Positions 1-58,252 of a stretch of DNA of 58,252 bases are shown piece by piece. Location of the stretch: assembly GCA_011322625.1 (NCBI GenBank), contig DRMH01000076.1, positions 1-58,252 on the forward strand. Direction: 5' to 3'. The stretch comes from Thermosulfurimonas dismutans. GTDB lineage: Bacteria > Desulfobacterota > Thermodesulfobacteria > Thermodesulfobacteriales > Thermodesulfobacteriaceae. Each line of letters begins with the position of its first letter. Position 1 is the first letter of the stretch. The notes under the pieces are model-generated. The model searched no databases. It worked only from the letters and a program-made list of their open reading frames with translations, and had not been told where the DNA came from. Made by a program: the position numbers and the translations under genes.

Positions 1-183
1 GAAGGTGAGGCTTGGGACGAAATCGCCCGCAAAGTCTATGGCACAGAAAAACTCATGCATGTACTTCTTTCCGCCAACCCGAATCTACGGCACCACCTCA
101 CGCTTCCCGGAAACACGCAGGTGGTCTGTCCCGAAGTTGAAATCGAGACCGTGCCGGAGGTGCTTCCGCCGTGGAAGCGGTAA
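1..183 (+). CDS. Phage tail protein X (gpX), 3' part only
   Basis: The first 60 codons in frame 1 read as the C-terminal part of a gpX tail protein, a short LysM-like protein linked to the contractile tail of P2-type phages. Visible features are the GEAWDEIARKVYG stretch (typical LysM helix), an ANPNLR turn and the terminal LPPWKR motif that is characteristic of gpX. The 5' end lies outside the window. The stop overlaps the next gene (gpD) by 13 bases, the usual X-D coupling in P2-like tail operons. The family call is secure; the start cannot be seen. Confidence 0.85.
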   Translation, partial: EGEAWDEIARKVYGTEKLMHVLLSANPNLRHHLTLPGNTQVVCPEVEIETVPEVLPPWKR

Positions 184-1178
184 GGCGGGTGAGACCCCGC
201 ATAAAATATCTCAAAAAGGATATCACCGCAGATCTTGCTCCTTACCTCCTTTCCCTGACCTATACCGACTACGCCCACGGTAAGGCTGACGATCTCGAGA
301 TCCGCCTTGCCGACCGGGAGGGGCTCTGGTCCGGCCCTTGGTATCCGGGGAAGGGAGATAGGATCGAGGTGGAGCTTTTCTGTGAGAATTGGCTTGGATC
401 AGGCCGCCACGTGACCCTCCGCTGCGGGGTTTTCGAGATAGACGAGATCGAGGCCTCGGGGCCGCCCTCGGAGGTGGTCGTGCGGGCGCATTCGGCCCTC
501 GTCACCAAAGACCTACGCTCTACCAAGCGCACCCGCGCCTGGGAGAACACTAGTCTTCGGGCCATCGCCTCTGAAATCGCCGGGCACCATGGCCTTCAGC
601 TTATCTGGGACGGGCCGGATGTGCCCTATCGCCGCGTAGATCAAACCGAAGAACCGGATCTCGCTTTTCTGAAACGCCTTTGCGAGGCCGCGGATCGCTA
701 TCTAAAGCTCGCCCACGAAAAACTCATCATTTCAGAGGAGACCGCGAAGGTCGGCGGCCCCCTTGTCGGGACGATTATGAAAGAGGGGTGCAAGCGCTTC
801 CGTCTGCGAGATAAGACGCACCGGATCTTCCGGGCCTGCAAAGTTTACTACTTCGACCCCGAGCGAAAGGAGCTTCTTGAACACGTGGAGGAAGATCCGA
901 AGGCCCCGGCAAGCGGGGAGACCTTGGTGCTGAACGAAAGATGCGAGAGCCTATCCCAGGCCATTAAGCGGGCCCGGGCGGAGCTTTCCCGGCGCAACAG
1001 GTTCGAGACCGAGGGGGAGTTGGTTGTTCCGGGAGATCCCTCGCTTGTGGCCGGGGTTTCCGTGGAACTTAAAGATTTCGGGAGACTTTCCGGGCGATAT
1101 GCCGTGGAGGAGAGCCGCCACACCTACAGCCGGGCCGGTTACGAGACGAGCCTGCGCTTGAGGAGGGTGAGGGAATGA
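171..1178 (+). CDS. Phage late control protein D (gpD-like tail hub)
   Basis: This 335-residue protein matches the gpD family of contractile-tail phages, the hub that joins tail tube and baseplate spike (equivalent to T4 gp27). The N-terminal part contains a beta-rich hub region with YTDYAHGKADDLEIRL, where the family typically has a similar D-L-E/I run, and the length is usual. The start is GTG at 171, preceded by a GGAGG ribosome site at 158-162; there is no good ATG nearby. It overlaps gpX upstream and shares ATGA with the spike gene downstream, so it is translationally coupled. Known family role; assignment by motif and synteny. Confidence 0.85.
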   Translation: MEAVRRVRPRIKYLKKDITADLAPYLLSLTYTDYAHGKADDLEIRLADREGLWSGPWYPGKGDRIEVELFCENWLGSGRHVTLRCGVFEIDEIEASGPPSEVVVRAHSALVTKDLRSTKRTRAWENTSLRAIASEIAGHHGLQLIWDGPDVPYRRVDQTEEPDLAFLKRLCEAADRYLKLAHEKLIISEETAKVGGPLVGTIMKEGCKRFRLRDKTHRIFRACKVYYFDPERKELLEHVEEDPKAPASGETLVLNERCESLSQAIKRARAELSRRNRFETEGELVVPGDPSLVAGVSVELKDFGRLSGRYAVEESRHTYSRAGYETSLRLRRVRE

Positions 1179-1783
1179 TCGAGGAGATCCGGGGCGATCT
1201 CGAAAGCCTTGCGAGGATCGTTTTCCGGATCATCCGGGTGGGGGTGGTGGTGGCGACTTACCCGGAGCGGGGGACGGTCCGGGTGCGTTTCCTAGATCAG
1301 GATGGCGAGGTTTCCTACGAGATGCGGGTTCTGGTGCGCAAGACCCACCGGGACCGTGACTACTGGATGCCGGATGTGGGGGAGCAGGTGCTCTGCGCAT
1401 TTTTGCCCTATGGAAGGGAGCAGGGTTTTGTCCTGGGGGCCTTCTACTCCTCGGCTGATCCGGTGTCGGTAGCGGACCAGGAAGTTCGCCGGGTGGAGTT
1501 TGCGAACGGGGCCTATGTCGAGCATGACCGTCGCACGGGGAATGTTCGGGTGGAGACTCCCGGGGAGGTGGAGGTCCGGGCCAAAGGTACGGTGCGGATC
1601 GTCTCCGCCACTCAGGTAGTCATCATGGCCCCGAACGTGGTCATCAAGGCTGAGGGTGGGGCCACTACAGCCACCATGGAGGGTAATTTCACTCTCATGG
1701 GCAACTTAGAGGTGATAGGCAACATCCATGCCACCGGAACCATCATTGACGAGGGCGGAAACACGAATCACCACTCGCATTAG
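1175..1783 (+). CDS. Phage baseplate assembly protein V (gpV-like tail spike)
   Basis: This is the membrane-piercing spike of a contractile tail. The N-terminal OB-fold region (about residues 20-100) carries the family-type YPERGTVRVRF and PDVGEQVLCAF stretches. From about residue 110 the protein becomes a beta-helix made of short V/I-rich repeats. It ends in GGNTNHHSH, a His-rich tip like the HxH motif that binds an iron ion at the apex of P2 gpV. The length (202 aa) is normal. It starts inside the gpD stop (ATGA) and is part of the same operon. Confidence 0.9.
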   Translation: MIEEIRGDLESLARIVFRIIRVGVVVATYPERGTVRVRFLDQDGEVSYEMRVLVRKTHRDRDYWMPDVGEQVLCAFLPYGREQGFVLGAFYSSADPVSVADQEVRRVEFANGAYVEHDRRTGNVRVETPGEVEVRAKGTVRIVSATQVVIMAPNVVIKAEGGATTATMEGNFTLMGNLEVIGNIHATGTIIDEGGNTNHHSH

Positions 1784-1792
1784 GAGTGAGAC

Positions 1793-2182
1793 ATGCCCAG
1801 TCTGGGAAGCTTCGGACCGCTGGTCTTTGAGGTTCTGAGGGCCCCGGAGGCGGTCTCAAGGGAGATCGAGGAGGTTTATGCAGAACACGAAGTGGCCGGG
1901 GCAAAAGGACTTCTCGAATGGACCGGAGAGAAGCTCGCTCGAGTGACCTTGAAGCTCAGATTTCATTCCGTGTCCCTAGGGACCTTCACTTGCGATCCGG
2001 CGGAAGAGCTCTCCCGGATCAGAGAGTTAGCCCGTAAGCGCGAGGCCTACCCCCTCTTTGTCGGTTCCCGGCACATGGGTAAATTTGTGATTGAGAAGGT
2101 GAGGGAGACCCTGCGAGAGTTGGATGCTCACGGGAACCTGGTTATGGCCGAAGTGGAATTAACGCTCAAGGAGTATAACTAA
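1793..2182 (+). CDS. Phage gpU-like tail protein
   Basis: A 129-residue protein resembling the P2 gpU tail-terminator family. It opens with LGSFGPLVFEV (family: a short start followed by L-G-x-F-x-F). The middle has a strand-rich core, and the end is a beta strand (AEVELTLKEY) like the family's I-x-F-T-L-x-L end. The expected role is a ring that ends the tail tube. Position is odd: in many P2-like prophages gpU lies before gpX and gpD, here it sits between gpV and the gp25 gene. A ribosome site (AGGAG) lies before the ATG. The exact family is a judgement from a weak pattern. Confidence 0.6.
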   Translation: MPSLGSFGPLVFEVLRAPEAVSREIEEVYAEHEVAGAKGLLEWTGEKLARVTLKLRFHSVSLGTFTCDPAEELSRIRELARKREAYPLFVGSRHMGKFVIEKVRETLRELDAHGNLVMAEVELTLKEYN

Positions 2183-2493
2183 TGACCTTTGAGGTTGCAC
2201 CCGGGCTCAAAAAGATTGAGATCGGTCTCGAAGGTGTGGAGGAAATCCTACAGAACGTGGCCGTGATCCTGACTACTCCCAAAGGCTCTGTTCCGCTGGA
2301 CCGGGAGTTTGGGGTGTCGTGGATGTTTGTGGACTCCCCCACGCCGCGGGCCCTGGCTGAACTCCGGGCCGAGATTCTTTCCGCTCTCGAACGCTATGAG
2401 CCACGAGTGCGGGTTCTTGAGATTTCCTTTACCGCCGATGCCGGAAAGCCGGGAAAAGTCATCCCGAACGTAAAACTCGAGATCGTAACTTAA
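2182..2493 (+). CDS. Baseplate wedge protein, gp25/gpW family
   Basis: A small (103 aa) gp25-like lysozyme-fold baseplate wedge protein. Typical family features are visible: the ILTTPKGSVPLDREFGVSW stretch (the family's T-x-x-G-x-x-x-x-x-x-x-F/Y-G core) and the ERYEPRVRVLEI segment near the C-terminus. Its ATG overlaps the previous stop (TAATG), so it is coupled to the gpU-like gene. Together with gpJ and gpI it builds the baseplate wedge of the contractile tail. Confidence 0.88.
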   Translation: MTFEVAPGLKKIEIGLEGVEEILQNVAVILTTPKGSVPLDREFGVSWMFVDSPTPRALAELRAEILSALERYEPRVRVLEISFTADAGKPGKVIPNVKLEIVT

Positions 2494-2498
2494 AACGA

Positions 2499-2530
2499 TT
2501 TCCCTATATTCCTTATTTTCCCTATATTCC
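2499..2530. repeat. Perfect 14-bp direct repeat in the gp25-gpJ gap
   Basis: TTTCCCTATATTCC occurs at 2499-2512 and again at 2517-2530, an 18-bp period. The repeat fills the only real gap inside the tail operon and is much more AT-rich than the genes around it. A paired binding site for a late regulator or a simple duplication are both possible. No clear ribosome site for gpJ lies between the repeat and its start. Confidence 0.7.
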
Positions 2531-2565
2531 CACGCCCGGGGTATCTACGGGCTATCTTTTTCTTG

Positions 2566-3690
2566 ATGAGGCCGGCCTTCGGACTTCCGGACATAAGGTT
2601 CGTCGAGACCGACGCCGCCGAGGTGGAGCGGCGCATCCTTTCCACTTACGAGGAGATTACCGGCCGCAAACTCTACCCCGGAAACCCGGAACGCCTCTTC
2701 CTGGAGTCCCTGGCCTACATCATCGCCCAGCAGAACTTTCTTATCGATTATGCGGCCAAGATGAACCTTCTGGCCTACGCCAGAGGGGGACATCTCGACC
2801 ACCTGGGGGCCTTGCTGGGCGTTTCCCGTCTTTCCGCCCAGCCCGCAAGGACAACGCTTCGTTTCGAAATCGCCGAGCCCTTGAGCTTCCCGGTGGTTAT
2901 TCCGAAAGGCGCGCGGGCCACACCGGACGGAAAACTCTTTTTCGCCACGCTTTCCGAGGCCCAGATCGAGCCGGGAAAGACCTCGGTCGAGGTCGAGGCC
3001 GAGTGTCTTGAGGCCGGAACGAGAGGGAACGGGTTTCTTCCCGGGCAGATCAACCGCCTGGTCGATCCCGTGGCCTATGTGGTGAAGGTGGAGAATACCA
3101 CGGTTTCCCTCGGTGGGGCCGACACCGAAAGCGATGAACACTACCGGGAAAGAATTCGCCTAGCCCCGGAGTCCTTCAGCAACGCCGGCTCCCGCGGGGC
3201 CTACGAGTTTTGGGCCAAAAGCGCCCACCAGGACATCGCGGACGTCTCCGTGTGGAGCCCGTCCCCCGGTGAGGTAAATGTCTGTATCCTCATGAAAGAC
3301 GGGGGGCTTCCCTCCCAGGAGATCCTTGACCTCGTGACCCAGGTGCTTTCTTCCGAAAAGGTCCGTCCGCTCACGGATCAGGTTACCGTTCAGGCGCCGC
3401 AGACCGTCTCCTACAATATTGATCTTACCTACTATGTGTACCGCGAATACGAGGCCCTGGTCTCCCAGATCCAGCAGGCCGTAACTGAGGCCGTAAACGC
3501 TTACATTCAATGGCAGAAAACCAAGCTCGGGCGCGACATAACGCCTTCCGTGCTGGTGGACTACGTGCAGAGCGTGGCAGGGGTAAAGCGGGTCTCGGTC
3601 GTGAGCCCGGCGTATCAACCGCTCGAACCCTGGCAGGTGGCCCGGGAGGGGACCGTCACGGTGACCTACGGAGGACTTGAAGATGCCTAA
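2566..3690 (+). CDS. Baseplate J-like protein (gpJ)
   Basis: A 374-residue baseplate J family protein (equivalent to T4 gp6), which forms the wedge ring around the hub. The N-terminal helical region (GRKLYPGNPERLFLESLAYI, residues about 27-46) and the central ADTESDEHYRERIRLAP region (about residues 185-200) are hallmarks of the family. The C-terminal domain carries YYVYREYEALV and a V-x-R-V-x-V-V end. ATG at 2566 is the likely start; a TTG directly before it is in frame. No convincing Shine-Dalgarno sequence precedes either, unlike the neighbouring tail genes. Confidence 0.88.
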   Translation: MRPAFGLPDIRFVETDAAEVERRILSTYEEITGRKLYPGNPERLFLESLAYIIAQQNFLIDYAAKMNLLAYARGGHLDHLGALLGVSRLSAQPARTTLRFEIAEPLSFPVVIPKGARATPDGKLFFATLSEAQIEPGKTSVEVEAECLEAGTRGNGFLPGQINRLVDPVAYVVKVENTTVSLGGADTESDEHYRERIRLAPESFSNAGSRGAYEFWAKSAHQDIADVSVWSPSPGEVNVCILMKDGGLPSQEILDLVTQVLSSEKVRPLTDQVTVQAPQTVSYNIDLTYYVYREYEALVSQIQQAVTEAVNAYIQWQKTKLGRDITPSVLVDYVQSVAGVKRVSVVSPAYQPLEPWQVAREGTVTVTYGGLEDA

Positions 3691-4321
3691 CGATGGCAAG
3701 CTGGAGACGCTCCTTCCGGTCTCAATTGCCGGCGACGAAAAGATTAAGGCCGCCGCCCGGGCCTGTGACAGCGAGCTTGCCGAAATCGACCGAAACATCA
3801 ACGCCGTCTATATCCTTTCCCGTATAGACGAACTTCCCGAGCCTGTCCTCGATCTTCTGGCCTGGCAGTTCCATATCGAGGGCTACGACCTGGCCCGAAC
3901 TGTGGAAGAAAAAAGGGCCCTCGTAAAAAGCGCCATTGAGCTTCACCGCTACAAAGGGACGCCATGGGCGGTCAAACAGGCCCTTTCCTCCCTCGGTTTT
4001 TCCGCCGATCTTGATGAATGGTTCCGTTACGCCGGTCAACCCTACCGCTTCCGGGTCTTTATAGATCTCGAACGCTCCAGAACTCTTCTAACCTCCGAAA
4101 CTCTTTCCCAGCTTAAGAGCCTTATCCGGGACTACAAAAACGAAAGGAGCTGGCTTGAGACCATTGAAGGGGCCATCTTCGCCTCCGGCGGAGCCTACGC
4201 TGTCGCCGGAGCCGCAGAGGAGACAACCATTACCTTCATGGCTACAGCCGAAAAAGAACTTCTTGCCGAAGCCATCCCCGCCCTTCAGGGCGGCACAACC
4301 ATAGAGATTACCTGGGGGTAA
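3683..4321 (+). CDS. Phage tail protein I (gpI-like)
   Basis: A 212-residue member of the tail protein I family that links the baseplate wedge to the tail fibre. Family signs are DLLAWQFHIEGYDLARTVEEK (a D-x-L-A-W-x-x-x-x-x-x-D core, roughly residues 60-80) and the following HRYKGTPWAVKQALSSLG segment, the common KGTP-x-A-V motif. A GGAGG site at 3670-3674 is placed 8 bases before ATG 3683, which favours it over the in-frame TTG at 3677. It overlaps the end of gpJ by 8 bases. Confidence 0.88.
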   Translation: MPNDGKLETLLPVSIAGDEKIKAAARACDSELAEIDRNINAVYILSRIDELPEPVLDLLAWQFHIEGYDLARTVEEKRALVKSAIELHRYKGTPWAVKQALSSLGFSADLDEWFRYAGQPYRFRVFIDLERSRTLLTSETLSQLKSLIRDYKNERSWLETIEGAIFASGGAYAVAGAAEETTITFMATAEKELLAEAIPALQGGTTIEITWG

Positions 4322-4324
4322 ACC

Positions 4325-4855
4325 GTGGAACTTCTCATCACCCACATAGGACTCAAAAAAGCAAACGAAGCCCAGGCCGGAGGCTGGCTGATCAAGCTCA
4401 CCCACTTCGGCCTCTCCGACTCCACGGAATTCCCTTCTCCTGAATGGGAGTCCCTTCCCGGCGAGAAGATCCGTCTGCCGATTACTGCCTATTACATCGT
4501 GGATGACAATACGGTTGAGTTTCGCTGTATAGCCGACGAATCCGTTGGCGACTTCTGGGTGCGGCTTTTCGGACTTTATCTGGAGGACGGGACGCTCTTT
4601 GCGGTGGGCGAGACTCCTCTCTCACAGAAGCTCCGCGGCACGCGACTAACGGTTAAGGCCCAGGTGCGTCTGGTGAACGCCGTAAGCACATTCGATTTCA
4701 AGGATCTCTCGAAGGACTGGGTGACCATTCTGTTTCACGAGCTTGCCGCCACCGCGGGAAACCTCTGGCGGGCGATCATTCGCCTCCAGAGCCAGGTAGA
4801 AGGCCTAGAGACTCGTATTTCCGATCTTGAAAACTGGAAAAACAATATCTCCTAG
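4325..4855 (+). CDS. Tail fibre base protein (tail-collar fibre N-domain type)
   Basis: A 176-residue protein that resembles the N-terminal, baseplate-attached domain of contractile-tail fibres (gpH type): it opens with ELLITHIGLKKANEAQAGG and shows the LTHFGLSDS stretch common to this domain. The GTG start at 4325 follows a G-rich ribosome site just after the gpI stop. The last 50 residues are helical and end in a probable short coiled coil (LQSQVEGLETRISDLENWK), suited to trimerisation. The host-binding part seems to be in the separate downstream gene, so the fibre may be split into a base and a spike. Confidence 0.72.
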   Translation: MELLITHIGLKKANEAQAGGWLIKLTHFGLSDSTEFPSPEWESLPGEKIRLPITAYYIVDDNTVEFRCIADESVGDFWVRLFGLYLEDGTLFAVGETPLSQKLRGTRLTVKAQVRLVNAVSTFDFKDLSKDWVTILFHELAATAGNLWRAIIRLQSQVEGLETRISDLENWKNNIS

Positions 4856-4867
4856 GAGGGATAAGCC

Positions 4868-5788
4868 ATGACTCTTGATGAACTGATCCAGGCCCTGAAC
4901 AACTCAAGTGCCGATGCCAGGGAAGTGCTGAGCAAACTGCGGGAGCTTCTGCTGGTAAACGGTGATGTGAACTTCAATCTTGCCGACGGAACGGTCATCA
5001 CCGCCCCGTCCCTTCCTAAACTCCGCCAGCAGTACTGGGACAACATGGATTCCGTTATGGATCGCATCTACTACGTGGACGCGGTAAATGGAAACGACAG
5101 CAATGACGGTTCAGAGAGTGCACCGTTTGCGAGTTTGAAGAAAGCAATTGATAGCGTGCCTGTCGGTGGAAAAGGGTTGATTAATTTAATTTCCGATTAT
5201 ACTATTAACAACAACATTCAGATAGTCAATAAAGACATCACTATAAAGGTTTCCTCAGGAAAGATTTTAAAGCCAAGCTGGGCACAAGATTCTTCAAATG
5301 ATTTTAATTGGTTAAATGTTTTCAATCTTATAGGTAGAGTTATTCTAGGGATAAGTCTAGAAGATGGAGCAAAGGTCGTATTAGATGACACAGGTTATTC
5401 CACTACCGTAAATATAGGTGATAGTTCTTACACTCAGTTCATTAAGAAAGCTTCTAGGTGTATAGGATTAGTATATGTGAACGGTTCAAGCACTACTATC
5501 AAGCCTATTATTGAGTTGAACGGAGTGAATAGCAGTCCTGTATTTATGTCCGCAGGAAGTGACCATTCCTTAGAGTTTCTCGTGTTAAAATTATGGGAAG
5601 TTGATGTAGTTGTTAACGGACAAGGCAAACTAATTACGGCATATCCGGGTGCAGTTATGTTTTTCCCATCCCAAGCTTCTTTAATAGATAATACCGGAAC
5701 AATATCAAGTTGGGCAGATTTGATAGGTGGAATAGTTAAAGATGGTAATGGTGTGCCCAGGAACGTCCTTTCTAATGTAATTTTTTAA
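4868..5788 (+). CDS. Tail spike / receptor-binding protein with beta-helix
   Basis: A 306-residue protein likely to form the distal receptor-binding spike. The first 65 residues are helical. From about residue 70 the sequence YYVDAVNGNDSNDGS, followed by PFASLKKAID, is the common opening of right-handed parallel beta-helix (pectate-lyase-like) phage proteins. Residues 85-306 are rich in N, S, I and V as expected for such a helix. Base composition changes sharply: from about 5100 to 5788 the DNA is clearly AT-rich with A/T third positions, unlike the GC-rich head of the same gene. This points to an exchanged host-range module. No catalytic residues can be assigned. Confidence 0.7.
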   Translation: MTLDELIQALNNSSADAREVLSKLRELLLVNGDVNFNLADGTVITAPSLPKLRQQYWDNMDSVMDRIYYVDAVNGNDSNDGSESAPFASLKKAIDSVPVGGKGLINLISDYTINNNIQIVNKDITIKVSSGKILKPSWAQDSSNDFNWLNVFNLIGRVILGISLEDGAKVVLDDTGYSTTVNIGDSSYTQFIKKASRCIGLVYVNGSSTTIKPIIELNGVNSSPVFMSAGSDHSLEFLVLKLWEVDVVVNGQGKLITAYPGAVMFFPSQASLIDNTGTISSWADLIGGIVKDGNGVPRNVLSNVIF

Positions 5789-5807
5789 GTTTTAGGGGAG
5801 GTGAACA

Positions 5808-6257
5808 ATGATTAAGTATCTCAAAGTAGGCGATCAGATTTTTCAGAATATCGCACCCAAGACCTTCACCCCTGTTGAGTTTGATGAACAAGGCGATCCG
5901 ATCCAGTTCGAGGAGCAGTGGACAATTCCCGAGCTGGCGAACGAGGCAAAGGCCAGGGAGTGTTTCATTGATACCCTGAACTGGCTTACCGACCGCTACT
6001 TTTACGCCGAGGCCAAGGCCCGGGGTGGGTATCTCAACATGGGGGAGATTGAGCACGACGCCGCCCAGGGCGACTCGGATGCACAGTTCTTGCGTCAGCT
6101 TTACGACGCGGTGTGGGCGAAGGAAGAGGAATTGGAGGCCGAGCTTTCGCAGATGACGCTCCAGCAACTTTTAGAACTAGACCTTGAGTCTTGGGCACGA
6201 TCCGCCTACGATCAGGTCAAAGCCAATCTTGAGACCCAGTCTGGTGGAACCGCCTAA
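5808..6257 (+). CDS. Hypothetical phage protein, possible fibre assembly factor
   Basis: No family is recognised. The 149-residue protein is acidic, with a long helical C-terminal half containing AKEEELEAELSQMTLQQLLELD. It starts at an ATG after a strong GGGGAGGTG ribosome site 20 bases behind the spike gene. In contractile-tail phages the gene directly behind the fibre is usually a chaperone or fibre-assembly protein, and the EHDAAQGDSDAQFLRQLYDAV segment resembles helper proteins of that kind in tone only. Function is inferred from position. Confidence 0.55.
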   Translation: MIKYLKVGDQIFQNIAPKTFTPVEFDEQGDPIQFEEQWTIPELANEAKARECFIDTLNWLTDRYFYAEAKARGGYLNMGEIEHDAAQGDSDAQFLRQLYDAVWAKEEELEAELSQMTLQQLLELDLESWARSAYDQVKANLETQSGGTA

Positions 6258-6260
6258 GTA

Positions 6261-6294
6261 CATTCGGGGGCGGGGCCTAACCTCGCCCCGAATG
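6261..6294. terminator. Inverted repeat behind the fibre module, possible terminator
   Basis: CATTCGGGG at 6261-6269 pairs perfectly with CCCCGAATG at 6286-6294, with about 16 bases between; an alternative pairing with one bulge extends the stem to 11 bp. No T-run follows on either side, so this is not a standard intrinsic terminator. It separates the fibre module from the methylase gene and could end late transcription, protect mRNA ends or be a protein site. Confidence 0.45.
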
Positions 6295-6311
6295 CCTCGC
6301 TGGAGAACCCG

Positions 6312-7145
6312 ATGAGCGTTACCAAACCTCTGCCCCTCATAGGTGGGAAACGCCACCTGGTCAAAACCCTTCTCCGCCTCATCCCATCTCACCGGGTCTA
6401 TGTGGAGCCTTTTGCCGGTGGAGCCACTCTCTTTTTCGCCAAAGAACCCTCGGAAGTCGAGATCTTGAATGACATAAACGGGGAGATCGTGAATTTCTAT
6501 CGCGTCCTCAAACACCACTGGCCGGAGTTCTGGCGTCAGATCCGACCCATGTTCAAGAGCCGCAGACTTTTCGAGGATCTGAAAAAGACTCCACCGGAGA
6601 CGCTTACCGATATCCAGCGGGCCGTGAGGTTCTTCTATCTTTTGAAGAATAACTTCGGTGCCAAGCTGGATGGATTTCACTTTTTTGCCGGGCGTCGGGC
6701 AGAAAAGAAACGCTTTGCGCCGCGAGTCTTGAGGGCCAGGCTTTATAGAGCCTTTGGAAGGTTGCAGGAGGCTGTGGTGGAGAATCTGGACTTTGAGGAG
6801 TGTATCCGCCGCTACGATACTGAGGAGACCTTTTTCTATTGTGATCCGCCTTATTACGGCTATGAGTCGATGTATCCCGGAGCTCATCGTGAGGACTTCG
6901 ACCGCCTGGTGAGAGTCCTACGGGGAATCCGAGGAAAGTGGCTGCTTTCGAACGTGGATCATCCGAGGGTGCGCGAGGCCTTCAAGGGCTACCATATCCT
7001 TGAAGCGAAAGTCCCCTGGAGCACCGGAAACAGATTTCGTGCAAGGCAGAAAGTCGGCCGGGAGATTCTGATAGCGAACTATGATATAAGTGCTGGAAAA
7101 ATTGTCGAAAAATCAAGGGGGGGCAGCTTAAAAGCCAAAAACTAA
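6312..7145 (+). CDS. Phage DNA adenine N6-methyltransferase (D12/Dam class)
   Basis: A 277-residue class D12 adenine methyltransferase. Visible motifs are PLIGGKRHLV (residues about 9-18, the AdoMet-binding GGK region), YVEPFAGGATLFFA (about 35-48), EILNDINGEIVNFYR (about 55-69) and the catalytic DPPY at residues 178-181. The expected reaction is N6 methylation of adenine in a short DNA site, protecting phage DNA from host nucleases. It is the last intact gene of the prophage, a place where Mu-like phages carry DNA-modification genes (mom or dam). The length is typical; the target site cannot be read from the sequence. Confidence 0.9.
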   Translation: MSVTKPLPLIGGKRHLVKTLLRLIPSHRVYVEPFAGGATLFFAKEPSEVEILNDINGEIVNFYRVLKHHWPEFWRQIRPMFKSRRLFEDLKKTPPETLTDIQRAVRFFYLLKNNFGAKLDGFHFFAGRRAEKKRFAPRVLRARLYRAFGRLQEAVVENLDFEECIRRYDTEETFFYCDPPYYGYESMYPGAHREDFDRLVRVLRGIRGKWLLSNVDHPRVREAFKGYHILEAKVPWSTGNRFRARQKVGREILIANYDISAGKIVEKSRGGSLKAKN

Positions 7146-7199
7146 ATCAATCTTTCTGGCCGCAGCCTTTCCAGGCTTCGGGTAGCCCCTTGCAAAACA

Positions 7200-7367
7200 G
7201 TCTAAAGTTATCCTGCGAAAACACCCATGCCCCTCCGAACCCTTTGATTTTCAACATCCCGCTAAATCCCACCAAGTCCCGCCTAGTCCCGCTATTTGTT
7301 AACTAGTCCAAACTTATCTTGCAACTGTCTAAGTTTATCCTGCAATTTTTCTAAAACCGGCTTGCAA
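7200..7367. repeat. Array of ~19-bp direct repeats, probable transposable-element end
   Basis: Similar 19-bp units lie in the same direction: GTCTAAAGTTATCCTGCGA (7200-7218), GTCCAAACTTATCTTGCAA (7306-7324), GTCTAAGTTTATCCTGCAA (7327-7345) and a more diverged TTCTAAAACCGGCTTGCAA (7349-7367). The last three are spaced 21 and 22 bp. Such arrays of about 20-bp transposase sites mark the ends of Mu-like phages and IS21-family elements, and the outermost unit would give a terminal CA on this strand. Directly outside it the remnant integrase reading frame begins. The other end of the element is not in the window. Confidence 0.6.
7256..7295. repeat. Four tandem 10-bp repeats (helical period)
   Basis: ATCCCGCTAA, ATCCCACCAA, GTCCCGCCTA and GTCCCGCTAT follow each other without gaps (consensus RTCCCRCYWA). 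The period equals about one DNA turn, so each copy presents the same face. The repeat lies between the outlying and the clustered copies of the 19-bp terminal repeat. It may bind a phage or host protein that shapes the element end; no gene covers it. Confidence 0.75.
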
Positions 7368-7469
7368 TGAACAGAGACGGGAGCGTTCGACCTTTCTTCC
7401 GTCGGGGTAGGTGATCTTATACCGGACCCGGAAGCGACCCTTGTAGGGGTGACGGGAAAGGGTAGCCAT
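7335..7469 (-). pseudogene. Truncated tyrosine integrase, N-terminal remnant
   Basis: On the - strand an ATG at 7469, preceded by a good AAAGGAG ribosome site, opens a 44-codon frame. Its first 34 residues (7469-7368) include HPYKGRFRVRY and TYPDGRKVER, which look like the arm-binding N-domain of phage tyrosine recombinases. The frame then runs into the 19-bp repeat array and stops at 7335-7337, so the core and catalytic domains are missing. The start faces the 3' end of tRNA-Arg about 115 bases away, the usual place for an integrase whose target is that tRNA. Two TTTTACCGT copies with an 11-bp period (7483-7491, 7494-7502) lie upstream and could be arm or control sites. Confidence 0.6.
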
Positions 7470-7583
7470 GGGCCGGATCTCCTTTTACCGTATTTTTACC
7501 GTGTGATAGCACGAAACGACCCGGAACGACGCAAATTGATCCGGAAAACGGAGGTCCGGGAGGGTTGAAATTACGGAAATTTC

Positions 7584-7660
7584 TGGCGCGCCCGGGAGGA
7601 CTCGAACCTCCAACCTTTGGATTCGTAGTCCAATGCTCTATCCGATTGAGCTACGGGCGC
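7584..7660 (-). tRNA. tRNA-Arg (anticodon ACG)
   Basis: A complete tRNA on the - strand. The 5' GCGCCCG (7660-7654) pairs with CGGGCGC near the 3' end, the anticodon arm is TTGGA-CTACGAA-TCCAA (anticodon ACG), the T arm has GGTTCGAGTCC, and CCA is encoded (7586-7584). The 3' end points at the prophage side, so this is a likely attachment site for the lost integrase. A promoter-like TTGCCA/TAAAGT pair lies just upstream. ACG would be converted to ICG by TadA to read CGN codons. Confidence 0.96.
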
Positions 7661-7670
7661 ACCGTTTCCT

Positions 7671-7699
7671 ACTTTAATCTCTTCCCTTTAACTTGGCAA
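7671..7699 (-). promoter_or_regulatory. Promoter of tRNA-Arg
   Basis: On the - strand TTGCCA (7699-7694) and TAAAGT (7676-7671) are 17 bp apart, and the tRNA 5' end follows 10 bases after the -10 box. The same -10 hexamer, TAAAGT, is seen in the NikK promoter of this window. Assigned by consensus only. Confidence 0.6.
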
Positions 7700-7757
7700 G
7701 GGACCCACTTTCCTGTAATTATTGAAGGCAAAGATCCCCTCGACGGAGGCTGCCTTT

Positions 7758-8666
7758 ATGCCCATTATGGAAACCTCTTTACCTACCGAAGGCCCCGGAG
7801 CCAAGATCATCCTGGGAGAACCGGTCCAAAAGGGATATTTTTACGGTTACGAAGGAGTGGTGCTGCACGAAGAAGGCGGAGAACAGGCCATCATGATCCT
7901 GGAAAACCCCTTCTGGGGTCGCATCTTCTTCATCAACGGAACCGCCCAGTTCACCTCCCGGGACGAATTTATCTATCACGAAGCCCTGGTCCATATCCCC
8001 ATCCAGGCCTTCCCCGAAGGACGGGTGCGAAAGGTTCTGATCTGCGGAGGCGGAGATTACGGCGCTGCCCGGGAAGTTCTCAAATATCCCGAAGTGGAAA
8101 AGGTCCTTATCGCGGATATAGATCCCCGGGTCCCCCGCCTGGTGCGCCAATTCTTCCCTGCCCTCCTGCCGCAAAATCCCGCTGATCCCCGCCTCGAACT
8201 CCTGACCGTGGATGCCTTTGCCCTGGTCCAGGAACTGGTGGAAAGAAACGAACACTTCGACCTGGTTATCATCGACTCCACCGATCCGGACGTCTCCCTG
8301 GCTGAACGCACCCTGGAACTCTCTCACTCCCTCTTTAGTGAGTCCTTCCACCGTATGCTGCTCCAGCTGGCCCCGGAAGGAGCCATCGTCCAGCAAGCAG
8401 CCACCCCCTTCACCATGAAGGAAATCTTCGAAGGTTCCTACCGGGTCTTCCAACGAGTCTATGGAAAGGAAAACACCTTCTGTTACCGGGCCTCCATCCC
8501 CTCCTTCGGAGGGGACAACGCCTATCTCCTGCGCTTTCCCGGAGATCCAACTCAACCCAGACGCACCTGGATTCCGGAAACCCTCTATTACACCCACCAA
8601 ATCCACAGGGCCTCCTTTGCCCTTCCCAGATTCTGGCTTAAGGAGGTACTGGACAAAAATGGCTAA
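7758..8666 (+). CDS. speE: Spermidine synthase-like aminopropyltransferase
   Basis: A 302-residue polyamine aminopropyltransferase-like protein with a Rossmann fold. Motifs are ILENPFWGRIFFING, YHEALVHIP, the nucleotide-binding LICGGGDYGAAREVL and VIIDSTDP, all at typical spacing. It would move an aminopropyl group from decarboxylated AdoMet (made by SpeD, encoded at 50882) to a diamine or to agmatine. ATG 7758 is chosen because CGGAGG lies 8 bases before it; an in-frame TTG at 7722 has no ribosome site. It overlaps the next gene by 8 bases. Usual GGDGG is GGDYG here, and the usual DSTDPVGP continues as DSTDPDVS, so substrate preference is open. Confidence 0.82.
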   Translation: MPIMETSLPTEGPGAKIILGEPVQKGYFYGYEGVVLHEEGGEQAIMILENPFWGRIFFINGTAQFTSRDEFIYHEALVHIPIQAFPEGRVRKVLICGGGDYGAAREVLKYPEVEKVLIADIDPRVPRLVRQFFPALLPQNPADPRLELLTVDAFALVQELVERNEHFDLVIIDSTDPDVSLAERTLELSHSLFSESFHRMLLQLAPEGAIVQQAATPFTMKEIFEGSYRVFQRVYGKENTFCYRASIPSFGGDNAYLLRFPGDPTQPRRTWIPETLYYTHQIHRASFALPRFWLKEVLDKNG

Positions 8667-9375
8667 GATCCTGGGTATCCTGGGGTCCCCCCATCCTTAC
8701 GGGGGATCGGGGTCGCTGCTCCGCTGCGCTCTTTACGCCGCCGAGGAACTGGGACTCACCACCGAGATCATCGAACTCTATCGCGGACGGATCGAACCCT
8801 GCATCGGTTGTGTCCAGGACGAGGAACCCACCTGCAAGTACCCCTGTATCTTCGAAGACTATGGACGGGAGATCCTGGCCAAACTCAAGGAAGCCGCGGG
8901 CTATGTGCTGGCCACCCCGGTGTACTGGTACGGTCCCTCCGGCCCCCTTAAGATCCTTATCGATCGGATGACCGCTCTCGAAAACATGGTCGCCTTCGGT
9001 GAAGCCAGTTACGTGGAAGGCAAAGTAGTAGGGGTTATTACGGTGGGGGCCGATGCCGGGGCCACCCTGGCCGGGGCCTATCTCCTTACCGTGCTCAATG
9101 CCATGGGGGCCATGATCCCTCCGTGGGCTCATGCCTATTCCCATCGCGGGAAAGAAGCCCTTTATGACGATCGGGCCACCATGGATGCCATAAATGTGGG
9201 GCGCCTGGTGGGAGGATTGATCCTTCGCCTGCAAGGCCGCGAGGGCCCCCTCACCTACCGGGAAGATCCGGAGCTTCTGCAGCGAATTCGTCAGAAGGTA
9301 CTGGAGGAAAAAACGCGCCAGGAGGCACACAATGGAAGGGATAGAACGCAGGTTCGAGGAAAATCCGGTTCTTAA
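8659..9375 (+). CDS. NADPH-dependent FMN reductase-like flavoprotein with Cys motif
   Basis: A 238-residue flavodoxin-like protein: GILGSPHPYGGSGSLLRCAL (residues 5-24) is the FMN phosphate loop, and ATPVYWYGPSGPLK the second FMN-binding loop. After strand 2 it has PCIGC, then CKYPC, giving a CX2C-X7-CX3C set that resembles the compact cluster motif of iron-sulfur flavoproteins, so a [4Fe-4S] cluster is possible. ATG 8659 lies inside the end of the speE-like gene behind AGGAGG. The 3' end overlaps the nitroreductase gene by 44 bases. The partner and substrate are unknown. Confidence 0.75.
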   Translation: MAKILGILGSPHPYGGSGSLLRCALYAAEELGLTTEIIELYRGRIEPCIGCVQDEEPTCKYPCIFEDYGREILAKLKEAAGYVLATPVYWYGPSGPLKILIDRMTALENMVAFGEASYVEGKVVGVITVGADAGATLAGAYLLTVLNAMGAMIPPWAHAYSHRGKEALYDDRATMDAINVGRLVGGLILRLQGREGPLTYREDPELLQRIRQKVLEEKTRQEAHNGRDRTQVRGKSGS

Positions 9376-9868
9376 GGCCATTTACGGCCGCCGGAGCATC
9401 CGGGAATACACGCAGGAAGTGCCTCCGCGGGAGCTTATCCTGGAGATAATCCGGGCAGGCATCTGGGCTCCCTCCGGGCTCAACAACCAGCCCTGGCGTT
9501 TCGCTATCGTGTGGAACGCGGAAAAAAGGGAAAAACTGGCGGAACTCACCCGTTACGGAGAAATCATTCGCCGGGCTCCGGTGGCAATCGCCGTGTTTCT
9601 CGATCGTAAGGTCATGTATCACCAGATCAAGGATCATCAATCTGCCGGGGCCTGTATCGAAAATATGCTCCTTGCCGCTCATGCCCTGGGACTGGGCGGA
9701 GTATGGCTGGGAGAAATCCTGAAAAACGAAGCCCGGGTGCGAGAGGTCCTGGAGCTACCCGAGGATCTGGAGCTCGCAGCGGTGGTGGCCCTGGGATATC
9801 CCAATGACCACCGCCGCCGGGCCGGACGCAAACCTCTCCAAAGCTTTATTTTGAGGGAATTTCCTTGA
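9332..9868 (+). CDS. Nitroreductase family protein
   Basis: A 178-residue FMN-dependent oxidoreductase of the nitroreductase family. YGRRSIREYTQEVPP (about residues 19-33) is the typical FMN-binding start, WAPSGLNNQPWRF (about 47-59) the second signature, and GACIENMLLAAHALGLGGVW (about 107-126) the third. Length is on the small side but complete. Ribosome site CAGGAGG precedes ATG 9332. It overlaps both neighbours, so it should be made together with the flavin reductase upstream. Substrate not predictable. Confidence 0.88.
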   Translation: MEGIERRFEENPVLKAIYGRRSIREYTQEVPPRELILEIIRAGIWAPSGLNNQPWRFAIVWNAEKREKLAELTRYGEIIRRAPVAIAVFLDRKVMYHQIKDHQSAGACIENMLLAAHALGLGGVWLGEILKNEARVREVLELPEDLELAAVVALGYPNDHRRRAGRKPLQSFILREFP

Positions 9869-10419
9869 AAAAGCTCCCGATCCTGGCCCTGATCCTCTAT
9901 TTCCTGGGGGCGACTTCGGCTCTGGCCCTTAAGGTGCGGGACCTCAACGTGGCCCCCTATCGGGACTATCTCCTGCTTTACGCCTACCTGGAGGATTTTC
10001 CCCAGGAAGACTTCCGGGAGGCCACCCGCCACGGGCTGGGGCTTTCCTTCACCTTCCATATCCAAATCTATCGCATCCGGCGCTTTCTTCGGGATGAAAA
10101 GATCTTCGATCAGGAAATCACCCGGGTGGTGTATTATGACCCGGTAAAAAATATCTATTACGTTCAGACCGTCGGAGCCCCGGAGGCCCCCCGCCGGGCC
10201 CCCTCCTTCAGGCAGGCCCTCTGGCTGGCCGCCAATCTGGAGGGCATTCCCCTGATGCCCCTGGTGCGCCTTCAGCCCAAAACCCGCTACCGGCTGAAAC
10301 TGAAGGCCGAGGTGCGCAAAATCGCCCGGGTGGGATGGCCCAAAAAGATCATTCGGTTTCTCCTTTTTAAAGGAGAAAGCCTTGAATCCTCCTGGACCAG
10401 TCTGGTCTTTTCGTTATGA
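9865..10419 (+). CDS. DUF4390 exported protein
   Basis: A 184-residue protein with an N-terminal signal peptide (KKLPILALILYFLGATSALA, cleavage expected after ALA). The rest fits DUF4390, a family often encoded next to NtrY-like kinases in thermophilic and delta-type bacteria: YLLLYAYLEDFPQEDF and FTFHIQIYRIRRFLRDEKI are typical. Start is TTG 9865, overlapping the nitroreductase stop (TTGA). It overlaps the histidine kinase start by 4 bases. An inferred role is envelope sensing for that kinase; no activity is known. Confidence 0.75.
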   Translation: MKKLPILALILYFLGATSALALKVRDLNVAPYRDYLLLYAYLEDFPQEDFREATRHGLGLSFTFHIQIYRIRRFLRDEKIFDQEITRVVYYDPVKNIYYVQTVGAPEAPRRAPSFRQALWLAANLEGIPLMPLVRLQPKTRYRLKLKAEVRKIARVGWPKKIIRFLLFKGESLESSWTSLVFSL

Positions 10420-12590
10420 GGATCCCGGACGAAGAAAAATTCAAGCGTCGTCGCGAACTTGCCTATATCTTTCTAGGAATAATCCTTCTCAGCCTCCTGG
10501 TTTTCATAGAATTCCGCATCTTTCATCTCCTTCCCTGGAGTTTTTCCGGCCAAAACCTGGTTATCTTCGCCCTCATTCAGCTCAACCTCATCCTCCTTCT
10601 CCTGGTAACTTACCTGGTCCTGCGGAACGTACTCAAAACCCTCTTTGAAGCCCGGGCCAGCCGGATCTCGCGCAGTCTTCAGGTCAAACTGGTCTTTTCC
10701 TTTCTGCTCCTGAGTTTCCTCCCGGCCCTCATCCTCTTCGTAACCTCCCATCAATTCATCGAAACCAGTCTGGAGTACTGGTTCGGAAGCAACCTGGACC
10801 AGCAGATGGAAAAGGCCCTCATCGAGGCCCGGGCCTATTATCAGGATCGGGAACGGGAGATCCTCCTCCAGCTTCAACACCTGGAGAAAAAATACCTGCA
10901 AAGGACCCGACACCTTTCCTCGAGGATGCTCAAACACTATCGGCGTAAAATGGGGCTGGATACCCTGGAGATATACGATGCCCGGGGACGTTTGCTCAAA
11001 TATAGCTATACCCGAAAGGGGCCGCACCAGAAACTGGGCATCCCACCCTCCATTCTCAACCAGGTCCTTTCCACCGGCACCCCGGTTTCCGAGACCAGCA
11101 ACCTGCGCAATCGAGTCCTCCTGCGGGTCTTTATGCCCACCACCTTTCGCAAACAGACCCTGGTACTGGCCGGGGGGAAATTCCTGGACCCCGGTCTGGA
11201 AAAACTGATCAAGGACATAAGTTCCGGCGTGGGGCTCTATCAACAGCTCAAGTTTCTGCGAGCCCCTCTCAAGACCTCTCTCCTTCTGCTTCTCCTTCTG
11301 GTGACCCTCCTTACCATCTTCGTAGGGGTATGGTTCGGGATGCGTCTGGCCCGTGGGCTTACCGGTCCTCTTCAGGAGCTGGCCCTGGCTGCGGATCGCA
11401 TCGCCGCCCGGGAATTCGAGGTGCACCTCCCGGAAGAAACTCCGGATGAGGTAGGGGTTCTGGTGCGGGCCTTCCGACGTATGACCGAGGAGCTCAAACA
11501 CTACCGCACCCGGGTCGAGGAGACCACCCGGGCCCTGGCCGAGGCCAATGAAGAACTCAAACGGCGCACCGCCTACCTGGAAACCATCCTCTTTAATATT
11601 ACCGCCGGGGTGATGGCCATCGACGAGAAAGAACGTCTCACCCTGATCAACCAGCGAGCCAGGGAACTTCTGGGGCTCCCCCGGGTTCAGGAGGGCCCCC
11701 CCTTAAAACAGATCCTCCCCCCGGAACTCTACGAGATCTTTCGGGAACTCAAGGAAAAAATCCCCCGCGACCGCCCGGCAGGCCAGCCCCTGCGCCTGGT
11801 TCGCGGCGACAAGACCCTGGTCCTGGGACTCACCGGGGTACGTCTTCCCGAAGAGGCCTTCCCCGGCTACCTTTTTCTGGTGGAAGACCTTACGGAGAAG
11901 GAACGCATGGAACGTCTGGCCGCCTGGAGAGAGGTAGCGCGACGCATCGCCCATGAGGTCAAAAATCCCCTTACCCCCATTCAGCTCTCGGCTCAACGCC
12001 TCCGGCGCCGCCTGGTGGATCACCTCTCTCCCAAAGATCGCGAAATTCTGGAGCGCTGCACCACCACCATCGAAAAACAGGTGGAAGAGCTAAAGCGCCT
12101 GGTAAACGAATTCTCCGCCTTTGCTCGACTCCCCGGCCTTAAACCCGAGGAGCACCGGCTCTCCGAGGTCATCCGGGAGGTGGTAACCCTCTATCAGGAG
12201 GCCCATCGGGGGATACATTTTCGGGTAAATATCGAGGAAATACCCCCCTTCCTCCTGGATCGGGACCAGATAAAACGTGTCTTCCTCAATCTCTTCGATA
12301 ACGCTATAGCCGCCATGGGAGAGGAAGGGGAGATCCGGGTCGAGGTCCACCGGGAGGGAGAATGGGTGCGCATCGAGGTGGCGGACACCGGTCCGGGAAT
12401 CCCTCCGGAGATCCGCCCGCGGCTTTTCGAGCCCTATGCCTCGGGCAAAGGGGGAACCGGCCTGGGGCTGGCCATCGTGCATTCCATCGTTCAGGGACAC
12501 GGCGGGGAGATCCGGGCCGAAGAGAACCTCCCTCACGGGGCCCGGTTCGTTATCCGGCTTCCCCTGCGGAGAAAGACCGCCCATGCCTGA
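10416..12590 (+). CDS. NtrY-like sensor histidine kinase
   Basis: A 724-residue membrane kinase of the NtrY group. Three transmembrane segments lie at about residues 11-30, 45-67 and 88-108, an extracytoplasmic domain follows to about 290, then a fourth membrane helix (290-312), HAMP (312-365) and PAS (about 380-480) domains. The dimerisation box is IAHEVKNPLTPIQ with phospho-acceptor His513. N box (DNAIAAMGEEG), G1 (VADTGPGIP) and G2 (GGTGLGLAIV) are intact. It autophosphorylates and passes phosphate to the adjacent NtrX-like regulator, overlapping it by 8 bases. NtrYX pairs control nitrogen, redox or envelope genes; the signal here is unknown. Confidence 0.9.
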   Translation: MRIPDEEKFKRRRELAYIFLGIILLSLLVFIEFRIFHLLPWSFSGQNLVIFALIQLNLILLLLVTYLVLRNVLKTLFEARASRISRSLQVKLVFSFLLLSFLPALILFVTSHQFIETSLEYWFGSNLDQQMEKALIEARAYYQDREREILLQLQHLEKKYLQRTRHLSSRMLKHYRRKMGLDTLEIYDARGRLLKYSYTRKGPHQKLGIPPSILNQVLSTGTPVSETSNLRNRVLLRVFMPTTFRKQTLVLAGGKFLDPGLEKLIKDISSGVGLYQQLKFLRAPLKTSLLLLLLLVTLLTIFVGVWFGMRLARGLTGPLQELALAADRIAAREFEVHLPEETPDEVGVLVRAFRRMTEELKHYRTRVEETTRALAEANEELKRRTAYLETILFNITAGVMAIDEKERLTLINQRARELLGLPRVQEGPPLKQILPPELYEIFRELKEKIPRDRPAGQPLRLVRGDKTLVLGLTGVRLPEEAFPGYLFLVEDLTEKERMERLAAWREVARRIAHEVKNPLTPIQLSAQRLRRRLVDHLSPKDREILERCTTTIEKQVEELKRLVNEFSAFARLPGLKPEEHRLSEVIREVVTLYQEAHRGIHFRVNIEEIPPFLLDRDQIKRVFLNLFDNAIAAMGEEGEIRVEVHREGEWVRIEVADTGPGIPPEIRPRLFEPYASGKGGTGLGLAIVHSIVQGHGGEIRAEENLPHGARFVIRLPLRRKTAHA

Positions 12591-13947
12591 GATCCTGGTG
12601 GTGGACGACGAAAAGAGCATCCTGGAAAGCCTCCGGGACATCCTGGAGGACGAAGGCTATACCGTGCGTTGCGTGGAAACCGGAGAGGAGGCCCTCCGGG
12701 AGGTGGAGGAAAACCCCCCGGATCTGGTCTTGCTGGATATCTGGCTTCCCGGGATCGACGGAATGGAGGTGCTGGCTCGCCTGCGCCAGGGACATCCGTC
12801 GCTGCCGATAATCATGATCTCCGGCCATGGAACCATAGAACTGGCGGTAAAGGCGGTAAAGCTCGGGGCTTTCGATTTCCTGGAAAAACCCCTCTCCTAT
12901 GACCGGGTGGTGGTCTCCGTGGAAAAGGCCCTGCGCATGCGAGCCCTGGAGGAGGAAAACCTGCGTCTGAGGGCCCGCTTGAGGGAACCCGGTCTTACCG
13001 GAAATTCCCCGGCCATTCGCGAAGTGCGGGAACTGATCGCCCGGGTGGCTCCCACCGAGGCCACGGTGCTTATTCAGGGGGAATCCGGGGTGGGCAAGGA
13101 GGTGGCGGCCCGTATGATCCATCGGCTCTCCTCCCGGGCCTCCGGTCCGTTCGTGGAGGTAAACTGCGCCGCCATCCCGGAAAGTCTTATCGAAAGCGAA
13201 CTTTTCGGACACGAGAAGGGGGCCTTCACCGGAGCCACCCAGGCCCGAAGGGGCAAATTCGATCAGGCCCATAAAGGGACCCTCTTCCTGGACGAAGTGG
13301 GAGATATGAGCCTGGCCGCTCAGGCCAAGGTACTGCGCGTGCTCCAGGAAAAACGTTTCCAGCGGGTGGGAGGGGACCGCCTCATCGAGGTGGATGTGCG
13401 TATCATCGCCGCTACCAACAAAGATCTTCGCCGGGAAATCGCCGCCGGGCGTTTTCGGGAAGATCTCTTCTTTCGTCTCAATGTGGTGCCCCTGGTAATT
13501 CCTCCCCTGCGGGAACGGCCGGAGGACATCCCCCTGCTGGTGGAGGAGTTTCTGGATGAACTGGCCCAGCACAGCGGTCTGGGGCGTAAGACCGTTTCTC
13601 CGGAGGTGCTGGAGGTGCTCCGGGCCTATCCCTGGCCCGGAAACGTGCGTGAGCTGCGCAACCTTATCGAGAGATTGGTCATCGTTTCTCCGGGACAGGA
13701 GATCACCCTGAATGATCTTCCCCGCGAATTCCTGGAATACGCGGAAAGAGGAAAGGGGCCGGAGGAAGTCCCGGAGTGGCTCAGGGTCTCGGATTTCAAA
13801 ACCGCCCGGGAACTCTTTGAAAAGGAGTTCCTGCGTCGCAAACTGGAGGAATTCAACGGTAACATCTCCCGCATGGCCCAGGCCATAGGTCTTAGGCGAA
13901 CCTATCTTCATCGCAAATTAAAAGCCCTGGGGCTCTCCCGTGAGTGA
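12583..13947 (+). CDS. NtrX-like sigma-54 response regulator
   Basis: A 454-residue enhancer-binding protein. Receiver domain residues 1-120 with phospho-acceptor Asp52 (in LLDIWLPG); AAA+ domain about 145-380 with Walker A GESGVGKE (Lys172) and the sigma-54 contact loop GAFTGA at 213-218; Fis-type helix-turn-helix at the end (NISRMAQAIGLRRTYLHRKL). It activates sigma-54 promoters when phosphorylated by the kinase encoded just upstream. ATG 12583 gives a normal receiver start; a longer in-frame upstream extension lies inside the kinase gene and is not needed. Confidence 0.92.
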   Translation: MPEILVVDDEKSILESLRDILEDEGYTVRCVETGEEALREVEENPPDLVLLDIWLPGIDGMEVLARLRQGHPSLPIIMISGHGTIELAVKAVKLGAFDFLEKPLSYDRVVVSVEKALRMRALEEENLRLRARLREPGLTGNSPAIREVRELIARVAPTEATVLIQGESGVGKEVAARMIHRLSSRASGPFVEVNCAAIPESLIESELFGHEKGAFTGATQARRGKFDQAHKGTLFLDEVGDMSLAAQAKVLRVLQEKRFQRVGGDRLIEVDVRIIAATNKDLRREIAAGRFREDLFFRLNVVPLVIPPLRERPEDIPLLVEEFLDELAQHSGLGRKTVSPEVLEVLRAYPWPGNVRELRNLIERLVIVSPGQEITLNDLPREFLEYAERGKGPEEVPEWLRVSDFKTARELFEKEFLRRKLEEFNGNISRMAQAIGLRRTYLHRKLKALGLSRE

Positions 13948-15478
13948 AAGGCGCGGTTTTGATGAAATCCTCCGGAGCAGGGACTTCGTAGTAACCTTCG
14001 AACTGGTACCCGGACGCAGTACCCGCACCCGACATTACCGGCATATTATCCGATTTGCCGAGGAAGTGGCCTCCAAGGGGCTCTTTGACGCCCTCTCCAT
14101 CACCGACAATGCCGGGGGGCATCCGGCCCTGGCCCCGGAAGCCCTGGGCCGGGAATTGCGCCGCATGGGACATCACCCCATCATCCACTTCTCCTGTAAA
14201 GACAAAAACCGCAACATGATCGAAAGCGATCTCCTGGCCCTGGATCGGGAGGGGCTGCACACCCTTCTGGTGCTCACCGGCGACTATCCCCGATACGGCT
14301 ATCGGGGACGGGCCAAGCCCGTATTCGATCTCGACTCGGTAAGTCTTCTCCGGATGGTTTCGGAAATGCGGCGGGGATTTCGACTGTCACCGGAGGTACC
14401 CGGGGGCGGAGTGGAACTTCCCCCCATCCCCTTCTTTCCGGGATGCGTGGTCAATCCCTTCAAATGGAGCGAGGCCGAAACCCTCCTGCAATACTGGAAA
14501 CTGGTGCGCAAGGTTCGGGCCGGAGCCCGGTTCGTGATCACCCAGGTGGGGTTTTGTGTGCGGAAGTTCCAGGAACTCCTGTTCTTCCTCCGGGAGGAGG
14601 GGCTCCGCATACCCGTACTGGCGGGAATCCTGGTGCTGGATATCCGCCTGGCCCGCATCCTCCATCGCGGGGTGGTTCCGGGCATAACCATCTCTACCGA
14701 ACTCCTGCGGGAGGTAGAGAAAGAATCCCAGGACCCGGACCGGGGGCGGGAGGCAGCCCTGGATCGGGCCGCCAAACTCATGGCCATCTGCCGGGGCCTG
14801 GGCTTCCAGGGGGTCCACATCTGCGGGGCCCCGCTGGATGTCGAAGCCGCCCACGAACTCCTCGAGCGCTCCCGGGAATATCTTCCCCGCTGGCAGGAAT
14901 TCCTCCCGCAGTTCCGGGATCATCCCCGGGGAGCCTTCTTTCTCTATGAGGAAGACCGGGAAACCGGTCTTAATCGTCCGCGCCGGATGCCCCTCACCCC
15001 CAAAACCCGCCGGGGCATCCTTTATCCCTTCATGGAGCTTGCACATCGGGTTTTCTTCTCTTCCCGTAGCCCTCTTTTCCCCTATCTCCGACGCTGGGCG
15101 GATAAACTGGCGCACAGTGCGCTGGAGAAATATTTCCTGCATCTGGAATACGCCCTCAAAAAAGTCCTCTTCGACTGTCAGGAATGCGGCGATTGCGTGC
15201 TTCCGCAGATGGCCTATCTCTGTCCGCAGAGCCAGTGCGCCAAATTTCTCCTGAACGGCCCCTGCGGAGGAAGTCGGGACGGCTGGTGTGAGGTCTATCC
15301 CGGCAAACGCCGGTGTGTATATGTGCGGATATACGAACGGTTGAAACCCGAAAAAAGGCCCTATTATCTCCGGGACCTGGAACTACCCCCCCGGGATTGG
15401 GCCCTTTTCCGCACCTCCTCCTGGCTCAATTTTTACCAGGGTAAGACCCCCCGCTCTACTGAGCCACCGGAAGGGTAA
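13940..15478 (+). CDS. Methylenetetrahydrofolate reductase with MetV-like cysteine domain
   Basis: A 512-residue protein. The N-terminal part (about 1-300) is a MetF-type TIM barrel (FVVTFELVPGRST, DALSITDNAGG, GARFVITQVGF) that reduces methylene- to methyl-tetrahydrofolate in the methyl branch of the Wood-Ljungdahl pathway. From about residue 400 a cysteine-rich domain follows (C413, C416, C419, then CPQSQCAKFLLNGPCGG), like MetV or the MTHFR C-terminal domain, which is a separate subunit in several acetogens. GTG start at 13940 overlaps ntrX; the end overlaps the convergent lipoprotein gene by 23 bases. Confidence 0.85.
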   Translation: MSERRGFDEILRSRDFVVTFELVPGRSTRTRHYRHIIRFAEEVASKGLFDALSITDNAGGHPALAPEALGRELRRMGHHPIIHFSCKDKNRNMIESDLLALDREGLHTLLVLTGDYPRYGYRGRAKPVFDLDSVSLLRMVSEMRRGFRLSPEVPGGGVELPPIPFFPGCVVNPFKWSEAETLLQYWKLVRKVRAGARFVITQVGFCVRKFQELLFFLREEGLRIPVLAGILVLDIRLARILHRGVVPGITISTELLREVEKESQDPDRGREAALDRAAKLMAICRGLGFQGVHICGAPLDVEAAHELLERSREYLPRWQEFLPQFRDHPRGAFFLYEEDRETGLNRPRRMPLTPKTRRGILYPFMELAHRVFFSSRSPLFPYLRRWADKLAHSALEKYFLHLEYALKKVLFDCQECGDCVLPQMAYLCPQSQCAKFLLNGPCGGSRDGWCEVYPGKRRCVYVRIYERLKPEKRPYYLRDLELPPRDWALFRTSSWLNFYQGKTPRSTEPPEG

Positions 15479-16571
15479 GGAGCGGGGATATCCCCTTGCC
15501 CTTCGAGGCCTCCAGGGCAAAGAGCTGCTGAAGGAGGATGAAGGTGGTCTTGCTGTTGCGATCCTGATCCGCGATATAGAACCAGCGCCCCCGATAGCGC
15601 ACCGCCAGAAGGGCCCGGCGAGGCAGGGTGGCGGAGGAGGAGACCCGGAAGAGATCCCCCAGGACCTCGGACCAGTTGAAGGGGACCCCGCTGGCCTTTA
15701 ACGTCCGGGCGGCCCTTCCGGCGCGCAGGTCCTCCTCCGGCACCTCCACCCCCTGAGAAAGATAAAAGAGAACCCCGATAAGGGAACGGGTTTCCACCCG
15801 AAGGACGTTCGGGGCCGGAGGCCCCTCCGGACCCACCAGACGATAATACGGAGCCGGCTCAAGCTTTAAGAGACGGAGAAGCTCGGCGTATTCGGGAAGC
15901 TCCCGGGCCGCGGAGGAGATCCTCAGGGCCGGAAAGGGGGAACCGCCCTTTTCCAGATAAAGGAATCTCAAATAGCCCCGGCGGCGTAAGGCCTCAAAAT
16001 CCCGACTGACCCGAAGAAAACGCCGGAAACGAGGGACCTCGATCGGAGTGGGCCCCGAGGCCGTGGGGGCATTGGGAATATCGTTCAGACGCTGCACACA
16101 GAGCCGAAGCACCCGATCGGCCCGCCAGCCCGAATTGAGAAGGAGCAGGAGGTGCCCCAGACGAATGGGAGAGAGCAGACGTTTGGCAAATTCTTCCCCC
16201 TGAAGGGGGACAAAGGTAAAGGTGGGTCTGGCCGCGTAGGAAAAGCCGAGGTTAAGACTGTAGGAATCCGGATACGCCTCGTTTATCTCCGCTCCTGCTC
16301 CTGCATTTCCGGAAAAGGAAAACTGGGTGGAGATACTGGTGACCTGAAGAAACACCGGTGGTTCCCCGTAGCGAAGTCGCACCAGATTGAGAAGCATCTG
16401 TTCGGAAAGGGCCCGCTGAAGGGCCTGATTGAAGTTCAGGGAGGATTCCCGGAGCACCGCTCCGGAATGGACCCCGCAGGCAGAGAGAAGCCCCAGAAGG
16501 AGGATAAATCCCAGCCTATACAAAACGCAGGGCCAGATCCCGGAGCCGCAGACAGACCTCCTGCCAGTCAT
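15456..16571 (-). CDS. Conserved lipoprotein of unknown function
   Basis: A 371-residue protein with a lipobox, LLSAC, near residue 32, so it should be lipid-anchored, probably in the outer membrane. Behind it, FNQALQRALSEQMLLNLVRL and the RYGEPPVFLQVTSISTQF segment recall a family of uncharacterised lipoproteins found in many Gram-negative bacteria. Two starts fit: ATG 16571, behind a purine-rich GGAGG stretch, and TTG 16523, which would give a shorter, more usual signal peptide. ATG 16571 places 56 bases inside the reverse gyrase gene. It is the last gene of the DUF3786-reverse gyrase operon; a link in function is not evident. Confidence 0.7.
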   Translation of the reverse strand: MTGRRSVCGSGIWPCVLYRLGFILLLGLLSACGVHSGAVLRESSLNFNQALQRALSEQMLLNLVRLRYGEPPVFLQVTSISTQFSFSGNAGAGAEINEAYPDSYSLNLGFSYAARPTFTFVPLQGEEFAKRLLSPIRLGHLLLLLNSGWRADRVLRLCVQRLNDIPNAPTASGPTPIEVPRFRRFLRVSRDFEALRRRGYLRFLYLEKGGSPFPALRISSAARELPEYAELLRLLKLEPAPYYRLVGPEGPPAPNVLRVETRSLIGVLFYLSQGVEVPEEDLRAGRAARTLKASGVPFNWSEVLGDLFRVSSSATLPRRALLAVRYRGRWFYIADQDRNSKTTFILLQQLFALEASKGKGISPLLTLPVAQ

Positions 16572-19500
16572 CCCCTCCCTCCTCGATACGATCCATAAAC
16601 TCCTCGAGTTCCCGGGTAAACTCCTCGGAAATATAGTGAGGGAAATCGCGTTTCAGTACCTGATAGACCTCCTTTCCCAGGTGGGTGGGGACCAGTCCTC
16701 CTCCCCGGATGGCCTTGACATAGCCCCGGTGCAGAAGAGTGCTCACTATCTCGGCGTAGGTGGAGGGTCGGCCCAGACCCCGCCGTTTCATCTCCTGGAC
16801 CAGGGTCCCCTCGGTGTAAAGGGGCTTGGCCGGAACGGCCTGCAAACGTATATCCTCCGGCCCGCCTTCCATCTGAAAAAGTACCGGCGGGTCCCACAGG
16901 AGATCGTGTCCGTGTTCCAGGATCTCGAGAGGGACTTCTTCCTCCCAGCGCTGCTCCCGCAGAGAGAACCCTATCCGGGCCCAGAGGACCCGGGGATTGC
17001 GACACTGACTGGCCATAAAACGACGGAAGATAAGGTCGTAGAGCCTCAGGGCATCCCTCTCGTTTTCCAGGCTCAACAGTCCATGGGCCAGCCGGGAGCG
17101 TAATTCTCTCATATCCCAGGGCCGGGTGGGACGGATGGCCTCGTGAGCCCCACCCTCGCCCCATCCCCGGGGACGAAAATACTCGGGCCCCAGGGTCTTT
17201 TCCAGATAGGGACGGGCCACCTGAAACCGACCGGTTTCGGAAACCCGGGTGGAATCGGTGCGATGATAGGTGATGAGCCCGCTTTCGAAAAGGTGCTGCA
17301 GGAGTTCCATGGTGTAACGGCTGGAAAAACGTAACCGGAGATGGGCTTCCTCGAGAACCGTATCCGTGGTGAAGGGAGGAGGGGGAGGAAGTTCCCTTTC
17401 CTCCCGGGACAGGATCTTCCACTCCAGTTCCGGCAGGGCTTCGCGAAGTTCCCGGGCCCTGCGCCCATCTTCCAGTTCGAGCACAAAACGGCGCCCCCCG
17501 AGACGAAAACTCAGGCGGTACACCCTTCGGCTGGCCTCCCGGGCCCGTTCGATCACCCATCCCAGTACCGGGGTCTGTACACGTCCGGCCGAAAGTCCCC
17601 GGCGGGAAAAGACCCGCCAGAGATAACGGGAAAGCGAAAAACCCACCCAGCGGTCCGCCACCCGGCGGGCCAGCTGGGCCTTTACCCGGGGTAGATGGAA
17701 CTCCCGGGGATCGTTCAGGGCTTCCCGCAGGGCCCGGGGGGTCACCTCGTGGAACTCCAGACGTCGAATGTTGGGCTGATAGGGACGCAGGGAGATCCAC
17801 AGGTCATAGGCGATCTTTTCCCCCTCGGCATCCGGATCCGAACCTATGAGCACCTCGTCGGCGGTAAAAGCCGCCCGCCCCAGAGCCGCCAGGATCTCGG
17901 CCTTGTCCCTCACCTCCCCTTCCGGGCAGCGTTCCCGCACCTCTTCCGGATCCACCAGTTCCTCTCCGGTGGCCAGACACCGCTTGATGGTATCAAACAG
18001 GGGCACAAAACGGCCGTTTTCCGAGAGCACCCCGAAGATCCCCCGGCGGCGGGAGAGATTGAACACATGCCCCAGGGAGGCCGCCACCATGAGCAGGCGA
18101 TCCTCGGTGGGGATTTCGTAGATGGTCACCCGCCCCAGACGCCTCTGAGAGGGACGCCCCCAGAAAGAGGCGATGGTGCGGGCCTTGTGAGGGCTCTCCA
18201 CCACCAGAAGGGTGCTGCGCATCTCCGGGCGTTTCCCCTCCCGAAGCCCCCGACGGGCCTCGGTAAGACGCCGGGATACCTCCTCCAGGTCCAGCCGGTC
18301 CAGGGGAAGAAACTCCGGGGTTTCTCCCAGGAAAAAACGTAAACGATGCCGCAGGCTCCTCAGCGCCCGCGGGTTTTCGGAAAGGATTACGGAGAGCCCG
18401 GGCAGGACCCCATGGACCGAAAGCCGGGACACCCGCCCCGAGGCCTGAAGATAGGCGGCGGCCTCCCCTACCACCACAAAAAACTCCCCCTCCCGCTCCT
18501 CCAGAAAGACCTCCTCGGATTGACGAAGCCTTTCTCGGAAGGAGGGATCCCCGAGTTTGTTTTCCAGAAATCGGGCCATCTCCTGGACCCGGGCCTGAAG
18601 CCGGGGGTAACGGGGCAGGTCCTCCGGTCGCAGGGTGAGATAACGTCTCAGATAGGCCAGGTACCCGAGGGCCTCCACTTCCTCCTCCCCCTCCAGAAGG
18701 GGCAAAAGGGCCGAAAGTAAACTGGAAAGGGCCGAGGGAGAGGGCTCCACCCGCAGAGGAAAGAGCCGCTTGGGAACCCCCACGAAGATGGCATAACGCA
18801 ACACCTCGGGCAGATCCAGCCCTCGCACCAGGGGGTTGGCCAGATGGGCCAGCCCCACCGCCAGATGATAGTCTCCTGCGGAGAGTCCTTCCCGGAGTTT
18901 CTCCGGGGAGACCTCCAGATAGGATACGGCCCGGATCCCCCGGGCCCGCAAAAAATCCGTAATCTCCGGCACCCTCTCTTTACCGAAATCCTCGGAGAGA
19001 AAGACCAGCCCCCCGGGCCCCAGCCGGCGGCAGAGTTCCGCGGTGGCGGAAAATAGTTCCCGCTCGGCCACCTCCTTATAGGCATCCAGCACATTGCGCA
19101 GGGTGGAAACCGCCCTCTGGATATCAAAACCCAGAAGCTGCTGAAAGAGGAGCACCCGCGAGGTGCGGGGCTTCAAGGTGGCTGAGGAAAGGAGAAGGAG
19201 CCCCCGGCCGGGTCTTTCCCGGATGCGGGAAAGGGCTTCATAGTCCTTCTCGGTCTTCCGGGGCTTCAGGGCCAGAGCGATCTCCTCCTCAGTAAATCCC
19301 AGAAGCCGGAACAGGGAATCCACATGCCGGGAACGTTTGAGAAAGGCATCCACATCATCCACAAAGATCAGAGAAAACCGGGCCCGGATCAACTCCTCCA
19401 GATGTTGATACATAAAGGCCGAGGTAACCACCAGGATATCGTATTCCCCGGCCTCAAAGGCCTCCTTTTCCTTTTTTCTTCCCCGATAGGCCAATATCCT

Positions 19501-19947
19501 GCGGGAAAGCCCCACCCTTTCCGCAAATTCCCGGAGTCTTTCCGCCACCTGCACACAGAGGAGTCGGGTGGGGACCAGCATCAACCCCCGTCCCGGAGAA
19601 AGAAGAAGAGCCAGAAGCCCGAAGGTGGTCTTTCCCGAACCGGTGGGAGCCACAATGGCAAAGGATTCTCCCAGGAAGATCCTTTTGGCCCAGGTCTCCT
19701 GCAGGGAAGAGGGGGGGTAGCCCACCGCCCGCTGAAACAGCTCCCGGAAACGCTCCAGCCTTTCCCGGGCCAGACAGAAGGGCCGCAAACGACGGAGATC
19801 CTCGGGCGAAAGTTCGCAGGGGTCTTTTTCCTCCGGAAGGCAATGCTTACACGGAAGACCCCGCAGCAGACGTTCGTCTTCGATTTCCCTTCCGCAATTC
19901 GGACAACCGTGGGCTAACCGGAAGAGCATGCGCAAACCTCGATCCAT
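16516..19947 (-). CDS. rgy: Reverse gyrase
   Basis: A 1143-residue enzyme that introduces positive supercoils into DNA with ATP; it is found in hyper- and extreme thermophiles. In order: N-terminal zinc finger (CPNC, then CKHC, residues about 15-36), helicase-like domain with Walker A PTGSGKTT (Lys106) and DDVD, topoisomerase IA domain with Toprim ESPHKAR and DPDAEGE, and catalytic Tyr894 in GLITYHRTDSTR. The second zinc finger appears broken: only Cys657 and Cys674 remain of the four expected. Start ATG 19947 overlaps the DUF3786 gene; ATG 19929 is an alternative. Confidence 0.95.
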   Translation of the reverse strand: MDRGLRMLFRLAHGCPNCGREIEDERLLRGLPCKHCLPEEKDPCELSPEDLRRLRPFCLARERLERFRELFQRAVGYPPSSLQETWAKRIFLGESFAIVAPTGSGKTTFGLLALLLSPGRGLMLVPTRLLCVQVAERLREFAERVGLSRRILAYRGRKKEKEAFEAGEYDILVVTSAFMYQHLEELIRARFSLIFVDDVDAFLKRSRHVDSLFRLLGFTEEEIALALKPRKTEKDYEALSRIRERPGRGLLLLSSATLKPRTSRVLLFQQLLGFDIQRAVSTLRNVLDAYKEVAERELFSATAELCRRLGPGGLVFLSEDFGKERVPEITDFLRARGIRAVSYLEVSPEKLREGLSAGDYHLAVGLAHLANPLVRGLDLPEVLRYAIFVGVPKRLFPLRVEPSPSALSSLLSALLPLLEGEEEVEALGYLAYLRRYLTLRPEDLPRYPRLQARVQEMARFLENKLGDPSFRERLRQSEEVFLEEREGEFFVVVGEAAAYLQASGRVSRLSVHGVLPGLSVILSENPRALRSLRHRLRFFLGETPEFLPLDRLDLEEVSRRLTEARRGLREGKRPEMRSTLLVVESPHKARTIASFWGRPSQRRLGRVTIYEIPTEDRLLMVAASLGHVFNLSRRRGIFGVLSENGRFVPLFDTIKRCLATGEELVDPEEVRERCPEGEVRDKAEILAALGRAAFTADEVLIGSDPDAEGEKIAYDLWISLRPYQPNIRRLEFHEVTPRALREALNDPREFHLPRVKAQLARRVADRWVGFSLSRYLWRVFSRRGLSAGRVQTPVLGWVIERAREASRRVYRLSFRLGGRRFVLELEDGRRARELREALPELEWKILSREERELPPPPPFTTDTVLEEAHLRLRFSSRYTMELLQHLFESGLITYHRTDSTRVSETGRFQVARPYLEKTLGPEYFRPRGWGEGGAHEAIRPTRPWDMRELRSRLAHGLLSLENERDALRLYDLIFRRFMASQCRNPRVLWARIGFSLREQRWEEEVPLEILEHGHDLLWDPPVLFQMEGGPEDIRLQAVPAKPLYTEGTLVQEMKRRGLGRPSTYAEIVSTLLHRGYVKAIRGGGLVPTHLGKEVYQVLKRDFPHYISEEFTRELEEFMDRIEEGGDDWQEVCLRLRDLALRFV

Positions 19948-20717
19948 CGCTCGGTGAAACGTTCCGCACAGAAGACCAGGGATTCCAGATCCAGATATTC
20001 CGTGGCCCGCAGATCATAAAGAACTTTGACCTGCGGGGAAAGGCCCTCCTCCGGAGATCCGCGCCAGTAATAGATTCGCAGAGGCACCCGGGGAAGGACC
20101 CACACCTCAAAGGCCAGATCGGCTTCCCCGGGGAGTTCCTTTACCCGGAAAACCGAAAGGGCCCTTCGCAGACCGGCCTCGTCCTGCTCCAGGGCCCGGG
20201 CCATCTTTTCCTCGGCGTAACGTCGCAGGGTGGCCACCTTGGATACCGAATGAGGAAAGGCCTCCAGCCCCACGAAAGTACCCGATAAAGGGGCCTTTCC
20301 CTGGAAGTGAACATAGTTATAGAGAAGGATCTTGTCCCGGGGGTCCAGCTCCTGGCCATCGAGACGACGCGCATCCTCCGGGGTAAGCTCTACCGTGCCG
20401 TCGAGATAGGGCAGATAGAGACGCCCTCCCCTTTCCTCTATCCCCAGGCCGGGAGCAAGACGCGAAAAATCCAGCCCGGCCACCTCCTGCCGGATCTCTC
20501 TCAGAATCCGGCGGGTCTGCTCTATCTCCGAATCGGGGGGCTTTTCTCCGGGGACAGCCAAAAGGGCCGGATCGAGATAGGGACAATCCCGAGGGGAACG
20601 CTTTCCGGAAAGCACGGCCACGGCAAAGGCCAGGCAGGAAACCTCCCCGCATTCCCCGCAATTGGTGCGGGGCAAAAGTTTGACCACATCCAGCGGGGTC
20701 AACCCCATCCCGGGCAT
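19914..20717 (-). CDS. Fe-S binding DUF3786 protein
   Basis: A 267-residue protein with an N-terminal iron-sulfur motif, PRTNCGECGEVSCLAFA, then a fourth Cys at RDCPYLDP, as in the four-Cys cluster domain of the corrinoid iron-sulfur protein family. The rest fits DUF3786 (YNYVHFQGKAPLSGTFVG and YWRGSPEEGLSPQVKVLYD are typical). It likely carries one [4Fe-4S] cluster; the reaction is not known. Start is ATG 20717 with an alternative at 20708. It is the first gene of the reverse gyrase operon and diverges from the CarD gene. Confidence 0.78.
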   Translation of the reverse strand: MPGMGLTPLDVVKLLPRTNCGECGEVSCLAFAVAVLSGKRSPRDCPYLDPALLAVPGEKPPDSEIEQTRRILREIRQEVAGLDFSRLAPGLGIEERGGRLYLPYLDGTVELTPEDARRLDGQELDPRDKILLYNYVHFQGKAPLSGTFVGLEAFPHSVSKVATLRRYAEEKMARALEQDEAGLRRALSVFRVKELPGEADLAFEVWVLPRVPLRIYYWRGSPEEGLSPQVKVLYDLRATEYLDLESLVFCAERFTERWIEVCACSSG

Positions 20718-20738
20718 GATAGCATCGGAAATCGATTT

Positions 20739-20767
20739 TTGAAAGTCCCCGAAAAAGCGGGTATAAT
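20739..20767 (+). promoter_or_regulatory. Promoter for carD-like gene
   Basis: TTGAAA (20739-20744) and TATAAT (20762-20767) are exactly 17 bp apart, a near-perfect housekeeping promoter about 40 bases before the CarD-like start. A small dyad, CCCG-AAAAAG-CGGG, sits in the spacer between the two boxes and may be an operator. Confidence 0.85.
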
Positions 20768-20808
20768 TTAAAAAATTAAGTTCGAATTCCGGGAAGGGGG
20801 TTTAGGGA

Positions 20809-21288
20809 ATGTTTAATATCGGCGATGTAGCGGTCTATCCGGCTCATGGCGTGGGAGTCATTGAAGCCGTGGAGAATAAAGTCATCGGAGGTGAAGAAAA
20901 GACCTTTTACGTCATGCGTATTCTGGAGACCAACATGACCGTACTTATCCCCCGGGACAATGCCCATCGGATAGGTCTGCGCAATGTTATCTCCCGGGAA
21001 GAGGCTTCCCGGGTATATGAGATCCTTTCCCGGAAGGAGGTCTCTTTCAACCATCAGACCTGGAATCGGCGCTACCGGGAATACATGGAAAAGATAAAGA
21101 GCGGGTCCATCTTCGAGGTGGCCGAGGTCTATAGGGATCTTTATCTGGTCAGCCAGCATAAACCCCTTTCCTACGGAGAGAGAAAACTCTTCGACACCGC
21201 CCGGTGTCTCCTGATCAAGGAGCTATCTCTGGCCGAAAACCTCAAGGAGGAGGAGGTAGAAGAGAAGATTCGGGAGGTCCTGGGATAA
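20809..21288 (+). CDS. CarD/CdnL-type RNA polymerase-binding regulator
   Basis: A 159-residue CarD-family protein. The N-terminal Tudor-like domain that binds RNA polymerase beta is clear (FNIGDVAVYPAHGVGVIEAV, residues 2-21), followed by an all-helical DNA-contacting domain with YREYMEKIKSGSIFEVAEVY. CarD/CdnL proteins stabilise open promoter complexes at rRNA and housekeeping genes. It has its own strong promoter (20739-20767), as expected for an abundant global factor, and is followed by the PIN-TRAM gene 10 bases later. Confidence 0.92.
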   Translation: MFNIGDVAVYPAHGVGVIEAVENKVIGGEEKTFYVMRILETNMTVLIPRDNAHRIGLRNVISREEASRVYEILSRKEVSFNHQTWNRRYREYMEKIKSGSIFEVAEVYRDLYLVSQHKPLSYGERKLFDTARCLLIKELSLAENLKEEEVEEKIREVLG

Positions 21289-21298
21289 GGAGCCAGGT

Positions 21299-22327
21299 TT
21301 GCGGCGTTATCTTTTTCCTCTAAGTCTGATCCTGATCTTTGCCGTTCTCGGATACGGTGTAGTCCGTTATTTTCCCCTGCGGGAGGGGGCGGCCCTTTCC
21401 CCCTGGATAGGGTTTGTGGGGGGTGGCCTGGCCGGGGGGCTGGTGCTTCTGGTGGAACGCCTCATCCGTCGCCTGCCCTTTCTTCAGATTCTGGGTGGAG
21501 CCATAGGTCTGCTCCTGGGGCTGGCCCTGGCCCGGCTTCTTTCCGGGCTTTTCGAGGTCCTGGGGCAGGGTGTATGGGCGGCCTTTCTTTATGCCATGCT
21601 GGCCCTGGGGCTGGGGTATCTGGGGCTCGTGGTGGGCGGGCGCCTTTTCCGGGAGGTCCGCCTGGTGGAAGGGTTGTCCCATCCCTTCTCCTATGTCTCC
21701 CGTCGTTTTCCCCGGCGAGAATGTCCCAAGGTGGTGGACACCAGTGCCATTATCGACGGACGCCTGGCGGATATTTGTGAAACGGGATGGGTGGAGGGGC
21801 CCCTGATCGTGCCCAATTTCGTCCTGCAGGAACTCCAGCATGTGGCCGACAGCCGGGATCACGCCCGCCGGGAAAGGGGACGCCGGGGCCTGGATATCCT
21901 GAAGAAGATCCAGGAATCCGGCAAAGTGGAGGTGCGTTTTCTGGATCGGGATTATCCCCGCATTCGGGATATAGACGCCAAACTGGTACGCCTCTGCCGG
22001 GATCTTTCGGCCAAACTCATCACCACCGACTATAACCTCAACAAGATCGCCCGGCTCAAAGGCATCGAGGTCCTCAACATCAACGAACTGGCTCTGGCTC
22101 TGCGGCCGGTGGTAACCCCGGGAGAGGAATTGCGTCTTGAGATCATCAAGGAAGGCAAGGAACGCGACCAGGGGGTGGGCTATCTCCCGGACGGCACCAT
22201 GGTGGTGGTGGAGGGAGGGCGTTCGCTCATCGGCCGGGAGGTGGAGGTGGTGGTCACCAGCGTACTTCAGACCCCGGCCGGTCGCATGGTCTTTGCTCAA
22301 CCCAAAGCCCAGGCCCGGGCAGCCTGA
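21299..22327 (+). CDS. Membrane PIN-TRAM domain protein (YacL type)
   Basis: A 342-residue protein with about four membrane helices (residues 5-125), a PIN nuclease-like domain (KVVDTSAIIDGRLADI, about 143-158; acidic residues D, D and LITTDYNLNK intact) and a C-terminal TRAM domain (QGVGYLPDGTMVVVEGG). Members such as YacL are putative membrane-bound RNases; the TRAM domain binds RNA. The TTG start at 21299 has an AAGGAG site 7 bases before it. The neighbour CarD is a frequent partner of this family in many bacteria. Confidence 0.88.
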   Translation: MRRYLFPLSLILIFAVLGYGVVRYFPLREGAALSPWIGFVGGGLAGGLVLLVERLIRRLPFLQILGGAIGLLLGLALARLLSGLFEVLGQGVWAAFLYAMLALGLGYLGLVVGGRLFREVRLVEGLSHPFSYVSRRFPRRECPKVVDTSAIIDGRLADICETGWVEGPLIVPNFVLQELQHVADSRDHARRERGRRGLDILKKIQESGKVEVRFLDRDYPRIRDIDAKLVRLCRDLSAKLITTDYNLNKIARLKGIEVLNINELALALRPVVTPGEELRLEIIKEGKERDQGVGYLPDGTMVVVEGGRSLIGREVEVVVTSVLQTPAGRMVFAQPKAQARAA

Positions 22328-22328
22328 G

Positions 22329-23984
22329 GTGGCCCGAATCCGTGTTCTTCCCGAGGAGGTCTATTCCCGGATCGCCGCCGGCGAAGTGGTGGAACGCCCG
22401 GCTTCGGTGGTGAAGGAACTGGTGGAAAACGCCCTGGATGCCGGAGCCCGGCGCATAGAGGTGGATCTCTCCGGCGGAGGACTCACCCTCATTCGGGTGC
22501 ACGACGACGGAGAGGGCATGTCCCCGGAGGACCTGCGTCTGTGCTGGCACCCCCACGCCACCAGCAAAATATCACACCTGGAGGATCTCCAGCGTCTGTG
22601 CACCTTCGGCTTCCGGGGGGAGGCCCTCCATAGCATCGCCCGGGTCTCCCGGCTGACCATCCTTTCCCGTCCCCGGGAAAGAGACGAAGCCCATCTTCTG
22701 CGGGTGCATTTCGGTCGGGAAGAGGAATTTCGTCCGGCACCGGGACCCCCGGGAACCACGGTTACGGTGGAGGATCTCTTCCGGGAGATGCCGGCCCGAA
22801 AGGCCTTTCTGCGCAGTCCGCGAGCCGAGGCCGGAAGGGTCCTGGAGATCCTTCGACTTATGGCCCTCTGCGCCCCGGAAACCTCCTTTCGCCTCACCCA
22901 GGAAAAAAAAGAGGTCTTTCGGTGGCCCGGCGGCAGCCGAAAGGCCCTCCTTTCGCGGATCCTCGGCGTCTCGGAAAAGGATCTGCAGGAAAAGATCCTG
23001 GAAAGGAAACCCTACCGCATCCATCTCCTTCTTACGCGGCCGGAGGTGGCCCTGGGCACCACCCGCTATCTCTTTCTCCTGGTAAATGACCGGGCGGTAA
23101 AGGATCGAACCCTGCTTTCCGCTCTGCTGGAAGGAGCCAGGGCCTTCTTTCCCGGAGGGCGTTTCCCGGCCGGGGTGCTCTCCCTTTATCTCCCTCCTCA
23201 TCTGGTGGATGTAAACGTACATCCTGCCAAATGGGAGGTGCGCTTTCGGGAGGAACGCGAGATCTATGCCCTGGTTCGAAGGGCGGTGGAAGGCGCTTTC
23301 TCCCGGCCCTTTCCGGTATCTCCGGATTTCCGCCGGTCCTCCCCCGCCGAAACCCTCCGCCAGGAGTATCCCGAGGCTCCCGCATCCCCTCCCGGGCACG
23401 TGGCGGAACCCCGGAGTCCCGGTTTCGCGGAGGGGCCTTTTCCGGAGGAACGTTTCCTCGGCTTCCTGGGGAAGACCTACGCCCTCTTCGAGACCCGGGA
23501 GGGATTGCTTCTTCTCGATTTTCACGCCGCGCATGAAAGGCTGCTTTACGAAGGGCTTTGCCGGCAGGTCCCGGAAAGCGAAACCCTCCTTTTCCCGGCA
23601 GTATTCGAGCTCTCGGAGGAGGCCCGGGAGCGTCTGGAGGAACTGGGGGAAGAAATCCGGCGTTCGGGATTTCGATTCCGGGAGGTCGGCCCCAGGGAGA
23701 TAATGGTGGAGGGGGTCCCCCGGGGCGGAGGTTTTGCGGCGGTGGAGGAATTACGGGCCCTTCTCGAGGAAAGACCCGGCGGACCGGGAATCCGGGAACA
23801 ACTGGCGGCCCGTCTGGCCTGTCGCCTGGCCCGCAAGGCCGGAGACCGGCTCAGCCCGCAGGAGGCCCTGCATCTCCTCCGGCGCATTCGCCAGGAGGGA
23901 CTCTCCCGTTGCCCCCACGGAAGACCGCTTTATCTTCTCTTCTCCTGGGATGAACTGGAAAAACGCTTCGGAAGGAAAGTGTAA
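22329..23984 (+). CDS. mutL: DNA mismatch repair protein MutL
   Basis: A 551-residue MutL. The GHKL ATPase region is complete (RIAAGEVVERPASVVKELVE, DAGARRIEV, HDDGEGM, TFGFRGEALHSI). The linker is short and the C-terminal dimerisation domain starts near 375. The endonuclease motif DQHA(x)2E appears as DFHAAHERLLYE with Asp and Glu kept and Q changed to F, so nicking activity is possible but not certain. GTG 22329 is two bases behind the PIN-TRAM stop. There is no MutS in the window. Confidence 0.9.
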   Translation: MARIRVLPEEVYSRIAAGEVVERPASVVKELVENALDAGARRIEVDLSGGGLTLIRVHDDGEGMSPEDLRLCWHPHATSKISHLEDLQRLCTFGFRGEALHSIARVSRLTILSRPRERDEAHLLRVHFGREEEFRPAPGPPGTTVTVEDLFREMPARKAFLRSPRAEAGRVLEILRLMALCAPETSFRLTQEKKEVFRWPGGSRKALLSRILGVSEKDLQEKILERKPYRIHLLLTRPEVALGTTRYLFLLVNDRAVKDRTLLSALLEGARAFFPGGRFPAGVLSLYLPPHLVDVNVHPAKWEVRFREEREIYALVRRAVEGAFSRPFPVSPDFRRSSPAETLRQEYPEAPASPPGHVAEPRSPGFAEGPFPEERFLGFLGKTYALFETREGLLLLDFHAAHERLLYEGLCRQVPESETLLFPAVFELSEEARERLEELGEEIRRSGFRFREVGPREIMVEGVPRGGGFAAVEELRALLEERPGGPGIREQLAARLACRLARKAGDRLSPQEALHLLRRIRQEGLSRCPHGRPLYLLFSWDELEKRFGRKV

Positions 23985-23985
23985 G

Positions 23986-24891
23986 GTGGTGGCCATCGTG
24001 GGCCCCACCGGGGTGGGAAAGACCGCCCTTTCCCTGGACCTGGCTGAACGTTTCCGGGGAGAAATCGTAAACTATGATTCCGTACAGGTTTACCGTTACC
24101 TGGATATCGGCACCGCCAAACCCACGCCGGAGGAACGAAGACGGGTCCCCCATCACCTCTTCGATCTTCTGGAACCGCATGAACCCTTCCATGCCGCAGC
24201 CTTTGTGGAAAAGGCCGATCGGGTGATCGCCGAGATCACCTCCCGGGGAAGGCTCCCCATCCTGGTGGGGGGGACGGGCCTGTATCTGAAGGCCTTGCTC
24301 CACGGTCTCTTCCCGGTGGAGGTACCGGAGGAACTGAGGAAGAACCTGAAGGAAAGGCTCGCCCGGGAGGGGCTTTCCTCCCTCTATCGGGAATTGCAGG
24401 AGAAGGATCCGGAGGCCGCGGCCCGTATCCATCCCCACGATCGGGTGCGTATCCTTCGGGCCCTGGAGGTCTATTACGCCACCGGAAAACCCTTCTCCCA
24501 GCTGGCCCGGGAACACGGTTTTCGCCCCCGGCGTTACTCCGCCCTCAAGATCGGTCTGACCCTGCCCCGGGAGGAACTTTACGCCCGTCTGGATCGACGG
24601 GTGGAGGAAATGCTCCGGTCCGGACTCCTGGAGGAGGTAAAGAAACTGCTGGCCCGATATCCCCCGGACCTAAAGCCCCTTCAATCCATCGGTTATCGTC
24701 ATCTGATCGCCTATCTCTCCGGCCGGCTCCCCCTTTCGGAAGCCGTACGGCTCATGAAGCGCGATACGCGACGCTACGCCAAGCGGCAGCTTACCTGGTT
24801 CAGGGCCGATCCCGAGGTGAGGTGGTTCCATCCGGCAGACCGTAAGGCCATCTTTGAGGAGGTGGAAAAATTTCTGGCTGGCAAAACTTGA
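23986..24891 (+). CDS. miaA: tRNA dimethylallyltransferase MiaA
   Basis: About 301 residues. MiaA adds the isopentenyl group to A37 of tRNAs reading UNN codons. The P-loop GPTGVGKTALS is at the N-terminus, followed by NYDSVQVYRYLDIGTAKPT and VGGTGLYLKALLHG, all typical. GTG 23986 is chosen because GGAAGGA lies 9 bases upstream and it leaves a normal short N-terminus; ATG 23950, inside mutL, is the alternative. Pairing of mutL and miaA is common in bacteria. Confidence 0.92.
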   Translation: MVAIVGPTGVGKTALSLDLAERFRGEIVNYDSVQVYRYLDIGTAKPTPEERRRVPHHLFDLLEPHEPFHAAAFVEKADRVIAEITSRGRLPILVGGTGLYLKALLHGLFPVEVPEELRKNLKERLAREGLSSLYRELQEKDPEAAARIHPHDRVRILRALEVYYATGKPFSQLAREHGFRPRRYSALKIGLTLPREELYARLDRRVEEMLRSGLLEEVKKLLARYPPDLKPLQSIGYRHLIAYLSGRLPLSEAVRLMKRDTRRYAKRQLTWFRADPEVRWFHPADRKAIFEEVEKFLAGKT

Positions 24892-24945
24892 GAATTTAGG
24901 GTAAACATATAGGAATTGAAAAATATCCTGGCCGGAGGTTCTTCC

Positions 24946-26685
24946 ATGGAAAAGAAATTCCTCACCCCTTCCCCCAAAAAGGTAGCCGACAAGACCCTGA
25001 CCCCGGAGGAAACCATTTCCCTGGTGGAAAAGCGGCTGAGGGAGAGCGGCTTGCGGGTATTTCGGGAGCTGCGGCGTATCGATAAGGGGCGTCTGGGTAT
25101 TCCCGTGTATATAAGTATCTACGATGTAGAGGGGCAGCGCACCACCGGAAACTATAAACAGATGGGCAAAGGGGCCACCGATGCCCTCTCCCGGGCCAGC
25201 GCCCTTATGGAACTGGTGGAACGTTTTTCGCTTTTCCATTTCGTAAAAAACACCCGCAACCAGCCCCCTCTTCCCTATGAGTCCCTGCCCAAAGAAGCCC
25301 TTCGGCCCGAGGAGATTCTCGATTCGGTGGAGGACCCGGAGAACGATCGCCGGGCCCGGGAGCTTTTCCTCCGGATCTTTCCCCGCACTCCCATGCACTG
25401 GGTTCCGGCCTTTGCGGTGGCGGAAAACCGCACCGTGTATCTTCCCTTTTTCTGGTTCTGGATCCTTTACGAATACAACGGATCCGCCGCGGGAAACACC
25501 TATCCCGAGGCCTCGGTTCAGGCCACCTGCGAGCTCATCGAACGGCACGTCTCGGCCCTGTCGCATCGACTCCGCTCCCCCATGCCGGAAATCCGGCGCG
25601 ATTCCATAACCGGCGAGGGAGACCGTCTGTGTCGGTGCTTCGAACGTCTGGGAATACGGCTCTGGATCAGGGATATGACCTACGGTATGCCTGCTCCCAC
25701 GGTGGCGGCCATGGCCCTGGATCCCTCCACCTTTCCTCATCGTAGCGAGATCGTCTATGCCTCCGGAACCGGAACCAGCCCGGAAAGATCCCTCATTCGT
25801 ACCCTTACCGAGATAGCCCAGCTGGCCGGAGACTTCGACACCGAGGGTAAATATCTGGAAAGCGCTCTGCCCAAATTTGCCGATCTGGAAGAGGCCGAGT
25901 ACGTGGTTCAGAAGGCCGGAGAGGTATCCCTTTCGGAACTCCCCAATCTTTACGCCGATGATCATACCACGGAACTTATCTCTCTGGCCCGGGGGCTTCA
26001 GGAACGGGGTTTTCGTCTTTTCCTGGTGGACATCGCCCATTCCCTTCTGAATATTCCGGCGGTGTATGCGGTGATTCCCGGGGCCCTTTTCCGGGAACGC
26101 ACCCGCATCTCTCCGCTCTATCATCTCGTGCGCACCGCGGCCCTTTATCTTCCGCGGGAAAACTCCCTCGATCTCCTGTCTTCCTTAACCCGGGAACTCC
26201 CGGATAAATACTACCTGTGGGCCTATTACGGAAAGCTTCTGGCCGAGGACGGTCATTCCGAGGAGGCCCTTTCCGCCCTGAGCCGGGCCCTGGAATGCAC
26301 CCCCGATCCGGCGGATCGCCCGGCCATCCTGGCCCACCTGGCTGAGGTGTACCTCCGGCTGGGGCGCCTGGCCGAGGCCCGGTCCGCCGCGGAGGAAGGC
26401 CTGAGTATCTCCGAATTCCCGGAACTCTGGAACCTCATGGGCAGGGCCTGTTTCCGGCTCGGAGACCACGCCACCGCCCTCACCGCCTTCCTCCGGGCCG
26501 TGGAGCTCGAGCCCTCCTCGGCCGTGGATTACGCCAACGCCGGTTACTGTCTGCGGGAAATGGGAGCCCCGGAGGAGGCCCGGCGCTTCTTCGAAATGGC
26601 CCTCTCCCTGGATCCTTCTTTAAAGATGGCCCAGGAAGGATTAAAGTGGTGCGAGAACCAGAAGCAGGAGGAGGGCCATGTATAA
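24946..26685 (+). CDS. YcaO-domain protein with C-terminal TPR
   Basis: A 579-residue fusion. Residues 1-400 form a YcaO ATP-binding domain (SALMELVERFSLFH, ATCELIERHVSA and ASGTGTSPERSLIRTLTEIAQ hold the ATP and Mg binding residues). Residues 420-575 are TPR repeats (AYYGKLLAEDGHSEEALSAL and similar). YcaO enzymes activate amide bonds for thioamide or azoline formation, or act in sulfur transfer to tRNA or RimO. No precursor peptide is nearby, and the next two genes are a NIL-ferredoxin and MnmA, so a sulfur-transfer role is inferred. ATG 24946 has CCGGAGG 7 bases before it. Confidence 0.85.
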   Translation: MEKKFLTPSPKKVADKTLTPEETISLVEKRLRESGLRVFRELRRIDKGRLGIPVYISIYDVEGQRTTGNYKQMGKGATDALSRASALMELVERFSLFHFVKNTRNQPPLPYESLPKEALRPEEILDSVEDPENDRRARELFLRIFPRTPMHWVPAFAVAENRTVYLPFFWFWILYEYNGSAAGNTYPEASVQATCELIERHVSALSHRLRSPMPEIRRDSITGEGDRLCRCFERLGIRLWIRDMTYGMPAPTVAAMALDPSTFPHRSEIVYASGTGTSPERSLIRTLTEIAQLAGDFDTEGKYLESALPKFADLEEAEYVVQKAGEVSLSELPNLYADDHTTELISLARGLQERGFRLFLVDIAHSLLNIPAVYAVIPGALFRERTRISPLYHLVRTAALYLPRENSLDLLSSLTRELPDKYYLWAYYGKLLAEDGHSEEALSALSRALECTPDPADRPAILAHLAEVYLRLGRLAEARSAAEEGLSISEFPELWNLMGRACFRLGDHATALTAFLRAVELEPSSAVDYANAGYCLREMGAPEEARRFFEMALSLDPSLKMAQEGLKWCENQKQEEGHV

Positions 26686-27100
26686 AAAGGGGCTGGTGTT
26701 AAGGTTCCCGGCCGAGGTGGTGGATCAACCCATCGTATGGCGATTGGTCAAGGACTTCGACCTCTCCTTCAATATCCTCAAGGCCACCATTCTCCCGGGC
26801 AAGGAAGGGATCATGGTCATGGAACTTTCCGGTCACCCCAAAAAGGTCTCCCAGGGGCTGGAATATCTGCGCAATCTGGGCGTGGAAGTAAAATCCATCG
26901 GCCAGGAGATCTATCGCAAGGAGGAGGTGTGTATTCATTGCGGGTCCTGCACCGCGGTGTGTCCCACCGGTGCCCTGGCGGTGAGTCGCCCCAGCATGGA
27001 GGTGGTCTTCGAGCCGGAACGGTGCAGTGCCTGCGGCTTATGCGTTACCGCCTGCGTAGTGCGGGCCATGGAGGTGCACCTTGAACGCGAAGCCTTATGA
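26678..27100 (+). CDS. NIL domain protein with two [4Fe-4S] clusters
   Basis: A 140-residue protein: NIL domain (about residues 1-80, with PGKEGIMVMELSGHPKKVSQ) and a bacterial ferredoxin domain with two complete cysteine sets, CIHCGSCTAVCP and CSACGLCVTAC. Related archaeal NIL-ferredoxins take part in sulfide assimilation into homocysteine. It overlaps the YcaO gene by 8 bases and mnmA by 4, which suggests tight co-expression and a sulfur- or electron-supply role for them. Confidence 0.88.
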   Translation: MYKKGLVLRFPAEVVDQPIVWRLVKDFDLSFNILKATILPGKEGIMVMELSGHPKKVSQGLEYLRNLGVEVKSIGQEIYRKEEVCIHCGSCTAVCPTGALAVSRPSMEVVFEPERCSACGLCVTACVVRAMEVHLEREAL

Positions 27101-28146
27101 TCGCCGTAGCCATATCCGGCGGGGTGGATAGCGCCTTTACCGCCTGGCTCCTCTCCCGCCGCAACCGGGTCTTCCTCCTGCATGCCCTCTTCGTTCCAGG
27201 GGAGCCCGATCTGGAACGTCCCCATCGGCTGGCCGAATTCCTGCGTCTTCCCCTGAAAATCGTAGATCTGCGCCGGCCCTTTGAGGAAAAGATCATCCGC
27301 TATTTCCGCGAGGCCTATACCCGGGGGCTTACCCCCAACCCCTGCGTGCTCTGCAATCGGGAGATCAAGTTCGGCCTGCTCCTCAGGGAAGCCCTCCGGC
27401 TGGGGGCCGAACGTCTGGCCACCGGACACTACGCCCGGGTACGCTACCACCCGGACCTCAAGCGGTATCTCCTTTACAAAGGCAGAGACCCGGCCAAGGA
27501 CCAGAGCTATTTCCTTCATCAACTCTCCCAGGAGGCCCTGGCCCGGGTGCTCTTTCCCCTGGGAGATTACCTCAAGGAAGAGGTCATCCGGGAGGCGGTA
27601 CGCATCGGCCTTTTCCCCCTCACCGCCCCCGAAAGCCAGGAGGTCTGTTTTATCCGGGGTGATTACCGCGAGCTCTTTCGGGGCATGGATTTTCCCCCGG
27701 GGGAGATCGTAACCGTGGATGGTCGGGTGGTGGGGCGACATCGGGGTCTCTATGCCTATACCGTGGGGCAACGCCGGGGGCTGGGGCTCCGGCTGGGCAA
27801 GCCCTATTACGTGATCCGTCTCGATCCCCGCCGAAATCGGGTCATCGTGGGGGAGAAAAAACACCTCCTGGTCCGGAGTTTTCGGGTGGGAGGGGTCAAT
27901 TTCATCTACCCGGTGGAACCGGGGAAACCCTTTCGGGCCGAGGTGCGCATTCGTTATCGACATCGGGAGGCCCCGGCCGAGGTGCGGCCTTGGGGGCCCG
28001 GCGTTTACCGGGTAATATGGGAAAGACCGCAGAAGGCGGTAACACCGGGGCAGTTTGCGGTGTTTTATCAGGGGGAACTGGTGCTCGGGGGAGGCGAAAT
28101 CCTACCGGAGGAGGACGATGCCCAGGATCAGGTTTCTGCCCTTTGA
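27097..28146 (+). CDS. mnmA: tRNA-specific 2-thiouridylase MnmA
   Basis: A 349-residue enzyme that makes the s2 group at U34 of Lys, Glu and Gln tRNAs. The PP-loop AISGGVDSAFTAW is at residues 5-17, the first catalytic cysteine region is NPCVLCNREIKFG, and the second Cys is in ESQEVCFI. DQSYFLHQLSQ is also typical. The first half is slightly short compared with E. coli MnmA. It usually receives sulfur from a relay (IscS/Tus); here it is overlapped by a YcaO and a NIL-ferredoxin gene, an unusual neighbourhood. Confidence 0.9.
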   Translation: MIAVAISGGVDSAFTAWLLSRRNRVFLLHALFVPGEPDLERPHRLAEFLRLPLKIVDLRRPFEEKIIRYFREAYTRGLTPNPCVLCNREIKFGLLLREALRLGAERLATGHYARVRYHPDLKRYLLYKGRDPAKDQSYFLHQLSQEALARVLFPLGDYLKEEVIREAVRIGLFPLTAPESQEVCFIRGDYRELFRGMDFPPGEIVTVDGRVVGRHRGLYAYTVGQRRGLGLRLGKPYYVIRLDPRRNRVIVGEKKHLLVRSFRVGGVNFIYPVEPGKPFRAEVRIRYRHREAPAEVRPWGPGVYRVIWERPQKAVTPGQFAVFYQGELVLGGGEILPEEDDAQDQVSAL

Positions 28147-29998
28147 GGTGGAGGTCGAAACCGCCAAAGACGAAACCGTACTTCATGCAGCCATGCGGGT
28201 GGGGGTCCATATCAATGCCTCCTGCGGCGGGGCCGGGGGATGCAATAAATGCCGGGTCTTCCTGGAAGAGGGAAAGGCCCGGGGAGAGGCTCTGCCCGAA
28301 GGGGGGTTTAAGGCCTGCACCCTCATCCCCGAAACCGATCTGGTGGTACGGGTACCGGTGGAAAGTTATCTGGACCGCCGGGCCCTGCTGCGCACCCCCA
28401 AACGCCGGGCCACGGCCTGGCTCTCCCGCACGGAATTCCGGGCCATCCAACCCGAACCGGCCTTCCGAAGGCTCTACCTCGAACTCCATCCTCCGGATCT
28501 TTCCGACAACCTTCCGGACCTTCGGCGGCTAAAACAGGCCCTCAAAGAGATCCTGGGGGAAGAACCCGAGGCGGAATGGGATCTCCTGCGCTCCCTTCCC
28601 TACACCCTGCGGGAGGATAACTTTCGGGTCACGGTGGGTATCTACCATCATCCCGAACGCCGGATCCCGGTTATCCGTCGGGTCTCTCCTGGTCGCCGGG
28701 AGGGAGGGCTGGCCGTAGCCATAGACGTGGGCACCACCACCCTGTGTCTGGAACTTCTGGACCTTACCACCGGGGAGGTCCTGGCCGAAACCTCGGATTA
28801 CAACCCCCAGATCAGTTACGGAGAGGATGTCATCAGTCGCATTGAGTTCGCCCGACGCGAGGGAGGGCTGCGCACCCTTTCGGAAAAGGTACGGGAACGG
28901 CTGGGGGAACTGATCGAGGAACTCTGCCAGAAGGCCGAGAGAGCGGTGGAGGAGATCGACCATATCTCGGTGGCCGGAAACACGGTCATGACCCACCTCC
29001 TTCTGGAGCTGGAACCCCGGTTCCTGCGCGAAAGTCCCTATGTACCGGTGGCGGCCTTTTATCCCCCGGCTCCGGCCGAGGCCCTGAAGCTACCCGCCGG
29101 CCCCGGAGCCATGGTGGAATTTTCTCCCTGTGTGGCCAGTTACGTGGGAGGAGACATCGTATCCGGCGTGGTGGCCACCGGTTTCTTCGCCGAGGAACCC
29201 CTTACCCTCTTCATCGACATCGGCACCAACGGGGAGATCGTGGTGGGAAACAAGGACTTTCTGGCCTGTGCCTCCTGTTCCGCAGGCCCGGCCTTCGAGG
29301 GCGGGGGGATTAAACACGGGATGCGGGCCACGGTGGGGGCCATCGAGGCGGTCCACATCAACCCCATCACCTATGAACCCATGATCCTCACCATCGGGGG
29401 GCGCAAACCCAAGGGTATCTGCGGTTCGGGGATCATCGCTCTCCTGGCCAGCCTGTTCCTTACCGGGCTTATAGATCGTTCCGGAAAATACCGGCGGGAC
29501 CTCGATCACCCCCGCATCCGAGAGGGACGCTACGGATGGGAATATGTCCTGGTTTTTGCCGAAGATTCGGCCACCGGAGAGGATATCGTCTTCACCGAGG
29601 CGGACATAGACAACCTCATCCGGGCCAAAGGGGCCATGTTCGCCGGTTGCCAGACCCTGCTCGAATCGGTGGGACTTTCGGTGGAGAACCTGGAACGGGT
29701 GATTCTGGCCGGGAACTTCGGAAGTTATCTGGACCTGGAACAGGCCATCACTATCGGCTTGCTTCCGGACCTGCCCCGGGATAGATTTTACTTTGTGGGG
29801 AACAGCAGTCTTCTGGGGGCAAGATTGATGGCCCTTTCCACGGCCTATCGGTCCCGGGCGGTGCAGGTGGCCAGGATGATGACCCATTTTGAACTCTCGG
29901 CCCATCCGGGATATATGGACTATTACCTCTCGGCCCTTTTTCTGCCCCACACCGATATCGAGCTTTTCCCCTCGGTAAAGGAAAAACTGGAGGACTAG
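28118..29998 (+). CDS. Ferredoxin-ASKHA reductive activator (RACo-like)
   Basis: A 626-residue protein. Residues 1-90 form a [2Fe-2S] ferredoxin domain (CGGAGGCNKC and a last Cys in KACTL), followed by a linker and a large ASKHA ATPase domain (AIDVGTTTLCLELLD, DIGTNGEIVVG, GNFGSYLDLEQA). This layout matches RACo, which uses ATP to drive reduction of inactive Co(II) in corrinoid iron-sulfur or methyltransferase proteins. It suits the MetF/MetV fusion and Fe-S proteins here. ATG 28118 follows CCGGAGGAGG. It overlaps mnmA by 29 bases. Its corrinoid partner is not in the window. Confidence 0.88.
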   Translation: MPRIRFLPFEVEVETAKDETVLHAAMRVGVHINASCGGAGGCNKCRVFLEEGKARGEALPEGGFKACTLIPETDLVVRVPVESYLDRRALLRTPKRRATAWLSRTEFRAIQPEPAFRRLYLELHPPDLSDNLPDLRRLKQALKEILGEEPEAEWDLLRSLPYTLREDNFRVTVGIYHHPERRIPVIRRVSPGRREGGLAVAIDVGTTTLCLELLDLTTGEVLAETSDYNPQISYGEDVISRIEFARREGGLRTLSEKVRERLGELIEELCQKAERAVEEIDHISVAGNTVMTHLLLELEPRFLRESPYVPVAAFYPPAPAEALKLPAGPGAMVEFSPCVASYVGGDIVSGVVATGFFAEEPLTLFIDIGTNGEIVVGNKDFLACASCSAGPAFEGGGIKHGMRATVGAIEAVHINPITYEPMILTIGGRKPKGICGSGIIALLASLFLTGLIDRSGKYRRDLDHPRIREGRYGWEYVLVFAEDSATGEDIVFTEADIDNLIRAKGAMFAGCQTLLESVGLSVENLERVILAGNFGSYLDLEQAITIGLLPDLPRDRFYFVGNSSLLGARLMALSTAYRSRAVQVARMMTHFELSAHPGYMDYYLSALFLPHTDIELFPSVKEKLED

Positions 29999-30481
29999 GT
30001 GCGGATCGGAAGCGTATCCGGGGCCATAAATGGAGCGATGCAGCTTCAGAAAGTCCGGGCCTCCGCCCCGGAAAAAGGGGGAAGCGAGAAAAAAGGGCCT
30101 CCGGGGCCCGGAAGGGAGATGGCCGAGCTCCGGGAACTGCTGGAATTATCCCGGCTTCGGCGGATAGACCAGGCGGTACGGGCCCACGAGAGGGCCCATC
30201 TGGTGGCCGGAGGCGAACTGGTACGGAGCGGACCCCATTATATTTACAGACGCGGTCCGGATGGAAAACTCTATGCGGTAGGGGGCGACGTGGTGCTGGA
30301 TACCTCGGCGGTTCCAGGGGATCCCGAGGCCACCCTGCGCAAGGCCGAAAAGATCGTACGGGCGGCGCTGGCTCCGTTGAACCCCTCCCCGCAGGACATT
30401 CGGGTGGCGGTGCAGGCCCAGATCATGGCCATGGAAGCCCGTCTGGAACTGGCCCGGGAAAGGAACGGAGGGGAAGAATGA
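29999..30481 (+). CDS. SprA-related putative metalloprotease-like protein
   Basis: A 160-residue member of the SprA-related/CC0395 family. AVRAHERAHLVAGGEL gives an HExxH-like motif with Arg in place of one small residue (H-E-R-A-H), and YIYRRGPDGKLYAVGGDVV with LDTSAVPGDPEATLRKA completes the family core. The first 40 residues are low-complexity. A zinc site is plausible but no substrate is known. GTG start at 29999 is immediately after the ASKHA stop; it overlaps psd by 4 bases. Confidence 0.75.
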   Translation: MRIGSVSGAINGAMQLQKVRASAPEKGGSEKKGPPGPGREMAELRELLELSRLRRIDQAVRAHERAHLVAGGELVRSGPHYIYRRGPDGKLYAVGGDVVLDTSAVPGDPEATLRKAEKIVRAALAPLNPSPQDIRVAVQAQIMAMEARLELARERNGGEE

Positions 30482-31125
30482 TACGCATAGCCCGCGAGGG
30501 ATGGCCCTGGATCCTGGTAGCCGGAGGAGCCGGCGGAACCGCGGCCCTTCTTAGAAAAAAGTATCTGGGACTGGCCGCAGCCGGGGTCACCGGGGCCCTG
30601 GTGTGGTTCTTCCGGGATCCCTCCCGTGAACCCGTACCGGATAGAGAACTCCTGATCTCTCCGGCGGATGGAGTGGTATCCATCGTGCGTTACTACCCGG
30701 AATACGAGGGTTTCCCCGGCCCGGTCTATCGGGTGGGGATCTTTATGCGCCTTTACGACGTACACGTGAACCGGGCTCCGGTCCCCGGACGTATCCTTCA
30801 GGTCATTTCCTCGCGGGGACGCAAATTGCCGGCCTCGTGGGATCCGGCCCTGGAGTGGAACGAAAAACGCCTTTACTGGATGGAAAGGGACGACGGGATT
30901 CCCATCCTGGTGGTTCAGGTGGCCGGTCTTCTGGCCCGGCGCACGGTCAGTTACGTGCGCCCGGGAGACGAGGTCCTCACCGGCGATCGTCTGGGAATGA
31001 TCAAGTTCGGTTCCCGGGTGGAGGTGTTCTTTCCTGCGGAGGGAACCCGGGTCCTGGTCCGGGAGGGACACCGGGTCCGCGCCGGAGAGACCCCTCTGGC
31101 CCTCCTGCCCTGGAAGACCGAATGA
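30478..31125 (+). CDS. psd: Phosphatidylserine decarboxylase
   Basis: A 215-residue enzyme converting phosphatidylserine to phosphatidylethanolamine. It is the short bacterial type: two N-terminal hydrophobic helices, FFRDPSREPVPDRELLISPADG (residues about 45-66), YDVHVNRAPVPG and the self-cleavage site KFGSRVEVF, where the Gly-Ser bond yields the pyruvoyl group. It overlaps pssA, which makes its substrate, by 4 bases. Confidence 0.92.
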   Translation: MIRIAREGWPWILVAGGAGGTAALLRKKYLGLAAAGVTGALVWFFRDPSREPVPDRELLISPADGVVSIVRYYPEYEGFPGPVYRVGIFMRLYDVHVNRAPVPGRILQVISSRGRKLPASWDPALEWNEKRLYWMERDDGIPILVVQVAGLLARRTVSYVRPGDEVLTGDRLGMIKFGSRVEVFFPAEGTRVLVREGHRVRAGETPLALLPWKTE

Positions 31126-31868
31126 GACGGATCACCCTCCTGCCCCATATCTTCACCACCGGCAACCTGTTTTCCGGGTTCTTTGCCCTGGTGGCCGCCC
31201 TTTCGGGAAAGATCACCGTGGCCTCCTGGGCCATCTTCCTGGCCATGCTCTGCGACATCCTGGACGGAAGACTGGCCCGGCTCACCTCCTCGGTTACCCG
31301 TTTCGGGATGGAATATGACTCGCTTTGCGACATGGTCTCCTTCGGGGTAGCCCCGGGGCTGCTGGCCTACGAATTCGCCCTCAAACCTTACGGCCGTTAC
31401 GGCTGGCTTGCGGCCTTCGTCTATGTAGCCTGCACCGCCCTGCGTCTGGCTCGTTTCAACGTGGAGGAACCCGGCCCCCGGGCCTATTTCAAGGGGCTTC
31501 CCAGTCCGGCCGCAGCAGGGTTGATCGCTGCCACCATCATCTTCCTGAACCGCATCGGCGCGGTCTTCCCGGTAAAACACATCGCGCTCCTGCTCATGAT
31601 CTATCTGGTCTCCTTTCTCATGATCTCTCCCCTGCCCTACCCCAGTTTCAAGGTGCTTCGTTTCAGAGAGAGTCAGCTCACCTATCTTCTGCCCCTGATG
31701 ATCCTGGCCTTTGCCATCATCGCCCTGGAACCCAGGATCACCCTCTTCGTTCTCTTTATCCTCTATGCGGCCTGGCCCCCTCTGAAACTCTTTCTCCTTC
31801 AACCCCTCCTTTCCCTCCTCCCGGAACGCCTGCGTCCGGGATTTGACATTCACAAAAAGGAGGTTTAA
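31122..31868 (+). CDS. pssA: CDP-diacylglycerol--serine O-phosphatidyltransferase
   Basis: A 248-residue membrane enzyme making phosphatidylserine from CDP-diacylglycerol and serine. The CDP-alcohol signature DGRLARLTSSVTRFGMEYD followed by SLCD is intact (the D-G-x2-A-R-x8-G-x3-D-x3-D form), and seven to eight hydrophobic segments follow. The start ATG 31122 sits in the psd stop (AATGAG). It works with Psd to make phosphatidylethanolamine. Confidence 0.93.
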   Translation: MRRITLLPHIFTTGNLFSGFFALVAALSGKITVASWAIFLAMLCDILDGRLARLTSSVTRFGMEYDSLCDMVSFGVAPGLLAYEFALKPYGRYGWLAAFVYVACTALRLARFNVEEPGPRAYFKGLPSPAAAGLIAATIIFLNRIGAVFPVKHIALLLMIYLVSFLMISPLPYPSFKVLRFRESQLTYLLPLMILAFAIIALEPRITLFVLFILYAAWPPLKLFLLQPLLSLLPERLRPGFDIHKKEV

Positions 31869-31905
31869 AAAGAAAACGCAAAAACGGAAAAGGGAGGAAT
31901 AGGAA

Positions 31906-32244
31906 ATGAGCTGTAAGTGTCGTCTCTTGAATATTGGTTTCGGGAACTCCGTGGTAGCCGAGCGGGTGGTGGCCATCGTAAACCCCAATTCCGCCCCCAT
32001 GAAAAGGCTTCGGGAGGAGGCCAAGGAAACCAAGCGTCTCATCGATGCCACCCAGGGAAGGCGCACCCGGTCCATCATCATTACCGATTCCAATCACGTC
32101 ATCCTTTCGGCCATCCAGGCGGAGACCATTGCTCAACGCCTCACCTCGGATCTCCTGAAGATGCACGAGGAGCGGGCCGAGGGGCACAACGCCTCCGAGG
32201 AGGAGGAAAAAACGAGCTCCAGGCGTAAACGAAAGTCCTCCTGA
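31906..32244 (+). CDS. RemA-like protein (DUF370)
   Basis: A 112-residue DUF370/RemA protein. The core [20 protein letters not shown] (residues 8-27) and [18 protein letters not shown] are nearly diagnostic. RemA in Bacillus forms rings that bind DNA and control matrix genes; in Gram-negative bacteria it lies directly before gmk, as here, with unknown target. A charged C-terminal tail (about residues 90-112) is extra. Ribosome site GGGAGGAATAGG. Confidence 0.9.
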
Positions 32245-32246
32245 AG

Positions 32247-32831
32247 ATGGCCGGAAAAGGGTTACTTCTGGTGGTTTCCGCCCCTTCGGGGGCGGGAAAG
32301 ACGACCCTTTGTCATCTTTTAATCCAGCGGCTGGGGTTTCGTTTTTCGGTCTCTCACACCACCCGCTCCCCCCGGCCGGGCGAGGTGCACGGTCGGGATT
32401 ATTATTTTGTCTCCCGGCACGAATTTGAGGACCTGATCCGGCAGGGAGCCTTCCTGGAGTGGGCCGAGGTGCACGGGCACCTTTACGGTACCAGCAAAAC
32501 CGAGGTGGAGAGGGCCCTTTCCGGAGAGGAAGATCTCCTCCTGGACATCGACGTACAGGGGGCCTCTCAGGTACGCCGCAAGCTGAGGGAAAGGGCGGTA
32601 TTCGTCTTCGTGGCTCCGCCCAGTATGGAGGAACTGGAACGGCGTTTACGCCACCGGGGGACCGAGTCGGAGGAGGTATTGAGGCGTCGGCTGGCCCGGG
32701 CCCGGGAAGAGATGCAGTTTGCTCCCTGGTTCGATTACGTAGTCATCAACCAGGAAATAGAACAGGCCTTTGCGGATCTTGCGGCCATCGTGAGGGCCGA
32801 AAAATGTCGCCCCCAGCGGGCTCTCTCATGA
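32247..32831 (+). CDS. gmk: Guanylate kinase
   Basis: A 194-residue kinase converting GMP to GDP. P-loop SAPSGAGKTTLC (about residues 11-22), SHTTRSPRPGEVHGRDYYFV and the LLLDIDVQGA segment are typical. It follows the RemA-like gene by 2 bases, and its stop overlaps rlmB by 4 (ATGA). Confidence 0.95.
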   Translation: MAGKGLLLVVSAPSGAGKTTLCHLLIQRLGFRFSVSHTTRSPRPGEVHGRDYYFVSRHEFEDLIRQGAFLEWAEVHGHLYGTSKTEVERALSGEEDLLLDIDVQGASQVRRKLRERAVFVFVAPPSMEELERRLRHRGTESEEVLRRRLARAREEMQFAPWFDYVVINQEIEQAFADLAAIVRAEKCRPQRALS

Positions 32832-33577
32832 GCCGGGTGGTCTGGGGGGTCAATCCGGTTCTGGAGCTCCTCAGAAGCCAGCCCGAACGGGTGGAGGAGA
32901 TATGGCTTGCCGCCTCCGGGCTGAAGGGAAAGCGCCGGCGCATCCTGGATCTGGCCCGAAACCTGGAGGTGCCGGTCAAGGTGGTCCGCGAGTTCCACCC
33001 TCCCAAGGTCCCCTCCGGGGCCCCCACCCAGGGAGTGGTGGCTTACCTCCGGGAATTCGATTATCTTCCCTGGCCGGAATTCGAGGAGGAACTCTCTTCC
33101 GTACCGGATCCGGTGGTCCTCCTGCTGGATGAGCTCACCGATCCTCAGAACGTGGGTTCCCTGATCCGCAGCGCCGAGGTTCTGGGGGCCCGGGGGGTGG
33201 TGATCCCCAAACACCGGGCCGCGGGGATTACCCCCACCGTGATCAAGGCCTCCGCCGGGGCGGTCTTTCATCTTCCCATCGTCCGGGTGGTGAATCTCCG
33301 GCAGGCCCTGCGACGCTTAAAGGAACTGGGGTTCACCCTCTACGGCCTGGACGCCGCGGGGCCGCGGGAGATCATGGAGACCGATCTTACCGGCCCGGTA
33401 GGCCTGGTTATCGGGAGCGAGGGACGGGGATTGCGGGAGAGCGTACGGCGGGAGTGCGATCTCCTGGTGCGTATCCCGGTGCAGGGGCGCATTGAATCCC
33501 TGAACGCCGCGGTAGCCGGAGCCATAGCCCTCTACGAGACCCTGAGACAGCGCCTATGTACCGCCTCTACCGCCTGA
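32828..33577 (+). CDS. rlmB: 23S rRNA (guanosine-2'-O-)-methyltransferase RlmB-like
   Basis: A 249-residue SpoU (SPOUT) methyltransferase. Substrate-binding N-domain (WGVNPVLELLRSQPERVEEI), then motif 1 LLDELTDPQNVGSLIRSAE, motif 2 IGSEGRGL and motif 3 IPVQGRIESLNAAVA. RlmB methylates G2251 of 23S rRNA; close relatives act on tRNA or other rRNA sites, so the target is not fixed. Overlaps gmk by 4 and kdtA by 22 bases. Confidence 0.9.
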   Translation: MSRVVWGVNPVLELLRSQPERVEEIWLAASGLKGKRRRILDLARNLEVPVKVVREFHPPKVPSGAPTQGVVAYLREFDYLPWPEFEEELSSVPDPVVLLLDELTDPQNVGSLIRSAEVLGARGVVIPKHRAAGITPTVIKASAGAVFHLPIVRVVNLRQALRRLKELGFTLYGLDAAGPREIMETDLTGPVGLVIGSEGRGLRESVRRECDLLVRIPVQGRIESLNAAVAGAIALYETLRQRLCTASTA

Positions 33578-34773
33578 GCACCCGTCTGCTGGAAAAAATC
33601 CTCTCCCGTAAATATCCGGAGAGGTTTTCCCCTCCCGGGGAGGATGGGGTGGAGGTATGGATGCACGCCGCCTCGGTGGGGGAATCCCGGGTGGCTGCCG
33701 CCATCCTGGAGGAGACACTGCGCCTCCGCCCCGGGCTCCGGGTACTCCTCACCCTTCAGACCCGCTCCGGGCTGGAACAGGCCCGCAAACTCCTGAAGTC
33801 CCTTCCCGGGATCAGGATCCGGCTGGCTCCCTGGGATGGTCCCGGAACCATCGGGGCCTGGCTACGAAAACTCTCTCCACGGGTCCTGGTCCTGATAGAA
33901 ACCGAATTGTGGCCCAATCTTCTCTTTGAAGCCTTAAGCCACGGAACCCCGGTATTGATCCTTAACGGGCGCCTTTCCTCCCGGTCCTTTTCCCGTTATC
34001 GTCGGCTGCGCCCCCTCTTTGCCCCTCTCCTGGCCCGGGTTTCCATGGCCGGAGTCATCTCCGAGGAGGATCGGGAACGTTTCCTGGCCCTGGGAATACC
34101 CCCGGAGCGTGTCCGGATACTGGGCAATGCCAAGCACGATCTTTCCTTCCGCCGGGTGGAGGATCTGGACCCGGTCCCGCTGGTCCGGCGCCTGGGACTG
34201 CGTCCCGGCGAAAGGCTTCTCGTCTTCGGCAGCATGCGCCGGGGAGAGGAGGAGGCGGTATCCCGGATAATCTCCGGCCTGATCTCCGTTCCGGACCTGC
34301 GGTTCGCGGTGGTCCCCCGCCATCCGGAAAGGGCCCCGGAATTCGAAAAACACCTGACGGCCCGGGGGCTAGCCGTAAGCTTTTTCCGAAATAATCATCA
34401 ACTGGCCGGGGCCCGGATCATCGTGGTGGATGAAATCGGCCCCCTTTTCACCCTCTATGCCCTGGCCGAGGCGGCGGTGGTGGGGGGGAGCTTTCAACCC
34501 CTGGGAGGACAAAATCCGCTCGAGCCGGCCATCCTGGGCAAACCCGTCCTCTTCGGACCGCACATGGAAAACTTCCCCCTGGAAAGCCGAATCCTCCTTT
34601 CCGGGGGCGGGGCCCGGCAGGTCAACTCGGTGGAGGAGGCCCTTTCCGTGCTCTTCGACTGGTTACACCATCCGGATAAAGCTCGAGAACAGGGATGGAA
34701 GGCCTTTCAGTGCGCCCGGAAACTTCGGGGGGCCTCCCGCAGATACGCCGAATTACTGCTGCGCTTTCTCTAG
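33556..34773 (+). CDS. kdtA: 3-deoxy-D-manno-octulosonic acid transferase (KdtA/WaaA)
   Basis: A 405-residue glycosyltransferase that adds Kdo to lipid A, showing that the organism makes LPS. Family signatures: HAASVGESRVAAA (about residues 36-48), LIETELWPNLL, the GNAKHDL segment and PLGGQNPLEPA near the C-terminus. An N-terminal hydrophobic anchor, usual in this family, is short here. The start overlaps rlmB by 22 bases and the stop overlaps the convergent RAM gene by 4. Confidence 0.92.
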   Translation: MYRLYRLSTRLLEKILSRKYPERFSPPGEDGVEVWMHAASVGESRVAAAILEETLRLRPGLRVLLTLQTRSGLEQARKLLKSLPGIRIRLAPWDGPGTIGAWLRKLSPRVLVLIETELWPNLLFEALSHGTPVLILNGRLSSRSFSRYRRLRPLFAPLLARVSMAGVISEEDRERFLALGIPPERVRILGNAKHDLSFRRVEDLDPVPLVRRLGLRPGERLLVFGSMRRGEEEAVSRIISGLISVPDLRFAVVPRHPERAPEFEKHLTARGLAVSFFRNNHQLAGARIIVVDEIGPLFTLYALAEAAVVGGSFQPLGGQNPLEPAILGKPVLFGPHMENFPLESRILLSGGGARQVNSVEEALSVLFDWLHHPDKAREQGWKAFQCARKLRGASRRYAELLLRFL

Positions 34774-35018
34774 TGTCCTTCCTCCAGTTTCACCACCGGA
34801 CAGGTCATGGTGTGCTGGATGGAGGGTATGGTCTGGAGTTTTCGGAGCACCACCTCGGAGAGAGTCTCGTGATCTTCGGTTTCTATCTCGGCGATGATGT
34901 CGTAGGGCCCCATAATAATGTCGATCTTCTTGACCTCCGGCATCTCCAGCAGGGTGCGGGCCACCTCCGCGGTCTTCCCGATCTGGGTATTGATGAGAAT
35001 ATAGGCCCTGAGCGGCAT
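34770..35018 (-). CDS. Stand-alone Lrp/AsnC ligand-binding (RAM) domain protein
   Basis: An 82-residue protein that is only the RAM domain of Lrp/AsnC regulators, without the helix-turn-helix. It shows the ACT-like beta-alpha pattern with YILINTQIGKTAEVARTLLE and DIIMGPYDIIAEIET. Such proteins bind amino acids and form dimers or decamers; some modulate full-length Lrp proteins. It lies 30 bases behind cbiQ on the same strand. Confidence 0.88.
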   Translation of the reverse strand: MPLRAYILINTQIGKTAEVARTLLEMPEVKKIDIIMGPYDIIAEIETEDHETLSEVVLRKLQTIPSIQHTMTCPVVKLEEGH

Positions 35019-35048
35019 ATTATCCTCCCCCTGAATTTTAGATCCAAT

Positions 35049-35795
35049 TTACCACAGAAAACCGATCCCTAGAAGGGTAAAAGCCCACAGAAAAAGGGGA
35101 AACCCTCGCAGGATCTCCCTCCGGCTCAGGGGAGGAAGGGCGGGAACCCGGGGTGAGGAAAAACCCCGGGCCTGCATGGCCAGAAGAATCCTTTCGGTGT
35201 TTTCGTAAGCATGAAGAAGCAGAAAGGCATATAATCGGGCCTTGGTCCGGTAGGTGCGGAGATTGGTACCCTCCCGGAAGCCCCGGGCCTGCATGGCCAG
35301 AGCCAGATTTCGGGCCCGGTCCAGAAGTACGAAGAGATAGCGGTAGGTAAAAATCAGAAGGGCCAGAAGTTTTTCCGGAAGGCCCAGAGAGCGAGCGGCC
35401 CGGAGGGTCTGAAAGAGGGGAGAGGTGGCCACCAGGGCCAGAAAATAGAGAAAACAGGCCAGAACCTTGAGAAACACCGTGCCCCCCAGGAGAAGCCCCT
35501 GCAGGGTGAGGGGACCGAGGAGATGGATCCCGGGGGTGAAAAAGGCCAGGCCCAGAGCCAGCAGAAGAGCCAGGCTCATGGGGGCCTTCAGATGCCAGAG
35601 GAGAAACCGGAGCGGAAGACCGGAAAGGAGGGTCAGGAGGAGCGCACCGCCCAGCGCCCCCAGGGCTCCCCGGATCTCCCGCACCAGGTTGGTGGCCAGG
35701 AGCAACAGGCCCAGGGCCAGGAGCTTAAGACGCGGATCCAGGCGATGGAGCGGGCTTTCTCCGTAGCCGTAACGATCAATTTCCGGAAGATGCAA
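35049..35795 (-). CDS. cbiQ: ECF transporter T component CbiQ/NikQ-like
   Basis: A 248-residue membrane protein of the cobalt/nickel energy-coupling factor T family. It starts MHLPEIDRYGYGES-PLHRLDPRLKLL, typical for CbiQ, has about six membrane helices, and the two Ala-Arg-Gly coupling motifs MQARGF occur twice (about residues 170 and 217). It overlaps the CbiM fusion gene by 20 bases. The ATPase (CbiO/NikO) expected beside it is absent, so it may use an ATPase encoded elsewhere. Confidence 0.9.
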   Translation of the reverse strand: MHLPEIDRYGYGESPLHRLDPRLKLLALGLLLLATNLVREIRGALGALGGALLLTLLSGLPLRFLLWHLKAPMSLALLLALGLAFFTPGIHLLGPLTLQGLLLGGTVFLKVLACFLYFLALVATSPLFQTLRAARSLGLPEKLLALLIFTYRYLFVLLDRARNLALAMQARGFREGTNLRTYRTKARLYAFLLLHAYENTERILLAMQARGFSSPRVPALPPLSRREILRGFPLFLWAFTLLGIGFLW

Positions 35796-36816
35796 GGTCT
35801 TTCAACCTCCTTCGGGTGTCCCAGGCCAGAATCAACCCGGCCAGGCCGAAAATAAACCCCAGCCCGGAGAGGACTCCCCGCCAGGGGAAAGGTTCCTTCT
35901 TCGGGCCGGGAGGAGGGGCGGGTTGAGAGGGGGTGGGGGAAGGGGCCGAAGCCAGCTTCAGGGTACGCACCGCCCGATGTCCCAGGGCTCCGCTTACCAC
36001 TATTCTGGCCTGGGGACAGTTTCGGGGGCGGGGCAGAAGGGCCACCCCCTGCTGATCGGTTCGGGCCTGAGCCACTTTCTGGTCCCCGCAATAGACCGTC
36101 ACCAGATCGTCGCGAGCGGGGGTTCCGTCCGGAAAATAGGCCTCCACCCGGATGCCCTGAGGCGTGAGGAAGACATCGGCATCCAGCCGGTGAGCCTGAG
36201 AGGGAGCGGGAAGGAGGAAAAGCAGGAGTAGGGCCACCAGGATTTCCGGGCGCAGCCTCTGCAGCAAAAGGACCACCAGCCCGGTAATAATCCCTTCCAC
36301 CAGGGCCACGGGAAGATGGACTCCCAGGGCCAGTTTGGCTACCGAAACGAACCCCTCGCCGGCCAGAGACAGGGCCAGGGCCAGAAACACCCCGGAGACC
36401 AGTACCGCGGCCCCGCCCAGGAGGCCGGCCGGCAGGGGTTTCCTGAGCCCGGGAACGCGACGCGAAAGCCATCCCACCAGAAAGGCCGGCCCTCCCATGA
36501 CCAGGGTGTTTACCCCCAGGGAAAAGATCCCTCCGAATTGAAAAAGGAGGGCCTGAAGGGTGAGGGCCACAAAGAAGGCCAGGAAGGCCAGCGGCCCCAG
36601 GAGGATACCGGCCAGGCCGTTAAGGATGAGATGGACACTGGTAGGCCCCAGGGGGACATGGATAAGCGAGGCCAGAAAGACCGCCGCGGTAAGAAGGGCC
36701 ATCCTGGGGACCTCCTCGGCCGGAAGTTTTCGCAGGCTTAAGGCCACACCCGGGGCGGTAACCGCCCACCCCGTAGCCGAAACCCAGGCCGGAAGTACAC
36801 CGTCGGCGATATGCAT
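35776..36816 (-). CDS. CbiM/NikM substrate component fused to NikL-like domain
   Basis: A 346-residue fusion. Residues 1-200 are CbiM/NikM with the metal-binding N-terminus MHIADG and GPTSVHLILNG. Residues 205-300 form an extracytoplasmic beta domain (HRLDADVFLTPQGIRVEAYF) like NikL/NikN, followed by a last membrane helix. This layout and the DUF4198 neighbour point to nickel rather than cobalt uptake, which suits hydrogenases or CO dehydrogenase. ATG overlaps the NikK-like stop (TGATG). Confidence 0.85.
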   Translation of the reverse strand: MHIADGVLPAWVSATGWAVTAPGVALSLRKLPAEEVPRMALLTAAVFLASLIHVPLGPTSVHLILNGLAGILLGPLAFLAFFVALTLQALLFQFGGIFSLGVNTLVMGGPAFLVGWLSRRVPGLRKPLPAGLLGGAAVLVSGVFLALALSLAGEGFVSVAKLALGVHLPVALVEGIITGLVVLLLQRLRPEILVALLLLFLLPAPSQAHRLDADVFLTPQGIRVEAYFPDGTPARDDLVTVYCGDQKVAQARTDQQGVALLPRPRNCPQARIVVSGALGHRAVRTLKLASAPSPTPSQPAPPPGPKKEPFPWRGVLSGLGFIFGLAGLILAWDTRRRLKDLASSGN

Positions 36817-37652
36817 CAGTGCAACCCCTTAAGCAATTCCAAGCCGGTGGAGGGCAGATGAGGGGACGGGAAGACATAGATCCACATCCCGGACCGAATC
36901 ACCAGGGGAAAAGTGCGATTGGCGTAATGGGTCTTTCCCGCGGATACCGAGGCATTGACCACCCACCATCCCGCCTCGGGGAAACCCACCACAAAGTATC
37001 CTTCCTCATCGGTCACCAGGGTCTGGGTGATAAGCGGATCGTTGATGCGGCCGTAGGCATCCACCGGGAGTTTCTCATCCGGGATATAGAAACCGTTGAA
37101 TTTTTCCACTTCGATAGTAACCCCGGCGGCGGGTTTACCCTGGAGAAGGACCCGTCCCCGCAACACCTGCCCCACCCGCAGACCATAGGGACGGGTAAGG
37201 GGGACCATCTCCAGGGTGAAACCGCACCTGTTCTCCCATCCCTTCTCCACCTGAACGTGAAAGGGGACCTTCATATGATCCTGCCAGACCACCCCTTCCT
37301 CCTCATTGAGATAGGGCCGGGAGACCACACACAGGAGGTAATCCCCTCTGCGGGTGGGGAGATAACTGGCCCGATAACCGAATCTCTTTTTCCCGGAGGC
37401 GTAGTCCTTGACCTCGATGCGCACCAGGGAAAGGGATTCCTTCTGGCCCGAGGGATTGATCATGTAGGCCTTGGGAACCTTAAGATCATAGAGGATTCCC
37501 TCGAAGGGGTGCCCGAAAAGGAGCCAGAAAGAGGTCTCCTGCCCCCTCACCCCGTAGCCACCTCCCCGGGAGGGTACGGTGATGAGGAAATGGGCCCAAA
37601 CCAGAGCCGGCCATCCCAGGAACAAAACCAGCCAGCCTAACCTCTTCAACAT
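36816..37652 (-). CDS. NikK-like DUF4198 periplasmic protein
   Basis: A 278-residue exported protein: signal peptide to WA-H near residue 20, then a DUF4198 domain with AHFLITVPSRGG, where the mature N-terminal His could bind metal. It also carries a carboxypeptidase-regulatory-like fold (KPAAGVTIEVEKF, TDEEGYFVVGFPEAGWW). Family members in nickel ECF clusters (NikK) are thought to hand nickel to NikM. It is the first gene of the operon and has its own promoter. Confidence 0.8.
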   Translation of the reverse strand: MLKRLGWLVLFLGWPALVWAHFLITVPSRGGGYGVRGQETSFWLLFGHPFEGILYDLKVPKAYMINPSGQKESLSLVRIEVKDYASGKKRFGYRASYLPTRRGDYLLCVVSRPYLNEEEGVVWQDHMKVPFHVQVEKGWENRCGFTLEMVPLTRPYGLRVGQVLRGRVLLQGKPAAGVTIEVEKFNGFYIPDEKLPVDAYGRINDPLITQTLVTDEEGYFVVGFPEAGWWVVNASVSAGKTHYANRTFPLVIRSGMWIYVFPSPHLPSTGLELLKGLH

Positions 37653-37682
37653 AGCGCACCTCCCGTAAGGTCTTGGGTAACA

Positions 37683-37711
37683 ACTTTAGGTTGAAAGTAA
37701 CACTAAGTCAA
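37683..37711 (-). promoter_or_regulatory. Promoter of the nickel/cobalt importer operon
   Basis: On the - strand TTGACT (37711-37706) and TAAAGT (37688-37683) are 17 bp apart, about 30 bases before the NikK-like start. A short dyad ACTTT/AAAGT overlaps the -10 region. No NikR-type GTATGA half-sites were found, so metal control is not shown. Confidence 0.65.
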
Positions 37712-37723
37712 GGACAGGTAAAG

Positions 37724-37732
37724 TGATATAAT
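37724..37732 (+). promoter_or_regulatory. Extended -10 promoter directly before acpS
   Basis: TGATATAAT is a perfect extended -10 element (TGnTATAAT). There is no good -35 box. Only 7 bases separate it from the GTG start of acpS, so transcription should begin at or next to the start codon, giving a leaderless message. Confidence 0.65.
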
Positions 37733-37739
37733 AGGACGC

Positions 37740-38126
37740 GTGATTTGCGGGCTGGGTGTGGATCTGGTGCAGGTGGAGCGGGTGGAAAGACTTCTCCGGG
37801 ATTACGGAGAGAGGTTTTTACGGCGGATCTTTTCCGAGGAGGAGATAGCTTATGCCCGGGGCAAATCCCGTCAGGCCGAGGCCCTGGCGGCTTCCTTTGC
37901 GGCCAAGGAGGCCCTGGGCAAGGCCCTGGGGACCGGTCTTTCCGGATTTTCCCCCCGGGAGGTGGCCCTGGTAAGGGATCCCCGCTCCGGACAGCCGGGT
38001 TTGTTTCTCCGGGGGAGGGCCCGGGAGATGGTCTTTTCCCGGGCCGATCGACTCTGGGTCTCCATAACCCATGAGGCCGGCCTGGCCCTGGCCGTGGTAG
38101 TACTGGAAAAAGGAGGTCAGAGGTGA
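37740..38126 (+). CDS. acpS: Holo-[acyl-carrier-protein] synthase
   Basis: A 128-residue AcpS that moves the phosphopantetheine group from CoA to acyl carrier protein. The typical start GLGVDLVQVERVERLL (Asp8 binds Mg) and the RFAAKEALGK-like FAAKEALGKALGTG motif are present. GTG 37740 gives the standard N-terminus, with no real Shine-Dalgarno sequence. It diverges from the nickel importer and overlaps nnrDE by 4 bases. Confidence 0.93.
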   Translation: MICGLGVDLVQVERVERLLRDYGERFLRRIFSEEEIAYARGKSRQAEALAASFAAKEALGKALGTGLSGFSPREVALVRDPRSGQPGLFLRGRAREMVFSRADRLWVSITHEAGLALAVVVLEKGGQR

Positions 38127-39691
38127 AACGCCTGGTCTATGCCCGGGAGATGCAGGAACTCGACCGTTATACCATTCAGGAGGTGGGAGTGCCGGTAGAG
38201 GTGCTCATGGAAAACGCCGGCCGGGGCACCGCAGAATTCCTGCTGGAACGACTGGAAGACCAGGCCCGTCAGGGGGTGGCTATCCTCTGCGGCCCGGGGA
38301 ACAACGGAGGCGATGGTCTGGTGGTGGCCCGTCATCTGGCCGCCCGGGGATTCCCGGTGAGGGTCTTTCTCCTGGCTCCGGAGGAAAAATTCCGGGGTGA
38401 AAGCGCCATCAATCTCCGTATCGCAAAATACGCCGGTCTTCCCCTGGTCCCGGTTCTTTCCGAAGAGGAGGTCCAGAGTCTAAAATCGGAACTGCGTTCC
38501 TGCGGGGTGGTGGTGGATGCCCTGTTCGGGACCGGGCTCTCCCGGGAAGTCTCCGGCAGATTCGCCCGGGCGGTGGAACTCATGAACACCTCCGGACGTC
38601 CGGTGGTGGCCGTGGATATGCCCTCCGGGTTGTCCGCGGATACCGGGCGACCTCTGGGGGTGGCGGTACGGGCCTGTCTCACCGCCACCATGGCCCTTCC
38701 CAAGGTGGGGCAATACCTTTACCCCGGCCGGGAATATACCGGGGAACTCCGGATCATCGATATAGGGATGCCGGAGCGGGTGGTGGAGGAAAAGGCCCCC
38801 CGGCGTTTCCTTCTGGATCGGGAATGGGCCCTCTCCAGGCTCCGCCCCCGCCGGCCGGATACGCATAAGGGTACTTACGGGCATGTGTTGGTGGTGGCCG
38901 GATCCCGGGGCAAGACCGGAGCAGCCGTTCTTGCCGCCCGTGGGGCCCTACGGGCCGGAGCCGGGCTGGTCACCCTGGCCGGAGCCCGCAGCCTCCAGAC
39001 CCTCTACGCCTCTTATTTGCCGGAAGTCCTCACCCTGGGGCTTGAACCCGAGACCCGCGACCAGGAACTCTCCCGGTCCTGCGCCGAGACGCTTCTGGAG
39101 GTAGCCTCCCGGATGAAGGCGGCGGTGGTGGGGCCGGGGCTGGGTCTTTCCGAAGAAGCCCGGGAGCTGGCCCGAAGACTGGCGGTGGAACTGCCGGTCC
39201 CGGCGGTGCTGGACGCCGATGCCCTGACCGCTCTTTCCGGAAACCTGGAATCCCTGCGCCAGGCCAGGGCTCCGCGGGTCCTTACCCCCCATCCGGGAGA
39301 GATGTCCCGGCTCCTGGGCTGGCCCAAAGACCGTATCCAGGAAGACCGACTGGCCGCAGCCCGGGAGGCCGCCCAACTTTCCGGACAGGTGGTGGTGCTC
39401 AAGGGAGCGGCCACGGTGGTGGTGGCCCCGGACGGAAACGAAGCCGTAAACTCCTCCGGCAACCCCGGAATGGCCCAGGGGGGAATGGGGGATGTCCTTT
39501 CCGGTATGCTCGGGGCCCTGCTGGCCCAGGGCTATCCTCCCTTTGAGGCCGCAGCCCTGGCCGTATTCCTGCACGGGGCCTCCGCCGACGAACTCGCCCG
39601 CCGCATCGGGCCCTATGGTTTCTCCGCCTCCGAGGTGGCGGATCACCTACCCCGTCTTCTGCGGGAGTTCTCCCTCCATGTCCGTCCATAA
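38123..39691 (+). CDS. nnr: Bifunctional NAD(P)HX epimerase/dehydratase
   Basis: A 522-residue fusion that repairs hydrated NAD(P)H. N-terminal epimerase (NnrE) about 1-215 with ENAGRGTAEF, CGPGNNGGDGLVVARHL and DALFGTGL; C-terminal ADP-dependent dehydratase (NnrD) about 230-520 with VVAGSRGKTGAAVLA, LTPHPGEMSRLL and NPGMAQGGMGDVLSG. The repair is relevant to a thermophile because heat speeds hydration of NADH. GTG start 38123 after AGGAGG. Confidence 0.95.
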   Translation: MKRLVYAREMQELDRYTIQEVGVPVEVLMENAGRGTAEFLLERLEDQARQGVAILCGPGNNGGDGLVVARHLAARGFPVRVFLLAPEEKFRGESAINLRIAKYAGLPLVPVLSEEEVQSLKSELRSCGVVVDALFGTGLSREVSGRFARAVELMNTSGRPVVAVDMPSGLSADTGRPLGVAVRACLTATMALPKVGQYLYPGREYTGELRIIDIGMPERVVEEKAPRRFLLDREWALSRLRPRRPDTHKGTYGHVLVVAGSRGKTGAAVLAARGALRAGAGLVTLAGARSLQTLYASYLPEVLTLGLEPETRDQELSRSCAETLLEVASRMKAAVVGPGLGLSEEARELARRLAVELPVPAVLDADALTALSGNLESLRQARAPRVLTPHPGEMSRLLGWPKDRIQEDRLAAAREAAQLSGQVVVLKGAATVVVAPDGNEAVNSSGNPGMAQGGMGDVLSGMLGALLAQGYPPFEAAALAVFLHGASADELARRIGPYGFSASEVADHLPRLLREFSLHVRP

Positions 39692-40094
39692 GACCCGTTC
39701 TCCGGAAGAAACCCGCTCTCTGGGGGAAAGGATGGCCCGGGAACTCGTCCCGGGCGATGTCCTTCTGCTCTACGGAGATCTGGGAAGCGGAAAGACCACC
39801 TTCGTCCAGGGACTGGCCCGGGGCCTGGGAGTCCCGGAGGAGGTTTACGTAGTGAGCCCCTCTTTCGCTCTGATCCACGAATATCCCGGACGTATTCCCC
39901 TCTTCCACGTGGACCTATATCGCCTGTCCCCGGAGGAGGTGGATGACCTGGGACTTTCGGAGATCATTCCCCGCGGGGTAACGGTGATCGAATGGTCCGA
40001 ACATCTACCGGAGGAACTTCCGGCCCGGTACCGGATCTATTTTCGTTATTTATCCGAAACGGAACGGGAGATCCGCATAGAGAGACGGGCATAA
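39678..40094 (+). CDS. tsaE: tRNA threonylcarbamoyladenosine ATPase TsaE
   Basis: A 138-residue P-loop protein (GDLGSGKTTFVQGLARGLG, residues about 34-52; SPSFALIHEY and FHVDLYRL follow) needed with TsaB and TsaD for t6A37 in tRNA. ATG 39678 lies inside nnrDE (14-base overlap), the common nnrDE-tsaE order. The 3' end overlaps the convergent glucokinase gene by 49 bases. Confidence 0.93.
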   Translation: MSVHKTRSPEETRSLGERMARELVPGDVLLLYGDLGSGKTTFVQGLARGLGVPEEVYVVSPSFALIHEYPGRIPLFHVDLYRLSPEEVDDLGLSEIIPRGVTVIEWSEHLPEELPARYRIYFRYLSETEREIRIERRA

Positions 40095-40993
40095 CGGGCG
40101 GCCCCGAGAAGGGCGGCATAGGGATGCCGCACCAGCTTTACGGGTATCTTTTCCAGCAGGGACCGCAACCGGCCCTTGTCCAGAAAGGCCGGCAGGAACT
40201 CCTCGGCGAACCAGGGTTTCAGGGCCGGAGCCAGCCCCCCGGCCAGATAGACCCCTCCCAGGGCCAGGGTCTTTACCGCCAGGCTACCGGCCTCACGCCC
40301 CAGGGCCCTGGTCACCAGACGCACCGCCTTTTCCGCCGCCGGATCCCCCTCCCGGGCCCGGGAAACAAGATCCTCCGGAGGGGACTCCCTTCCGGAAAAA
40401 AAGGCCCCCACCGAGCTCAGCCCCGGGCCGGAAATCACCCGTTCCAGGCTCACATGTCCGTAACGTTTTCGCAGATGGCGAAAGAGAGCCCATTCCTCTT
40501 CGGTCTGCGGCGGGAATTCGGCGTGCCCCCCTTCGGTGGGGAGGACCAGAGGCCCCTCAGGAGTACGTATCAGGATGGCTTCCCCCAGACCGGTGCCTGG
40601 GGCCACCACCGCACAGACTCTGCCCCGGGGCCTTCCGGGTTTCAGGACCTCCACCTGGGAGGAAGACAGGGCCGGCAGGGCATAGGCCAGGGCCTCGAGG
40701 TCGTTGAGAAGAAAGACCCTTTCCAGCCCCAGCCCCCTTTCCAGACCGGAGGCCTCCACCGTCCAGCCCAGGTTGGTAAGATGGACCTTACGACCCAGGA
40801 CCGGCCCGGCCAGGGCCAGGGAGGCCAGGCGGGGACTCTCTCCGGTCTGCGCAAGATAGCGCCGGAGAAGGGGCAAAAGCCCGGCAAATTCCCGACTAGA
40901 AAAGACCCGAAGCCGCCGGGGACGCAGGGGACCGTTCTCAGCAAAAAGGGCCACCCGCGCCCTGGTGCCTCCGATATCCGCGGCCAGGATCAT
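40046..40993 (-). CDS. glk: Glucokinase (glk family)
   Basis: A 315-residue kinase of the glk type rather than ROK. ASKHA core: LAADIGGTRARVALF (residues 3-17), LLNDLEALAYALP with catalytic Asp, VAPGTGLGEAIL and GGVYLAGGLAP. TEGGHAEFPPQ is the glk signature before the metal or substrate loop. ATG 40993 lies 6 bases behind the Skp stop, so it is in the ykgJ-pal-skp transcript. Shows glucose or glycogen use, or a repair role in sugar metabolism. Confidence 0.9.
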   Translation of the reverse strand: MILAADIGGTRARVALFAENGPLRPRRLRVFSSREFAGLLPLLRRYLAQTGESPRLASLALAGPVLGRKVHLTNLGWTVEASGLERGLGLERVFLLNDLEALAYALPALSSSQVEVLKPGRPRGRVCAVVAPGTGLGEAILIRTPEGPLVLPTEGGHAEFPPQTEEEWALFRHLRKRYGHVSLERVISGPGLSSVGAFFSGRESPPEDLVSRAREGDPAAEKAVRLVTRALGREAGSLAVKTLALGGVYLAGGLAPALKPWFAEEFLPAFLDKGRLRSLLEKIPVKLVRHPYAALLGAARYARLSMRISRSVSDK

Positions 40994-40998
40994 AATGG

Positions 40999-41526
40999 CT
41001 ATTTTTTCTGACTCTGACGATACTGGTTGTAAAGCTGGATGACCTTCTGGGTGATGTCCACCCGCGGAGAGGCCCAATAGACCCCGGGCATATTCTTCTC
41101 CAGGATCAGATCATAGCCCTCCTTCTGGGCCATCTGCCGGATGACCTTTTCCAGATCCTTAAAGATGGGTTTTAAGGCCTTCTTCTCCGCCTCTTTCATC
41201 TCGAACTGGGCATCCTCCTGCATGGCCCGGAACTCACGTACCATTTTCTGATACTCCCTCTGCTTCTCGGCCCGGGCCTCCTCGGAAAGGAGCGGGGCCT
41301 TTTTCTGCATCTCCTGTTGAAAGGCCTCGATCTCCTTCCTCTTGGCCTCCAGTTTTTTCTGCAGACTCTGAAACTTGGCCTGAAGCTTGGCCATGGCCTC
41401 CTTTCCCGCCTCCGAGGACCGCACCACCCGCTGAAGGTCTATGACCGCAATCTTGGGGGGCGCGGCCCAGGCCATCCCCCAAAACCAGAAAAACAAAAAG
41501 CCCAGCCAGAATACACGTCTCTTCAT
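40999..41526 (-). CDS. OmpH/Skp family periplasmic chaperone
   Basis: A 175-residue exported protein. Signal peptide to about residue 21 (AWA-A), then IAVIDLQRVVRSSEAGKEAM, the usual Skp start, a long coiled coil (LQAKFQSLQKKLEAKRKEIE) and the DLILEKNMPGVYWASP end typical for Skp. It should form trimers that carry unfolded outer membrane proteins to Bam. It follows pal by 18 bases. Confidence 0.92.
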   Translation of the reverse strand: MKRRVFWLGFLFFWFWGMAWAAPPKIAVIDLQRVVRSSEAGKEAMAKLQAKFQSLQKKLEAKRKEIEAFQQEMQKKAPLLSEEARAEKQREYQKMVREFRAMQEDAQFEMKEAEKKALKPIFKDLEKVIRQMAQKEGYDLILEKNMPGVYWASPRVDITQKVIQLYNQYRQSQKK

Positions 41527-41544
41527 GTTCTCCTCCTTCGATAA

Positions 41545-42156
41545 TCAGGGTTTATTCACGATTACCAGATCCACCCTTCGATTGATGGCCCAGGAAGCTT
41601 CGTCATGTCCCAGAGCCAGAGGCCTCTCCTCTCCGAAACTCACCGTGGAGAGACGATCCGGGGAAACCCCCAGATTGATCAGAAAACGCCGCACCTCCAA
41701 GGCCCGTTTCTCTCCCAGGGCCAGATTGTAATCCCGATCCCCCCTTTCGTCGCAGTTCCCCTGAAGTTCCACCTTATATTCCGGATGCCGGAGAAGGAAC
41801 CGGGCGTCTTCCTGAAGACGGGGAAGCATGTCGCGACGGATACGATAATCGTCGAAATCGAAGAAGATGGCCTTAAGCGGAGGGGTGCTGCGGCCATAAA
41901 TCTTCCAGCGTTCCTCCTGAGGAAGCCGGGCCGCTTTAGCCGCAGCCGCCTCCAAGGTCTCCTCGGTGAACCCCGGGGGCGGAGAAACCGCCTCCGGCTT
42001 CTCCTTGACCGGGGCCTGGGGGGCGGAGGGAGGCGTTACCTCCTCGGCCGCAGGGGCCGCCGGTTTCTCCGGCAGGGGGCCTACCGGAACCTCCTTCTTG
42101 GCACAGGAGAAAAGCAGAAAAAGCATCGCCGTCATGAGCCAGAAAGACCTCTTCAT
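41545..42156 (-). CDS. pal: Pal/OmpA-like peptidoglycan-associated lipoprotein
   Basis: A 203-residue lipoprotein (lipobox LFSC at about residues 15-18), Pro-rich linker (residues 22-65) and a C-terminal OmpA/Pal domain from about 90 with IFFDFDDYRIR, ELQGNCDERGDRDYNLALGE and the Arg for diaminopimelate binding. It ties the outer membrane to the wall. The usual Tol partners are not in the window. Ribosome site GGAGG lies 8 bases before ATG. Confidence 0.92.
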   Translation of the reverse strand: MKRSFWLMTAMLFLLFSCAKKEVPVGPLPEKPAAPAAEEVTPPSAPQAPVKEKPEAVSPPPGFTEETLEAAAAKAARLPQEERWKIYGRSTPPLKAIFFDFDDYRIRRDMLPRLQEDARFLLRHPEYKVELQGNCDERGDRDYNLALGEKRALEVRRFLINLGVSPDRLSTVSFGEERPLALGHDEASWAINRRVDLVIVNKP

Positions 42157-42174
42157 AACCCTCCTCCTTAGGTC

Positions 42175-42738
42175 TTAAGTATAACCGGTGAGATCCAGTT
42201 CCTGGAGAAAATCTCCGGTCCAGAATTCGAGCCGGGCCCGGATGAGGGAGGTGATCCGATAGAGCAACACCAGTTCCTGGTTGAGTACCGCGGTAACCCG
42301 GGCCATGGTCTTTTCGGGGATGCGGGCGTAATGACGCCGGCAGAAATAGTCGCGACACAGCATGGGACGGGCCAGGATCTTGCACCCGAGCGGCCCCACA
42401 AAGAAACATCGCCCCGGGACCTCTCTTTCCCGGGGAAGTTCCACTCCGAGCAGACGATTGAGAAGAAGAATGAGCACCGTGCACTCGTTCTCCAGCCCTA
42501 TCTTGCAGCAACCCTGCCCCTCCTCCACGGTGCAGAGATAGCATTCCCGGAAGGTCCCGGCCTGCTCCATGGTGCGATTGGAGTGTTCCACCGCCTGGCG
42601 ATAGTGTTCCAGAAGCTCCGGGATTTCCGGATCGCGCAGAAAACTCTCCCCCCAGAGGGTATAAAGTTCCTCGGCCACGGCCATCTTTTCCTGGATGAGA
42701 CGGGTAGGGTCCGGCCGAAGTTCCCTTAGATAACGCAT
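42175..42738 (-). CDS. YkgJ-type cysteine-rich Zn/Fe-chelating protein
   Basis: A 187-residue protein of the YkgJ/CxxCxxCC group. The cysteine set is ECYLCTVEEGQGCCKIG with later CTVL, GRCFF, LGCKIL and RPMLCRDYFC motifs; it probably binds zinc or an iron-sulfur cluster. Function is not known. It is the first gene of the operon running into pal, skp and glk and diverges from yicC. Confidence 0.75.
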   Translation of the reverse strand: MRYLRELRPDPTRLIQEKMAVAEELYTLWGESFLRDPEIPELLEHYRQAVEHSNRTMEQAGTFRECYLCTVEEGQGCCKIGLENECTVLILLLNRLLGVELPREREVPGRCFFVGPLGCKILARPMLCRDYFCRRHYARIPEKTMARVTAVLNQELVLLYRITSLIRARLEFWTGDFLQELDLTGYT

Positions 42739-42866
42739 AGTTCCTATTTACCACGACTTGGAGGTTGGGGGAAACCCCATCCCGGAGGTTTCGCGAAGCC
42801 CGGAGAGGTGCTAAGTATAAGGCCCGACCGGATGACCAACCTTTTAAACCGCAGGGAGGAAAGGCC

Positions 42867-43742
42867 ATGCAGAGCATGACCGGTTTCGGAAGAGGCGAAT
42901 ATTCCGGCGAGGGTTTCCAGGTGCGGGTGGAGGTGAAGAGCCTCAATCATCGTTTCCTGGAGATCATCTGTCGTCTGCCCCGTCGCTATCAGATCCTGGA
43001 GGAAAGGATCCGGCGCGAGGTCCAGAACCGCTTTCATCGGGGAAGATTCGAGATTCAGGCCCGTGTGTTCGGGGTCCCTCCGGATACGGCTCGACTTTTC
43101 GTGGATAGGGGGCTCCTAGATCAATATCTCCTTCACCTGCGTTCCCTGGCCGCGGAGTACGACCTCGCCGGAGAGCTATCGGCCGGGGATCTCCTCCATC
43201 TCCGGGAGATCTTCATTCAGGTGGAGGAAACCCCGGAAATCGAGACCCTGTGGTCGGAACTGGCCCCGGCCCTGGAGAAAGCCCTGGAGGAAGTGGCCCG
43301 GATGCGAGAGAAGGAGGGGACCTACCTGCGGGAGATCCTCCTGGCCCATCTGCAGGAACTCGATCGCTGGCTTGCGGCCATAGCCGAACGCAAGGAAAAT
43401 CACCTCCGGGAGGCGCACCGCCGGCTCAAGGAACGTCTGCAGCGCCTCCTTGCGGACAAGGGACTGGATCCGATGCGGCTACATCAGGAGGCAGCCATCC
43501 TGGCCGATCGGCTGGACTTTTCCGAAGAGCTGGATCGTCTTTACAGCCATCTCCGGCATTTTAAGGAAATCATGGCCGCTTCCGGCCCCCACGGGCGCAA
43601 GCTGGATTTCCTCTGCCAGGAGATGTTCCGGGAGATCAATACCCTTTCCCATAAGGCCTCCTCGGCGGAAATCTCCCATCTGGCCGTGGAGGTGAAGAGT
43701 GTGATCGAAAAAGTGCGTGAACAGGTGCAAAATCTTGAATAA
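42867..43742 (+). CDS. yicC: YicC family endoribonuclease-like protein
   Basis: A 291-residue YicC protein, complete with the N-terminal MQSMTGFGRGE, KSLNHRFLEII and the C-terminal FLCQEMFREINTLSHKA. YicC proteins affect RNA turnover, including RyhB decay in E. coli, and form hexamers with RNase activity. ATG 42867 has GGGAGGA 8 bases upstream. In many genomes it precedes remA and gmk; here those lie 10 kb away on the same strand. Confidence 0.93.
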   Translation: MQSMTGFGRGEYSGEGFQVRVEVKSLNHRFLEIICRLPRRYQILEERIRREVQNRFHRGRFEIQARVFGVPPDTARLFVDRGLLDQYLLHLRSLAAEYDLAGELSAGDLLHLREIFIQVEETPEIETLWSELAPALEKALEEVARMREKEGTYLREILLAHLQELDRWLAAIAERKENHLREAHRRLKERLQRLLADKGLDPMRLHQEAAILADRLDFSEELDRLYSHLRHFKEIMAASGPHGRKLDFLCQEMFREINTLSHKASSAEISHLAVEVKSVIEKVREQVQNLE

Positions 43743-43810
43743 ACGGAATTTTTCCGGGCACCGGCTCAAGGGTCGCTTTTTCGGAAGAATGGATTAAAGT
43801 AGTAGGGCCT

Positions 43811-44749
43811 ATGCTTCGGATATATCGCTCGGAAAACGGTTTTCTGATTCCGGCGGAAAAGCCCCTTCCGGGGACCTGGGTGGCGCTCGTCGCCCCCACC
43901 GAGGAGGAACTGCGCTTTGTGGAAACGCGCTTCGGAATCCTCCCGGACTTCCTCAAATACCCTCTAGACGAGGAGGAGCGTCCGCGCATCGAGATCGAGG
44001 AAAAACAACTCCTCATCATCTTCCATATTCCGGACCCCCGCCACGAGGGGGATATCATCCGTTACGAGACCATCCCCCTGGGAATCATCATCACCGAGGA
44101 GGTGGTTCTCACCATCTGCCTCAAGGAAAACCTCCTTTTTGAGGAGATTCTGGCCCAGTCCGGACGGGTTCAGAAGGTAGATCTGGAAAGACCGGTCTCC
44201 TTTCTTTTTCTTCTCTTCTATTGTGTGGCCAATCTCTATCTGCGTTATCTGCGCCTCATCGATCGTCTGATCGAGGACTATGAAAGGGAGCTTTACCGTT
44301 CCTTTCGCAACCGGGAACTGGTCAAGATCCTGAGCCTGGAAAAGAGCCTGGTCTATTTCAGCACCGCCCTGCGGGGAAACGACGTGGTTCTCACCCGCAT
44401 CCAGTCCGGGCGCTACCTCCGTCTCACCGAGGAGGACCACGAGGCCCTGGAGGACATTCAGATTGAAAATCGTCAGGCCATCGAGATGACCAAGATCTAT
44501 TCCGACATTCTCACCGGGACCATGGATGCCTATGCCTCCATCATCGGGAACAATCTCAACGTGGTGATGAAGTTTTTGACCGCGCTGGCCATTGTGCTGG
44601 CCATGCCCACCCTGATCTCGAGCATTTACGGCATGAATATCCGTCTTCCCCTTCAGAACAATCCCCACGCCTTCTGGATCGTGATGGGCATCTCCTTTGG
44701 GATCTCCATCCTCACCGCGATATACTTTGTCAAAAAGAGGCTTTTCTGA
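43811..44749 (+). CDS. corA: CorA family magnesium/divalent cation channel
   Basis: A 312-residue CorA channel protein. Cytoplasmic funnel domain about 1-250 with long helices, then two C-terminal membrane segments; the selectivity motif YGMN is intact in ISSIYGMNIRLPL (about residue 275). The family forms pentamers that let Mg2+ in. A possible -10 TAAAGT at 43795-43800 is 10 bases before the start; no good -35 was found. It precedes uppP with a 2-base gap. Confidence 0.9.
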   Translation: MLRIYRSENGFLIPAEKPLPGTWVALVAPTEEELRFVETRFGILPDFLKYPLDEEERPRIEIEEKQLLIIFHIPDPRHEGDIIRYETIPLGIIITEEVVLTICLKENLLFEEILAQSGRVQKVDLERPVSFLFLLFYCVANLYLRYLRLIDRLIEDYERELYRSFRNRELVKILSLEKSLVYFSTALRGNDVVLTRIQSGRYLRLTEEDHEALEDIQIENRQAIEMTKIYSDILTGTMDAYASIIGNNLNVVMKFLTALAIVLAMPTLISSIYGMNIRLPLQNNPHAFWIVMGISFGISILTAIYFVKKRLF

Positions 44750-44751
44750 GC

Positions 44752-46455
44752 ATGCAGAGCACCGGCGCCATAGTCCTGGGAATCCTGCAGGGGCTTACGG
44801 AGTTCCTTCCGGTCTCCAGCTCCGGGCATCTGATCCTGGCGGAAAATTTCTTCGGATTCAGGGGAGGGCTCTGCTTCGACGCCTTTATCCACCTGGGGAC
44901 CCTGGGGGCGGTCCTTCTTTACTTCTGGAGGGACTGGCTCTCCTTGCTGAAGGGTGTACGGGAGCCGGGCCCGGGGCGTCGGCTGTGGGGTCTCCTCCTG
45001 GTGGGGACCCTTCCCGGGGCTTTCGCCGGAGTGCTTTTAGAGAACGCGGCCTCCCATTATTTCCGTTCGGCCTCTCTGGTGGCCGGGATGTTGATCCTTA
45101 TGAGTCTGCCCATGATCCTGGGAGAGATCCTGGGGAGGAAAACCAAAGGGTTCATGGATCTGGGGCTTAAGGGAGCGTTCCTTATCGGTCTGGCCCAGGC
45201 CCTGGCCCTTATACCCGGCACCTCCCGCAGCGGCATCACCATCTCGGCGGCCCTGCTCCTGGGTCTGCAGCGGGAAGAGGCGGCCAGATTCTCCTTCCTC
45301 CTCTCCGCTCCCATCATCGCCGGAGCCGGACTCCTGGAGGGGATCAGGGCCTTGGTCGGGGGCTTTCCCCCGGTGCTCATGTTCTGGGGCTGGCTCACCG
45401 CCTTTATTTCCGGAATACTGGCCATCCATTTTCTGCTCCGTTTCCTGCGCACCCATACCCTCTATCCCTTTGTGGTCTATAGGGTCCTTCTCGGGGCGCT
45501 CATCTTCCTCCTGGCCTCGCCGGCCCTGGCGGCGCCTCCTCTCACCCGGGTGGTGACCCTCTTCACCGCCCAGGGTCCGGCGGAGCGCATCTTCGAGGAT
45601 CACCCCCGGGGGGTTACCACGGGTCTGCTTCTTCCCGGAGGCCGGTACGTCCTGGCCGCCTATCCGGAGGTCAGGGAGGCTGTGTTCATCGAAGCCCTTC
45701 TCCCGGGAGGAGAATCCCTCTCCGCCCGCCTGGCGGCTTATGATCCCTTTACCGAACTGGCCTTCCTCCAGCTTTCCCGGCAGGTACCGGAGGTGGAACG
45801 GCTGCACTTTCTCTCCTCCTGGCCCCGGGCCGGAAGCCGGATTTTCCTGGTCTCCGCGGTGGGGGGGAGGGGGGTCTATCCGGGGTGGGTCCTGAGGGCC
45901 CCGGCCCTCCGAAGGGTAAAGGGTTTCCTGCGGGCCGATCTCATGGAGGTCTTCCTTACCCGGAAGGTTTCCGGGCCTCTTTTCCTGCGGGATGGCACCT
46001 TCTGCGGCTTCTATGTTCATAGTGCCCAGGCCTACGGAAGGGCCCTGGCCGAGGCCTCCTGGGTAATAAGGCAGGCCTTTCGGAGATTTCGCGATCAGGG
46101 AAAGGTGGAGTGGGCCTGGCTGGGGGTGGAGGCCGTCCCCGTATCCAGGGCCCTGGCTCAGACCCTGGGATTATCCCCTCCCACCGGGCTTATCCTTACC
46201 CGGATATATCCCGATAGCCCTGCGGCCCGGGCCGGATTGAGGGTCGGGAAGACCCCTCTTGCGGTGGGTAATCAGATCTATCCCCGCGGCTCGGACATCA
46301 TCGTTCAGGCCGGAGGAATATCCCTCTCCAGCCCGGCCGATCTCCTGGATCTGGTGCTCTCCCGCCCTCCGGGAAGCACGCTTCGGTTAAAGATTTGGAG
46401 GAAGGGACATTTCCGGTATATTAGAATAAAACTCGCCAGGAGACCTCTGGAATGA
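44752..46455 (+). CDS. UppP (undecaprenyl-PP phosphatase) fused to pseudo-HtrA and PDZ domains
   Basis: A 567-residue fusion. Residues 1-258 are a complete UppP/BacA phosphatase that recycles the wall lipid carrier: EFLPVSSSGHLIL (14-26) and PGTSRSGITIS catalytic motifs are intact. The last membrane helix ends SPALAAP (256-262), a signal-peptidase-like site, and the protein continues outside with an HtrA-like trypsin fold (about 265-430). That fold has Tyr304 in the His position, Asp331 kept and Val406 in place of the catalytic Ser (KVSGPL), so it is probably inactive. A PDZ domain (about 435-560, GNQIYPRGSDIIVQAGG) closes the chain. UppP normally ends at about 265 residues. Overlaps the next gene by 4. 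Confidence 0.85.
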   Translation: MQSTGAIVLGILQGLTEFLPVSSSGHLILAENFFGFRGGLCFDAFIHLGTLGAVLLYFWRDWLSLLKGVREPGPGRRLWGLLLVGTLPGAFAGVLLENAASHYFRSASLVAGMLILMSLPMILGEILGRKTKGFMDLGLKGAFLIGLAQALALIPGTSRSGITISAALLLGLQREEAARFSFLLSAPIIAGAGLLEGIRALVGGFPPVLMFWGWLTAFISGILAIHFLLRFLRTHTLYPFVVYRVLLGALIFLLASPALAAPPLTRVVTLFTAQGPAERIFEDHPRGVTTGLLLPGGRYVLAAYPEVREAVFIEALLPGGESLSARLAAYDPFTELAFLQLSRQVPEVERLHFLSSWPRAGSRIFLVSAVGGRGVYPGWVLRAPALRRVKGFLRADLMEVFLTRKVSGPLFLRDGTFCGFYVHSAQAYGRALAEASWVIRQAFRRFRDQGKVEWAWLGVEAVPVSRALAQTLGLSPPTGLILTRIYPDSPAARAGLRVGKTPLAVGNQIYPRGSDIIVQAGGISLSSPADLLDLVLSRPPGSTLRLKIWRKGHFRYIRIKLARRPLE

Positions 46456-47078
46456 AGGGAGATTGGCCTTTGGTTCAGGAAAACATTCAGATCCGCGGGC
46501 GTAATCTGGTCTTCTTCCGGCCGGAAAGTCTGGACCCGTTCCTTACCGGGGACAACAACAGTTTCCCCTTCTGGGCCCGGCTATGGGAGGCGGCCATCGT
46601 GCTGGCCGATTTCGTGGCCACCCTTAAGCCTCCCCGCAAGATCCTGGAGATAGGAGCCGGGCTGGGGGTGCCGGGGCTGGCGGCCGCGGCCTTCGGCCAC
46701 GAGGTCACCCTGACCGACTACGAAGACGTCCCCCTGGAGCTCATCCGTCGTTCCGCCCGCCTCAACGGTCTTGAGGTCCGGGTATCCCGTCTGGACTGGT
46801 TGAATCCGGAAGACCTGGGGGAATTCGAGGTCATCATAGGAGCCGAGGTGGTCTATGCCGGGCGTCTCTTTCAGCCCCTTCTGGACATCTTCCGGCGCTA
46901 TCTCCTCCCCGGCGGAGAGATCTATCTGGCCCACGATCGGGAAAGGGCCAGAGTCCTGGTCCCCTTTATCCAGCGGGCGGAACACGAATACGAGGTGGCC
47001 ACCAGTCTGCGACGCCTGCGCACCTCCGACGAGACCCACGAGGTGGTCCTGCACCGTCTGCGCCCCAAAGGCTTTTGA
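46452..47078 (+). CDS. Class I methyltransferase (METTL21/lysine methyltransferase-like)
   Basis: A 208-residue AdoMet-dependent methyltransferase. PFWARLWEAAIVLADFV before motif I (ILEIGAGLGVPGLAAA) and the later LTDY and EFEVIIGAEVVY resemble the seven-beta-strand protein lysine methyltransferases of the METTL21/ETF-beta group. A protein target is therefore likely, though small molecules cannot be ruled out. ATG overlaps the UppP fusion stop and the end overlaps prmC. Confidence 0.78.
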   Translation: MKGDWPLVQENIQIRGRNLVFFRPESLDPFLTGDNNSFPFWARLWEAAIVLADFVATLKPPRKILEIGAGLGVPGLAAAAFGHEVTLTDYEDVPLELIRRSARLNGLEVRVSRLDWLNPEDLGEFEVIIGAEVVYAGRLFQPLLDIFRRYLLPGGEIYLAHDRERARVLVPFIQRAEHEYEVATSLRRLRTSDETHEVVLHRLRPKGF

Positions 47079-47911
47079 TGCGCCTTCGGGAGGCCCTGCG
47101 AAGAGGTACCGAGTTCCTGCAACGCGGGGGCCTAGCTCCGGAGGAAGCCCGGCGGGAAACGCGTCTGATCCTGGCTCATCTTTCCGGTCTGCGGCCCCTG
47201 GAGATCTATCTCTATCCGGAAAAGGAGATCCCGGAGGAACGGTTCGAAAGCCTTCTCCGGGAGAGGATCTCCGGCCGACCTCTGGCCTATCTGCTGGGAG
47301 AGGTGGAGTTTTTCGGACGGAGTTTCCGGGTTCCGCCCGGAGTCTTCATTCCCAGACCGGAGACGGAGATCCTGGTGGAGGCCTTCCTCAGGCAGGAGAT
47401 ACCCCCGGGAAGGATCCTCGACCTGGGGACCGGTAGCGGGGTCATCCTGGTCTCCATCCTTGCGGAAAGGCCCGATCTCACCGGAGTAGGGATAGACCTC
47501 AATCCCCTGGCCCTGAAGACCGCCCGGGAGAATGCCTTACGTCATGGGGTGGCGGATAGATGCCGCTGGATCCGGGGATTCTGGCTCGATCCCCTGGCCC
47601 CCCGCCCCTGTTTCGTGGCCCTGGTTTCCAACCCCCCCTACGTGGCCGAGGAGGAATGGGGGGAACTTCCGCCGGAGGTAAGGGATCATGAACCCCCGGA
47701 GGCCCTATTCGGAGGAAAAAACGGCCTTTTTTACATCCAGGAGACCCTGAGCCGGGGATGGACCTATCTCCTTCCCGGAGGCAAAATTTTTCTGGAACTG
47801 GGGTATAATCAGGCGGTAAGGGTAAAGGCCCTGGGTGAAGGGCTCGGTCTCAGGATCGAATTTGTCCGGGATCTTCAGGGCATAGAGAGAATAGCCGTGG
47901 TAAGTCGATGA
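47078..47911 (+). CDS. prmC: Release factor glutamine methyltransferase PrmC
   Basis: A 277-residue enzyme methylating the GGQ glutamine of release factors 1 and 2. N-terminal helical domain (about 1-75), then FIPRPETEILVEAF, motif I LDLGTGSGVILVSI and the catalytic NPPY (Asn185). ATG 47078 shares bases with the previous stop (TGATG); a TTG 3 bases upstream is possible. Release factor 1 (prfA), the usual partner gene, is absent, and murA follows directly. Confidence 0.93.
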   Translation: MRLREALRRGTEFLQRGGLAPEEARRETRLILAHLSGLRPLEIYLYPEKEIPEERFESLLRERISGRPLAYLLGEVEFFGRSFRVPPGVFIPRPETEILVEAFLRQEIPPGRILDLGTGSGVILVSILAERPDLTGVGIDLNPLALKTARENALRHGVADRCRWIRGFWLDPLAPRPCFVALVSNPPYVAEEEWGELPPEVRDHEPPEALFGGKNGLFYIQETLSRGWTYLLPGGKIFLELGYNQAVRVKALGEGLGLRIEFVRDLQGIERIAVVSR

Positions 47912-49191
47912 GGGAATATCTGGAGATCGAGGGAGGGTTCCCCCTTTCCGGAGAGATTCGCATCAGCGGGGCCAAGAATGCGGTGCTTCCGGCCCTGGCG
48001 GCCACGGTCCTGGCCCCGGGACGGTACCGTTTTCTAAACTGGCCCCGGCTTCTGGATCTTTACACCATGCTGGAACTCCTCTCCCGCCTGGGAGCCCGGG
48101 TGGAGACCCGGGGAGAGATTCTGGAGGTGGACACCACCTCCTTGGAGGGAGTGGAGGCCCCCTATGAGCTGGTTCGGCGGATGCGGGCCTCCATTCTGGT
48201 GCTGGGTCCCCTCACCGCCCGTTTCGGACGGGCCCGGGTGGCCCTTCCCGGAGGATGTCCCATCGGCAAACGCCCAGTGGACTTCCATACCCGGGGGCTC
48301 AAGCTCCTGGGAGCCGAAATAACCCTGGATCACGGTTATATTCTGGCCCGGGCCCCCCGGGGATTGACCGGAACGGAGATCGTCTTCGATTTCCCCTCGG
48401 TCACCGCCACGGAAAATCTCCTCATGGCCGGGGTCCTGGCCCGCGGAGAAACGATCATCCAGAACGCGGCCCGGGAACCGGAGGTGGTCTTCCTGGGGGA
48501 GATGCTCCAGGCCATGGGAGGGCGCATCGAGGGGCTGGGAACGGATCAGATCCGGATTCAGGGGGTCCCGGAACTGCATCCCCCGGAGGAACCCCTGCGC
48601 ATAATCCCGGACCGCATCGAGACCGGCACCTATCTCATGCTCCCCGGACTGGTGGGAGGGGAGATTGTGCTGCGGGGGACCGAACCCCGCTTCCTGAAGA
48701 CCCCCATCCTTCGGCTCAGGGAAGCCGGGCTGGAGATAGAATCCGAGGGGGACACCCTTTACGCCCGTCCCGGAAAGGGACTTAAGCCCCTCAAGATTGC
48801 CACCGCCCCTTATCCGGGCTTTCCCACCGATCTTCAGGCCCAGATCATCGCTCTTCTCACCCAGGCCCGGGGGGTATCTTTCGTTACCGAAACCCTGTTT
48901 GAGGACCGTTTTCACCATGTTTCCGAGTTATGGCGGATGGGAGCGGACATAGAACAGGACAAACGCACCGCCATCGTGAAGGGCCCCGTACGCCTCCAGG
49001 GGACCGAGGTGGAGGCCCATGATCTACGGGCCAGCGCCTCGCTGGTGCTGGCAGCCCTGGCCGCCGAGGGGGTCAGCCGGATTTATGGCCTGGAGCATCT
49101 GGATCGGGGCTACGAAAGGATAGAAGAGAAACTGGCTTCCATCGGGGCCCGTATAGTCAGGAAAAGATATGAAACTGCGGAACCTTTCTGA
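47908..49191 (+). CDS. murA: UDP-N-acetylglucosamine 1-carboxyvinyltransferase
   Basis: A 427-residue MurA, the first committed step of peptidoglycan synthesis (PEP transfer to UDP-GlcNAc). SGAKNAVLPALAATVLA is the N-terminal signature, and the catalytic loop GGCPIGKRPVDFH holds Cys117, so the enzyme is the fosfomycin-sensitive form. DHGYILARA and PGFPTDLQAQ are also typical. It overlaps prmC by 4 bases and holB by 23. Confidence 0.95.
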   Translation: MREYLEIEGGFPLSGEIRISGAKNAVLPALAATVLAPGRYRFLNWPRLLDLYTMLELLSRLGARVETRGEILEVDTTSLEGVEAPYELVRRMRASILVLGPLTARFGRARVALPGGCPIGKRPVDFHTRGLKLLGAEITLDHGYILARAPRGLTGTEIVFDFPSVTATENLLMAGVLARGETIIQNAAREPEVVFLGEMLQAMGGRIEGLGTDQIRIQGVPELHPPEEPLRIIPDRIETGTYLMLPGLVGGEIVLRGTEPRFLKTPILRLREAGLEIESEGDTLYARPGKGLKPLKIATAPYPGFPTDLQAQIIALLTQARGVSFVTETLFEDRFHHVSELWRMGADIEQDKRTAIVKGPVRLQGTEVEAHDLRASASLVLAALAAEGVSRIYGLEHLDRGYERIEEKLASIGARIVRKRYETAEPF

Positions 49192-50128
49192 GCTTCTGGG
49201 ACAGGAACCCGCGGTACGCCTCTTCCGCAGGGCCCTCAAAACCGGAAGACTGGCCCAGGCTTATCTCCTGGTGGGGCCCGAGGGAACGGGAAAGGAGAGT
49301 TCGATCTGGGCCCTGCTGCGGGAGATCTTTTGCACCCGGGGGGAGGGGTGCGGAGAGTGTCGTCCGTGCCGGAAACTGGATCAGGAGATCCATCCGGATG
49401 TGTTGTGTCTGCGTCCCCAGGCCGGCAGGGGCAGCATCTCCATTGCACAGATTCGGGAGGCGGAGGAATTTCTGCGCTTCCGTCCGCTGGAGGCCCCGCT
49501 TCGGGCGGTGGTCATCCCCGAGGCCGAGCGTCTGAGTCCGGAAGCAGCCAACGCCCTTCTCAAGTCCCTGGAAGAGCCTCCGGTCTATGCGCATTTTTTC
49601 CTCACCGCGATCTCTGCGGAAAACCTGCTTCCCACCATCGTTTCCCGGACCCAGGTGGTGCGCTTCCGGCCTCTGCCTCCGGATCTCATCCGGAAAATCC
49701 TGGAGGATCGACTGGGTTTTGAGCCGGAGCAGGCCCATTCCCTGGCCCTGCTGGCCGAGGGCAGCCCGGGAAGGGCCCTATCCCTTTCGGAAAAGGGGTT
49801 GCTTGAGGATCTCAATCGGCTGATCACCGTAGCCAGACACGAAGACCCGTCTCTCAAGTTCAGGGCCGCCGAGGCCCTGGCCCGTAAAAAAAACGACCTG
49901 CCGGAGCTCCTGGACCTGGTGCGTCTCTGGCTGTGGTATTCCTACCTTCACGCCCGGAGAATCCAGGAATTTCCCGGACTTTTCCCTGAGCCGGCTCCTG
50001 CGGAAAGGATCTGGTCCCTTCTTGATCTGGTGGAAAGGTTACGCCAGGGCCTGGAACGCTACGTTAATCCGGAATTGACTCTCCTGGTGCTTATCCTGGA
50101 ATTTGCTCCAGCTTTCTCCGAACCCTGA
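49169..50128 (+). CDS. holB: DNA polymerase III subunit delta'
   Basis: A 319-residue clamp-loader subunit. P-loop-like VGPEGTGKESSIWALL (about residues 35-50), a zinc-binding set GCGECRPCRKLD with an upstream Cys (FCTRGEGC), and SLEEPPVYAHFFL plus the LLPTIVSRTQVV sensor region. The P-loop keeps GTGK, whereas many delta' proteins have lost it. Overlaps murA; its end overlaps convergent fmdE by 38 bases. Confidence 0.9.
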   Translation: MKLRNLSELLGQEPAVRLFRRALKTGRLAQAYLLVGPEGTGKESSIWALLREIFCTRGEGCGECRPCRKLDQEIHPDVLCLRPQAGRGSISIAQIREAEEFLRFRPLEAPLRAVVIPEAERLSPEAANALLKSLEEPPVYAHFFLTAISAENLLPTIVSRTQVVRFRPLPPDLIRKILEDRLGFEPEQAHSLALLAEGSPGRALSLSEKGLLEDLNRLITVARHEDPSLKFRAAEALARKKNDLPELLDLVRLWLWYSYLHARRIQEFPGLFPEPAPAERIWSLLDLVERLRQGLERYVNPELTLLVLILEFAPAFSEP

Positions 50129-50708
50129 AATACCCTCCCTCGGCGCAGGGAGGGCAGAGAACACGCCCCCCTATCTCCCGATCCCTTCCGTCCTGGACCC
50201 AGCAACCGCAGGCCTCGCACCGGACCCGCCTCCGGGGTCTTCCGGGGAGATCGAATTCGGAAACCTGTACCTCCACCTCCTGGACCTCGAAGAGTTCCTC
50301 TTCGGACATCACCCGGTAGGCCTCGAGCTGTTGACGATACCGATCGGAGAGGTGCGGAAAGTATTTCCTGGCCTTTTCCCGGGCCTCCTCCCGGGCCAGG
50401 ACCCGAAAGGCCTTTCCGGTTTCCAGATTCAGAAAGGTGGCGGCCATGATGCCATAGTCGTAGAACTTGAGGGACCTTTTTCCCAGGCTGGCCCCGGTCA
50501 CCGACTGGATGGCATCGGTGGCGCAGCGGTCTATCTCCACAAAGACCATAAATTTCTTGCGTTCCGACCCTCGCGGATCTTTTATGCCTATGAGACGCAA
50601 CCCCAGCAGAGCCAGACGCACCCCCAGGACCTGCCCCGGGCAGAGATGTCCGTGGACCCGTACGGACTCCTGAAGTATGTCCTCAAAGGGAATTTCGTGA
50701 ATGTTCAT
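50091..50708 (-). CDS. FmdE family protein with C-terminal zinc finger
   Basis: A 205-residue FmdE (formylmethanofuran dehydrogenase subunit E) family protein. HGHLCPGQVLGVRLALLG (residues about 19-36) is the family signature with the metal-binding H-x-C-P; RCATDAIQSVTGASLGKR follows. The C-terminus has CEACGCW and CPPCAEGGYF, a four-Cys zinc ribbon. In bacteria without methanofuran the family probably binds molybdopterin or metals in formate or Mo metabolism. No other such gene is nearby. Confidence 0.88.
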   Translation of the reverse strand: MNIHEIPFEDILQESVRVHGHLCPGQVLGVRLALLGLRLIGIKDPRGSERKKFMVFVEIDRCATDAIQSVTGASLGKRSLKFYDYGIMAATFLNLETGKAFRVLAREEAREKARKYFPHLSDRYRQQLEAYRVMSEEELFEVQEVEVQVSEFDLPGRPRRRVRCEACGCWVQDGRDREIGGRVLCPPCAEGGYFRVRRKLEQIPG

Positions 50709-50738
50709 GGGGCTTTAGGTTAGCACGTTTCCCATAGC

Positions 50739-50766
50739 TTGACAAAAGGAAAAAGGATAGTATCTT
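50739..50766 (+). promoter_or_regulatory. Promoter upstream of speD
   Basis: A consensus TTGACA (50739-50744) is followed after 16 bp by TATCTT (50761-50766). Transcription should start near 50773, leaving a leader of about 110 nt before speD with the hairpins described at 50775-50848. Confidence 0.7.
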
Positions 50767-50774
50767 TTGCCCGC

Positions 50775-50811
50775 AAGGGTGGCCATGCCGGGTGGCTGCC
50801 CTTAATTTTTT
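50775..50811 (+). terminator. Terminator-like hairpin in the speD leader, possible attenuator
   Basis: AAGGGTGGCCA (50775-50785) pairs along all 11 positions (two G-U) with TGGCTGCCCTT (50793-50803), loop TGCCGGG, followed by AATTTTTT (50804-50811). This is an intrinsic terminator form placed at the very start of the predicted speD message. A second hairpin, CAGGCGCC-GGGG-GGCGCCCTG with one bulge (50828-50848), lies between it and the ribosome site AGGAGGGCGG. The pattern suggests premature termination control; known polyamine or SAM riboswitches were not recognised. Confidence 0.6.
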
Positions 50812-50881
50812 GGTTCACCGGGGATTCCAGGCGCCGGGGGGCGCCCTGTGTTGAATAGGAATATACATAAGGAGGGCGGCC

Positions 50882-51340
50882 ATGGAAAAAAAGCTCCAGA
50901 ATTCGGAAAAGGTTGAATACGGCTTCGGGCAGCACCTCATCCTGGACGGTTACGGCTGCAATCGGGAGAAATTGATGGACATTGATTTCATTTACAATTT
51001 CCTGAGCGAATACCCGGACCAGATCCAGATGACCAAGATCATGCCGCCTTATGTGTTCAAGTACTACGCCCCGGTGCCGGAAGACTGGGGGATCTCCGGC
51101 TTCGTGATCATCGCTGAAAGTCATATCAGCATCCACACCTTCCCGGAGAAACTTTACCTGAGCGTGGATATCTTTTCCTGCAAGCCCTTCGACGTGGACA
51201 AGGCCATCGAGGATATTACCCGGCTTTTCGAGATCAAAAAGAGCGAGATCCGGCTTCTGGATCGGGGACACGAGTTCCCGCGCTCCATCCGCACCGTGGA
51301 GCGCTTCATCCGGGCGGAGAGGAATCAGCTGGCCGTATAA
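50882..51340 (+). CDS. speD: S-adenosylmethionine decarboxylase proenzyme
   Basis: A 152-residue SpeD that supplies decarboxylated AdoMet for polyamines. It self-cleaves before Ser80 in ESHISIHTFPE to give the pyruvoyl enzyme; LILDGYGCN and the CKPFDVDKA end region are also typical. It is somewhat longer than the 130-residue Thermotoga form, with an N-terminal extension of about 15 residues. ATG 50882 follows AAGGAGGGCGGCC. Overlaps speB by 1 base. Confidence 0.93.
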   Translation: MEKKLQNSEKVEYGFGQHLILDGYGCNREKLMDIDFIYNFLSEYPDQIQMTKIMPPYVFKYYAPVPEDWGISGFVIIAESHISIHTFPEKLYLSVDIFSCKPFDVDKAIEDITRLFEIKKSEIRLLDRGHEFPRSIRTVERFIRAERNQLAV

Positions 51341-52227
51341 TGAAGAGAACCTTCCTGGGGCTACCCGAGACCCCGGAACGGGCTCGGGTGGCCCTTATCC
51401 CCGCTCCCTACGATGCCACCACTACCTGGCGTCCGGGAACCCGTTTCGGGCCCGCCGCCATCTTGGAAGCCAGCGTGCAACTGGAATTCTTCGATGAGGA
51501 GACCGGAAGAGAGCCCCATCGCGAGGTCGGATTCCTCACCCTTCCGGAACCGGAATTGCCCGTGGACCCGGAAAAGGCCCTTTCCGTGCTGGAGGGGCTG
51601 GTGGAGGAGGTCCTTTCCGCAGGCCAATTCCCGGTGTTGCTGGGAGGGGAACATACGGTCAGCCTGGCCGCTCTCCGGGCCCTCCGCAGGAGGCACCCCG
51701 CTTTCAAGGTCCTCCAGATCGACGCCCATCCGGATCTGAGAGAAAGTTATCAGGGTACTCCCTGGAGCCATGCCTGTGTAATGCGAAGGGTCCTGGAACT
51801 GGGGCTGGAGGTGATAGCCGTGGGGGTGCGCACCGCCTCACGGGAGGAATACGCGTACATTCGCGAACAGAGGCTCCGGGTCCTCTGGGCCCGGGAAATC
51901 CGGAAAGATGGTCCCGGTTCCCTGAAAGAACTGGATCGACTTCTGGGCCCGGGCCCGGTCTATGTCACCTGTGACCTGGATGGACTGGACCCGGGGGAAG
52001 CCCCGGGGGTAGGCACCCCCGAACCCGGGGGGCTATCCTGGTACGAGGTCCTGGAAATCCTGAAGATCGCCTCTAAACGTCCGGTGCTGGGGTTCGATGT
52101 GGTGGAATTGCTCCCCCTTCCCGGGGATCCGCGAACCGAATACCTGGCCGCCCGCCTGATCTATAAATTCCTCTCCTATCTTACCCCGCAACTCCTCTCC
52201 GCCCCGGCAAAAGGAAAAACCCCATGA
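51340..52227 (+). CDS. speB: Agmatinase-family ureohydrolase (SpeB)
   Basis: A 295-residue Mn-dependent ureohydrolase. Metal motifs: GGEHTVS, DAHPDLR (in place of DAHxD), and CDLDGLDPGEAPG with both Asp. It removes urea from agmatine to give putrescine, or, as known in Thermus, from N1-aminopropylagmatine to give spermidine. The speE-like gene at 7758 and speD next door fit either route; the thermophile setting favours the second. Overlaps pgpA by 4 bases. Confidence 0.9.
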   Translation: MKRTFLGLPETPERARVALIPAPYDATTTWRPGTRFGPAAILEASVQLEFFDEETGREPHREVGFLTLPEPELPVDPEKALSVLEGLVEEVLSAGQFPVLLGGEHTVSLAALRALRRRHPAFKVLQIDAHPDLRESYQGTPWSHACVMRRVLELGLEVIAVGVRTASREEYAYIREQRLRVLWAREIRKDGPGSLKELDRLLGPGPVYVTCDLDGLDPGEAPGVGTPEPGGLSWYEVLEILKIASKRPVLGFDVVELLPLPGDPRTEYLAARLIYKFLSYLTPQLLSAPAKGKTP

Positions 52228-52697
52228 AAAATCCCCCCAGGGATTCCGGAATCGCCTCCACGCTGGCCTACCTCCTTTCCACCTCCTTCGGTCTCGGGCA
52301 CGTCCCCTGGGCCCCGGGCACCTGGGGATCAGCGGTGGGAATATTTCTTTACTGGGGGCTCGCCCCGGCCTCTTTCTGGACGCAGGGGGTGATCCTGCTT
52401 ATCCTTTCCCTGCTGGGGGTATGGTCTTCCGGAAGGACGGCCCGCCGCCTGGGCCAGAAGGACCCCTCCCGGGTCATCATCGATGAGGTGGCCGGAGCCT
52501 ATCTGGCCCTTCTGGGACACCCCTCAAGCCCCGGTTATCTACTGGCCGGGTTCCTCCTCTTTCGCCTCCTGGACATCGTGAAACCCTGGCCGGTGCGCCA
52601 GGCGGAAAAACTCCCTTCCGGCTGGGGAATCATGGGTGACGATCTGGTGGCCGGGGCCATAACCTGCCTTCTACTTTATCTCCCCTCAGTCCTGTAG
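52224..52697 (+). CDS. pgpA: Phosphatidylglycerophosphatase A
   Basis: A 157-residue membrane phosphatase making phosphatidylglycerol. GLGHVPWAPGTWGSAVGI (about residues 22-39), VIIDEVAG and RLLDIVKPWPV are family signatures with the conserved Asp/Glu. Three to four membrane segments. The 3' end overlaps the convergent pilin gene by 12 bases. Confidence 0.92.
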   Translation: MKNPPRDSGIASTLAYLLSTSFGLGHVPWAPGTWGSAVGIFLYWGLAPASFWTQGVILLILSLLGVWSSGRTARRLGQKDPSRVIIDEVAGAYLALLGHPSSPGYLLAGFLLFRLLDIVKPWPVRQAEKLPSGWGIMGDDLVAGAITCLLLYLPSVL

Positions 52698-53957
52698 GGT
52701 GCCGTTAACATAACTCACCACACAATCCCGGGAGGTATCCGCAGAATAAAGATTGTCGTAAAAGAGTATCCTCTCCAGAGACCGGCAGGAACTGTCCTGA
52801 TATACCCGCAGACACTGGTTCGAGGTAACGGTTACCGAATGGAAGGCTATACAGGAGGAGAAAATAGTGGAACACCATCCACCCCAGATATTCCCGACTC
52901 TTAAATATCTGTTCCCGCCCCGGTTTACCAGGGTGATGGGACTGCCGTAGGCACAGACCCCGCCGCCTCCTCCGGCGGTGGCCGGATTGATGGTAAGCAC
53001 CAGGGTCCGGGAGGCGATATTGTCCTCTCCTCCGGAGGGATCGTTATTGTCCCTTACCCAGAAAGTCAATTCGAAATTTCCGGAGGCCGAAGGGGTTCCG
53101 TTTACCAGCAACTGGTCACACCGGGGCCAGTCGGTCTCCGGGGTGGAGGAACAGTTGCCCGAGAGGGGATTTCCTGTATCACAGAGGAAATTAAGCCCGG
53201 CGTCGGTGGCATTGTCCGGATCCTCCACACACCAGCGATATTTTCCGTCGGAGGGATAGGGCACCCCTCCTCTGGCATACACCCTGGCCTGATACGCGGA
53301 CCCCACGAAGCCGTAGGGGAGTTCGTGGTTGAGAATCCGCAGATTTTCTTCGGAATAGACGCAGCGGAGCTTGCCCTTGAGTTCGCTAAGAGAGACATAG
53401 CGCACCAGATCGTCATAGGATTGAGGACGAAGAGGATCCTCGGAGGAGGTGTAATTGTCGAAATTCGGGGTCCCGGGAAGAGGGATATAAACGGTGGTAT
53501 TGGTGGAGGTATTCTGGATGGCGGTCTGGAGGTTGCGGTTGGGACCCGCGCTTACGAGCACCACGGCGATATCGGGATGGGTGGCGTTATCCATCTCGTC
53601 CACCACCGTGAGGGAGGTGGTGCGTCGGGCACAGATACTGCAGCTGGCGGTGTAATTGGCGATCTCGTCGGCCACCAGACAGAGGAAATCCTTGCGCCAG
53701 GCATCGGTTCGATTACGGAGAAGGGAGGAGCAGTATCCGTAAGGCGTAGAAGGGTCATCCACCGCGGGGATACAACCCCGATTGAGCTCCGCCCGCCCCA
53801 CCACGGCCTCCACGTTGGCCTCCAGCCGTTCCCGGGTCTGATTATAGTGCACCCGCTGGATGAGAAGCCCCACCACCCCGGCTCCCAGACCCACCAGCAC
53901 CCCCAGGATTACCAAAATGATGGCCAGTTCGATCAGGGTAAATCCGCGGGATCTCAT
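52686..53957 (-). CDS. Large type IV pilin-like protein with Cys-rich body
   Basis: A 423-residue prepilin-like protein. MRSRGFTLIELAIILVIL is a class III-type leader with cleavage G/F and Glu5, followed by a hydrophobic helix. The body holds many cysteines in scattered pairs and an Ig-like stretch with LPYGFVGSAYQARVYARGG (about residues 215-235), often found as a putative Ig domain. It is far longer than a major pilin (about 150) and resembles tip or minor pilins of adhesive or secretion systems. No other pilus genes are nearby. ATG 53957; overlaps the cysG-like gene by 4. Ser/Thr/Asn content is high compared with neighbours. Confidence 0.75.
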   Translation of the reverse strand: MRSRGFTLIELAIILVILGVLVGLGAGVVGLLIQRVHYNQTRERLEANVEAVVGRAELNRGCIPAVDDPSTPYGYCSSLLRNRTDAWRKDFLCLVADEIANYTASCSICARRTTSLTVVDEMDNATHPDIAVVLVSAGPNRNLQTAIQNTSTNTTVYIPLPGTPNFDNYTSSEDPLRPQSYDDLVRYVSLSELKGKLRCVYSEENLRILNHELPYGFVGSAYQARVYARGGVPYPSDGKYRWCVEDPDNATDAGLNFLCDTGNPLSGNCSSTPETDWPRCDQLLVNGTPSASGNFELTFWVRDNNDPSGGEDNIASRTLVLTINPATAGGGGGVCAYGSPITLVNRGGNRYLRVGNIWGGWCSTIFSSCIAFHSVTVTSNQCLRVYQDSSCRSLERILFYDNLYSADTSRDCVVSYVNGTLQD

Positions 53958-54616
53958 CGGCTTGCCGGAGAATAAACCGGTTCCGGAAGGGAGAGCCCTT
54001 CCTTTTCGGCCAGGGCCCGGACATAATGCCAGTCTCCGTTCCGGATCCATTCCGGAAGGGGGGAAAGGGCCAGGCGGGGGAAGAGGGCCCGGCGCTCCTC
54101 CTGGGGAAGCCCTCGAGCCATAATTTCCTCTCGCCAGCGGGCCATGAGTTCGAGATATACCTCCCATTCCGGCCCGAATTCCTCCTCCAGGCGCTCACGA
54201 ATCCTCCGGGCCGCGGCAGGACTCGCCCCGGAGGTGGAAATGGCCAGCTGCAACCGGCCACGTTTTATCACCGAGGGAACAATAAAGGAACACCGCTCCG
54301 GACGATCCACCACATTACAGAAGATGCCCTTCTTTTCGGCCTCGGAAAACACCGCCTCCTGGACGGCCTTATCATCGGTGGCGGCCACACAGAGCCAGGC
54401 CCCGGAAAGATCACCCTCGCGATAGGGACGCCTCTCGAGCTCGATTCTCCCCTCCTCGGCCCACCGGGCTATGCGAAGCGTAACCTCCGGGGCGATGACC
54501 CGTACTCTGGCCCCGGCCTCAACCAGGGCCTCCACCTTGCGCTCCGCCACCTCCCCGCCCCCCACCACCACACAGAGCCGGCCCTCAAGGCGCAAAAAAA
54601 CCGGATAGTACCTCAT
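53954..54616 (-). CDS. Precorrin-2 dehydrogenase/ferrochelatase-like protein (CysG N-domain)
   Basis: A 220-residue Met8/SirC-type protein that oxidises precorrin-2 to sirohydrochlorin with NAD and may insert iron. NAD loop VVVGGGEVAERKVEALVEAG (residues about 16-35), FCNVVDRPERCSFIVPS and STSGASPAAARRIRE are standard. Siroheme is the cofactor of sulfite reductase and the precursor of heme in the Ahb route, whose decarboxylase appears to start at 58128. ATG 54616 has a -10 box only 6 bases away. Confidence 0.9.
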   Translation of the reverse strand: MRYYPVFLRLEGRLCVVVGGGEVAERKVEALVEAGARVRVIAPEVTLRIARWAEEGRIELERRPYREGDLSGAWLCVAATDDKAVQEAVFSEAEKKGIFCNVVDRPERCSFIVPSVIKRGRLQLAISTSGASPAAARRIRERLEEEFGPEWEVYLELMARWREEIMARGLPQEERRALFPRLALSPLPEWIRNGDWHYVRALAEKEGLSLPEPVYSPASR

Positions 54617-54622
54617 ATCCCT

Positions 54623-54650
54623 ATCATATCTTGAAGCCCCGGCCGGACAA
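54623..54650 (-). promoter_or_regulatory. Promoter of the cysG-like gene, leaderless type
   Basis: On the - strand TTGTCC (54650-54645) and TATGAT (54628-54623) are 16 bp apart; the ATG starts 6 bases behind the -10 box. The arrangement predicts an mRNA with no 5' leader. It overlaps the oppositely directed promoter for the small gene at 54666. Confidence 0.55.
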
Positions 54651-54660
54651 GGGGTATGAT
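54631..54660 (+). promoter_or_regulatory. Promoter of small gene 54666, leaderless type
   Basis: TTGAAG (54631-54636) and TATGAT (54655-54660) are 18 bp apart and the ATG at 54666 follows after 5 bases. There is no Shine-Dalgarno sequence. This matches the spacing of leaderless genes. Confidence 0.55.
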
Positions 54661-54665
54661 GAAAT

Positions 54666-54854
54666 ATGTCCCGGGTGAAAAGGATCCCTCTCGGGAATTC
54701 TCAGAGAGAAAGTTTAGCCTATTATCGGAATCTTTCGCCGGAAGAATCCTGGCGTATTTTTCTTGCCCTGCAGAAGGAAGTAGCCCGGATTATGGGATGT
54801 TCGGATGTAAGACCGGAAAGAGTTTATAAGATTATTAAACACAAACGGAGTTGA
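54666..54854 (+). CDS. Small basic hypothetical protein
   Basis: A 62-residue protein of no known family. It is predicted mostly helical (SPEESWRIFLALQKEVARIM) with basic ends (RVKRIPLG; KIIKHKRS). The gene has a plausible promoter but no ribosome site. Codon use is more AT-rich than neighbours, in line with an imported or fast-changing gene. It could be a small DNA- or RNA-binding protein or the antitoxin-like half of a lost pair; nothing supports one of these over the others. Confidence 0.55.
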   Translation: MSRVKRIPLGNSQRESLAYYRNLSPEESWRIFLALQKEVARIMGCSDVRPERVYKIIKHKRS

Positions 54855-54930
54855 ATATCTCCTTATCGGAGGACTGGCGTAAACCAAAGTTTTAAGGATC
54901 TTGCCGATCTCGAGTGTCTGGAGAGGGTGC

Positions 54931-56043
54931 ATGAAACCGATTAATCCCGCTCCCTATATCGAACACACCCTGCTTAAACCCACCGCCACCCAGAAAGACG
55001 TGGAAAGGCTCTGTGCCGAGGCCCGGGAATTGGGTATGGTCGGGGTATGTGTGCCTCCGGTGTGGGTGCCGCTAGCCCGGAAGTGTCTTTCCGGAAGCGA
55101 GGTACGGGTGGTCACGGTGGTGGGTTTTCCCCTGGGGTTTGAGCCGGTAGAGATAAAAGTCGCTCAGGCCGAGCTTTACACGGATCTCGGGGCCCAGGAG
55201 CTGGACATGGTCCTGAATCTCGCCCTTCTCAAGGCCGGGGAGCTTTCCGGGGTACTTTCCGAGGTGGAGGAGGTGGTACGGGCCGCGGAACCCGCTCCGG
55301 TAAAGGTGATCCTTGAGTGCGGCTATCTGACGGAGGCGGAAAAGAGGGAACTTTCCCGCCGGATTCCCGAGACCGGAGCGGCCTATCTCAAGACCGCCAC
55401 CGGTTTCGGTCCGCAGGGAGCGAAACCAGAGGACATACGTCTTCTCAGGGAGGCCTCCGGCGGGCGCATCCGGATCAAGGCCGCGGGGGGCATACGCACC
55501 CTGGATCAATGTCTGAGTTTCCTTGAGGCCGGGGCCGAACGGATCGGAACCAGCTCCGGGGCGGACATCGTGCGGGAATATCTGGCCCTGACCCGAGGCG
55601 AGGCCCTGCCCGAGGTGGAGATCTTCGTGGACGGGGCCTGTCTGGGGAATCCCGGTCCCGGCGGGTTTGCCGCTCTTCTCCGAGCCCGGGGGCAGGAAAG
55701 GGTGATCACCGGGGGTGAGGAGGCCACCACCAATAACCGGATGGAGCTCCGGGCCGCCATCGAGGCCCTCCGGGCCCTGAAACGTCCCTGCCGGGTGAGG
55801 ATCCACACCGACTCCCGGTATCTCCTTCAAGGGGCCACCGAATGGCTTCCCCGATGGGAGAGGAGCGGCTTTCGCACCGCGGACAAAAAGCCGGTCAAGA
55901 ACCGGGACCTCTGGGAAGAGCTCGCCCGGTTGCTGAAAACCCACCGGGTGGAATGGGTGTGGGTGGAGGGACATGCCGGGCACCCGGAAAACGAACGCTG
56001 CGACCGCCTGGCCCGGGAGGAGGCCAGAAAGAGGAAGACCTAA
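54931..56043 (+). CDS. Fusion of deoxyribose-phosphate aldolase and ribonuclease HI
   Basis: A 370-residue two-enzyme chain. Residues 1-220 are DeoC ([17 protein letters not shown]; catalytic Asp92, Schiff-base Lys154 in YLKTATGF and Lys183 in IKAAGGIR), which splits deoxyribose-5-phosphate. Residues 228-370 are RNase HI with all four acidic residues: Asp234 ([13 protein letters not shown]), Glu272, Asp294 (HTDSRY) and Asp358, and the His loop [12 protein letters not shown]. The linker is only about 8 residues and there is no stop between them. ATG 54931 follows GGAGAGGG. The two activities are not known to work together. Confidence 0.92.
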
Positions 56044-56046
56044 CCC

Positions 56047-56610
56047 ATGGAACGAAAGCTTCTGGTAGGGATAACCGGAGCCAGCGGGGCCCCCTATGCG
56101 GTGGCCTTTCTCAAGCTTCTGAAGCGGCTCGGGATAGGCAACCAGGTGGTAATCAGCCGGGCGGCGGAGGAGGTCCTGCGCCATGAGACCGGGCTTTCCC
56201 CCGAAGATCTATTACGGTTCACGGAGAGGATCTTCCGGGAGGACGAACTTTCCGCTCCTCCGGCCAGCGGATCTGCTCCGTACCGGGGGATGGTCATCAT
56301 TCCCTGCTCCATGGGAACCCTCTCGGCCGTAGCCCGTGGAGCGGCCCGGAATCTCCTGCAGCGGGCCGCGGATGTCATGCTCAAGGAGAGAAAACCCCTG
56401 GTTCTGGTGGTGCGGGAGACCCCCTTCAACCTCATCCACCTGCGAAACATGCTGGCCGCGGCCGAGGCCGGGGCCACCATCTATCCGGCCATGCCGGCCT
56501 TTTATCATCGTCCCCGGGATCTGCAGGAGATGGTAGAATTTTTCGTGCAGCGTCTGGCCGAGTTTCTGGGCCTTGAAGTTCAGGGCCTCAGGAGATGGGA
56601 GGGTCTATGA
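56047..56610 (+). CDS. ubiX: UbiX flavin prenyltransferase
   Basis: A 187-residue enzyme that makes prenylated FMN for UbiD-type decarboxylases. GITGASGAPYAVAFLKLLK (residues 8-26), IIPCSMGTLSAVARGAA and LVVRETPFNLIHLRNM are nearly diagnostic. Together with the UbiA-like gene behind it, it likely serves menaquinone synthesis by the futalosine route; UbiD and the mqn genes are not seen. Confidence 0.94.
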   Translation: MERKLLVGITGASGAPYAVAFLKLLKRLGIGNQVVISRAAEEVLRHETGLSPEDLLRFTERIFREDELSAPPASGSAPYRGMVIIPCSMGTLSAVARGAARNLLQRAADVMLKERKPLVLVVRETPFNLIHLRNMLAAAEAGATIYPAMPAFYHRPRDLQEMVEFFVQRLAEFLGLEVQGLRRWEGL

Positions 56611-56807
56611 TCAAAAAATACCGCACCCTGGAGGAGGCCACCGCGGATCTTCCCGCCTTTCTCCTTCGTTTGCGCGGGAGAAGGCCCGGGGCCATTCGCC
56701 CCCTGATTCGCTATCCCCGGGGGATAAAAAAGTTCAGGACCCTTGAGGAGGCCCAATGGGATCGGGAACAACGATTGCTGGAGCAGGAGGATGCTGTTGA
56801 AGATTAA
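56607..56807 (+). CDS. Small protein between ubiX and ubiA, internal repeat
   Basis: A 66-residue basic/acidic protein with no known family. It has an internal duplication: IKKYRTLEEA near the start and IKKFRTLEEA at about residue 43, each followed by a short acidic helix, with an RRPGAIRPLIRYPRG linker. ATG 56607 overlaps the ubiX stop after GGGAGGG, and the end overlaps ubiA, which argues for a real, co-translated gene. An ATG at 56595 is less likely. Confidence 0.65.
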   Translation: MIKKYRTLEEATADLPAFLLRLRGRRPGAIRPLIRYPRGIKKFRTLEEAQWDREQRLLEQEDAVED

Positions 56808-57648
56808 ATATCTCCTGGAGATGATCAAATTCGAGCATACCATCTTCGCCCTGCCCTTTGCCTATACCGGGGCGGTGCTTGCGGCCCGGGGGTTTCCGGA
56901 CTTAAAGACCGCGCTTCTCATCCTGGGCTGCATGGTGGGGGCGCGGACCGCGGCCATGACCTTCAACCGCCTGGCGGATCTGCCCTATGACGCCGAAAAT
57001 CCCCGCACCCGGAACCGGCATCTGGTCACCGGCCTGGTGAGTCCGGGAGAGGCCTGGGCGCTTTTCTTCGCGGCCTCGTTTCTTTACTATCTCTGCGCCG
57101 CCGGGCTCAACAAACTGACCCTGAAACTCTCCCCCGTTGCCTACCTGGTCATTCTAGCCTATTCCTACACCAAGCGCTTTACCTGGCTCTGCCATGTCTT
57201 CCTCGGAGCGGCTCTGGCCCTCGCTCCGCTGGGGGGGTATGTGGCGGTTACCGGAGCCTTTCGCGACCCCGGCATCTTCGTTCTGGCTCTGGGGGTGGTC
57301 TTCTGGGTGGCGGGGTTCGATATCCTTTACGCCTGCATGGACGAGGCCTTTGATCGTCAGGTGGGGCTTTATTCCATCCCGGCCCGTTTCGGCCGCCGGC
57401 GGGCCTTCCGCTTTTCCTCCCTGTGTCATGCCCTGGCCTTCGGGCTCTTCGCTCTGGCCGGACACCTTTTTGGACTTTCCTATATCTACTACGCGGCCCT
57501 GGCCCTTACCGGCATCCTCTTCATCGCCCAGAGGGTCACGGTAAATCCACGGGATCTTTCCGGGCTGGATATGGCCTTTTTCACCTTTAACGGCGCCATA
57601 AGCGTGATAATATTTTTGGGAGTGGTACTGGAATATCTAATCGGCTAA
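56791..57648 (+). CDS. UbiA family prenyltransferase (MqnP-like)
   Basis: A 285-residue membrane prenyltransferase with about eight helices. Motif 1 is NRLADLPYDAENPRTRNRHLV (cut here to its core NRLADLPYDAENPRT, Asp-rich) and motif 2 YACMDEAFDRQVGLYSIP (about residues 190-207). MIKFEHTIFALPFAY is the typical UbiA/MqnP start. It attaches a polyprenyl chain to a naphthoate or benzoate head. ATG 56791 has GGAG 7 bases before it; TTG 56797 is possible. Confidence 0.9.
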   Translation: MLLKIKYLLEMIKFEHTIFALPFAYTGAVLAARGFPDLKTALLILGCMVGARTAAMTFNRLADLPYDAENPRTRNRHLVTGLVSPGEAWALFFAASFLYYLCAAGLNKLTLKLSPVAYLVILAYSYTKRFTWLCHVFLGAALALAPLGGYVAVTGAFRDPGIFVLALGVVFWVAGFDILYACMDEAFDRQVGLYSIPARFGRRRAFRFSSLCHALAFGLFALAGHLFGLSYIYYAALALTGILFIAQRVTVNPRDLSGLDMAFFTFNGAISVIIFLGVVLEYLIG

Positions 57649-57660
57649 GGAGACCGCCCT

Positions 57661-58131
57661 ATGGAACGGATTCCCTTTACCCCGGAAGGGTTTCAGCGCC
57701 TGAAGGAGGAGCTGGAACGCCTTAAGACCGTGGAACGACGGGAGGTGGTTCGGGCCATCGAGGAAGCCCGGGCCCACGGCGATATTTCCGAAAACGCCGA
57801 ATATGAAGCCGCCAAAGAAAGACAGGCCCATATCGAGGGACGGATCCAGGAACTGACCGACCGCCTGGCCCGCGCGGAGGTCATCGATCCCCCCAAGGAA
57901 CCCCCGGAAAGGGTCCAATTCGGGGTACGGGTAAGGCTCCTCGATCTGGATACCGAGGAGGAGATAGAATATCGCCTGGTGGGGCCCTATGAATCCGAGG
58001 TGGAAAAGGGACACATCTCCGTGACCTCTCCCCTGGGCCGATCCCTGATCGGGAAAGAAATCGGCGACGAGATCGAGGTGCGCACCCCGTCCGGAACACG
58101 TCACTTCGAGATCCTGGAGATCAAGGTTTGA
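57661..58131 (+). CDS. greA: Transcription elongation factor GreA
   Basis: A 156-residue GreA that frees stalled RNA polymerase by stimulating RNA cleavage. Coiled-coil N-domain with FTPEGFQRLKEELERLKTV and the catalytic acidic tip GDISENAEYEAAKE, where both acidic residues are intact, then the FKBP-like C-domain (SPLGRSLIGKEIGDEIEV). The stop overlaps the next gene (TTGA). Confidence 0.95.
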   Translation: MERIPFTPEGFQRLKEELERLKTVERREVVRAIEEARAHGDISENAEYEAAKERQAHIEGRIQELTDRLARAEVIDPPKEPPERVQFGVRVRLLDLDTEEEIEYRLVGPYESEVEKGHISVTSPLGRSLIGKEIGDEIEVRTPSGTRHFEILEIKV

Positions 58132-58252
58132 TCACCGGAGACACGGAAAAACGACTTCTGGATTTACTGCAGGAAGGAATTCCGGTGGAACCGCGGCCCT
58201 TTGCCCGGCTGGGGGAAAGATTGGGCCTTACCGAGGAACAGGTTCTGGAATC
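58128..58252 (+). CDS. Siroheme decarboxylase (AhbA/AhbB) AsnC-like protein, 5' part
   Basis: A partial frame running off the window, with TTG start 58128 behind GGAG. The 41 visible residues (LLDLLQEGIPVEPRPFARLG, then ERLGLTEEQVLE) match the N-terminal winged helix of AhbA/AhbB and NirD/L/G/H proteins, which decarboxylate siroheme to didecarboxysiroheme on the alternative heme or heme d1 route. It agrees with the siroheme-forming gene at 53954. The partner subunit should follow outside. Confidence 0.7.
   Translation, partial: MITGDTEKRLLDLLQEGIPVEPRPFARLGERLGLTEEQVLE

Follow-up and report, generated by a model that had tools for sequence, protein, structure and literature searches.

A Mu-like transposable prophage very probably interrupts the tyrosine-integrase gene of an older element at a tRNA-Arg gene in Thermosulfurimonas

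The window analysed here (58,252 nucleotides) is the whole of contig C76 from a fragmented genome of the genus Thermosulfurimonas (140 contigs, 1.91 Mb). Its first part (1..7373, + strand) was occupied by the right-hand part of a Mu-like prophage, with baseplate, tail and tail-fibre genes, a D12-class adenine methyltransferase gene and the right end of the element. Family matches assigned the tail and baseplate genes to P2-type families. The methyltransferase gene (6312..7145, + strand; PF02086, E 4e-28; phrog_56, E 2e-79) was the last gene before the right end. Beyond the phage terminus, and all on the minus strand, were the first 32 codons of a split tyrosine integrase (7374..7469), a leader containing the direct repeat ACGGTAAAA (7470..7583), and a tRNA-Arg gene with anticodon ACG (7584..7660), presumed to be the attachment gene of an older element. 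The integrase start was located 114 bp from the 3′ end of the tRNA-Arg gene, and the phage end about 210 bp from this gene. The initial annotation had described an integrase N-terminus facing the 3′ end of a tRNA-Arg, and both were indeed present, the integrase reading from 7469 to 7374.

A 61-base stretch of the window (2500-2560), with TTCCCTATATTCC repeats and then CCCACGCCCGG, was also observed on contig C3 (L022 1371-1431). The first copy lies in a gap preceding the baseplate J gene and the second in a gap preceding the lysis genes; the stretch could represent a phage late-promoter element.

Close to the right terminus, repeat comparison identified the end repeats R2 (7325..7345, TTGCAGGATAAACTTAGACAG), R3 (7304..7324, TTGCAAGATAAGTTTGGACTA) and R4 (7198..7218, TCGCAGGATAACTTTAGACTG). 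A further repeat, R1 (7347..7367, TTGCAAGCCGGTTTTAGAAAA), was weak by sequence (12/21) and is supported by its position, 6 bp from the right terminus, which is the same offset as that of L1 at the left end. All four read inward on the minus strand, with start-to-start spacings of 22, 21 and 106. The direct repeats first noticed by inspection are thus real, as four copies of about 21 bp, three of them closely spaced and the fourth at a distance. The 17-base core of the repeats, GTCYAARNTTATCYTGC, had seven exact matches in the genome (1.91 Mb): three on C76, three at a second copy of the right end on contig C121 and one, inverted, on contig C10. Since every exact match sits at an end of the Mu-like element, the end repeats are beyond chance. 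As a control, the reversed pattern gave only two matches, even with up to two mismatches allowed. One match to the repeat pattern on C3 (position 3383), with one mismatch and inside a coding region, was taken as chance. Against a 21-base consensus, R2 and R3 scored 18, R4 scored 17, R1 scored 12, and the left-end sites L1 and L3 scored 15 and 21, respectively, the last value reflecting that the consensus was written to fit L3. The best match outside the phage, in 50.7 kb of the window, was 16/21. R2 to R4 exceed this background, and R1 and L1 stand out mainly by position.

At its start, contig C121 repeats the final 224 bases of the right end in a version that is 94% identical to the first, with a 10-bp deletion and a few substitutions. 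It diverges immediately past TGAACA, into a tRNA-Thr gene and two tRNA-Ser genes, so that one kind of right end is found next to two distinct host sequences, and the element may insert at more than one site. Because the C76 and C121 copies diverge into different flanks at this point, the right terminus was placed at 7373. The terminal CA (7372..7373, + strand) pairs with a TG on C10 (from base 5789). The GTTCA at 7368, which had been taken as flanking sequence, belongs to the phage's own terminus (TGTTCA); likewise, the last host-derived integrase codon is codon 32, and not codon 34 as first proposed.

In a DNA search of the sampled genome for a second left end, only C10 was obtained, and the left junction of the C121 copy was not found. 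Contig C132 was considered as the left flank of a second insertion, by way of a chemotaxis gene located next to tRNA-Thr in related genomes, and was rejected, as the best match lay well inside the contig. The chances are slightly below even that the right end on C121 is a mere fragment, or belongs to another strain in a mixed assembly, in which case it does not speak for recent transposition. In keeping with this, the transposase, the portal and the left end were each assembled once only, and the two right ends differ by the 10-bp indel and a few substitutions; however, the first bases of C121 fall within a stretch that it shares without difference with C76, which would be the outcome if the assembler had collapsed the rest of a second copy. 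The main conclusion is independent of the status of C121.

The inverted repeat led to the other junction, on C10, where the remaining part of the integrase (base 5788 down to 4740, - strand) was followed by GAGAC and then by TGTGAATTGCAA; the integrase reads to GCGGCAGAGAC, then TGTGAATTGCAATTTG. At this left end, L1 and L3 were located 7-27 and 126-146 positions from the terminus, in the orientation expected for a left end; visual inspection alone suggested a possible L2 in inverted orientation. The element termini are TG...CA, and the repeat arrays are inverted between the left (C10) and right (C76) ends. The junction on C76 reads TGAACA/GAGAC/GGGAGCG. A target-site duplication, GAGAC, was therefore present at both flanks (7374..7378 of the window and 5784-5788 of C10), within integrase codons 31-32. 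On the host side, too, GAGAC is preceded by CA; taken alone, the C10/C76 insertion would formally also allow a duplication of 6 or 7 bp. We prefer 5 bp because C121 has the same CA before a different flank. The matching inverted repeat, the rest of the integrase and the 5-8 bp duplication that the initial annotation had proposed to look for were all recovered in this way.

When the flanks were rejoined with one GAGAC, an uninterrupted integrase of 379 amino acids was obtained, with no stop. The integrase body on C10 matched PF00589 (E 5e-20). The N-terminal stub of 44 amino acids, on its own, was not recognized by Pfam, and it matched codons 1-32 of intact orthologues. Uncut orthologues of this integrase were found in two genomes of the same genus, G003 (93% identity) and G004 (73%), beside a tRNA-Arg gene in both; each had GAGAC once, and one copy of GAGACGGGAGCG at the site of insertion. 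No relatives of the transposase described below were found in G003 or G004. These uncut genes serve as an empty-site control.

Genes of a Mu-like phage were identified on several other contigs. A transposase of 906 amino acids on contig C91 matched phrog_310 (E 2.5e-71), with Mu-transpos_C over the cut-off and a match to the MuA structure 4fcy (E 4.6e-6); D424, D495 and E577 are candidate catalytic residues, based on motif. Beside it was a MuB-like ATPase (phrog_296, E 2e-49; AAA_22 and TniB in Pfam), and the same contig contained GemA (E 9e-8). The expected MuA/IstA-like transposase gene is thus present, and is of the MuA type. A leftward phage-repressor-like gene was located near the left end on C10. 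On C3, we found a Mu-type portal (Portal_Mu, E 1.9e-87), as well as terminase-like and MuF-type genes. Contig C99, which has a 39-base overlap with the start of the window, contained contractile sheath, tube-like and tape-measure-like genes, in agreement with the contractile tail suggested earlier. Together, the phage pieces total about 32 kb; transposable prophages of 36-39 kb have been described (PMC8705779). The phage is split over contigs with gaps and, apart from the C99-C76 overlap, we infer that these contigs belong to one copy. Likewise, a single continuous insertion would extend from the left end on C10 to the right end on C76.

Queries against genome contigs, viral contigs and phage records yielded no close relative of the transposase; identity was 26% in phage records and 29% in the nearest relative genome. 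Among viral contigs fetched with the baseplate protein, only the portal was matched (27%, one contig), and the transposase, ATPase, methyltransferase and terminase had no match. Within the transposase gene (L020 1652-1900), seven copies of AACGACA and four copies of GTGGAAAC, which encode NDTNDI and VET repeats, were observed between two HTH domains; these repeats possibly form a linker or an in-gene regulatory site. It is conceivable, but rather unlikely, that a separate lineage of transposable phages from thermophiles begins with this prophage. Such a lineage would combine a Mu-type head with a P2-type tail and have a divergent transposase of the MuA type, with an additional HTH at its N-terminus and a linker filled with repeats that might serve as a transposition enhancer or operator within the gene. 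At its C-terminus, the MuF-type head protein (C3, L151 363-1988) seemed to have a zincin-like motif (HEFGH) of the kind found in MuF fusion proteins, as noted by eye only. Moreover, a second contractile-sheath gene was observed on contig C8 (L160, 9000-20000), perhaps from another prophage or contractile system.

Overall, a Mu-like, contractile-tailed transposable phage appears to have inserted into the tyrosine-integrase gene of an older element at tRNA-Arg(ACG), a reading to which we give a probability of about 0.95. The nested insertion had been proposed from the window alone, and it is supported by the two junctions, the GAGAC duplication, the uncut orthologues, the MuA/MuB-type genes and the sheath. 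By analogy with established knowledge of Mu, the transposase would bind the repeats of about 21 bp at both ends (R1-R4; L1, L3 and perhaps the inverted L2) and pair the TG...CA termini. Strand transfer by the DDE transposase would then join the termini to the target strands at positions 5 bp from each other, around integrase codon 32, and gap repair would yield the GAGAC duplication. The insertion parts the integrase start and N-terminus from the catalytic domain. We also infer replicative transposition and viability of the phage.

Two other origins of this arrangement were weighed. The phage could itself be a tRNA-Arg-targeted element, with its own integrase and site-specific recombination at the tRNA; its end is about 210 bp from the tRNA-Arg, with the integrase start in between. 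Yet the phage interrupts the integrase, of which exactly GAGAC is duplicated, uncut orthologues are found at tRNA-Arg in relatives that lack a related transposase, and the phage has MuA/MuB-type genes of its own, which makes this origin highly improbable. Neither an intact integrase nor a tRNA duplication flanking the phage was seen, and the transposase was not missing. Repeated transposase sites are a feature of IS21 ends as well, and an insertion sequence of this type (istA/istB) beside an unrelated prophage might have made the repeats and the scar, but this has equally little in its favour: the right end is without istA/istB and phage tail and methyltransferase genes reach 7145, the left end adjoins the phage-repressor-like gene, and the transposase and ATPase best match phage Mu-type families. 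Of the two kinds of element initially named for such end arrays, Mu and IS21, the first fits here, as phage structural and regulatory genes adjoin the two ends, in contrast to a short element of istA and istB.

The prophage is best compared with Mu and Mu-like transposable phages, with which it shares a MuA-type DDE transposase beside a MuB-like ATPase, the GemA protein, a repressor-like gene that reads leftward at the left end, a Mu-type portal and MuF, TG...CA ends and a 5-bp target duplication. Arrays of about 21-bp sites, putative in our case, are found at both ends of each, with R1 and R2 adjacent. In contrast to Mu, the transposase is far from known ones, the right end has four sites, and the tail and baseplate are of P2 type; no mom-type gene was seen, and a D12 methyltransferase is located at the right end. 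Terminal repeats also mark the transposable prophage KS10, in which there are four 15-nt sites in all, inverted between the ends, and no flanking duplication was found (PMC2628397), whereas the repeats described here are longer and accompanied by a 5-bp duplication. Leptospira transposable prophages have TG-CA ends and a short duplication as well, of 6 bp (PMC8705779) instead of 5 bp.

Nesting of a Mu-like transposable prophage within a tRNA-targeted integrative element is of a known kind; this is a clean example of an ordinary event. The new aspect is a further member, from a thermophile lineage that has been little sampled, with a divergent transposase. In our paper searches, nothing specific was found on Thermosulfurimonas with Mu-like or transposable phages. 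The exact ends, the target scar and candidate transposase sites are given here for a Mu-like phage of thermophilic Thermosulfurimonas, and a MuA/MuB-type pair that is heat-stable and has known end sequences could serve for in vitro transposition.

As for the older element, orthologues of the integrase lineage were found at tRNA-Arg genes in three genomes of the same genus, with a leader that is largely conserved among the orthologous islands. The host gene varied among isoacceptors: tRNA-Arg(ACG) in the sampled genome, tRNA-Arg(CCG) in G003 and G002, and tRNA-Arg(TCT) in G004. An HTH_17 (excisionase-like) gene was common to C10 and the G003 island. As in other tRNA-targeted integrative elements, the integrase gene starts beside the 3′ end of a tRNA and an excisionase-like HTH gene is present; the cut integrase and the use of ACG, CCG and TCT isoacceptors by one lineage set this island apart. 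A tRNA-targeted island, as initially suggested, is thus supported by the integrase, the excisionase-like gene and the orthologous integrase-tRNA pairs; its far att site, or a partial copy of the tRNA 3′ end, was not found in the fragmented sampled genome or in 37 kb of G003. Because the integrase body is without its first 31 codons and the tRNA-facing leader, the island has probably lost its self-mobility. The locus would illustrate how one mobile element, probably, disables another at a tRNA gene, with uncut sister copies as controls.

In the sampled genome, a degraded leader and integrase start of the same lineage were located behind tRNA-Arg(CCG) on contig C56 (L003 1499-1720), likely the scar of a former island. 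In G002 (contig C148, L028 1487-1520), the integrase was missing residues 1-17 as well as the leader, and was joined almost directly to the 3′ end of tRNA-Arg(CCG), an apparent deletion. Finally, immediately behind the split integrase, the older island carried a MazE/MazF (PemK) toxin-antitoxin pair (C10, L021 4082-4721).
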